A stretch of 38,846 nt of DNA from positions 1 to 38,846 of the forward strand of contig CALUYP010000066.1 in the NCBI GenBank assembly GCA_944325055.1. Direction: 5' to 3'. The translations under genes and the position numbers were made by a program. This DNA comes from an uncultured Elusimicrobiales bacterium. Lineage in GTDB: Bacteria; Elusimicrobiota; Elusimicrobia; Elusimicrobiales; Elusimicrobiaceae. Below, piece by piece: positions 1 through 38,846 of the stretch. The notes under the pieces were generated by a model. The model made no database searches. It had not been told where the DNA came from and was given only the letters and a program-made list of their open reading frames with translations. Positions within the stretch are counted from its first letter, which is position 1. Each line of letters starts with the position of its first letter.

Positions 1-2
1 GA

Positions 3-1157
3 GGGAATGGCGCCTTGGCGGCGCTGCGCGCGAAATTAAACGGTTTAGGAATTGATTTGTTGTTGGATTTTGTGGGGAACCACACTGCTATTGACAGTCC
101 CACCGTTCTTTCGGATCCGGATTTATATATTAATACCGGTACGCAAGAACCGCATGTTCATAAAGATTGGTTTTTTAAAAATGCAAACGGCGTATATATC
201 GCGCACGGGCGGGATCCGTATTTTGCCCCGTGGACGGATACGGCGCAATTAAATTATTTTAATCCTAAAACGCGCGAATTTATGCTCAAGAATCTGTTAC
301 ATGTGGCGGATATGTGCGATGGAGTGCGTTGCGATATGGCCATGCTGTCTTTAAACAAAGTGCATCGGGATACGTGGTGGGAATTTATCGGGGGAAATTT
401 GCCGAAAGAAGAATTTTGGCATCAGGCTTTAACCGCCGTTCGAGAGAAACATCCTGAATTTATTTTTATTGCAGAAGTATATTGGGGTTTGGAATGGGAC
501 ATTCAGGAACTAGGGTTTGATTATACGTACGATAAAATTTTGTATGACCGCTTGCGTTTTTCCAATCCGGAAAATATTAAAGGTCATTTGGGAGCAGAAC
601 ATTTGTTCCAGATGCGTTCCATCCGCTTTACGGCAAATCACGATGAAGAAGAAAGCTTAAAAGCCTTTGGCAAAGAAAAGTCGCTTGCGGCCAGTACGAT
701 TATTGCTACGCTGCCCGGCGCGCGCATGTTTCATTTGTTTCAGCTATTGGGCCGTCCGGAACGGATGCCGATTCAATATATCAAAGATGATTTTGAAGAA
801 AATAAAGAAGTATCGGCATATTACTTAAAGTTGCTGCATATTTCTTCGGATCCGGCTTTTCACGGCGGGCAATGGGCTTTGCGGGATGTGGCGTGTGCGT
901 CGATGGAAGACCATTCTTTCCGCAATATTTTAGCATGGCAGTGGAAGCAGCGTAATACGGGGAAGATGATTGTGATCAATTACAGCAATGCGCCAGCCCG
1001 GGGGCGGCTGTCTATGAAAGGGGTCTATGGCCCTGGAAGCCAGATAACGGAAGAATTGACGGGTGAAAAGATAACCATTACGCCAGAGACTCTCTCTGAA
1101 GGCTATGAATTGAATTTAAGACCCTATGAGAGTAAAATATTTACCTATGCCGTCTAA
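3..1157 (+). CDS. Alpha-amylase family (GH13) glycoside hydrolase, 5' truncated by window edge
   Basis: The reading frame is open to the left edge, so the N-terminal part of the barrel lies outside the window. The four GH13 signatures are visible, numbering from the TTG at 15: region I DFVGNH (residues 18-23), region II GVRCD with the nucleophile Asp at about 107, region III with the acid/base Glu at about 154 (FIAEVYW), and region IV TANHD with the third acidic residue at about 210. A C-terminal beta-sandwich-like stretch follows to the stop. The family hydrolyses or rearranges alpha-glucosidic bonds in starch- or glycogen-like glucans. The exact subfamily and substrate cannot be read from this fragment, and secretion cannot be judged without the N-terminus. 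The TTG at 15 is an internal codon, not the true start. A strong terminator follows 10 bases after the stop. Confidence 0.9.
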   Translation, partial: GNGALAALRAKLNGLGIDLLLDFVGNHTAIDSPTVLSDPDLYINTGTQEPHVHKDWFFKNANGVYIAHGRDPYFAPWTDTAQLNYFNPKTREFMLKNLLHVADMCDGVRCDMAMLSLNKVHRDTWWEFIGGNLPKEEFWHQALTAVREKHPEFIFIAEVYWGLEWDIQELGFDYTYDKILYDRLRFSNPENIKGHLGAEHLFQMRSIRFTANHDEEESLKAFGKEKSLAASTIIATLPGARMFHLFQLLGRPERMPIQYIKDDFEENKEVSAYYLKLLHISSDPAFHGGQWALRDVACASMEDHSFRNILAWQWKQRNTGKMIVINYSNAPARGRLSMKGVYGPGSQITEELTGEKITITPETLSEGYELNLRPYESKIFTYAV

Positions 1158-1166
1158 TCACAGCAT

Positions 1167-1198
1167 AAAAACCCCGCTTTAGCAAGCGGGGTTTTTGT
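1167..1198 (+). terminator. Rho-independent terminator after the GH13 gene
   Basis: A perfect 13-bp inverted repeat (1167-1179 with 1184-1196) encloses a 4-base loop. Its core is CCCCGCTT/AAGCGGGG and it ends in a T-tract. It closes the amylase-family transcript and separates it from the ATP synthase operon. The A-rich left arm means it could also work on the other strand. Confidence 0.93.
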
Positions 1199-1289
1199 TT
1201 TAGTAAGAATTTTTCTTTAAAATACCGCTCCAGATTTAATACAATAAGAAAAGAAGGTTTTTACTGTATCTTTTTTAGAAAAAGTTTTT

Positions 1290-1295
1290 TATAAT
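1290..1295 (+). promoter_or_regulatory. Candidate -10 box for the ATP synthase operon
   Basis: A perfect TATAAT lies 41 bases before the first gene of the atp operon, in AT-rich DNA just after the preceding terminator. No good -35 hexamer lies 16-18 bases upstream, so this is a likely but partly degenerate sigma-70-type promoter. A palindrome begins about 10 bases downstream, around the expected transcription start. Confidence 0.5.
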
Positions 1296-1305
1296 ATAGA
1301 TATAC

Positions 1306-1319
1306 TTACCGCTCGGTAA
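1306..1319. promoter_or_regulatory. Inverted repeat at the expected atp transcription start (possible operator)
   Basis: TTACCG-CT-CGGTAA is a perfect 6-bp inverted repeat with a 2-base centre. It lies 10 bases after the -10 box and 16 bases before the start codon of atpZ. Its position suits a repressor operator or an mRNA 5'-end hairpin. No regulator can be named from the sequence. Confidence 0.35.
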
Positions 1320-1335
1320 ATAACCGGGGGAAAAG

Positions 1336-1590
1336 ATGGCATTTGGCCCTTTTAGCAAACAAGACCATTTGGAAATCACGACGTTGGGGATGGAGTTTGC
1401 CGTTTCCGAAATTTTATGCACGGGGGCGGGATATTGGTTGGATCAGAAGTGTGGCACTTTCCCGTGGTGTTTGGTGGGGGGCGCAGCCGCCGGGTTTGCG
1501 CTGGGGTTGTATCAAATTATCCGCGCGGCCCGGAATATGGCGCAACAAACAAAATTTAAAAAGGTAGAAACAAAAGATGGACGTCGCTGA
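1336..1590 (+). CDS. atpZ: AtpZ/AtpI-family small membrane protein of the F-type ATP synthase operon
   Basis: 84 residues with two predicted membrane helices (about 18-34 and 45-64). A GYWLDQKCGTFPW-like turn lies between them, and the family pattern of a Gly-rich second helix (GGAAAGFALGLYQ) followed by a short basic tail is visible. The family is linked to Mg2+ transport and to c-ring assembly or stability in ATP synthase operons. It is the first gene after the promoter and overlaps the start of atpB by 14 bases, so translation is probably coupled. The purine-rich GGGGGAAAAG just before the ATG serves as ribosome-binding site. Confidence 0.8.
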   Translation: MAFGPFSKQDHLEITTLGMEFAVSEILCTGAGYWLDQKCGTFPWCLVGGAAAGFALGLYQIIRAARNMAQQTKFKKVETKDGRR

Positions 1591-2338
1591 AATAATTTCT
1601 CACCACATTTTGGACCATGATTGGGGGGTAACCTTATCCGGGTTCCGACTTCCCATTACCACTCATACCGTTACATTGTTTGCTGTCAGTGTGATTCTGT
1701 TATTGGGGCTGCATTGGATCTCTTTGGGCCGGCAAAGCCGGTCGGGGCGGTTACTGACGACGCTGATAGAAGAATATGTTACGTTTATCCGTGATGGCAT
1801 CGTGTTGCCTAACATGGGGCAGGAAGGGAAACGCTTTTTACCCTATTTTTGTACGCTGTTTTTATTTGTATTATGCAGTGCCTTAGCCGGCCTGATTCCC
1901 AACATGAAAACGGCTACAGCTAATATTTCCGTTACCGCGGCGCTTGCGTTATGTTCTGGCGGCCTGATTCTTTATTGCGGACTTAAATTTCATGGAATTG
2001 CCGGGTTTTTAAAAGGGTTTATTCCGTCCGGTACGCCGGGTTGGCTGGTGCCGCTTATTTTTCCGTTGGAAGTAATCAGTATGATTATCAAAGTATGCGT
2101 ATTGGCGATCCGTTTGTTTGCGAATATGTTGTCAGGGCACATGGTGCTGATCTGTTTGCTTTTAATTATTTTTGTAGTAGGGCAGATGCATATTGCGGCG
2201 GGTGCGGGTGCTCTTTTACCGGCGATGGGGCTGGAACTTTTTATGACGTTGCTGGAATTGCTGGTGGCTTTTTTACAGGCGTATGTGTTTACGCTGTTGA
2301 CCAGCATTTTTGCCGGATCGGTCATTCATACGCATTAA
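1577..2338 (+). CDS. atpB: ATP synthase F0 subunit a
   Basis: 253 residues, a polytopic inner-membrane protein with the usual five to six helices. The diagnostic motif AIRLFANMLSGH is present. Its Arg179 matches the essential stator Arg that faces the c-ring carboxylate and directs ion flow through the two half-channels. Further acidic and polar residues of the channel (Glu220, Glu227, Gln234) lie in the last helices. It overlaps atpZ by 14 bases and is followed by atpE. Length is normal for the family. Confidence 0.96.
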   Translation: MDVAEIISHHILDHDWGVTLSGFRLPITTHTVTLFAVSVILLLGLHWISLGRQSRSGRLLTTLIEEYVTFIRDGIVLPNMGQEGKRFLPYFCTLFLFVLCSALAGLIPNMKTATANISVTAALALCSGGLILYCGLKFHGIAGFLKGFIPSGTPGWLVPLIFPLEVISMIIKVCVLAIRLFANMLSGHMVLICLLLIIFVVGQMHIAAGAGALLPAMGLELFMTLLELLVAFLQAYVFTLLTSIFAGSVIHTH

Positions 2339-2342
2339 TTAA

Positions 2343-2621
<279 letters not shown>

Positions 2622-2641
2622 TCCGTTAGAACGGAGCATGT

Positions 2642-3136
2642 ATGGAAGATTTGTTAAAGCCGGATTACGGCGTGTTGGTGCTGACCATCTGTAATTTCTT
2701 GTTATTGGTCTATTTGCTTAAAAAGTTTGCATGGAACCGCATTATCAGCGGGCTGGAAAACCGAGAACGGCAAATAGCCGAGGATAAAAAACAAGCGCAA
2801 GAGGCCCGCACCGCCGCAGAAACCATCAAACGGGAATTGGATGAAAAATTAGCTCAGATTTCCGACGAAGCGGCTAAACGGCTGGCGGAGGCGGTAAAGT
2901 TGGGCGAAGCGCAAAAAGAGCAGATTCTTTCTGCCGCCAAAGAACAGTCCGAACGTTTGATCGAACAGGCTAAGACGCAAATAGAAGCGGAAAAAAACAA
3001 AGCGTTATCGGACGTGCGCGGGGAGATTGCCCGTACTGCCGTGTTGGCCGCGTCGAAAGTGGTGCAGCAGCAGATGAATGAAGAATCCGCAAAAAGCGTT
3101 GTAGCCCGCGTATTGGAAGAAATAAAAGAGAAGTAA
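2642..3136 (+). CDS. atpF: ATP synthase F0 subunit b
   Basis: 164 residues. One N-terminal membrane helix (about 10-27) is followed by a long, charged, Ala/Lys/Glu-rich coiled coil, the classic peripheral-stalk architecture. It tethers subunit a to the F1 head through the delta subunit. It lies 20 bases after atpE and 3 bases before atpH. Only one b-type gene is seen, so the stalk is probably a homodimer. Confidence 0.94.
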   Translation: MEDLLKPDYGVLVLTICNFLLLVYLLKKFAWNRIISGLENRERQIAEDKKQAQEARTAAETIKRELDEKLAQISDEAAKRLAEAVKLGEAQKEQILSAAKEQSERLIEQAKTQIEAEKNKALSDVRGEIARTAVLAASKVVQQQMNEESAKSVVARVLEEIKEK

Positions 3137-3139
3137 TTT

Positions 3140-3667
3140 ATGAACAGTTCAGACAGAATCGCAGTACAGCGTTATGCAGCCGCGTACAACGGATTAAGCA
3201 AAACCAAGGAACAAGCGTCGGTTCGTGCGGAAGATTTACGCGCGGCGGCGAAAGCCTTGGGCGCGGTGGGGGAATATATGAACAGTCCTCGTATTACGGC
3301 GGAACGGAAAAAACAAACCGTTCGGGCCGCGCTGTCACGCGCACCGGAGACGGCGTCTTTTATTGAATTGTTAATTGACGCCAAGCGCTACGCTCTGCTG
3401 GACGCGGTAACGCTGCGGGTGGATGAACTGCTGGATGAACGGCTGGGAATTATCCGTGCGGAAGTGATATCCGCCCAGGTATTAAGCGCGGCCCAGCAGA
3501 AAGAGACCGAAGAAGCTTTGTCTTTGCGGTACGGCGGTCAGGTAAGAGCTTCTTTTCACACCAATCCGTCCCTGTTGGGGGGGCTTGAAATCCGCTGCCG
3601 GGGAGAACTCATAGACGGCAGCTTGCAGGGGCGGCTGGCTAAACTGCAAGAAGAATTGACACATTAA
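3140..3667 (+). CDS. atpH: ATP synthase F1 subunit delta
   Basis: 175 residues, normal length. The N-terminal helical domain begins with the family-typical RYAAAYN region (residues 11-17). The C-terminal part carries EVISAQVLSAAQ and the GGLEIRCRGELIDGSLQGRL pattern, the usual end of delta/OSCP proteins (G-x-I/L-x-x-x-x-x-x-x-D-x-S). It links the b-stalk to the top of the alpha/beta hexamer. The start is an ATG 3 bases after the atpF stop. Confidence 0.94.
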   Translation: MNSSDRIAVQRYAAAYNGLSKTKEQASVRAEDLRAAAKALGAVGEYMNSPRITAERKKQTVRAALSRAPETASFIELLIDAKRYALLDAVTLRVDELLDERLGIIRAEVISAQVLSAAQQKETEEALSLRYGGQVRASFHTNPSLLGGLEIRCRGELIDGSLQGRLAKLQEELTH

Positions 3668-5215
<1,548 letters not shown>

Positions 5216-6151
5216 ATGGACGCTAAAGCGAAGAAGAAATATTTGGTTACCGGCGGCGCCGGATTTATCGGCAGCAACATTGCCAAAACGTTGGAAGCCC
5301 AAGGCCATGAAGTGACGGTCATGGACGATTTTTCCAAAAACGGCCATTTTAAAAATTTAATTGGATTTAAAGGGGACGTTATTACCGCGGACTTATTTGA
5401 ATATATGCCCACGGATATGCATTTTGACGCCATTTTCCACGAAGCCGCCATCACGGATACCACTGTTATGGATCAGAAAGCCATGATGGAACAAAATGTG
5501 GAAGCCTTTAAAAACCTGCTTCACTTTGCGGCGGAAAATGAAATTCAGAAAGTGATTTATGCTTCTTCGGCCGCTACTTACGGAAACGGGCCGGTGCCCA
5601 ATGTGGAAACGCAGCCTACCCATCCGGAAAACGTATACGGATTTTCGAAGGTCATTATGGACAATGCGGCCCGTCAGTTTGCAGAGAAAAACAACGATAT
5701 GACGTTGATCGGGTTACGTTATTTCAACGTATATGGCCCGGGTGAATACTACAAAGGTAAAATGGCCAGTATGGTTTACCAGCTTTACAACCAGATGAAA
5801 GCCGGCAAACGCCCGCGTGTATTTAAATACGGGGAACAGCAGCGCGATTTTGTGTATGTAAAAGATATCGTTAAGATTAATTTGTGCGCACTGAACAACG
5901 GCAAAGAAACCGGCGTGTACAATGCGGCGACGGGTATCCCGCGCGATTACAACGCGATTATTGCGTGCCTGAACAAGGAACTGGGTACGAATTTGGAGCC
6001 GGAATATATTGATAATCCGTATCCGTTCTTTCAGCTTAAAACGCAGGCGGATATGTCGCTGGCCAAGGAAAAATTAGGCTATGAGCCGGATTATTCGTTG
6101 GAAGCGGGCATAGCCGATTACGTATCCATTTTGGAAGGACGCAGCAAATAA
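5216..6151 (+). CDS. hldD: NAD(P)-dependent sugar epimerase, HldD-like (ADP-L-glycero-D-manno-heptose 6-epimerase)
   Basis: 311 residues, extended short-chain dehydrogenase fold. The Rossmann motif GGAGFIG is at 13-19, with an acidic turn (MDD, 36-38) after the second strand. HldD hallmarks are HEAAITDTT, YASSAATYG, NVYGFSK with Tyr141, and GPGEYYKGKMAS with Lys180, matching the paired Tyr/Lys acid-base residues of E. coli HldD. QRDFVYV also fits. The enzyme would make the ADP-L-glycero-D-manno-heptose used in LPS core. It starts at the base right after the atpA stop and is followed 9 bases later by atpG, so it is co-transcribed with ATP synthase genes. A related NDP-sugar epimerase activity cannot be excluded. 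Confidence 0.82.
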   Translation: MDAKAKKKYLVTGGAGFIGSNIAKTLEAQGHEVTVMDDFSKNGHFKNLIGFKGDVITADLFEYMPTDMHFDAIFHEAAITDTTVMDQKAMMEQNVEAFKNLLHFAAENEIQKVIYASSAATYGNGPVPNVETQPTHPENVYGFSKVIMDNAARQFAEKNNDMTLIGLRYFNVYGPGEYYKGKMASMVYQLYNQMKAGKRPRVFKYGEQQRDFVYVKDIVKINLCALNNGKETGVYNAATGIPRDYNAIIACLNKELGTNLEPEYIDNPYPFFQLKTQADMSLAKEKLGYEPDYSLEAGIADYVSILEGRSK

Positions 6152-6160
6152 GGAAGACCC

Positions 6161-8501
<2,341 letters not shown>

Positions 8502-8504
8502 GCT

Positions 8505-8918
8505 ATGGCTAAAAAATTGACCCTGAACCTGATTACGCCGGAAAAACAGCTCATCTCCAATCTGGAAGTGGATATGGTTGTGTTGCCTGCTTTGCTGGGC
8601 GAGATGGGCGTATTGCCCGGACACATCAAAACGATTGTGCAGCTGGGTATGGGTTCACTGCGTTATAAAAAAGACGGAAAAGAAGAAGAAGAATTTGCCG
8701 TTTTGGGCGGATTTGTGGAAGTGTTAAATAACGTGGTCAACGTGTTTGCGGAAGGAGCGGATTTGGCGGATGAAATTGATGAAGAAGTAGAAAAACAAAA
8801 AATCAAAGCCGCCAAAGAATCGCTCTCGCGCAAAGATGCCGATATTGATTTCGAGCTGGCCGAGTTGGAAATCAAACAAGCCATTGCGCGCATGAAAGTC
8901 AAAAAGAAGCATATGTAG
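8505..8918 (+). CDS. atpC: ATP synthase F1 subunit epsilon
   Basis: 137 residues. The N-terminal beta-sandwich has the conserved ITPEKQ start, the LPALLGEMGVLPGH loop and the VLGGFVEV strand. A Lys/Glu-rich helical hairpin forms the C-terminal third, as in regulatory epsilon subunits that can inhibit ATP hydrolysis. It starts 3 bases after atpD, ends in TAG, and is followed by the operon terminator. Confidence 0.94.
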   Translation: MAKKLTLNLITPEKQLISNLEVDMVVLPALLGEMGVLPGHIKTIVQLGMGSLRYKKDGKEEEEFAVLGGFVEVLNNVVNVFAEGADLADEIDEEVEKQKIKAAKESLSRKDADIDFELAELEIKQAIARMKVKKKHM

Positions 8919-8932
8919 TTTTATGTGTTTAC

Positions 8933-8966
8933 AAAAGCCCTGCCGATGTAAAGCAGGGCTTTTTAT
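8933..8966 (+). terminator. Rho-independent terminator of the ATP synthase operon
   Basis: An 11-bp perfect inverted repeat (8933-8943 with 8953-8963, core GCCCTGC/GCAGGGC) with a 9-base loop and a trailing T-run lies 15 bases after the atpC stop. Confidence 0.93.
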
Positions 8967-9016
8967 AAAAAGTAAAAACGATGATATAAAAGTCCATTTG
9001 GACAAAAGGAGCATCT

Positions 9017-9826
9017 ATGCGAAATATCACCCCGATTCCGTTAAACTGGAAAAAATTGGCGGTACCCGTTGTGTTGCTGGTCGTATTGTTTATGGCCTTT
9101 GGTGCATTTTTTACCGTATCTGCCGGAAACGTAGCGGTCAAACTGCGGTTTGGCAAAATTGTAGGCGCGTACGGAGAAGGGCTTCATTTTAAAATGCCGT
9201 TTATTGATACGGTAGAAAAATTTTCCGTGCGCATTAAAAAAGATTCGTTTAATACGGAAGCGTTTTCCAAAGATTTGCAGACCGTCGGTTTGACGCTGGC
9301 GATTAACCACCGTATCTTGCCGGATACCATTGAATCCATTTACCGCAATTTAGGACCGGAATATACGGCTACCGTTCTAAAACCGATGGTGGAAGAATGG
9401 ACGAAAGCGGTCATCGCCAAATACTCGGCGGACAGCTTGATTTCCAACCGGGTGGAAGTGGCGAAAGAGCTGGACCAAATTTTAAAAGAGAAAATGAAAG
9501 AAAAAGAAGTCATTGTTTCCGATATTGCCATTACAAATTTTGAGTTTTCGCCTCAGTTTTTAAAAGCGGTGGAAGAGAAACAGATTGCTGAACAAGAAGC
9601 CAAACGCGCTACGAATTTGGTGGAAAAAGTAAAAAAAGAAGCCGAGCAAAAAATTCTGCAGGCGGAAGCGGAAGCGAAATCGTTGCGTTTGCAGCGGGAA
9701 GTGGTTTCGGATAATTTGATTAAATTGCGCCAAGTGGAAGCGCAGCTCAAAGCCATTGAAAAATGGGATGGGAGGATGCCTACTTATATGGCAGGAGAGC
9801 AAATGCCTTTTGTAATGGCTAAATAA
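9017..9826 (+). CDS. SPFH/prohibitin-family membrane-anchored protein
   Basis: 269 residues. One N-terminal membrane helix (about 13-35) is followed by an SPFH (band 7) domain starting at VSAGNVAVKLRFGKI. A Glu/Lys/Ala-rich coiled coil covers roughly residues 175-245. The layout matches prohibitin/HflC-type scaffolds that oligomerise into membrane microdomains and modulate FtsH-type proteases. No HflK-like partner lies next to it, so prohibitin-like is safer than HflC. The ATG is preceded by AAAGGAG. The gene stands alone between two terminators. Confidence 0.85.
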   Translation: MRNITPIPLNWKKLAVPVVLLVVLFMAFGAFFTVSAGNVAVKLRFGKIVGAYGEGLHFKMPFIDTVEKFSVRIKKDSFNTEAFSKDLQTVGLTLAINHRILPDTIESIYRNLGPEYTATVLKPMVEEWTKAVIAKYSADSLISNRVEVAKELDQILKEKMKEKEVIVSDIAITNFEFSPQFLKAVEEKQIAEQEAKRATNLVEKVKKEAEQKILQAEAEAKSLRLQREVVSDNLIKLRQVEAQLKAIEKWDGRMPTYMAGEQMPFVMAK

Positions 9827-9856
9827 AGCGTGTAAAATTGCTTTTCGTAAAGGTAT

Positions 9857-9888
9857 AATAAAAGGGAGCAAAACTCCCTTTTATTTTT
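9857..9888 (+). terminator. Rho-independent terminator after the SPFH gene
   Basis: A 12-bp perfect inverted repeat (9857-9868 with 9874-9885) with a 5-base loop and a T-run. A TATAAT hexamer at 9854-9859 overlaps its left arm and could serve as the -10 box of the next gene, so terminator and downstream promoter may share DNA. Confidence 0.88.
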
Positions 9889-9906
9889 GACGGCAGAGAG
9901 GATTAC

Positions 9907-11043
9907 GTGAAAACATTTTTAAAAATATTGATTCTATTGGTTGTATTGGTTGGGATTTATGGGTTTGTTTTTTATAAGACGCCTCAGCAGCGTACTTTTG
10001 AAAAAACGCTTGCGGCGGCGCAAGCGGGAGACATGCAGGCGGCTTTTAATGTGGCGGGTTTCTATGCGAAAGGGACGGGTTTGCCTGCGCCGGATGGACA
10101 GCAAGCCGCCGCATGGTATCGCAAATCGGCGGCGGATGGGAATATGCAAGCCGCCCGCGAATTGGCGTATTTATATATTCAAGGAAAGGTGTTGCCTCAA
10201 AATTTGGAAGAAGCGGCTGTTTATTTGCAGCTTGCAGCCCAAGCGTCAGATGCCGCTTCACAACTGGAATTAGCTCGTTTTTATGCCGAGGGTTTAGGAG
10301 GGCTGCCCGTCCATCCACGAGAAGCGCTGTATTGGCAAATGAAAGCGGCGGAGCAAGGAAATGAATTCGCCCGCCAGATCATACAAACCAAACAACAGGA
10401 AGATCCTCTGCTGTATGAGGAAGTGAGCCGTTTTAACATTCTTTTGGAGAAAGCGGATGAAGGGGACGCGCAGGCCCAATTGGAAGCAGGGCAAGGCTTT
10501 CATAACGGATATCCGCGCGCCCGTAATGATGAGGAGGCGTTTCGTCTATTTACACAGGCTTGGGAGAGCGGGCAACTCCCTCAGGCTGCGTATGAATTAT
10601 CCCAACTCTATCAAAAAGGTGAAGGAACGGAAAAAAATGAAATCAAGGCGATGGACTTGTTAACCTCTGCGGTGCAGTCGCAAAACCCTGATGCCCAATA
10701 TATGTTCGGTACATTTGCGTATGGAGCCAATCCTCCTAAATACGAGGATGCTTTTGCTTGGTTTTCTAATGCCGCGGCGGCGGGACAGGCTCCAGGACAA
10801 TATATGACGGGATTCATGCTTATGCAGGGGCAGGGAACTCCAAAATCTGTTCCGCTGGCGATAGAGTTTTTCCGCAAAGCCGCCGAGCAAAACCATGTGG
10901 CGGCGCAATATGTTTTAGGGCAGATTTATTGGAAAGGCTTGGGGGTTGCCGTGGATAAACAAGAAGGAGAAAAATGGCTGCGCCGCGCGGCGGAAGGCGG
11001 TAATGAGGCGGCAAAAAATTTATTGGCTGAAAAGAGTTCTTAA
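9907..11043 (+). CDS. Sel1-like repeat (SLR/TPR) protein with N-terminal membrane anchor
   Basis: 378 residues from a GTG start with GAGAGGA upstream. A hydrophobic signal-anchor (about 5-24) precedes roughly eight Sel1-type repeats of 36 residues. The repeats show the alternating A-x-x-x-L-(A/G)-x-x-Y-x-x-G-x-G and A-x-x-W-x-x-x-A-A-x-x-G pattern. Such alpha/alpha solenoids mediate protein-protein contacts in the envelope. No enzymatic motif is present. It converges on the protease operon, with only 3 bases between the two stop codons. Confidence 0.85.
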   Translation: MKTFLKILILLVVLVGIYGFVFYKTPQQRTFEKTLAAAQAGDMQAAFNVAGFYAKGTGLPAPDGQQAAAWYRKSAADGNMQAARELAYLYIQGKVLPQNLEEAAVYLQLAAQASDAASQLELARFYAEGLGGLPVHPREALYWQMKAAEQGNEFARQIIQTKQQEDPLLYEEVSRFNILLEKADEGDAQAQLEAGQGFHNGYPRARNDEEAFRLFTQAWESGQLPQAAYELSQLYQKGEGTEKNEIKAMDLLTSAVQSQNPDAQYMFGTFAYGANPPKYEDAFAWFSNAAAAGQAPGQYMTGFMLMQGQGTPKSVPLAIEFFRKAAEQNHVAAQYVLGQIYWKGLGVAVDKQEGEKWLRRAAEGGNEAAKNLLAEKSS

Positions 11044-11046
11044 AAA

Positions 11047-12291
11047 TTAGATGTTGCCGAAAAAATTTTTAAGGCGCTGGAAATAATTTTGTGGTTTATT
11101 GATCCAGGAACCGTTTATTTTTTTTAAGACAATCGTCCGGACCTGTATACCGGAACTTGATTCGGCTGGTTTTATAGACGGATTCTTAAAAAGCGAAATT
11201 TCTATTTCATCGGCTTTTTCTAAGGGCAAAAGATTTTCTAAGTGGTTATAATCGACTTCTACTTCTTTGCGCCACGGAAGAAAAGTACGTAGATGTGTTC
11301 CGCTTCTTTTTAATTTGATGGAATGGATATATTCATTAATATTGATTTTTCCAATAATTTTTCCGTTCACTACCAAGTTGCGTTCTTTGATGCCATGATT
11401 ATGTACCGCTTCCAGTAAATCGTTTAAAAAAGAAACAGGCACAACATAGCTTTCTTTTTTAAATGCAGAACTTCCGCAGTGAATGCCTACTAATTCATTG
11501 TGTTCATTTATTACAGGTCCTCCGCAAGCGCCATCGCGGTTTAGATTGCCGAATTCAAAAGAAGTAATAATTCTGCCCGGCGTGGAAACTAAAACGCGGC
11601 GGTTGCGGACAATATGATATCCGTTATCAAAAAAACCGTACGAACGCAGAGCCTCTCCAATTTGAGGGACCGTTTTGGCCAAAGGAATCGGACGAATGGA
11701 AGAAGGCAATTCTTCTTCTGCCTTTAATAAAGCGACATCTCCCATCCCCGCCGTTCCTACGGCAACAACCGATACCGGAATTTCAACGGGAAACTTGTCG
11801 TCCATAAACAAGCGGATGAATAAATTCGATTCGCCTAAATCGTCTATAATATGCGCGGCTGTCACAATCCAGGTAGCTTTTTGCCCTTCGTAGGTTTCTT
11901 CTATAAAAAAAGCAGTAGCCGAAAAGAAAGAGCCATAAGCTTCTAATATTGGATTTTGTAAATTAACGGTTGTCCGTAAAGAAAGAGCGTCAAAAGCAGC
12001 GGCCTTTTGGAGTTTTTGTTGTGCGCGGATATCTGTTGACAACGCTTTTTCTTTTAGTTCCCGTAAAATTTCTTCCTCTTTAAGAACAGGGTTGATTCTT
12101 GGCAAAGAAGCAGGAATCCCCCCATTCCAAAAAGAAATTTCTCCAGGCAAAAGAGGGACTTTTGAAGGAATGGATACAGCCGGTTTTTTTATGGCGGTAC
12201 GCAACACAGAAAGAGGATTCTTTTTGGCCCATGCATTTGGGCAAGCCACCATTAAAACAATGAAAGATAAAAAGCAAAATAAGTGTTTCAT
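11047..12291 (-). CDS. Secreted chymotrypsin-fold protease with Cys nucleophile (array member 1)
   Basis: 414 residues from the ATG at 12291, chosen because it begins a clear signal peptide (MKHLFCFLSF..., cleavage near AWA-KK) and lies one base after the stop of the preceding paralogue. The trypsin-like triad can be placed at His147 (TAAHIID), Asp185 (GDVALL) and, where GDSGGP is expected, Cys256 in GACGGP. A Cys here is the pattern of PA-clan cysteine proteases such as viral 3C enzymes. After the protease domain (about 115-300) comes a C-terminal domain (about 305-368) shared with the two neighbours: IGKININEYIHSI, then DYNHLE. It is the last gene of a three-gene minus-strand operon. Substrate unknown; activity not proven by sequence. 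Confidence 0.82.
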   Translation of the reverse strand: MKHLFCFLSFIVLMVACPNAWAKKNPLSVLRTAIKKPAVSIPSKVPLLPGEISFWNGGIPASLPRINPVLKEEEILRELKEKALSTDIRAQQKLQKAAAFDALSLRTTVNLQNPILEAYGSFFSATAFFIEETYEGQKATWIVTAAHIIDDLGESNLFIRLFMDDKFPVEIPVSVVAVGTAGMGDVALLKAEEELPSSIRPIPLAKTVPQIGEALRSYGFFDNGYHIVRNRRVLVSTPGRIITSFEFGNLNRDGACGGPVINEHNELVGIHCGSSAFKKESYVVPVSFLNDLLEAVHNHGIKERNLVVNGKIIGKININEYIHSIKLKRSGTHLRTFLPWRKEVEVDYNHLENLLPLEKADEIEISLFKNPSIKPAESSSGIQVRTIVLKKINGSWINKPQNYFQRLKNFFGNI

Positions 12292-12292
12292 T

Positions 12293-13450
12293 TTATTTTT
12301 CCATCCTGGATACTTTATTGGTTTCCACATTAAATTCGTAGATAAAAGTTTGGCGTTTAGCAGAAGATCGATCTCCTTTTTGTACCGTTATACGGATGAT
12401 GTCTTGAGGCTCAATTTCCAAAAAGCGTTCCAAATGGGCGTAATCCATAAAGGGATAGGCGTAAAGCGTGTTATATAACCGGCCATGACGGATTTGTTGA
12501 ATGGAATGAATGTTTTCATCTGGATGTAAAATACCTAAAGGAGTATCAAAAATGCTGAAAACAACTCCGCCGGATTTTCCTGTTTGTTCCTGCTGCAGCA
12601 ATTCATATACCCAGCTTATGGGTACAATATGGGCAAACGAGTGGATAGACCTTTTGAAATAAGGCGAAATGAGTTGATACCAGTCGGTGGCTTGGACGGA
12701 TTCCGCTTGGGAAATTCCTACAAATACGCCAATTACTTTTCCATCTTTGATAAGCGGAGAACCACAATAGCCGCTTCGGACGGGAAAATCTTTATACCTG
12801 GCTAAAATGCGGTGCTGGCTGGAGAAAAGCACTTTAATATCAGCAAACCATCCAAAAATTCCCTGTGAAAACCCGGCGGATTGTATCGATTGGTTCGCTT
12901 CTGGCAATTGGGTCTCTATTTTTAATGGTTTTATATAAGCCAACACCTGTTTAGGCAGTCGGAAAACGGCGATATCTGCTCCATGAACATTACCTTCTCT
13001 TGCGGAATAAACCTGAAAAAAAATGGATTTTCCGGATTCATCTTGCACAGACAGGAAGGGAGATCTTCCAATGTCATCAAATATATGCCGTGCCGTAACA
13101 CCCCAAATTTCCCCGTCTACTTCAATGGCAAAAGCAGATCCTTTTCCATGAGTACGGGGATTATGTTGCAAGGTAAAAACAGCCGATTTGATCTTTTCTG
13201 GTGCAGGCCTCAGCGGGCGCATTATTGTTGGATGGCCCGAAACAAACAAGGGGGATACGGAGGAAAAGGCTGCTTCATTAGCAATTCGAGAGAGCATCTT
13301 CCATTTCAAGAAAGATTCTAGCGGCGCAATTTCGTTTTTTTGCAACAAGGAACGAACTAACTTTTCCCATTTATTTTGGGCATAAAGAGGTTCGGCCACA
13401 TAAGCAGTCAACCCAAACAGTATTATTATTCCCAATATCCACTTACGCAT
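12293..13450 (-). CDS. Secreted chymotrypsin-fold protease with Cys nucleophile (array member 2)
   Basis: 385 residues with an N-terminal signal peptide (cleavage near LYAQ). The triad positions are His122 (TARHIFDD), Asp159 (GADIAVF) and Cys229 in SGYCGSP, again Cys where trypsin-like enzymes have Ser. The C-terminal domain (296-357) repeats the array pattern: LGILHPDENIHSI, then DYAHLE. It lies 2 bases after the stop of array member 3 and 1 base before member 1. Paralogous to both by motif order and length, though sequence divergence is large. Confidence 0.82.
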   Translation of the reverse strand: MRKWILGIIILFGLTAYVAEPLYAQNKWEKLVRSLLQKNEIAPLESFLKWKMLSRIANEAAFSSVSPLFVSGHPTIMRPLRPAPEKIKSAVFTLQHNPRTHGKGSAFAIEVDGEIWGVTARHIFDDIGRSPFLSVQDESGKSIFFQVYSAREGNVHGADIAVFRLPKQVLAYIKPLKIETQLPEANQSIQSAGFSQGIFGWFADIKVLFSSQHRILARYKDFPVRSGYCGSPLIKDGKVIGVFVGISQAESVQATDWYQLISPYFKRSIHSFAHIVPISWVYELLQQEQTGKSGGVVFSIFDTPLGILHPDENIHSIQQIRHGRLYNTLYAYPFMDYAHLERFLEIEPQDIIRITVQKGDRSSAKRQTFIYEFNVETNKVSRMEK

Positions 13451-13452
13451 AT

Positions 13453-14610
13453 TTATTTTTTCTTATGAGATATTTTTGTTGCGCTATGCGTATGTAAATT
13501 TGCGAAGTAAGTATATTTGTTTGTACAAACGCGTACGCAAACGGCATTTTTTGTTAAAAACCATTTTTCCAGATGCATTAAATCGGTATGTCTCAGCAGG
13601 GTAGATTGATCGGTGGAAAGATGGGAGGCGCGTCCTTTCTCATAATATACAGATATTTGTATAATTTTCTCGTCTATTCCTAATCTTCCGATCTGAATTC
13701 CGTTAAACACCATAATTCTGCTTCCCGTGCCGGGCTGTTTGTATTCCCGCAACAAATCTTTTATATGCGATGTGGGAAAAAAGAAATGGGCTTGAAACGG
13801 ACGTTCAGAAGGAAGGGCTTTAAGGTGCAGAGGGAAACGGTATTCGCTTACCAGAGCGGTGGCTTCTCCCCTTTTATTAAGGATAATTCCACTATACAAA
13901 TTACTGGGAGAATCGGGAGAAAAAATTAAATCCAATTCCGGGCGTCTCCCCAAATTTTTTTGTTGAATATGTCCCACCATTTTTACCAGTTTGCCTTTGT
14001 CAAACCCATAAGAGAAAAAGAGATCCCCAGGCTGCATTGCTTCCTCGGCAAGCGGCAGCGGACGAGCAAATTCTGCAATTTGAGGGGGAAGTTTTACTAA
14101 AAAAGCGTCTGCTCCTTTTATGACTACTTCTGCCGGATAACTGTATTTTTGTTTTCCTACGTGGAAAGACACTTCAATTATATTTCCTTCCACAAATATA
14201 TGAGGAAAAATTACACCCCACAAAACGGTTTTTCCGCCCGTGTTTTCCGCCACGACAAATCCGGTTCCTAAATTTGCTGGATTTTTCCCCGGTACAGAGG
14301 CTGTAAAAAGGAAATGATGTATATAGTTTTCAAATGGAAGCAGCGCATACGGATTTTTTTGCGAAATTCTACTATTGGCAATAATTTTCTGTGCAATATC
14401 TTGGGCTGCCGCTGGCGGAAGAGCCTTGATCGGGAGGCCGTTATTATGCGAAAAATAAAATGGCATTTTATTTTTTTGTACAAAAAAAGAAGAAAACTCT
14501 TTTCCATTGGTTAAATTTTTTATAACTTTTATCCAATTCTTCTGAGCTTGTATTTCCGCAGGCAATGCTAGGAAGAGTAGTATAAAAATGAAAATCCAAT
14601 TTTTTCTCAT
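13453..14610 (-). CDS. Secreted chymotrypsin-fold protease-like protein (array member 3, degenerate active site)
   Basis: 385 residues from the ATG at 14610, chosen because it starts a signal peptide (MRKNWIFIFI..., cleavage near IQAQ). A longer form from 14664 would bury that signal and has no ribosome-binding site. His137 (IFPHIF) and Asp168 (GADAFLV) match the triad of the neighbours. The nucleophile region reads NLYSGIIL: aligned on Tyr-x-Gly, the Cys becomes Ser240 and the Gly/Pro residues of the oxyanion turn are lost. It may be inactive. The shared C-terminal domain (299-362) is kept: IGRLGIDEKI, then DLMHLE. It is the first gene of the operon. Confidence 0.75.
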   Translation of the reverse strand: MRKNWIFIFILLFLALPAEIQAQKNWIKVIKNLTNGKEFSSFFVQKNKMPFYFSHNNGLPIKALPPAAAQDIAQKIIANSRISQKNPYALLPFENYIHHFLFTASVPGKNPANLGTGFVVAENTGGKTVLWGVIFPHIFVEGNIIEVSFHVGKQKYSYPAEVVIKGADAFLVKLPPQIAEFARPLPLAEEAMQPGDLFFSYGFDKGKLVKMVGHIQQKNLGRRPELDLIFSPDSPSNLYSGIILNKRGEATALVSEYRFPLHLKALPSERPFQAHFFFPTSHIKDLLREYKQPGTGSRIMVFNGIQIGRLGIDEKIIQISVYYEKGRASHLSTDQSTLLRHTDLMHLEKWFLTKNAVCVRVCTNKYTYFANLHTHSATKISHKKK

Positions 14611-14664
14611 AACTGGTTCTTTATAGTAATAGCTGCAAATAAAAATCATTTTAAAAACATACAA

Positions 14665-14679
14665 AAGGGAAAATCCCTT
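14665..14679 (-). promoter_or_regulatory. Small hairpin upstream of the protease operon
   Basis: AAGGGA-AAA-TCCCTT is a perfect 6-bp inverted repeat. On the minus strand it is followed by a T-rich stretch. A TATAGT hexamer (14685-14680, minus) lies directly before it. It could be an operator at the transcript start or a weak attenuator; the sequence alone does not decide. Confidence 0.3.
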
Positions 14680-14713
14680 ACTATACTGTATGGTTTTTAT
14701 TTAAGAAAAAACA

Positions 14714-14768
14714 GGGTCTTTCGGCCTAAAAAACGATATCATTAGTCCTAACGAGAGCCTAGGTCTTT
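14714..14768 (-). promoter_or_regulatory. Upstream element shared with the gene at 23551 (AAAGACC-N10-TTAGGAC)
   Basis: Read on the minus strand, AAAGACC (14768-14762) and TTAGGAC (14751-14745) are separated by exactly 10 bases. The same two heptamers with the same spacing occur at 23483-23506 on the plus strand, upstream of another secreted-protein gene. A second GAAAGACCC copy lies at 14722-14714. It sits between glyA and the protease operon, about 80-135 bases before the possible start codons. Function unknown. Confidence 0.45.
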
Positions 14769-14772
14769 TGTC

Positions 14773-14801
14773 CCCCGGAAAGGAAAATATCCTTTCCGGG
14801 G
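14773..14801 (-). terminator. Strong hairpin just after glyA, lacking a T-run
   Basis: A 12-bp perfect inverted repeat (14773-14784 with 14790-14801, core CCCCGGAAAGGA) with a 5-base loop lies 7 bases beyond the glyA stop. On the minus strand it is followed by GACAAAAGACC, not a T-run, so it is not a canonical intrinsic terminator. It may stabilise the mRNA 3' end or act with other factors. Confidence 0.5.
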
Positions 14802-14808
14802 AGAAGCA

Positions 14809-16056
14809 TTATTGTAGATGCGGGTAAAGAGGAAACTTTTGCAAGAACAATTTTACCTTGGCGGCGATTTCCGCTAAATAGGTGTCATCTTGGGCATGAG
14901 AAATCGCTTCATCAATAAACGAAGCGACTTGTTCCATATCCGCTTCTTTCATTCCGCGTGTGGTAACGGCGGGCGTGCCTAAACGCAGACCGCTGGTTAC
15001 AAAAGGTTTTTCCGGATCAAAGGGAATGGTGTTTTTATTGGCGGTGATGCCGGCTTTGTCCAAAGCCGCCTCGGCGGCTTTGCCGGTAAGTCCTTTGGCG
15101 CGCAGATCGATACACATTACATGACAGTCGGTTCCGCCCGCCACTAAACGGTATCCGCGTGCGGTCAGTTGTTTGGCGAGTTCGGCGGCGTTTAATTTGA
15201 CCTGGTGCTGATACGCTTTGAATTCGGGTTTCAACGCTTCGCCGAAGCAAACGGCTTTTGCCGCAATCACATGCATCAAGGGGCCGCCCTGTGTGCCGGG
15301 GAAAACGGCTGAGTTAATGGCTTTTGCCAAGGATTCTTTACACAAAATAAGGCCACCGCGCGGCCCGCGCAAAGTTTTATGGGTGGTGGTGGTAACGATA
15401 TCGGCATAGGGGAACGGATTGGGATATTCTCCGGCGGCGATCAGGCCCGCGTAATGCGCTACGTCGCACGCTAAATAAGCGTTGCAGGAGTCTGCAATTT
15501 CGCGCAGTCTTTTCCAGTCGAAAATCCGGGAATAATTTGAAGCGCCTGCCAGAATCAGTTTCGGTTTGTGTTCCAGGGCGAGCTTCGCGGCTTGATCGTA
15601 ATCAATTTCTTCGCTATCAGGACGGACGTTCATCGCCACAATGTTGTAAAGTTTGCCGGAAAAATTCATCGGATGTCCGTGGGTTAAGTGTCCTCCGTGG
15701 GACAGATTCAACCCCAAAACGGTGTCTCCCGGTTGCAGCAGGGCCAAATATACCGCCATATTGGCCTGGGCGCCGGAATGCGGCTGGACGTTGGCATGCT
15801 CGGCATGGAAAAGTTGTTTGGCGCGGTCGATCGCCAGTTGTTCCACTTCATCTACAAATTCGCATCCGCCGTAATAGCGTTTTCCGGGGTATCCTTCGGC
15901 ATATTTATTGGTCAATACGGAACCTTGTGCTTGCATGACCGCTAAAGAAGTAAAATTTTCAGAGGCAATCAGCTCCAGTTTCTCACGCTGGCGGCTGAGT
16001 TCTTTCGCTACGGAAGCAAATACGGCGGGATCGGTTTTTTGTAAATCAGGGTACAT
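14809..16056 (-). CDS. glyA: Serine hydroxymethyltransferase
   Basis: 415 residues, normal length. Fold-type I PLP enzyme that interconverts serine and glycine with tetrahydrofolate and supplies one-carbon units. Visible landmarks are IASENF (30-35), the YPGKRYYGG loop, the His/Ser/Gly-rich cofactor-binding segments, [17 protein letters not shown] (198-214), and the PLP Schiff-base Lys227 in [14 protein letters not shown]. The ATG has a good AAGGAG ribosome-binding site. It is transcribed divergently from the deoxyhypusine-synthase-like gene and is followed by a strong hairpin. Confidence 0.97.
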
Positions 16057-16154
16057 ATAAAACTCTCCTTGCCGGTAGTTCCGGCCTAAAAGCTGCCGAA
16101 AAAATCTACCGTAAATTTTTGTATATTTTCCTATGAAAATACTGCGTTATTTAA

Positions 16155-16160
16155 TATAAT
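16155..16160 (+). promoter_or_regulatory. Candidate -10 box for the unit starting at 16203
   Basis: A perfect TATAAT lies 42 bases before the start codon in the glyA divergent intergenic region. The matching -35 (TATGAA at 16132-16137, 17-base spacer) is poor, so confidence is limited. Confidence 0.4.
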
Positions 16161-16202
16161 TTACTAAATAGAAGTAAATAAATCCAGCAGAGGTGTAAAG
16201 AA

Positions 16203-17279
16203 ATGGCAAAACTTACCAAAAAAGACTTTCTCAAAGACACCATCAAACACATTGATCTGAAAAAATACAATGTCGTCCCCATGGTGGAAGCCTTTGGGAG
16301 CATGGCCTATGCGTCCCGCGAAGTGGCCAGAGCGAGCAAAATCTATAATATGATGTTGTCCGACAAAAAATGCTCCGTCATTTTGTGTATTGCAGGATCG
16401 CTCGTGTCCGCCGGGCTTAAGAAAGTCGTAGTAGATATGATTCAGAACAACATGGTGGATGCGATTGTTTCAAACGGCGCCAATATTGTAGACCAAGACT
16501 TCTTCGAAGCGTTGGGCTATAAACATTATATCGGCACTCCTTATAATGCCGACGACAATTTATTGCGCGATCTGCATATTGACCGTATCTACGACACCTA
16601 TATTGATGAAGACCAACTCAAAGAATGCGACGAAACCGTCCATAAAATCTGCAACGCGTTGGAACCCCGCCCGTATTCTTCCCGCGAATTTATCTGGGAA
16701 ATGGGTAAATGGTTGGAGAAAAAAGGCAAAGGCAAAGATTCTATCGTTTATAACGCTTATAAATACGGCGTACCGGTATTTGTTCCCGCTTTCTCGGACT
16801 GCTCGGCCGGTTTCGGCTTTGTGGCCCACCAAACAGAACACCCCGAATCCCACGTTTCTATTGACAGCGCCAAAGAGTTCTTAGAACTGACCAAAATCAA
16901 AATCAAAGCCAAAGAAACCGGGCTTATGATGTTCTCCGGCGGCGTGCCGAAAAACTTCGCGCAGGATACGGTGGTGGCCGCTGAAATTTTAGGAGCGGAT
17001 GCTCCGATGCACAAATATGCCGTACAGATTACCGTTGCCGACGTGCGCGACGGCGCATTGTCCGGCTCCACCCTCAAAGAAGCGTCCTCTTGGGGTAAAG
17101 TTTCCACCGCCTTGGAACAGATGGTGTATGGCGAATGCACGACGTTAATTCCGCTCATCATCGGTTACGGTTACCACAAAGGTGCATGGAAAAAACGCAA
17201 AGCGGCCAACTACGTCAAGTTCTTACAGGATGAAGACGCTAAAGTGGCGGCTTTGAAAGCGAAAAAAGCCAAAAAATAA
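16203..17279 (+). CDS. Deoxyhypusine synthase-family protein (possible homospermidine synthase-type polyamine enzyme)
   Basis: 358 residues, recognisable as a deoxyhypusine-synthase homologue. NAD-site segments such as CIAGSLVSAGLKKVVVDMI, IVSNGANIVDQDF and VPAFSDCSAGFG are visible. The conserved SGGVPKNF carries Lys250, equivalent to the aminobutyl-carrying Lys of eukaryotic enzymes (human Lys329). The closing DGALSGSTLKEASSWGK block is also present. In eukaryotes and archaea the enzyme modifies eIF5A/aIF5A, which bacteria lack. Known bacterial members make homospermidine or related polyamines by aminobutyl transfer, so that is the more plausible role. The tail is Lys/Ala-rich. The ATG has an AGAGGTG ribosome-binding site. 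The barrel protein gene follows 6 bases later. Confidence 0.85.
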   Translation: MAKLTKKDFLKDTIKHIDLKKYNVVPMVEAFGSMAYASREVARASKIYNMMLSDKKCSVILCIAGSLVSAGLKKVVVDMIQNNMVDAIVSNGANIVDQDFFEALGYKHYIGTPYNADDNLLRDLHIDRIYDTYIDEDQLKECDETVHKICNALEPRPYSSREFIWEMGKWLEKKGKGKDSIVYNAYKYGVPVFVPAFSDCSAGFGFVAHQTEHPESHVSIDSAKEFLELTKIKIKAKETGLMMFSGGVPKNFAQDTVVAAEILGADAPMHKYAVQITVADVRDGALSGSTLKEASSWGKVSTALEQMVYGECTTLIPLIIGYGYHKGAWKKRKAANYVKFLQDEDAKVAALKAKKAKK

Positions 17280-17285
17280 ATTGCG

Positions 17286-18140
17286 ATGCGACTGAAAACC
17301 GCGTTTATCAGTTTAATCCTGCTGATCTGCCCGTGTGCGTTATGCTACGGGCAGCTCAGTTTTTCTGGGGTAAACGGCGAGCGCGGTTATGCGGCCTTGC
17401 GCGGGCAATATCGGCTGGATTTGGATAACGGCTTTGTGTTTATTCCGCGGTATGGATATTACCGGATGACGGACAAAGAAATTGATGAAGCCGGTTCTAC
17501 TTCGCGCTACGGGGTGGAAGGGTCGTATGAAATCAATGACAACTGGCGTATTCTGGCGGGGGGATTTTGGCAGCCGCAGGCGGTGGGTTATCAAGCGGTT
17601 GGTTATGGAGCGGGTGCGGCATGGAGTCCTTTTTACCGGTGGGGAGAGCTGAAAAATCCCGTTTTGACGGTCTATGCCGGGCAAACGCGCTATCGGACGT
17701 ATGTGGATAAGGAAGGAAACGATCTTCCCGGCGGTTCATTTGGTGAAGTGGAAACCGGCGTGCAAACGGAGGCTGCAGCGGATTGGGGCCCGTGGAATTT
17801 GAAAGCCGCTTGGCATAAAGTGATAGAATATAGTAGTAAGCCGCCGCAGGATATTACGTTTAGTTGGGCCAATATCCCTTTTATGACGGCGGTGGTACAA
17901 GGATTTGTGAAAGAGGCGGCGGGTCTGCGCGTTAGTTATCAGACGGAATTCATCACGCCGTATGCGTCGTTGGTGCGGTACCGGTACAATGAATTAAGTG
18001 ATACGGCGGCAGCCGTCAGTGCGGGGCTTCATTTGCATTTGGGGGAGATGTCTTTATCGGGCGGGGTGGAAGTGTTTGAACCGCGCAGAGAAGACAACCG
18101 AAAAACCTATTTTTCCATGTCCGCCGAAGTGGAATTTTAA
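17286..18140 (+). CDS. Putative outer-membrane beta-barrel protein
   Basis: 284 residues with an N-terminal signal peptide (cleavage near CYGQ). The mature chain is built of alternating hydrophobic/polar, Tyr- and Trp-rich short strands with turns, and the last residue is Phe (SAEVEF), the usual BAM-recognition C-terminus of diderm outer-membrane proteins. No family-level motif was recognised and the substrate or role is unknown. It follows the deoxyhypusine-synthase-like gene by 6 bases and precedes the DoxX-like gene by 10. A periplasmic beta-rich protein is the alternative. Confidence 0.65.
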   Translation: MRLKTAFISLILLICPCALCYGQLSFSGVNGERGYAALRGQYRLDLDNGFVFIPRYGYYRMTDKEIDEAGSTSRYGVEGSYEINDNWRILAGGFWQPQAVGYQAVGYGAGAAWSPFYRWGELKNPVLTVYAGQTRYRTYVDKEGNDLPGGSFGEVETGVQTEAAADWGPWNLKAAWHKVIEYSSKPPQDITFSWANIPFMTAVVQGFVKEAAGLRVSYQTEFITPYASLVRYRYNELSDTAAAVSAGLHLHLGEMSLSGGVEVFEPRREDNRKTYFSMSAEVEF

Positions 18141-18150
18141 CGGAGCAGAA

Positions 18151-18591
18151 ATGCCAAAATTAGATTTACATTGTAATATAGACGAAGATGTTTTTTCGCT
18201 GACGGTTTTTTTAACCCGTTTGTTGGCCGGCATGTCGTTGTTGTATATAACGGTGGGAAGCTTGCTTTTTTACCGGGAATTTCTTTATAATGCGGCGGCC
18301 ATTGGGGTGCCGTTTCCGATTCCGTTGGGAATTGGCGTGTTGGTGGCGGAGCTTTTTTTAGCGTTGCTGTTAATGTTGGGATGGTTTACGCGTCCGGCGG
18401 CTCTCTTGTCTGTTTTATGTACGGCGGGGATGGGAGTGATTTTTTTCGCTTCCGATTTGAATAAAATTTATGTGGCGCTTTTAATATTATTGGCGGCGTC
18501 TTTATTGCCGGCGGCGATGTTAGGACCGGGCAAAATCAGTTTGGATTATAAGCATGCGGTTCGGCGCGCGCAAAAATCACACAGAGGTTGA
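18151..18591 (+). CDS. DoxX-like small integral membrane protein
   Basis: 146 residues from the ATG at 18151, preceded by GGAGCAGAA. The frame stays open farther upstream but would then overlap the barrel gene by about 140 bases. Four membrane helices are predicted, with an acidic residue after the second helix start (VAELFLALLLMLGW), a TRPAALLS turn and the closing GPGKISLD motif typical of DoxX-family proteins. The family is linked loosely to redox or membrane stress functions; the role here is unknown. Its stop overlaps the spacer before dnaX, so expression may be coupled. Confidence 0.75.
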   Translation: MPKLDLHCNIDEDVFSLTVFLTRLLAGMSLLYITVGSLLFYREFLYNAAAIGVPFPIPLGIGVLVAELFLALLLMLGWFTRPAALLSVLCTAGMGVIFFASDLNKIYVALLILLAASLLPAAMLGPGKISLDYKHAVRRAQKSHRG

Positions 18592-18593
18592 TT

Positions 18594-20483
18594 ATGGAAA
18601 TGTTTGAAGAAAATACCCAGTATGTCAGTTTAGCCAACAAATACCGTCCCCAAAGATTTGAGGATATGGTGGGACAGGAAAGCATTTCCAAAACGCTGCA
18701 AAATGCTTTAAAATCAGGCCGGATCGCCCACGCTTATTTATTTTACGGTCCGCGCGGCTGCGGTAAAACGACGACGGCGCGTATTTTTGCAAAGGCGCTT
18801 AACTGTACGGGAAACGGCAATCAAAAGCCGACGGCGGATCCGTGCGGGAAGTGTCCCCAATGTTTGGAAATCGCCCAAAGCGCCGATATGGATGTGTTGG
18901 AATTGGACGCCGCCAGCAATACACAAGTGGAAAAAGTACGGGAAGCCATTATAGATACGGTGGCATTGGCTGCTTCTCGGGATCGGTTTAAAGTTTTTAT
19001 TTTAGACGAGGTCCATATGCTTTCAGCCAGCTCGTTTAATGCTTTATTAAAAACAATAGAAGAGCCGCCGGCTCATGTTGTTTTTATCTTGGCCACGACC
19101 GAAAAGCACAAAGTTCCCGCCACGATCGTCAGCCGTTGCCAAACTTTTCGCTTCCGTCCGATTTCTGCCGATGAGATTACCAACCATTTATTGGATTTAG
19201 CCGGTGCGGAAAATATAGAGCTGACGCCGTCTGCCGCCAAAATTATCGCTAAAAACGCCGGCGGCGCTTTACGCGACGCTTTAACGCTGCTGGACCGGGC
19301 CATCGCTTTTTGCGGAGATCGTATTGATGAAAAACGGGTGGGAGAGATGTTGGGAATGACTCCGGACGAATTAATCCGGCAGGCTGTGGAGGCGTTGATC
19401 CAAAAAAACGGTCCGCAGCTGCACCGCGTATTTCAGACATTAAAAGAAGAAGGCTTTGACGCCAATGCCTTTTTAAAGGATTTGAAAAACGCATTAGGGG
19501 ATTTGTTTTATTTGTCATTGGGGCAGGGAGAGGAACCTTTTGAAGGGGCGGCGCAAATCGTGAAAGGAGTGTCGTCGGGTTTTTTGGCGCAGGTATCACG
19601 CAAGATTAATAAAATTATTGAGGAAGTAAAATTTTCGGATAATGCGATAGTCAGCGCGGAAGTCGGTATGTTTACCGTGATGGACAGTTGTTTGGATATA
19701 GATGATTTTGTGCGCCGGCTGGAGGCTTTGGAACGGGGAGAGTCTCATCCTTCTTCTGACCCAGAGTCGCCGCTTCGTATAGCTAAACCGTCTTTTAAAC
19801 CGGTTGTTTCGCCGAAGCCGAAGGAGATGTCGGGAAAAACGGCGGAAAAAACGGAGTATACTGCAAAAACGGCGGGGGAGAGTTTGCCTTCCAAGCTTCG
19901 CCAAGACGTTGTTGTGCAAGAGGAGACGGAAGGAATGGAAGAAGCGGATTTATCTGTTGATGAATCTCCAGTCTTGAAAGAGCAAAAACTGAGTGACCGG
20001 GAAGTTTGGGACCGGATGCTTAAACAGTTTACGAAAAGTCCTTTTGTATACGACGTCATGAGTAATTGTACGGTTTTATTCGGGGAGAAAGAATGGACGC
20101 TTTGTTTTACGGCGGACAAAGCCTTTTATCAAATTCCGGCACAAAATAAATTGCCGGAATTGGAACAGGCGGCGTGTAAAATAAGCGGACGGGTAATCCG
20201 GATCAAGTTAAAAGGCTCCTCCGTAGATGAAGGACGGGAAAGCGAAGCATCCTCTAAACCGGACGCCATGGGAGAAGAAAAAACCGTTTTTTATCAAGCG
20301 TCTGTAGAGAAAAAGACGGAAACAAAAGGAACGATTTCGTTGAAACGGGAAATTATTTCTTCCGAAGAACCTTTCATTCAAGCCAGTTTTGAAGCGGATG
20401 CAGCGGCTGTGGCGGGAAAGGGAGAAACGCCAGAAGAATTAAAAGATATTTTAGAAATTATTCCCGGAGAACTAATGGTGTAA
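18594..20483 (+). CDS. dnaX: DNA polymerase III subunits gamma/tau
   Basis: 629 residues from the ATG at 18594, which has AGAGG 6 bases upstream; an in-frame TTG at 18588 is less likely. AAA+ clamp-loader ATPase: P-loop GPRGCGKT at 52-59, zinc-binding Cys71, Cys84, Cys87 and Cys90, Walker B LDEVHML at 137-143, and the SRCQTFRF sensor at 180-187. A collar domain follows, then a charged low-complexity linker (about 380-450), and a C-terminal tau-like domain. It drives loading of the sliding clamp. The usual neighbour recR follows 3 bases later, but the ybaB gene often found between them is absent. Confidence 0.96.
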   Translation: MEMFEENTQYVSLANKYRPQRFEDMVGQESISKTLQNALKSGRIAHAYLFYGPRGCGKTTTARIFAKALNCTGNGNQKPTADPCGKCPQCLEIAQSADMDVLELDAASNTQVEKVREAIIDTVALAASRDRFKVFILDEVHMLSASSFNALLKTIEEPPAHVVFILATTEKHKVPATIVSRCQTFRFRPISADEITNHLLDLAGAENIELTPSAAKIIAKNAGGALRDALTLLDRAIAFCGDRIDEKRVGEMLGMTPDELIRQAVEALIQKNGPQLHRVFQTLKEEGFDANAFLKDLKNALGDLFYLSLGQGEEPFEGAAQIVKGVSSGFLAQVSRKINKIIEEVKFSDNAIVSAEVGMFTVMDSCLDIDDFVRRLEALERGESHPSSDPESPLRIAKPSFKPVVSPKPKEMSGKTAEKTEYTAKTAGESLPSKLRQDVVVQEETEGMEEADLSVDESPVLKEQKLSDREVWDRMLKQFTKSPFVYDVMSNCTVLFGEKEWTLCFTADKAFYQIPAQNKLPELEQAACKISGRVIRIKLKGSSVDEGRESEASSKPDAMGEEKTVFYQASVEKKTETKGTISLKREIISSEEPFIQASFEADAAAVAGKGETPEELKDILEIIPGELMV

Positions 20484-20486
20484 TTT

Positions 20487-21080
20487 ATGAAAAGTCTAGA
20501 CCGTCTAATCCGCGCCTTAAGGCGCTTGCCGGGGGTAGGCCCGCGGCAAGCGGAGCGGTTTGCTGCGTATTTTTTGCGTGCGCCGCAAGGCGAAGCGGAA
20601 GAATTTACGAATGCGCTGTTGGCGGTTAAACAAGAGGTCAAGTTGTGTCCAGTATGTTTTAATTATTGTGAAGACGGTCTTTGTGCGATTTGCCGCGATC
20701 CGGACCGGGACCGGGGGTTAATTTGTGTGGTAGAGGATCCGCAGGATATTGAATCGTTGGAAAAGACCGGCGCTTATAAAGGGCTTTATCATGTATTGCA
20801 CGGAGCCATCTCGCCGTTGGATGGAAGGGGCGCGCAGCAAATTAAAGTGCGTGAGCTGCTCGAACGCGTACAACAGGCGCAACCTCCGGTGCGGGAAGTG
20901 ATTTTGGCAACAGACCCGGACAGCGAAGGGGAAACGACCGCTTTGTATTTGGCGGATTTGCTGCGGGGATTTGTCGGTCAGATTACGCGTATCGGTTACG
21001 GCGTGCCGTTGGGCGGCGATATAGATTATATTGATGAGATGACGCTGGGTTACTCTTTAAAAGGCCGGACGAAATTATAA
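20487..21080 (+). CDS. recR: Recombination mediator protein RecR
   Basis: 197 residues. A helix-hairpin-helix (LPGVGPRQAERFA, 14-26) is followed by a four-Cys zinc finger (CPVC...CAIC, 54-69). The Toprim domain has VVEDPQDI and ATDPDSEGE, and the chain ends with the usual Walker-like GVPLGGDIDYID and GRTKL segments. With RecO and RecF it loads RecA onto gapped DNA. It sits 3 bases after dnaX, and its stop shares a base with the comEC start. Confidence 0.96.
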   Translation: MKSLDRLIRALRRLPGVGPRQAERFAAYFLRAPQGEAEEFTNALLAVKQEVKLCPVCFNYCEDGLCAICRDPDRDRGLICVVEDPQDIESLEKTGAYKGLYHVLHGAISPLDGRGAQQIKVRELLERVQQAQPPVREVILATDPDSEGETTALYLADLLRGFVGQITRIGYGVPLGGDIDYIDEMTLGYSLKGRTKL

Positions 21081-22942
21081 TGCATCCGGATATTTATAAA
21101 AGGCCGTTGTTGTGGTGTTTGGCGGCATTGATTATTGTATTAGTTTGTTGGTACCGTCCCGCCCCTGCGAAGCGGGACGTTTTCCATGCCCTTCCCCGCA
21201 AAGAGGTTACTCTGACCGGACGGGTGGAAGGGTTTGCCGTTCAAAAGAAAAAATCCAAAAATGTAGTCGTCAAAGTGTTTTCTGTGGACGGACAGCAAGC
21301 GGAAGGATATGTTTATGCCCGGTTCAGCGGATTTGACCCCAAATGGAAAGATACGCTGGAACTAAAGGGCCGTTTACAGCGGCCGTATGGAGTGGATTTG
21401 CTGGGCAATTTTGATTGGCGGGAGTACTTGGCCAACAAACATATTTTTACGGAAATTAAAGTTTCCCAAAGCCGCGTTATCAAAGAAGCGTCTTTCCCGC
21501 TGCGTTTTATTCGTGCTTTGCGGGAAGATATATTGCGTGTTTTTTACCAGTCGTTTCCGCCGGAATTGGCTTCCATCGCCGGCGGGGTGTTGTTGGGGGA
21601 ACGGGGCGAAATTTCGCCTCAGCTTTATGCCGACTTCCAAGACAGCGGAGCCATTCATTTGCTGGTCGCTTCCGGAGGGAATGTCGGATTTGTCACGTTA
21701 ATTACCATTGCCGTTTGCTCTCTTTTTGCAATAGGCCGGAAGAAAACGATTTTTACCGCTTTATTGGTGGCTGGTATTTATACGCTTTCCGCGGGGGCGG
21801 ACGCTCCTTTGGTGCGGGCTTATTTTATGGCAGTTTGCGCTTGTGTCGGATATTTTCTGGGCCGAAACAGCGGAGTGATCCAGGGGTTGCTGATTTCCTG
21901 CTTTTTGATTTTATGTTTTCAGCCGGCATCGGTGTTTGAAACGGGTTTTCAGATGTCTTTTTTGGCCACTTTGGCCATTATTGTGTGTTTGAATAATTAT
22001 CAAATACCTGCTAAGTGGCCTGCTTGGATTCGGTTTTTGCTGCAAATCTTTTTGGCTACGCTGGCGACGCAGTTAGTATTGCTGCCGATATTTACAAATG
22101 TGTTTTATAAGGTGTCGTTAAGCGGATTGGTTGCAAATATGCTGCTGGTGCCGTGGGCTTCGGTATTAATGGGGTTCAGTTTCGGATATTATGTATTGAC
22201 GTGTTTGCACGCCGGGTTTTTGTTGTATCTGCCGACGGCGTGGTGTTTGGAAGGGTTTAAAGAGGCCGTTGAATTTTTTGCTTCTTTTAAAATTTCTTCT
22301 TTGCCGGCCGCGGCGTGGAGGACGGGATATATCATTTCATTCTATGCGATTTTATTCTGGTTATTTCAGTTGCCTCAGAAAGAATTTGCACGGAAACTGT
22401 TTTTACCCTGTTTGGCAGTTGCGTTGCTTGCGCCGGCGGCGGAAGGAATTTTCTTTCGATCAGGACGGGTGTATTTGTTAAATGAATGGAATAAAAACGC
22501 GGCGTTAGTACGCATGCCGGGCGGAAAAGTATTTGTTTTGGGGACGGGGTTGGAAAAATCTAAAATTGCCGCCGCGCTGTATAAAATGGGCGTTTTAAAA
22601 GCGGATGCCGTTTTTGCTTTTTCCGCTGAAAAGCCGAAAAACGATTTATCGGATTTAGCCAAAGACCAAAAGGCCATCCGTCCATTTGAAACCGGAACGT
22701 GGCCGGGAGATGTGCTTCGGTTCGGAGACGTGGAAGCAGAGGTCCTTTGGGGAAAACACCTATCGCGCCAAGGGCGGAGGTGGATGAACGCCGGATATAG
22801 CGGAACGGAAAAAGACGATATCTCATATTGTTTAAAAGAAAACAATGTAAAAATGTGTTTGGGTGCGGAAGCCCGTTTTGTGGAGTTGGGAAATCAACTT
22901 ATTTCCAACAAAAGGAACAGTACGGTAGCTGTATCATTTTAG
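21080..22942 (+). CDS. comEC: ComEC/Rec2-family DNA-uptake channel with degenerate C-terminal domain
   Basis: 620 residues. Two N-terminal helices flank a soluble domain (about 35-150) and are followed by the multi-helix Competence core with the conserved LLVASGGNVGF and FQMSFLATLA segments. ComEC moves single-stranded DNA across the inner membrane in natural transformation. The C-terminal about 165 residues (from roughly 455) align in outline with the usual metallo-beta-lactamase-like nuclease domain, but the HxHxDH metal motif is missing: the expected place reads FSAEKPKND. The nuclease part is therefore probably inactive. It overlaps recR by one base (TAATG) and ends in TAG. Confidence 0.87.
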   Translation: MHPDIYKRPLLWCLAALIIVLVCWYRPAPAKRDVFHALPRKEVTLTGRVEGFAVQKKKSKNVVVKVFSVDGQQAEGYVYARFSGFDPKWKDTLELKGRLQRPYGVDLLGNFDWREYLANKHIFTEIKVSQSRVIKEASFPLRFIRALREDILRVFYQSFPPELASIAGGVLLGERGEISPQLYADFQDSGAIHLLVASGGNVGFVTLITIAVCSLFAIGRKKTIFTALLVAGIYTLSAGADAPLVRAYFMAVCACVGYFLGRNSGVIQGLLISCFLILCFQPASVFETGFQMSFLATLAIIVCLNNYQIPAKWPAWIRFLLQIFLATLATQLVLLPIFTNVFYKVSLSGLVANMLLVPWASVLMGFSFGYYVLTCLHAGFLLYLPTAWCLEGFKEAVEFFASFKISSLPAAAWRTGYIISFYAILFWLFQLPQKEFARKLFLPCLAVALLAPAAEGIFFRSGRVYLLNEWNKNAALVRMPGGKVFVLGTGLEKSKIAAALYKMGVLKADAVFAFSAEKPKNDLSDLAKDQKAIRPFETGTWPGDVLRFGDVEAEVLWGKHLSRQGRRWMNAGYSGTEKDDISYCLKENNVKMCLGAEARFVELGNQLISNKRNSTVAVSF

Positions 22943-22968
22943 CTATAATAACAAGAAAGAGGGAGCCT

Positions 22969-23457
22969 ATGGAACAAGTGGAATGGGAGCAGCATAAAAA
23001 GTTTTTAAAACAAGCCGTTAAAATGGCTGAAAAAGGGGTGAAATCCGGGAAAGGGGGGCCCTTTGGAGCAATTATTGTTAAAGACGGCAAAATTATTGCC
23101 CGCGGATACAACCAAGTGACTTCTTCCAACGATCCAACCCGCCATGCGGAAGTGGATGCGATCCGGAAAGCCTGCAAAAAGCTGGGTACGTTTGAATTAA
23201 AAGATTGTGTGATTTATTCTTCTTGTGAGCCTTGTCCGATGTGTTTGGGCGCCATTTATTGGGCGCGTCCAAAAGCCTTGTTCTTTGCGGCGGACCGCTT
23301 TACCGCCGCCAAATACGGGTTTGACGACGAATTTATTTATAAAGAAGTTCCCTTGCCTTTGGAGAAAAGGACCCTGCATACCGTTTGCATCCAGATGGAA
23401 AACCGTAATGTTCCATTTGAGCAGTGGGAAGAAAAGACGGATAAAATAGCCTATTAA
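22969..23457 (+). CDS. guaD: Guanine deaminase (cytidine-deaminase fold)
   Basis: 162 residues from the ATG at 22969, with GAGGGAG 4 bases upstream; the frame is open farther but would overlap comEC. Zinc site: His59 in HAE with proton-shuttle Glu61, and Cys89/Cys92 in PCPMC. The surrounding GGPFGAIIVKDGKI, NDPTRHAEV, LGAIYWARPKA and GFDDEFIYKE blocks closely follow the B. subtilis-type GuaD, including its domain-swapped C-terminal tail. It converts guanine to xanthine in purine salvage or nitrogen scavenging. A TATAAT at 22944-22949 may give it its own promoter. Confidence 0.93.
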   Translation: MEQVEWEQHKKFLKQAVKMAEKGVKSGKGGPFGAIIVKDGKIIARGYNQVTSSNDPTRHAEVDAIRKACKKLGTFELKDCVIYSSCEPCPMCLGAIYWARPKALFFAADRFTAAKYGFDDEFIYKEVPLPLEKRTLHTVCIQMENRNVPFEQWEEKTDKIAY

Positions 23458-23481
23458 TCAAGAAAAAACAAATTAAAAGTT

Positions 23482-23515
23482 GAAAGACCCAACAACGAGT
23501 TAGGACCAAAGACTC
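23482..23515 (+). promoter_or_regulatory. Upstream element shared with the protease operon (AAAGACC-N10-TTAGGAC)
   Basis: AAAGACC at 23483-23489 and TTAGGAC at 23500-23506 have the same order, strand sense and 10-base spacing as the element before the protease operon. A related AAAGACTC follows at 23508-23515. GTTG/CAAC and GAGT/ACTC can form short stems here, so an RNA element is possible. It lies 44 bases before the start codon at 23551. Confidence 0.45.
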
Positions 23516-23550
23516 TGGTAACGCAAGTAATATCTTTTTAAAATAAAAAA

Positions 23551-24573
23551 ATGATTTATACGTTTTTATTGCTCTTACTTGTTCTTCCCGGAACGCTTTC
23601 TGCCCAAACGTGGCAGAAAGTAGGGGAAGCTGTTGCCCAATCTTCTCTCACAAAAGCCTCCTCTTTTGCCGCGAATCGTTCTCTTTTGCAACAATCCTAT
23701 CATCAAATCAATTCTTATTACTCGCAGCCAGCAATAAGAACTTGGATAGACACCCGCCTTTCCCCCATAGAGCCTGTAGAAAGTGTCAGAACAGAGATCT
23801 CTTGGGCGGATTTAAGCAACCGCTTAATGCTTAAAGATTATGCACAGCGTGCTAAACAGCTGGAGTTCTTTTTTAACAAACACCAAGAACTGCCTCCTTC
23901 GGTTTTAGATATTTTCCCGGCCAATTCTTCTGTTTTGCCTTCTCGTATCGGGGACAAAACCCATTTTGTGGTAGTGGGAGGGACCCTCTCCGATCCGGCG
24001 GTCATGGCCTCTTTTCAAGAGATGGTTTTGCAATACAAACTAGCGTTTCCAAACCGTCAGATTATTGTTTTGACGGAATCGCTTCCAGATACGGGGGAGC
24101 AGTTTTTTGTTCCGGGAGCGGCTCTTGAGTCGGAAAGAAAATGGGTGCAGTTTTTTATTAAAAACCAGATTTGGGTGGCGGGTTTAGCCGATAGATCCAG
24201 CAATCCAGAAGGCTACTTCAAACAAGCCAATTCCAATTTGCTTCTTTCCGCCGTTCATACCCCTGCTGCTTATGCAGTGAGCAGCTTACATATGTACCGT
24301 CGAATTTCCTCTTGGAAGAAACGATATCCGGACGCAATTTTCTTTATCTATACGCGCGCTCAAACGGCTGCTTACGATTGGCGTTATTCTTTAGCGAACA
24401 GTTTGCCTGACCGGGAGATTTTTTGTATCAGTATTACCTCTATCCCCAATACACGCCAGTTTTTGTTTCACCGTTGGCGCAATTTCCAGGACGCCCGTGC
24501 GGGTATCTTGGTGTGGAAAGAAAAAGAATGGGCTCGTGCCAGCGGGTTTGACGCCCAGATTATTCTGCCTTAA
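23551..24573 (+). CDS. Secreted protein of unknown function
   Basis: 340 residues with a signal peptide (MIYTFLLLLLVLPGTLSAQ, cleavage near SAQ). The mature N-terminus (TWQKVGEAVAQS) resembles the start of the mature protease-array proteins (NWIKVIKNL, NKWEKLVRSL), and an upstream element is shared with that operon. No known catalytic motif was recognised. The chain alternates strands and helices (KTHFVVVGGTLSD, RQIIVLTESLPD, AIFFIYTRAQ), suggesting an alpha/beta domain of about 200 residues. The ATG lacks a clear ribosome-binding site. It converges on nagZ with a 6-base gap. The expected location is periplasm or outside the cell. Confidence 0.75.
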   Translation: MIYTFLLLLLVLPGTLSAQTWQKVGEAVAQSSLTKASSFAANRSLLQQSYHQINSYYSQPAIRTWIDTRLSPIEPVESVRTEISWADLSNRLMLKDYAQRAKQLEFFFNKHQELPPSVLDIFPANSSVLPSRIGDKTHFVVVGGTLSDPAVMASFQEMVLQYKLAFPNRQIIVLTESLPDTGEQFFVPGAALESERKWVQFFIKNQIWVAGLADRSSNPEGYFKQANSNLLLSAVHTPAAYAVSSLHMYRRISSWKKRYPDAIFFIYTRAQTAAYDWRYSLANSLPDREIFCISITSIPNTRQFLFHRWRNFQDARAGILVWKEKEWARASGFDAQIILP

Positions 24574-24579
24574 CGTGCT

Positions 24580-25995
24580 TTACGATGCGATTGGCATTTT
24601 TCCTTGAGGAATAAAACTGCCTAATAATACGGCTGCAGCCGCTTTTTGAAAGGGAGCTGCTGGGCTAAACGTAAACAATTTGCCTTGGCAGGGCAGGGAA
24701 GCGGCCATCCAAGGATTAGCAAAGCTGATAATGATATTTTCTTTGCTTTTTTTCAGGGCTTCTAAAATCAACTCTTTTTCGGCTGGCAGCAGCCCTATTT
24801 TTGCTTTATACGCTTGATACCTGCGCCAGCATAAAACGGCCAATTTGTCAGCCTGTCCGTTAAACGGTTTTACAATGACGCCTTTTTCTTGAAGCGCATC
24901 CAGAAAAGCGTTCTCCTGCAACTGTTCATCATTTCCAACGGATAGGTAATGCAGCGTTTCCCCTGGATTTACCGATAAAGCGGAACCAAGGAGAGTTAGT
25001 GCTTTCCGAGCGGTTCGGTCGGAAAAGTCAGTAGGTCCAAAAGCCGCCGCTTGGCTGGATGCCGCTACTTCGTCGGCCCGGGCGCATAAAATGTTTTGTA
25101 TTTGGATGGCTCGCGTGAGCTGATCTGGCGGAAGATCCTGTGCATTTAAAAACGCCAGCAATGCTAACGGATCTTCGGGAACCAGCAAAATATGGGCGCC
25201 GGCTAAAAAAGCGGCCAAGGCGGCTTTCTGCTCATTTCTTAAAGCTTTCATGCATAAAGCATCCGTACAAATACAGCCGTTAAAACCCATTTCTTGCTGC
25301 AGTAACCCTCCAATAATTGTAGGAGAAACGGAAGCAGGGTATTGTTCATCTAGGGCGGGGGCCAGTAAGTGGCCGACCATCACGCAATCTGCTTTGTTAA
25401 GTAATTGTCGGAACGGAATTAATTCATGTTCCAAAATATGTTGCTTGGTAGAAAGCAAAACAGGTAATGCCAGATGGGAATCGGTAGCCGTATTTCCGTG
25501 ACCAGGGAAATGCTTGATCGCATTTAATGTACCGCCTTTTGCCAGCCCATCCATAAAAGCACCGGCCAAACGAGTGACTTTTTCGGGATCTGAACCAAAA
25601 GAACGGGTGTTTACAATGGGATTATCCGGATTGTCGGCTAAATCTAAGACAGGTGCAAAAATCCAGTCTATTCCTAAGCTTTTAGCTTGTCGGGCGGTTA
25701 AAAAACCTTTTTCATAGGACAGTTTTTCGTCATCCGCCGCGCCAAGGGCTAAATTCGAAGGGAACAATTCGGCATCTGGCAGCCAACGCCCAAGACCATC
25801 TTCATAATCGGCTGAAATTAAAATCCGTTTTAGGGGGGAGGCCGCCCGTAACGCTTTGGTCAACTCCGATACTTCTGCCCGAGTGCCTCCATACAGGCAG
25901 AATCCGCCTACGCCCATACGTGCCAATTTTAACGCATATTCTTTATCTGTTTTCCCAAACCAAAAGCCGGGATGTACTAAACGGTTTATGTTCAT
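24580..25995 (-). CDS. nagZ: Glycoside hydrolase family 3 beta-N-acetylglucosaminidase (NagZ-type)
   Basis: 471 residues from the ATG at 25995, which overlaps the anmK stop as ATGA; the longer frame would run far into anmK. GH3 landmarks are SADYEDGLGR (61-70), the KHFPGHG loop (161-167) with Asp172/His174 as the NagZ-type acid/base dyad, and nucleophile Asp245 in CTDAL. A second C-terminal alpha/beta domain of about 130 residues follows. No signal peptide is present, fitting a cytosolic enzyme that cleaves GlcNAc from anhydro-muropeptides. It is the last gene of the recycling operon. Confidence 0.9.
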   Translation of the reverse strand: MNINRLVHPGFWFGKTDKEYALKLARMGVGGFCLYGGTRAEVSELTKALRAASPLKRILISADYEDGLGRWLPDAELFPSNLALGAADDEKLSYEKGFLTARQAKSLGIDWIFAPVLDLADNPDNPIVNTRSFGSDPEKVTRLAGAFMDGLAKGGTLNAIKHFPGHGNTATDSHLALPVLLSTKQHILEHELIPFRQLLNKADCVMVGHLLAPALDEQYPASVSPTIIGGLLQQEMGFNGCICTDALCMKALRNEQKAALAAFLAGAHILLVPEDPLALLAFLNAQDLPPDQLTRAIQIQNILCARADEVAASSQAAAFGPTDFSDRTARKALTLLGSALSVNPGETLHYLSVGNDEQLQENAFLDALQEKGVIVKPFNGQADKLAVLCWRRYQAYKAKIGLLPAEKELILEALKKSKENIIISFANPWMAASLPCQGKLFTFSPAAPFQKAAAAVLLGSFIPQGKMPIAS

Positions 25996-27080
25996 AAAGT
26001 TATTTTTCCAAGGATTGATTGATTTTTTGCTCCGGTGGCATGTGCGCAATGATTCTTTTTTCGGTTTAACGCCAGCCAAGCATACAAAGCGAAGGCCGCG
26101 CTTTCCTTTGCCTGCGGATCAATGCCATAGCCGCAGGTTGTTGTAATTTTTAAATGGGGCAGCAGCTCTTGTAAGTAGGCCAATAAAGTCAGATTATAAC
26201 ACCCTCCTCCTGATACGACTAATTCTTTTTGCAAAGAGTACGGCACGAAAAGTTCTAGAGCCTGGGCTATTGAAGCAGCGGTAAACCAAGTTAATGTAGC
26301 CAATAAATCCGCTGGTTTTTGATAATTTTGCAAGGGGAAATAACGGTTTAAATAATTTTCCCCAAAAGCATTTTTATCTAAACTCTTAGGCGGTTTTTGC
26401 AAGAAGTATTTTTGCCGCAATAATTTTCGGACGTATTTTTTGTCCGGGGTTCCCCGGGCGGCAGTTTGTCCGTTTTTATCAAATGGCTTATACAGCAATC
26501 GTTGGCAGGCTAAATCCATTAACGTATTTCCCGGCCCCGTATCGAAGCCAAAGGTTTTAACGTTTTTGCCTACGATTGAAAAATTGGAAATACCGCCTAC
26601 GTTTAATAGAATTTTTGGAGATTGGCGGCCCCAAATATATTCGTCAAAAAAAGGGATCAAGGGAGCGCCTTGGCCGCCTAGAGCGATATCCATGGCGCGA
26701 AAATCCGACACGACCGGCTTTCCGGTTGCCGCTGCCAGAAAAGAGGGTTCTCCCAACTGCAAGGTATTTGGGATTTTATCGTACGGACCGTGGTAAACGG
26801 TTTGTCCGTGTGAACCGGTAACCAATAAATGATGAACAGAAAGCGAAAACTCTTGTAAAAATTTTTGTACCGTTTTTGCATAGAGTTTTCCCAACTCAAA
26901 ATTTAAAGCCGACAATTCTGCCGCGCGCAAAGAGAATGCGCAGAGCAATTTCTGTTGGAGCGCTGCTGGATAGGGATAGTTTTTAAAATGCAAAATTTTA
27001 AAAGGGCGCACCTGCACGGCGCAAACAGTCAGTCCGTCCGCGCTGGTGCCGCTCATCAGCCCTAATGCAAATTTAGTCAT
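25992..27080 (-). CDS. anmK: Anhydro-N-acetylmuramic acid kinase
   Basis: 362 residues from the ATG at 27080, with AAGGTG 4 bases upstream; a TTG one codon earlier is less likely. Motifs are GLMSGTSADG (8-17; most homologues have Leu in place of this Ala), GSHGQTVYH, DFRAMDIALGGQGAPLIPFFD with the catalytic Asp, and LLNVGGISNFS. The enzyme opens 1,6-anhydroMurNAc and phosphorylates it to MurNAc-6-phosphate, the MurQ substrate. It overlaps murQ by 8 bases and nagZ by 4, indicating coupled translation. Confidence 0.95.
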   Translation of the reverse strand: MTKFALGLMSGTSADGLTVCAVQVRPFKILHFKNYPYPAALQQKLLCAFSLRAAELSALNFELGKLYAKTVQKFLQEFSLSVHHLLVTGSHGQTVYHGPYDKIPNTLQLGEPSFLAAATGKPVVSDFRAMDIALGGQGAPLIPFFDEYIWGRQSPKILLNVGGISNFSIVGKNVKTFGFDTGPGNTLMDLACQRLLYKPFDKNGQTAARGTPDKKYVRKLLRQKYFLQKPPKSLDKNAFGENYLNRYFPLQNYQKPADLLATLTWFTAASIAQALELFVPYSLQKELVVSGGGCYNLTLLAYLQELLPHLKITTTCGYGIDPQAKESAAFALYAWLALNRKKNHCAHATGAKNQSILGKITL

Positions 27081-27969
27081 CAATCACCTTGGTTAAAAAT
27101 CCTTTTTGTTTTTTAAGTAAGTTTTCGGCTTCTTTTTTTGAAACCTTCTTTTGCTGCATAACAATGGCTGTTTTAACGTTCTTTCCAGCAAATTTTAATA
27201 ATTTTGACGCGGTTTTTTCATCTACCCCCGAAACCGTACAAATCAAACGGATGGCGCGGGCTACTAGTTTTTGGTTGGTGGGCTGTACGTCTATCATTAA
27301 ATTACCGTAAGTTTTTCCGCACAGGGTCATAGCGCCGGTGGTAATGGCGTTTAATGCCATTTTGGTGGCGGTTCCGGCTTTCATACGGGTAGAGCCGCAT
27401 AATGCTTCCGGTCCCGTTGGCAGACAAACATGTACTTCCGCCTGCTTGCAAACGGCCTGCGGATTACAGGAAATCAACGCAGTTCGGGCGTTTATTTTTT
27501 GAGCTTGTTCCAAAGCGCCCATTACATAAGGAGTTCTTCCGCTGGCGGTTAATCCGATGACCAAATCTCCCTGTTTTGCTTTTTGCGCGATTTCTTTTGC
27601 ACCTTGTTTAAAATCGTCTTCCGCTCCTTCTTGAGAACGGAACACCGCTTTTTTGCCGCCGGCTATTAACCCAAGAATTTGGGAAGGTTTGGTGCCAAAA
27701 GTGGGCACGCATTCCGCCGCTTCCAAGATGCCCAGCCTGCCGCTGGTTCCGGCGCCTATAAAAATAATTTTCTTTTTGTGGGAGTAGGCTTGTGCGGCCA
27801 GGATCATAACGGCGGCGATCTCTTTATTGGCCGCAGCGACTGCACGAGCCGCATTAAAATCTTCCCGGTTGATTTTTCGAGCGATTTGGCGCGGGGTGGA
27901 TTTATCCAAATCCAGCGTGTCAGGGTTGCGCGTTTCCGTGGCTATATTGTTTAAATTGACGTGTTTCAT
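27073..27969 (-). CDS. murQ: N-acetylmuramic acid 6-phosphate etherase
   Basis: 298 residues, normal length. SIS-domain enzyme: IFIGAGTSGRLGILEAAECVPTFG contains the GTSGR phosphate loop and the catalytic Glu of the family. ASGRTPYV and GPEALCGSTRMKAGTATKM form the rest of the sugar-phosphate site. It removes the D-lactyl ether from MurNAc-6-P, giving GlcNAc-6-P. Its start overlaps the permease stop as ATGA and its end overlaps anmK. Confidence 0.96.
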   Translation of the reverse strand: MKHVNLNNIATETRNPDTLDLDKSTPRQIARKINREDFNAARAVAAANKEIAAVMILAAQAYSHKKKIIFIGAGTSGRLGILEAAECVPTFGTKPSQILGLIAGGKKAVFRSQEGAEDDFKQGAKEIAQKAKQGDLVIGLTASGRTPYVMGALEQAQKINARTALISCNPQAVCKQAEVHVCLPTGPEALCGSTRMKAGTATKMALNAITTGAMTLCGKTYGNLMIDVQPTNQKLVARAIRLICTVSGVDEKTASKLLKFAGKNVKTAIVMQQKKVSKKEAENLLKKQKGFLTKVIDD

Positions 27970-29309
27970 GAGGCGTCCTCCAGAGAATGTTTATGGGTCC
28001 TAAAAGAGGCCTCTGTCTCTTCTATGGATTTGATCTTAAAAGCAAGAGGGACTGCCGCCAGCGTAACCAAACTGATTAAACTGGCTAATACAAAAAAACA
28101 GGTATATCCCAATTTCATCTGCAGCCAGCCGGATGCCATAGACGGGATCATCATCCCTAACGCCATGATCCCGGTTGAAATGGCATAATGGGAAGTTTTA
28201 TAAGATCCTTGTGAGATATACATGATAAATACCGAAAAAGCCATCAAAGCTAATCCGTTTCCAAAATGTTCCAAAGTAATTAACGCCGTTACCACGGTGG
28301 CGGATGGGTGGCTCCAAGACATATAAGCATAAAAGAAATTCGGCAAAATAAGGATTACTGCAAACGGCCAAATGCATTTTTTAAAACCATACTGCCCCAA
28401 TAACCAACCGCCTGCCAAATTGCCCAGAATAACCGCTCCTAATCCCAAAGTCCCTTTAATGAGCCCGTAGCTTTGTACGCTCATTCCCAACGCCCCGTCC
28501 GATTGAGATTTAAGCAAAAACAGCGGTACTGTTTTTTCCAAGAAAGCGTCTCCTAGACGGTATAGTAAAATAAAGGCCAAAATAAGAGTTATATTTTTTT
28601 GAGTAAAATAGGTTCTAAAAGCTTCTTTCCAAGCTGTACTTCCTGAGCTTTGGACAGAGACATCTTGTCGTGGCCGGGGTAAAATATGCATATGATAGAG
28701 CGTGAAAAATAAAAATAATACTCCCAAAAACGCAAACAAAACCGTCCAGTTATAGGGCCAAGGCAAAAGAACCGGTTCGGACTTAGCGTTTGGAGCGGAC
28801 AACCATGCAATAAGCGACAGCAACGGGCCGCTTCCTAGAATCATGGCTAAGCGGTAGAAGATCGTACGGATTCCAACAAATTTAGATTGCACTACGGGAT
28901 TTAACGCGAGCAGATAATAACCGTCCGTAGCGATATCCAGCGTAGCGGAAAGGAAGGAGCCCAACAGAAATCCGAATAAAGACAGCGAAAAAAAAGTTAA
29001 ACTTCCGGTCTGGTTGGCAAACCGGAACGCTTCCCAGGCAATTGTACCGGCTAACGCCAAAAACAGTATTCCCAACGCACATTGCATGCTTAACAGCCAG
29101 CGTCGTTTAGTGGAGTGTGCGTCTATAAGCGGACTCCAGAACATCTTCAAAATCCATGGTAAATAGAGCCACCCTGTCCAGAAGGCGATTTTTTCGTTGG
29201 AAAATCCTAAATCCGCATATAGTACAGTTGAAACTATATTTATAATGATATACGGAAATCCTTCTGCCAGGTACAGCGAGGGAATATACAACCAAGGATT
29301 TTTTTTCAT
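27966..29309 (-). CDS. ampG: AmpG-like muropeptide permease (major facilitator superfamily)
   Basis: 447 residues, about twelve membrane helices. The AmpG/SLC33-type pattern is visible near the N-terminus (LAEGFPY, then WLYLPWILKMFWSPLIDAH) and at the third to fifth helices (SATLDIATDGYYLLAL). The family imports GlcNAc-anhydroMurNAc peptides across the inner membrane. Direct coupling to murQ-anmK-nagZ (ATGA overlap) supports this substrate. The start codon follows the stop of the upstream transporter with no spacer. A different sugar or nucleotide substrate is possible, but context argues against it. Confidence 0.8.
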   Translation of the reverse strand: MKKNPWLYIPSLYLAEGFPYIIINIVSTVLYADLGFSNEKIAFWTGWLYLPWILKMFWSPLIDAHSTKRRWLLSMQCALGILFLALAGTIAWEAFRFANQTGSLTFFSLSLFGFLLGSFLSATLDIATDGYYLLALNPVVQSKFVGIRTIFYRLAMILGSGPLLSLIAWLSAPNAKSEPVLLPWPYNWTVLFAFLGVLFLFFTLYHMHILPRPRQDVSVQSSGSTAWKEAFRTYFTQKNITLILAFILLYRLGDAFLEKTVPLFLLKSQSDGALGMSVQSYGLIKGTLGLGAVILGNLAGGWLLGQYGFKKCIWPFAVILILPNFFYAYMSWSHPSATVVTALITLEHFGNGLALMAFSVFIMYISQGSYKTSHYAISTGIMALGMMIPSMASGWLQMKLGYTCFFVLASLISLVTLAAVPLAFKIKSIEETEASFRTHKHSLEDAS

Positions 29310-30329
29310 TTATTTAAATGAATATTTTCCGCCCAACAAATCAGCTAAGGGCTTAGTGGCTTCATTACGTTCCAATGCAATTTTGATGATGGCCGTCATG
29401 GGTACCGCCAGCAGCGCTCCCATCACGCCCCATACCAGCGCCCAGAAAATTAAACACGCAATGACCACGATGGGATCCAAGTCCATTCCTTTTCCAAGCC
29501 ATTTCGTCTCCAAAATATTACCAATGACAAAATGAACGGCTGTAAGCAAAATCAGGGCCAGCAGAATGTGCCAATCAAACCCATATTGCAAAAACAAAAC
29601 GGGCATTGGCAAAACAGTAGAAATAAAAGGTCCTATATTGGGAATGAAATTTAATACAAACGTCAGCACCGCCAACATGGATGCCAATTCCGTTTTAATG
29701 GAAGCCAGCACAATCCAAGTAAATCCGGCCGCCAGCAAAGACACAAAAAGTTTAATTAACAAATAAAACGAAATTTGCTTTTGAATATTTCCTCCTACCA
29801 AAGAAGGCTTTTCCGCGGATGCTTTACCCATAAAAATAAAAATTACAAAAAGGGTAATCAGCATTAAGTTGGTCAGAATGGAAACCAACGTGCTTCCTAC
29901 GCTTTTAAGCATATTAAATACCGGCAGTTTTGCTACGGTGTCCGCCACAAAATCCGCATTCATATTAACGCCGTATTTTTGGGAATGCAGCAGCAGCCAA
30001 TCCAACGTATCGTTTAAGCGTTCGCTGTAGATGTCGGCTCCCGCCACAAAACTTTCAATAGAACCTGAAATAAACAGAACGGAAAGGGTAATAACCGCTA
30101 AGAACGCCAAAAAGCTAAGCACTAATCCGAATCCGTAGGGTACGCGCCATTTCTGTTTGAGCCAGCCGGCCAAAGTGCCGGCCACCATCGATATAAAAAG
30201 CGCAATCACAAAGGGCATGAGCATGGTTTTCGTGTAGACAAGCACCCAAGTGGCTGCGGTAGCGGCTAAAATCATTAAACAAACGGTATTGATTGGGGCA
30301 AATTTTTCCAAGGAATTTTTTGTAAACAT
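29310..30329 (-). CDS. AI-2E family transporter (PerM/YdiK-like)
   Basis: 339 residues with about eight membrane helices. Family signatures are present in the second half: FVLNFIPNIGPFIS, GNILETKWLGKGMDLDPIVVI and FWALVWGVMGALLAVPMTAIIKI. Members include the AI-2 exporter TqsA and Na+/H+ antiporter-like proteins, so the substrate cannot be assigned. It is first in the minus-strand operon, and its TAA is immediately followed by the permease ATG. Its presence at the head of a wall-recycling operon is unexplained. Confidence 0.88.
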   Translation of the reverse strand: MFTKNSLEKFAPINTVCLMILAATAATWVLVYTKTMLMPFVIALFISMVAGTLAGWLKQKWRVPYGFGLVLSFLAFLAVITLSVLFISGSIESFVAGADIYSERLNDTLDWLLLHSQKYGVNMNADFVADTVAKLPVFNMLKSVGSTLVSILTNLMLITLFVIFIFMGKASAEKPSLVGGNIQKQISFYLLIKLFVSLLAAGFTWIVLASIKTELASMLAVLTFVLNFIPNIGPFISTVLPMPVLFLQYGFDWHILLALILLTAVHFVIGNILETKWLGKGMDLDPIVVIACLIFWALVWGVMGALLAVPMTAIIKIALERNEATKPLADLLGGKYSFK

Positions 30330-30452
30330 AAGACCTCTCTTATATTTTAGTATAGCATAGGTTTAGGAATTGCGTATATTGAGTTTTAGAGGAATAAATC
30401 ATAAAATTTTTAAAAAACATTTGAAATTGATATAATAATAATATCCTTTTTA

Positions 30453-30527
30453 GGGCAGTTGGCGCAGCGGTAGCGCGTCCGCCTCACACGCGGAAGGTCA
30501 CAGGTTCAAATCCTGTACTGCCCACCA
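30453..30527 (+). tRNA. tRNA-Val (anticodon CAC), CCA encoded
   Basis: 75 bases fold as a full cloverleaf: acceptor GGGCAGT/ACTGCCC, D stem GCGC/GCGC, anticodon stem TCCGC/GCGGA with loop CTCACAC giving anticodon CAC (reads GTG), five-base variable loop, and T stem ACAGG/CCTGT with loop TTCAAAT. Discriminator A and a genomic CCA follow. A TATAAT at 30431-30436 lies upstream and a strong terminator follows. Confidence 0.97.
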
Positions 30528-30531
30528 TTTT

Positions 30532-30558
30532 AAAACCCCCGGTAAAACGGGGGTTTTG
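30532..30558 (+). terminator. Rho-independent terminator after tRNA-Val
   Basis: A 10-bp inverted repeat (30532-30541 with 30548-30557; CCCCCG/CGGGGG flanked by A4/T4) with a 6-base loop, 4 bases after the encoded CCA. Confidence 0.92.
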
Positions 30559-30593
30559 TAATATAGGGAATGCGGGGAACCGATTGCGTGCGG

Positions 30594-30625
30594 GCGGATA
30601 TAAGCGGATATAAAGTGGATATAAA
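30594..30625. repeat. Three tandem copies of a GCGGATATAA unit upstream of the marC-family gene
   Basis: Units at 30594-30603, 30604-30614 and 30615-30625 read GCGGATATAA, GCGGATATAAA and GTGGATATAAA, a period of 10-11 bases, about one helical turn. The array is directly followed by an inverted repeat. Stacked sites on one helix face suggest cooperative protein binding, but no regulator is known. Confidence 0.6.
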
Positions 30626-30642
30626 CGGAAGAGTATTCCGTT
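30624..30642. promoter_or_regulatory. Inverted repeat in the marC-family promoter region
   Basis: AACGGAA-GAGTA-TTCCGTT is a perfect 7-bp inverted repeat with a 5-base spacer. A TATACT hexamer (30649-30654), a plausible -10 box, begins 7 bases later. The placement suits a repressor operator. Confidence 0.4.
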
Positions 30643-30707
30643 ATTTTATATACTATTGAAAAGCGAATATTTTTATCTTTTGGGATCGCCTTTTTTGGAG
30701 GGTTTTT

Positions 30708-31394
30708 ATGGATTGGGGGTTGTTGGTAAACTCGTTTATAGGTATGTTGTCTATTTTAAATCCGATAGGCAACGTGCCGATTTTTTTGGAACATGTGGAG
30801 AATGAACCTCCGAAAGTGCAACGAGTGGTAGCGTTGCTGATGGCATTGTCTATTTTTGTGTTGCTTACCACCTTTTTTGTTTTTGGAAGCCGTATTTTAA
30901 CGCTGTTTGGCATTACCATCCCCGCTTTCCGCTTGGCCGGATCGATCGTCATCTTAATCGTGGGGTTGCGTATGTTGCAGGGAAAAAGCAAATTTGAGAG
31001 CCACGGAATTGAAACCGCCGCCGCACAAGGGGATACTTTTGATCAGGCCCGAAACCGCTTAAGCCGTATCTTAGTACCGGTGGCAATGCCTTTGTTTATT
31101 GGTCCTGGTTCTATTACAACCGCTATTTTATATTCGGAGAGGACCTCTTCTTTGCCGATGGCGTTAATGATGATAGGGGTGTTGTTTTTGAGCTCGGTGA
31201 TTGTAGGAATTTGTTTGGTAGGGTCCCGCTATATTTTTAATAAAATCGGACCCAACGGAACGCAAATTGTCATCCGGTTTATGGGGATGATTCTGTGCGC
31301 GATTGCGATGCAGTTTATGATTGACGGAGTGGCGCAGCTTTTGCCGGGAGTATTGGATTCTACTTTTACCCATGCGGCTTCACATATTAAGTAA
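30708..31394 (+). CDS. MarC-family integral membrane protein
   Basis: 228 residues, about six membrane helices. The family signature ILNPIGNVPIFLE (16-28) and the repeated-half signature LVPVAMPLFIGPGSITTAI mark it as MarC/UPF0056. Despite the name, the family has no proven role in multiple antibiotic resistance; a transport function is assumed. The ATG follows GGAGGG by 5 bases. A tandem repeat and a palindrome occupy the promoter region. Confidence 0.92.
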   Translation: MDWGLLVNSFIGMLSILNPIGNVPIFLEHVENEPPKVQRVVALLMALSIFVLLTTFFVFGSRILTLFGITIPAFRLAGSIVILIVGLRMLQGKSKFESHGIETAAAQGDTFDQARNRLSRILVPVAMPLFIGPGSITTAILYSERTSSLPMALMMIGVLFLSSVIVGICLVGSRYIFNKIGPNGTQIVIRFMGMILCAIAMQFMIDGVAQLLPGVLDSTFTHAASHIK

Positions 31395-31448
31395 GAAGAA
31401 AAAATTTTCAGCCAATTTTCTTCTGCACTTTACCAACAGAGGCAGTCT

Positions 31449-33455
31449 ATGGACCGATTTAAACTGATATCCTCTTTCAAACCGGCGGGAGACCAACCTA
31501 AAGCCATTGAAGCCCTTACGCAAGGCATTCTGGCCGGACAAAAACGCCAAACTCTTTTGGGAGTAACGGGATCCGGCAAGACCTTTACGATGGCTAACGT
31601 AATTGAACGGCTGAATATTCCTACGCTGATCTTATCTCCTAATAAAGTGCTGGCGGCCCAATTATATGCTGAATTCAAACAGTTTTTTCCGGAAAATGCC
31701 GTAGAATATTTTATTTCATATTATGATTATTACCAACCGGAAGCGTATATTCCGCAAACCGATACATATATCGAAAAAGATTCGGCGGTGAACGAACATA
31801 TCGATAAGCTCCGTTTAAAAGCAACCACTTCTCTTTTGACCCGTAAAGACGTGATTGTAGTGGCGTCTGTTTCGTGCATTTACAATATCGGCTCGCCGGA
31901 CAGCTTTCGTGAAATGCGCATCTACCTCAAAAAAGGCGGACGGCTAACGCGTTCGGCGCTTTCTGCCCAATTAATCAAAATCCAATACCGGCGGGATGAA
32001 ATGGAATTTGCTTCCGGCCATTTCCGTATGCGCGGCCCGTATACGGATGTGATGACGCCCTATAGTCAAAATGCCATTCGTGTGGAGATTTCAGGCAAGA
32101 CCATTTCCCATATTTATGAAATACATCCGGTTACCGGAAACGTGTTGGCGGAATTAGAAGAAGCGTGGATTTACCCAGCTAAGCACTTTGTGGCGACGGA
32201 TGAGGATACTCAAAACGCGATTTCCCAAATACGCCGCGATTTGGAAATCCGGCACGCCGAATTATTACAGGAAGGAAAAGATTTAGAGGCCTATCGCTTA
32301 AAACAGCGTACCGAATATGATTTGGAAATGTTAGAACAGGCGGGTTTTTGTCCCGGTATTGAAAATTATTCCCGGTATATGGACGGGCGCAATCCGGGAG
32401 AAAGGCCGGCTTGTTTGTTGGATTATTTTAAACGTTATGATGATTTTTTAATGATAGTGGATGAATCCCACGTCGCATTGCCGCAGGTGCGCGGTATGTT
32501 TAACGGAGACCGCGCCCGAAAACAGATGTTGGTGGATTTTGGTTTCCGGCTGCCTTCGGCATTGGATAACAGACCTCTTAAATTTGATGAATTTGAAAAA
32601 TTGCTTCCGGCTACCGTATTTGTATCCGCCACGCCGGGTCCGTACGAATTGACTGTATGCGGAAACCATATTGTAGAGCAAGTCATCCGGCCCACCGGAC
32701 TGGTGGATCCCAAGGTTTCTATTCATCCCACCTCCGGCCAGATTGATCATTTAGTCGGTAAAATCAACGAACATAAAAACCGCGGAGAACGTACTTTAGT
32801 GCTTGCACTGACTAAAAAAACCGCTGAAGACTTAAGCGCTTTCTTTACCGAAAAAAACATCAAAACCCGCTACTTGCATTCTGATATTGAAGCGTTGGAC
32901 CGCGTAGAAATTTTAAAAGAATTTAGACAAGGAAAATTTGACGTATTGGTGGGGATTAATTTGTTGCGTGAAGGAATTGATATTCCGCAAGTTGGGCTTG
33001 TTGCTATTTTAGGTGCGGACAATGAAGGTTTTTTGCGCAATACGACCACGTTGATTCAAATTTCAGGCCGCGCCGCCCGCAACGCCGGCGGAGAAGTCGT
33101 CTTATATGCCGACCGCAAGACCGATTCCATCCGTTACGCTCTTACGGAAATGAACCGCCGCCGAAAATTGCAGGAAGCTTATAATAAAGAACATCATATT
33201 ACGCCGAAAACAATTCAAAAAATAGAAGTGGAATTGAAGGAATTAGAGCAACAAACCAAAACCAGCGCTTTTGGTATTTTAAGGCAGACCTTGCCGGAAC
33301 CCACGCTGAAAAATATTCAGTCCGTGGAAAAAGAGTTGGAACAACAAATGCTTCAAGCCTCCGAGGCGCTTAATTTCGAATTGGCGGCAGAATTGAGGGA
33401 CCGGTTGTTTGAAATACGACAAATGCGCGTAAAAGGAACCGGAAAAAAGAAATAA
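31449..33455 (+). CDS. uvrB: Excinuclease ABC subunit B
   Basis: 668 residues, normal length. Helicase-fold damage verifier of nucleotide excision repair. P-loop GVTGSGKT is at 38-45, the DNA-inserting beta-hairpin segment with YYDYYQPEAYIP at 91-102, and DESHV is the Walker B site. LREGIDIPQVGLVAILGADNEGFLR and ISGRAARN form motifs V and VI. A C-terminal UVR domain (EALNFELAAELRDRL) recruits UvrC. It lies 54 bases after the marC-family gene. Confidence 0.98.
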   Translation: MDRFKLISSFKPAGDQPKAIEALTQGILAGQKRQTLLGVTGSGKTFTMANVIERLNIPTLILSPNKVLAAQLYAEFKQFFPENAVEYFISYYDYYQPEAYIPQTDTYIEKDSAVNEHIDKLRLKATTSLLTRKDVIVVASVSCIYNIGSPDSFREMRIYLKKGGRLTRSALSAQLIKIQYRRDEMEFASGHFRMRGPYTDVMTPYSQNAIRVEISGKTISHIYEIHPVTGNVLAELEEAWIYPAKHFVATDEDTQNAISQIRRDLEIRHAELLQEGKDLEAYRLKQRTEYDLEMLEQAGFCPGIENYSRYMDGRNPGERPACLLDYFKRYDDFLMIVDESHVALPQVRGMFNGDRARKQMLVDFGFRLPSALDNRPLKFDEFEKLLPATVFVSATPGPYELTVCGNHIVEQVIRPTGLVDPKVSIHPTSGQIDHLVGKINEHKNRGERTLVLALTKKTAEDLSAFFTEKNIKTRYLHSDIEALDRVEILKEFRQGKFDVLVGINLLREGIDIPQVGLVAILGADNEGFLRNTTTLIQISGRAARNAGGEVVLYADRKTDSIRYALTEMNRRRKLQEAYNKEHHITPKTIQKIEVELKELEQQTKTSAFGILRQTLPEPTLKNIQSVEKELEQQMLQASEALNFELAAELRDRLFEIRQMRVKGTGKKK

Positions 33456-33470
33456 AAGAGAAGCCGCTTG

Positions 33471-33500
33471 TTGCTTGTCGATAAATTGCTAAAATATAAT
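33471..33500 (+). promoter_or_regulatory. Promoter-like sequence ending one base before the start codon at 33502
   Basis: TTGCTT (33471-33476), an 18-base spacer and a perfect TATAAT (33495-33500). Transcription from it would begin around 33506-33508, inside the annotated biotin-ligase-like gene. Either the real start codon is later (GTG at 33532 is in frame) or this promoter is not used for this gene. Confidence 0.4.
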
Positions 33501-33501
33501 T

Positions 33502-34086
33502 ATGGAAGAAACAACACTCCCCTTAAAAAAAGTGCAAAAAGTAATTGGATTGGAAACTGTTTCCAGCACGCAAGACCTTGCTCTGGAGCTGGCCCGGCGC
33601 GGGGAAGAAGACGGGACGCTGATTCTGGCGTGTGAGCAAACGGCCGCCCGCAGGCAGGATGGAAGCCGGTTTCATGCCCCAGAAGGAGGCGTTTATTTTA
33701 CACTCTTGCTGCGTCCGGGAAAAAACGATTTATGCGCCGCATCATTAAACAGCGTTGCCGCCGAATCCATAGCGGAAGTCATTTCTTCCGCATTTGGAAT
33801 GAAAACCAAGACCGATGATGTACATGCGGTTTTAGTTTGGAATACCAAAAAACGAAAATGGCAACAAGTTGCTGCGGTGTTAACTGAAACTTTTGAAGAG
33901 AAAGCCCCTTTTGTGTTGGCGGGAATGGGGGTAAATGTAAACAATCGTGTTTCGGCTTCCCGGAAAGAGAAGGAAATTTCCGTCAAGCAATTGATTGGAG
34001 AGACCGTCAGCAAAGAGCTTTTTTTAGAAGAAATACTTCTTTCTTTTTGGAAATATTACGCTCGTTGGCTGCATTTGTCCCGTTAA
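33502..34086 (+). CDS. Divergent biotin-protein-ligase-like protein (BirA catalytic-domain fold)
   Basis: 194 residues, about the size of a bare BirA catalytic domain. The order of family blocks is kept: ETVSSTQDLA (18-27), EQTAARRQDGSRF...GGVYFTLLLRP (45-72), a KTDDV region (103-107), VAAVLTE (123-129) and GMGVNVNN (141-148). However, the biotinyl-AMP loop GRGRxGRxW is replaced by ARRQDGSRF, and KWPNDV is reduced to KTDDV. Without these it may not act as a normal biotin ligase. Possible roles are a related ligase for another cofactor, a binding protein, or a relic. No DNA-binding N-domain is present. No ribosome-binding site precedes the ATG; see the promoter entry for a possible later start. 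Confidence 0.68.
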   Translation: MEETTLPLKKVQKVIGLETVSSTQDLALELARRGEEDGTLILACEQTAARRQDGSRFHAPEGGVYFTLLLRPGKNDLCAASLNSVAAESIAEVISSAFGMKTKTDDVHAVLVWNTKKRKWQQVAAVLTETFEEKAPFVLAGMGVNVNNRVSASRKEKEISVKQLIGETVSKELFLEEILLSFWKYYARWLHLSR

Positions 34087-34097
34087 TATTTTGGCAT

Positions 34098-34128
34098 AAA
34101 AATACCCGCCGTACGGCGGGTATTTTTA
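34098..34128. terminator. Bidirectional Rho-independent terminator
   Basis: A perfect 13-bp inverted repeat (34098-34110 with 34115-34127; core TACCCGCC/GGCGGGTA) with a GTAC loop and A5/T5 flanks lies between two convergent genes. It can serve both. Confidence 0.93.
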
Positions 34129-34146
34129 TCGCTAAAGAAGAAAGGG

Positions 34147-34512
34147 TCAGTCTCCCAACGCTTGTTTGACTTTAATCAAAAAATCCGTCAGCACAAACGG
34201 TTTAGAACAAAACGCTTTAACTTGCGGATGGGAAAGAAACATTTTTTCCGACTCCACCAACGCAGAAGTTACAATAACCGGTGTAGAAGAAAGCGTTTCG
34301 TCTTCCGTCATAATTTTAACGATGCTGGCTCCGTCCAGTCCGGGCAGCATAACGTCTAGGATAACCAAGTGCGGATGCACTTTTTTCATGGTGGCGACGG
34401 CATCACGACCCGTTTGGCAGGAAGAAACCTCATATCCTTCCCGGGTCAAGATCAGTGTTAGCAAATCGATGATACTGGCTTCATCTTCTACAATTAAAAT
34501 TCTCTTTTTCAT
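34147..34512 (-). CDS. Single-domain response regulator (CheY-like receiver)
   Basis: 121 residues from the ATG at 34512 (MKKRILIVEDE); an upstream GTG two codons earlier is less likely. The receiver has acidic residues Glu9, Asp10 and Glu11, phospho-acceptor Asp53 (LDVMLPG), Thr82/Ser83 and Lys104 (CSKPF). There is no output domain and no histidine kinase nearby, so it is an orphan that must act by protein-protein contact. It is divergent from tilS with a 44-base gap in which -10-like hexamers for both strands overlap (34542-34549). Confidence 0.92.
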   Translation of the reverse strand: MKKRILIVEDEASIIDLLTLILTREGYEVSSCQTGRDAVATMKKVHPHLVILDVMLPGLDGASIVKIMTEDETLSSTPVIVTSALVESEKMFLSHPQVKAFCSKPFVLTDFLIKVKQALGD

Positions 34513-34541
34513 AAGCACATTCCAAACTTTTTATCTAATTT

Positions 34542-34549
34542 ATTATACT
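34542..34549. promoter_or_regulatory. Overlapping divergent -10 hexamers between the receiver gene and tilS
   Basis: TATACT on the plus strand (34544-34549) and TATAAT on the minus strand (34547-34542) share bases in the short divergent gap. If both are real, polymerase could occupy only one at a time. The -35 matches are poor on both strands. Confidence 0.3.
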
Positions 34550-34556
34550 TTTTTAT

Positions 34557-35309
34557 ATGACAAAAAAAAGCTTTAATGCTGCTGTTCTTCCCCGGATGCG
34601 ACTTTTTGCTTCCCGTCTCATTAGCCGCGGCGACGCCGTATTGGTTGGATTAAGCGGCGGAGCCGATTCGGTATGTTTGCTTCATTTTCTTAGATATCTG
34701 TCAAAAGAGAAACATTTTTTATTGGCAGCCGTACACGTGAATCACGGCTTGCGCGGCCAAGCGGCTTTAGCTGACCAACGCTTCTGCCGTGACTTATGCA
34801 AAACATTAGAAATAGAATTTCTGACGCTGAAAACAGACGCCAAGAAAATAGCCGCCAAATTTAATTTGAGTCCGGAACACGGCGCCCGCAAAGCGCGTTA
34901 TGAGGCGTTTATCAAGTTAGCCCGTCAATGGGGCGCTAACAAGTTGGCTTTAGGGCATCAGCTGGACGACCAAGCCGAAACGGTTTTATTAAATTTGTTG
35001 CGCGGAACGCAGGCGAAAGGATTAGCCGGTATTCCCGTTCGTCGGCCGCTTGCAAACGGAATCGAAATCGTACGGCCGCTGTTATGTATTACAAGGGCGG
35101 AAACCGAAGCCTATTTGAAAAATAATCATCTCCCCCATATTACCGATCAGACCAATTTTGACGACGTCTATACGCGTAATTGGATTCGTTCCAAATTGTT
35201 GCCGTTATTGGAAACCAAACAGCCGCAGATTAAAAAACATTTGGCGTTAATGGCGCAGGAAATCGAAAAAATTTTGGGCGAAAAACGTATCCGAAAAGAT
35301 CTTTTATAA
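34557..35309 (+). CDS. tilS: tRNA(Ile)-lysidine synthase, short form
   Basis: 250 residues. N-type ATP pyrophosphatase: P-loop GLSGGADS (31-38), VHVNHGLRG, and the PEHGARKARYEAF and GHQLDDQAETVLLNLLRG blocks that bind tRNA and ATP. It turns C34 of the AUA-decoding tRNA-Ile into lysidine, which is essential. The protein stops soon after the catalytic and linker regions and lacks the C-terminal domains of the longer E. coli-type enzyme, so it is at the small end of the family. No ribosome-binding site is visible before the ATG. It converges on the hydrolase gene with 11 bases between. Confidence 0.93.
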   Translation: MTKKSFNAAVLPRMRLFASRLISRGDAVLVGLSGGADSVCLLHFLRYLSKEKHFLLAAVHVNHGLRGQAALADQRFCRDLCKTLEIEFLTLKTDAKKIAAKFNLSPEHGARKARYEAFIKLARQWGANKLALGHQLDDQAETVLLNLLRGTQAKGLAGIPVRRPLANGIEIVRPLLCITRAETEAYLKNNHLPHITDQTNFDDVYTRNWIRSKLLPLLETKQPQIKKHLALMAQEIEKILGEKRIRKDLL

Positions 35310-35320
35310 ACGTACGGCGT

Positions 35321-36103
35321 TTAGGCTTGTTGTAAAAACTGATAGAAATCATCCCGTGCATATTTTTCGGCAAAAGGAGAGTGGCTGCATTTGTCGAATA
35401 CAATAAGTTGGAAAGCCGCGTTTGCCGTGCGCAGCGGTTTGGTAACTCCTTGCAGGGGGTGTGGGTCTTGTTTCCCGTGCAGAATCGTAATTGGACAAAC
35501 CAGTTTTGCAGCCGCTTGCACGAATTTATTTTCCTTGCGCAGCCGAATCGCTTGAGGCCAAATCAGTTGATATTGGGATACATCCATATCAAGAGCTTGG
35601 TCATCGTAAGGACACGGTTCAAAAAAATCTGTTTTTTGCGTTAAAAATTCCAACGTTTGGAAAGCTTGTTCTTTTAGAGCGCTTTCCTCTTGTTTTTCCA
35701 CAACGAATAGAGCGGTTTGAAAGGCAAGAGCTTCTTCGTTGGATAACAACGCAAGGCGGTTTTGCAGAATCTGCGGTACAAATTCTGGGGTAAGCGGGGG
35801 GCAGGAAACCAGCACCAGATGGCGGACCTCGTTTGGAAAACGCGCCGCGTACAAAATCGACAGCCACGCTCCCCAAGAATGACCTGCCAGCGTAACCGGA
35901 CAAGCGGTTTGGTGCAACTGTTCGTGCAGTTCCTGCAGAAGCGATTCAATGCTGGTGCCGGTTTGGAGCGCTTCCAAAACGCCGCGGGTCTTTCCAATTT
36001 CCTTAGCCGATCCCGCCAAACTTCCCCGCGCACCCGGCCCTCCATGTACCAACACCAATGAATAGGGCGCTGAACCATATAACCGAAATGAAACTTGAGA
36101 CAT
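35321..36103 (-). CDS. Alpha/beta-fold hydrolase
   Basis: 260 residues without a signal peptide. The oxyanion-hole motif HGGPG (20-24) is followed by the nucleophile elbow GHSWG (Ser75), an acid in HGKQDPHP and the catalytic His in CSHSPF near the C-terminus. The HGGPG motif is common in proline iminopeptidase-like enzymes, but the substrate cannot be told. It is transcribed toward tilS and divergently from murE. Confidence 0.87.
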   Translation of the reverse strand: MSQVSFRLYGSAPYSLVLVHGGPGARGSLAGSAKEIGKTRGVLEALQTGTSIESLLQELHEQLHQTACPVTLAGHSWGAWLSILYAARFPNEVRHLVLVSCPPLTPEFVPQILQNRLALLSNEEALAFQTALFVVEKQEESALKEQAFQTLEFLTQKTDFFEPCPYDDQALDMDVSQYQLIWPQAIRLRKENKFVQAAAKLVCPITILHGKQDPHPLQGVTKPLRTANAAFQLIVFDKCSHSPFAEKYARDDFYQFLQQA

Positions 36104-36186
36104 AAAGAATCTTAAAAGCTTTTTTATTTAGTGCCGTTAACTGGAACCTTATTTTCTACATTCTACCAATTTGATACCATATTTCT

Positions 36187-37638
36187 ATGTCCAGCAGTAT
36201 TGTATTAGAAAAAGCATTTCAAAAACATTTGCAGATTTCCGGACTGACCTTTCGTTCACAAGAGGTGCGTCCGGGATTCATTTTTTTTGCGTTGAAGGGA
36301 GTCAATGCGGACGGTAATTTATTTATAGACCAAGCGATTGCACGCGGAGCGGTGATGGTGGTTTCTTCTTTCCCGCCTAAGAAACCGTATGAAGTTTTTT
36401 ACTATCAATCGGAAGCTATTGACCGGGATATGGCCGATGCCGCTTATGAATTTTACGGCCAGCCTTCAGATTCGCTCAATATGATTGGGATTACCGGAAC
36501 CAAAGGAAAAACTTCCATCGCTTATTTATTGGAATCTATTTTAGCGTCGTCCGGGCGTAAAGTAGGCGTATTGGGGACCATTAATTACCGGGTCAACGGC
36601 AAGGTTATCAGCGCCGCTCCCAATACGACGCCGGCTTCGCTGGTATTGTTTGGGTTGCTTTCCCAAATTCGGCAGCAAGGCTGCCGGGATGTAGTCATGG
36701 AAGTTTCCTCCCATGCATTGGAATTACAACGGGTACGCCATATTTGGTACGATACCGCTGTTTTTACCAACTTGCAACGGGATCATTTAGATTTTCACCA
36801 TACCTTTGAAAATTATTTTCAGGCCAAACAAAAATTATTTGAAAATTTGGCCGATAAACAAAATCCAAAGCCAAATCGCATCGCTGTCATCAATGTGGAT
36901 GACCCCTACGGCAGACGCCTTTTGGAACAATTAAAGGGAAAAGTTAAAACGGTAACTTTTGCCATCGAGCGAGAAGCGGATTTTAAAGCAGATTCCATTG
37001 AAGAATCCTTGGAAGGAACCTCTTTTATGGTCAACGGTACGGCGATGAGGATTCGTTTGTTGGGGCGGCATAACGTTTATAATGCCTTGGGTGCGTTGGC
37101 GGCGGCTTGGGTAAACGGAGTGGAAGAAAAGGATATTATCAAAGGATTGGCGGGTTTGCCGGGAGTGCCGGGCCGGATGGAACGGATCGATGTCGGTCAG
37201 AATTTTTATGTATTTGTAGATTTTGCCTATACGGATGAATCTTTGCAGCGTGCTTTTGATGCGGTGCTTCCTTTTAGAAAAGGGCGGATTTTTGTGGTAT
37301 TTGGCTGCGGGGGAGAACGGGATCGGACGAAACGTCCGCTGATGGGACATACCGCTTGTTCTCAAGCAGACAGCGTGTTTCTTACCAACGATAACCCGCG
37401 GGGAGAAAATCCCCAACAGATTTTTGACGATATTTTAAAAGGGATGGACGGTTTTTCCAATTATCAGATCATTCCGGATCGGGACCGGGCCATTGCGGCA
37501 GCTTTATCGCAAGCCCGAGAGGGGGACATCGTCATTATTGCCGGGAAGGGACATGAAGAGTATCAATTAGTAGGTACGGAGAAAAGAGTTTTTTCAGACA
37601 AGAAAGCGGTTTTATCTTTTTTCCGGCGGGAGAAGTAA
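36187..37638 (+). CDS. murE: UDP-N-acetylmuramoyl-tripeptide synthetase, diaminopimelate type
   Basis: 483 residues. Mur-ligase P-loop TGTKGKTS (103-110), EVSSHALEL (172-180), the Lys214 region (FQAKQKLF) that is carbamylated in the family, LGRHNVYNALGA (292-303), and the DNPR motif (402-405), which marks meso-diaminopimelate-adding enzymes. It attaches the third residue to UDP-MurNAc-L-Ala-D-Glu. In the C-terminal domain, VDFAYTDESL replaces the usual VDYAHTPDSL. There is no clear ribosome-binding site before the ATG. murD follows 3 bases later without murF or mraY between. Confidence 0.95.
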   Translation: MSSSIVLEKAFQKHLQISGLTFRSQEVRPGFIFFALKGVNADGNLFIDQAIARGAVMVVSSFPPKKPYEVFYYQSEAIDRDMADAAYEFYGQPSDSLNMIGITGTKGKTSIAYLLESILASSGRKVGVLGTINYRVNGKVISAAPNTTPASLVLFGLLSQIRQQGCRDVVMEVSSHALELQRVRHIWYDTAVFTNLQRDHLDFHHTFENYFQAKQKLFENLADKQNPKPNRIAVINVDDPYGRRLLEQLKGKVKTVTFAIEREADFKADSIEESLEGTSFMVNGTAMRIRLLGRHNVYNALGALAAAWVNGVEEKDIIKGLAGLPGVPGRMERIDVGQNFYVFVDFAYTDESLQRAFDAVLPFRKGRIFVVFGCGGERDRTKRPLMGHTACSQADSVFLTNDNPRGENPQQIFDDILKGMDGFSNYQIIPDRDRAIAAALSQAREGDIVIIAGKGHEEYQLVGTEKRVFSDKKAVLSFFRREK

Positions 37639-37641
37639 CCG

Positions 37642-38846
37642 ATGTTCAAACAAGAAAAATTTAAAGGAAAGAAAGCATGCGTTTTGGGTTTGGGCCGGAG
37701 CGGGAGGGCGGTTGCCGCGTTGCTGGCGCAGCATGGGTTTGAGGTGTTAATCAGCGAAGAAGCGGCTATCTCTCATGCGTCAGCTTTTCATTTGCCTACT
37801 GGGATACAAGTGGAAGCAGGAGGCCATTCGGCGAGGGTGTTTGAATGCGGATTCTGGATTAAAAGCCCGGGTATTTTTCCGCGAAGTCCGATTTTGTTGG
37901 AAGCCAAAAAAAGAGGAATTCCTGTATTTAGCGAACTGGAAGTGGCGCTTAGTTTTATTCCTAAACAAGTCCGTCTATTTGCCGTTACGGGTACGAACGG
38001 AAAGACGACCACAACCGCTTTGCTGGGGGAAATTTTAAAAGAGGACGCCGCGCAGGAAAACAAAGGGCGCCGTGTGCATATTTGTGGGAATATAGGAAGT
38101 CCAGTGTCTTTATGTGTGCCTGAGGTGCGGAAAGGAAACGATTTGGTAATTGAAGTTTCCAGCTATCAGTTGGAAGACAGCACTTATTTCCGGCCCCGAT
38201 ACGCCTGTATTCTCAACATTACGCCGGATCATTTGGATCATCACGGCGGGATGAAAGGATATATTCAGGCAAAAGCTAAAATTTTTAAGAGGCAAAGAGC
38301 GGGAGATATTCTGGTGGTAAACGGAGCCGACGCCGTCTGCGCCCAGCTGGTGGAAAAAGCCAAAAGCGAAGTGCTGGCGTTTTCCACTCATCCCAGACAT
38401 CTCTTAAAAACCGACGTTTTTTTTGATGGGGATGAATTAATTTTTAGTGAAGGGCAGCAAATCCGGCCTCCCCAGCTGAAAGGGATTCATAACGTAGAGA
38501 ACGCTATGGCCGCCGCATTAATGGCCTTGTCTGCCGGAGTGAAAGAATCCGTAATACAAGCGGTATTTGACCGGTTTAAAGCAATGGAACACCGGATTGA
38601 GCAATTTGCTTACCATCGCGGAGTAATTTATGTGAATGATTCGAAGGCAACCAATTTGGATTCCACTATAACCGCTTTAAAAAGCTTCGAAAAGAACCAG
38701 AATCTATGGTTGATTTTAGGAGGGCGGGACAAAGGCGCTTCGTACGAAGTGTTGATCCCCTATTTGAAGGAATATTGCAAGTGTGTTTTAACGATTGGGG
38801 AGGCCATGGGAAAAATTGAAAGAGAACTTCACGGTGCGGTTTCTTT
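37642..38846 (+). CDS. murD: UDP-N-acetylmuramoylalanine--D-glutamate ligase, 3' end beyond window
   Basis: 401 codons are visible and open to the right edge. N-terminal Rossmann domain GLGRSGRA (18-25), a SPGI block, P-loop TGTNGKTTTT, GNIG, EVSSYQLE, NITPDHLDHH, HNVENAMAA, then NDSKATN and GGRDKG of the C-terminal domain. These are the standard MurD landmarks. It adds D-Glu to UDP-MurNAc-L-Ala. It starts 3 bases after murE, so both are in one transcription unit. Only the last few dozen residues are likely missing. Confidence 0.95.
   Translation, partial: MFKQEKFKGKKACVLGLGRSGRAVAALLAQHGFEVLISEEAAISHASAFHLPTGIQVEAGGHSARVFECGFWIKSPGIFPRSPILLEAKKRGIPVFSELEVALSFIPKQVRLFAVTGTNGKTTTTALLGEILKEDAAQENKGRRVHICGNIGSPVSLCVPEVRKGNDLVIEVSSYQLEDSTYFRPRYACILNITPDHLDHHGGMKGYIQAKAKIFKRQRAGDILVVNGADAVCAQLVEKAKSEVLAFSTHPRHLLKTDVFFDGDELIFSEGQQIRPPQLKGIHNVENAMAAALMALSAGVKESVIQAVFDRFKAMEHRIEQFAYHRGVIYVNDSKATNLDSTITALKSFEKNQNLWLILGGRDKGASYEVLIPYLKEYCKCVLTIGEAMGKIERELHGAVS

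What the first reader, a model, noticed from the sequence alone, without database searches (positions are those of the whole stretch)
11047..14610. Tandem array of secreted chymotrypsin-fold proteases with Cys in place of the catalytic Ser
Three genes spaced by 1-2 bases encode signal peptides and trypsin-like folds. His and Asp of the triad are in place, but the nucleophile motif is GACGGP in one and SGYCGSP in another, the pattern of viral 3C-like cysteine proteases rather than bacterial S1 enzymes (GDSGGP). The third has NLYSGI, possibly Ser or inactive. Secreted bacterial PA-clan enzymes with Cys nucleophiles are unusual and, as far as I know, not functionally described in such an array.
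Basis: partly seen in the sequence, partly recalled or inferred. Interest (0 to 1): 0.75.

Follow-up and report, generated by a model that had tools for sequence, protein, structure and literature searches.

The report
Bacterial trypsin-fold proteases using cysteine
A gut-type bacterium of the phylum Elusimicrobiota carries a conserved row of exported proteases built like trypsin but with a cysteine where the active serine should be, an arrangement otherwise catalogued only in RNA viruses; it belongs to a large, untested bacterial family whose members seem tuned to cut after different amino acids.

Summary
Three minus-strand genes (14610-13453, 13450-12293, 12291-11047) are 1-2 bases apart, carry signal peptides and encode PA-clan (trypsin-fold) domains. 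The second and third transcribed keep His and Asp and have Cys at the nucleophile position.

They belong to a family that dominates one genus: 44 of 66 genomes of the window's genus, with 1-12 scored copies each. In 110 collected members, all 91 outside one clade have complete His-Asp-Cys. The domain descends from bacterial Trypsin_2/HtrA/V8 serine proteases, not viral 3C. The nucleophile and S1-pocket motif (GxCG...GxHxG) is nevertheless 3C/V8-like.

The array sits between glyA and a Sel1-repeat gene in 20 other species. Each array slot keeps its own S1 residue (His, Phe, Glu), suggesting a set of cysteine endopeptidases with different cleavage preferences.

The gene with NLYSGI is a decayed member of the Glu slot. 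Tyr stands where its relatives have Cys, and this clade has lost Cys in 6 of 16 members, at least four times. It is probably a pseudoprotease.

In the paper consulted, every MEROPS PA-clan cysteine family is viral, so a bacterial family is a real variant of a known kind. Activity, substrate, specificity and final location are untested.

The parts
11047..12291 (-). P0001 (414 aa from M14): signal peptide, N-terminal helical region, PA-clan domain with His160, Asp198, Cys269 (numbering from ATG at 12330), S1-pocket His (GIHCGS), family-specific C-terminal beta domain. 'His slot' of the array.
   Evidence: Trypsin_2 2.1e-10; AlphaFold2 pLDDT mostly 93-98 over the protease domain
12293..13450 (-). 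P0002 (385 aa): signal peptide, PA-clan domain with His122, an Asp (GADIAV) and Cys229 (the only Cys of the protein), S1 position Phe (GVFVG), C-terminal domain. 'Phe slot'.
   Evidence: 12 of 12 orthologues keep H-D-C and Phe
13453..14610 (-). P0003 (385 aa): same architecture, His and Asp kept, Cys replaced by Tyr (NLYSGI), S1 Glu replaced by Val; long branch. Probable pseudoprotease of the 'Glu slot'.
14809..16056 (-). glyA-like gene, conserved upstream neighbour of the array (not part of the family)
   Evidence: flanks the array in 20 other species
9907..11043 (+). Sel1/TPR-repeat secreted protein, convergent conserved neighbour (not part of the family)

Best explanation
The array encodes exported endopeptidases of the chymotrypsin (PA) fold in which a Cys-His-Asp triad replaces Ser-His-Asp. 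They arose from a bacterial Trypsin_2 serine protease within Elusimicrobiota and then multiplied in one genus. Each slot holds a fixed, different residue at the S1-pocket position: His (expected to favour Glu/Gln at P1, as in V8 and 3C enzymes), Phe, or Glu (perhaps basic P1). A row of them would therefore give complementary cleavage of extracytoplasmic protein in an anaerobic compartment where a free thiol survives. The Glu-slot enzyme repeatedly loses its Cys and in this genome (13453-14610) is a pseudoprotease. Shown: homology, triad and Cys conservation, signal peptides, synteny, slot-specific S1 residues, repeated loss. Inferred: catalysis by Cys, P1 preferences, nutritional/processing role, compartment.
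For: 103 of 110 members have Cys. His, Asp and Cys are all present in 91 of 91 members outside one clade. 60 of 103 Cys members have no other Cys in the protease and C-terminal region, so it is not a conserved disulphide half. The profile places Cys on the catalytic Ser of DEG2 and SplB. AlphaFold2 mean pLDDT is 86 and mostly 93-98 over the protease domain; top PDB folds are DegS/DegP and Rv3671c. S1 residue by slot: His 12/12, Phe 12/12, Glu in 11/16; His213 is common to Glu- and Gln-specific enzymes (PMC5508998). The glyA-array-Sel1 order holds in 20 further species. Signal peptides were called in 96 of 106. Cys loss is 6/16 in the Glu slot against 0/91 elsewhere, Fisher p 4e-6, not corrected for relatedness. 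One origin of Cys is not rejected, p-AU 0.23.
Against: No activity data. No coordinates, so Cys-His distance and oxyanion hole are unmeasured. The Thr/Ser at -5 from the nucleophile, typical of Glu/Gln-specific enzymes, is not conserved here, which weakens the P1 prediction. In other hydrolases, engineered Ser-to-Cys swaps usually destroy activity (PMC6642262), although natural 3C enzymes work. The C-terminal domain has no recognised fold, so substrate targeting is unknown.
Confidence: 0.72

Rival explanations
1. The proteins are non-catalytic: a degenerate trypsin fold that binds peptides or surfaces, the Cys being a remnant.
For: Members without Cys do exist in the Glu slot (P0003 and five relatives), so the fold is kept without Cys. 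14 of 16 Glu-slot members have Asn for Asp.
Against: Complete H-D-C in 91 of 91 other members while mean column identity is about 18%. His and Cys are lost together in several Glu-slot members, as expected if they work together.
Confidence: 0.13
2. The conserved Cys is structural or regulatory (disulphide, metal or lipid site) and catalysis is absent or uses another residue.
For: Exported proteins often form disulphides; P0001 has a second Cys (GIHC) near the active site, a column filled by Cys in 35 members.
Against: 60 of 103 Cys members have no partner Cys in the domain and P0002 has only one Cys. The Cys sits exactly at the nucleophile column.
Confidence: 0.07
3. The domain is a viral 3C-like cysteine protease acquired by horizontal transfer.
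For: GxCG and GxHxG motifs; weak hits to Peptidase_C3 (6 of 96 members, best 4e-4) and 3C chains.
Against: 84 of 96 hit bacterial Trypsin_2. Best profile and fold hits are HtrA/Spl/V8. A related Ser paralogue sits in the same genus and family. No relative in phage records, and none found in the viral contig scans, which reach close relatives only.
Confidence: 0.03
4. Active cysteine proteases, but for periplasmic quality control or precursor processing (HtrA-like housekeeping) rather than degradation of food or host protein. This overlaps with the best explanation on mechanism and differs on role.
For: HtrA-like chassis, signal peptides without a recognised outer-membrane export signal, fixed chromosomal locus.
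Against: 22 of 66 genomes of the genus lack family hits, and copy number varies 1-12. Other trypsin-type genes, including Ser-type ones, exist separately in this genome.
Confidence: 0.3

Closest known systems
HtrA/Deg serine proteases (MEROPS S1C) and Pfam Trypsin_2
   Same: Fold, triad order, exported; best profile and fold hits
   Different: Nucleophile Cys not Ser; no PDZ domain found, instead a C-terminal beta domain without PDB match
Staphylococcal Spl proteases and V8 glutamyl endopeptidase (S1B)
   Same: Second barrel incl. GxH S1 motif; top hits of the second-barrel profile
   Different: Cys nucleophile; extra C-terminal domain; Thr/Ser190 not conserved
Viral 3C/3C-like cysteine proteases (MEROPS C3, C30, C4)
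   Same: Cys nucleophile in PA fold, GxCG and GxHxG motifs; predicted to work like them
   Different: Sequence closer to bacterial serine enzymes; cellular, exported, stand-alone genes in arrays
Single-copy Ser paralogue ISPSSSGSP (e.g. G000:C34, 284-codon frame)
   Same: Same genome and sister genus; related PA domain
   Different: Ser nucleophile, too short for the C-terminal domain, one copy

Membership tests
PA clan (chymotrypsin-fold peptidases) | Double beta-barrel fold | tested here: met
   AlphaFold2 model pLDDT mostly 93-98 over the domain; DegS protease domain TM(target) 0.73-0.76
PA clan (chymotrypsin-fold peptidases) | His, Asp, nucleophile in that order | tested here: met
   P0001 and P0002 met; P0003 lacks the nucleophile
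S1 serine peptidases (S1C HtrA / S1B V8) | Ser nucleophile | tested here: not met
   Cys in 103 of 110 members
S1C HtrA | PDZ domain(s) after the protease domain | tested here: not met
   No PDZ hit in Pfam scan; C-terminal domain model without confident PDB match
Viral C3/C30 cysteine proteases | Cys nucleophile with His, in PA fold | tested here: met
   (sequence level)
Viral C3/C30 cysteine proteases | Sequence descent: family-level profile match | tested here: not met
   Only 6 of 96 members reach Peptidase_C3 at E<=0.01, against 84 of 96 for Trypsin_2
Glu/Gln-specific endopeptidases | S1 His213 | tested here: met
   His slot only (P0001); Phe in P0002, Val in P0003
Glu/Gln-specific endopeptidases | Thr/Ser190 | tested here: not met
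   Position -5 from the nucleophile is Asn/Asp/Gln/Lys/Pro etc.; Arg is common at -4
Cysteine endopeptidase | Thiol-dependent proteolysis | not testable with these tools
   Needs biochemistry
Cysteine endopeptidase | Cys and His within bonding distance, oxyanion hole formed | not testable with these tools
   The structure tool returned confidence and secondary structure, no coordinates

The most novel reading that the evidence does not exclude
A cellular family of active PA-clan cysteine proteases that evolved independently of RNA viruses by a Ser-to-Cys switch in a bacterial HtrA/V8-type stock, then radiated into arrays with slot-fixed specificities and recurrent pseudoenzymes.
Probability: 0.5. 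Interest if true: 0.75.

Novelty: new variant of a known kind. Interest (0 to 1): 0.6.

Why it matters
The PA-clan cysteine families of MEROPS were described in 2019 as all coming from positive-strand RNA viruses (PMC6524800). A bacterial family with the same triad, with a related Ser-type paralogue in the same genomes, would let the Ser-to-Cys switch be studied directly, including which accompanying changes make a thiol work where engineered swaps usually fail. The slot-specific S1 residues make a ready panel for linking pocket residue to cleavage preference.

Tried and rejected
Viral origin: no relatives in phage records; two viral contig scans found none, but those reach close relatives only. 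Plasmid-borne or mobile array: rejected, since synteny is fixed and the only plasmid hit is a Deinococcus enzyme annotated as an S1C serine protease. Defence system: PADLOC hits to RT-Protease_XI and Avs1b reflect the shared trypsin-like domain; neighbours are housekeeping. Ser as nucleophile in P0003: the one-clade alignment puts Tyr, not Ser, at the Cys column. C-terminal domain fold: Foldseek best E 0.81, no answer; sequence search E 0.76. A viral scan with the deep alignment failed for lack of conserved stretches. Promoter and terminator scans gave no more sites than shuffles. Literature searches for bacterial PA-clan cysteine proteases or for this family in Elusimicrobiota found none, in an open-access library only.

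Full report
OBSERVATION. The window (G000:C66, a 1.32-Mb genome in 81 contigs, 90% complete) has three minus-strand genes at 14610-13453 (P0003), 13450-12293 (P0002) and 12330-11047 (P0001). All three begin with a Sec-type signal peptide, with likely cleavage after IQA, LYA and AWA. P0001 passes Pfam's cut-off for Trypsin_2 and Trypsin. P0002 and P0003 do not, but are clear homologues of P0001.

FAMILY. A profile of the three found 7 copies in the own genome: this array, three more at C55 and one at C8. In the order, 48 of 149 genomes had hits, 44 of them among the 66 genomes of the window's genus, with 1-12 scored copies each. Related records are titled Elusimicrobiales/Elusimicrobia. I collected 110 distinct members, one of which is the Ser-type paralogue. 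At the nucleophile column 103 have Cys; 106 have His and 96 Asp (14 Asn). Among the most conserved columns are G267, C269, G270, H160 and G286 of P0001. Of the 103 Cys members, 60 have no other Cys from the start of the protease domain to the end, so a conserved disulphide cannot explain it.

ORIGIN. 84 of 96 members hit Trypsin_2, 6 of 96 the viral Peptidase_C3. The profile's best PDB matches include chloroplast DEG2 and HTRA1, with the family Cys on the catalytic Ser. The AlphaFold2 model of P0001 (mean pLDDT 86, mostly 93-98 over the domain) matches DegS/DegP best, protease domain TM(target) 0.73-0.76. A profile of the second barrel finds SplB, V8 and other glutamyl endopeptidases first, then arterivirus nsp4 and picornavirus 3C. 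A Ser paralogue (motif ISPSSSGSP, 255-284 codons) occurs in the window's genus and a sister genus. On the tree the Cys proteins can be one clade (p-AU 0.23 for all, 0.58 for stand-alone ones); this does not prove one origin. The simplest reading is one Ser-to-Cys switch in Elusimicrobiota.

SLOTS. In 20 other species the array lies between glyA and the Sel1-repeat gene, so the locus is ancestral and not mobile. The three window genes belong to three orthologue groups. The residue at the S1 position (chymotrypsin 213) is fixed by slot: His in P0001's group (12 of 12), Phe in P0002's (12 of 12), Glu in 11 of 16 of P0003's. His213 is common to Glu- and Gln-specific enzymes and matters for S1 geometry (PMC5508998). 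I therefore predict Glu/Gln preference for the His slot, with modest confidence because Thr/Ser190 is not conserved. For the Phe and Glu slots only a different preference can be predicted.

DECAY. P0003 has Tyr (TAT) where relatives have Cys (mostly TGC), Val for the S1 Glu, and an end branch of 1.26 against 0.30 and 0.48 for its neighbours. Its clade lost Cys in 6 of 16 members (Tyr, Ala, His, Gln, Asn, Ser), at least four times on the tree, often with loss of His; elsewhere 0 of 91. The Fisher p of 4e-6 ignores relatedness. The frames stay open and full-length, so a pseudoprotease role is possible, but simple relaxation is not excluded.

C-TERMINUS. A roughly 100-aa beta-rich domain follows the protease domain. 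In this genome a search with its profile finds exactly these 7 family members. It has no confident PDB relative by sequence or fold.

MECHANISM. Best reading: exported thiol endopeptidases with complementary cleavage preferences. Catalysis, substrates and whether they stay in the periplasm are inferred, not shown.

NOVELTY. MEROPS PA-clan cysteine families were all viral in a 2019 account (PMC6524800). My searches found no bacterial one, but covered open-access papers only, and I could not survey the nucleophile column across all bacteria. The genus is probably Ca. Avelusimicrobium (Elusimicrobiaceae), since it lies in the same family as a 1,643,562-bp single-contig genome (G067) that matches the size I recall for Elusimicrobium minutum Pei191; this rests on memory.

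Noticed in passing
G067:C1:728000-739663 (L159) and G068:C6:40000-55603 (L160): Giant open frames (3,968 and 5,734 codons) in a sister genus carry several tandem PA domains, most with Cys nucleophiles (GFCGSP, GYCGSA, GTCGSA); one also matches pseudomurein-binding repeats weakly.
   Followed up: partly
G297:C179:2532-3071 (L135): A 3,451-codon frame in a different family of the phylum also has a PA domain with Cys at the nucleophile (GGTCGAA), so the switch may be older or repeated.
   Followed up: no
G000:C55:17464-18648: One of the three members of the second array of this genome (near pyruvate kinase and GAPDH genes) is interrupted by an in-frame TGA: decay or assembly error.
   Followed up: no
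window 16203-17279: A 358-aa protein next to glyA, resembling deoxyhypusine synthase from memory, is 88-99% identical in the syntenic species, mostly 95-99%, above most of its neighbours.
   Followed up: no
alignment A2 members vs PADLOC: 54 of 96 members match PADLOC's RT-Protease_XI model at up to 1.7e-12: a trap for automated defence-system calls.
   Followed up: partly
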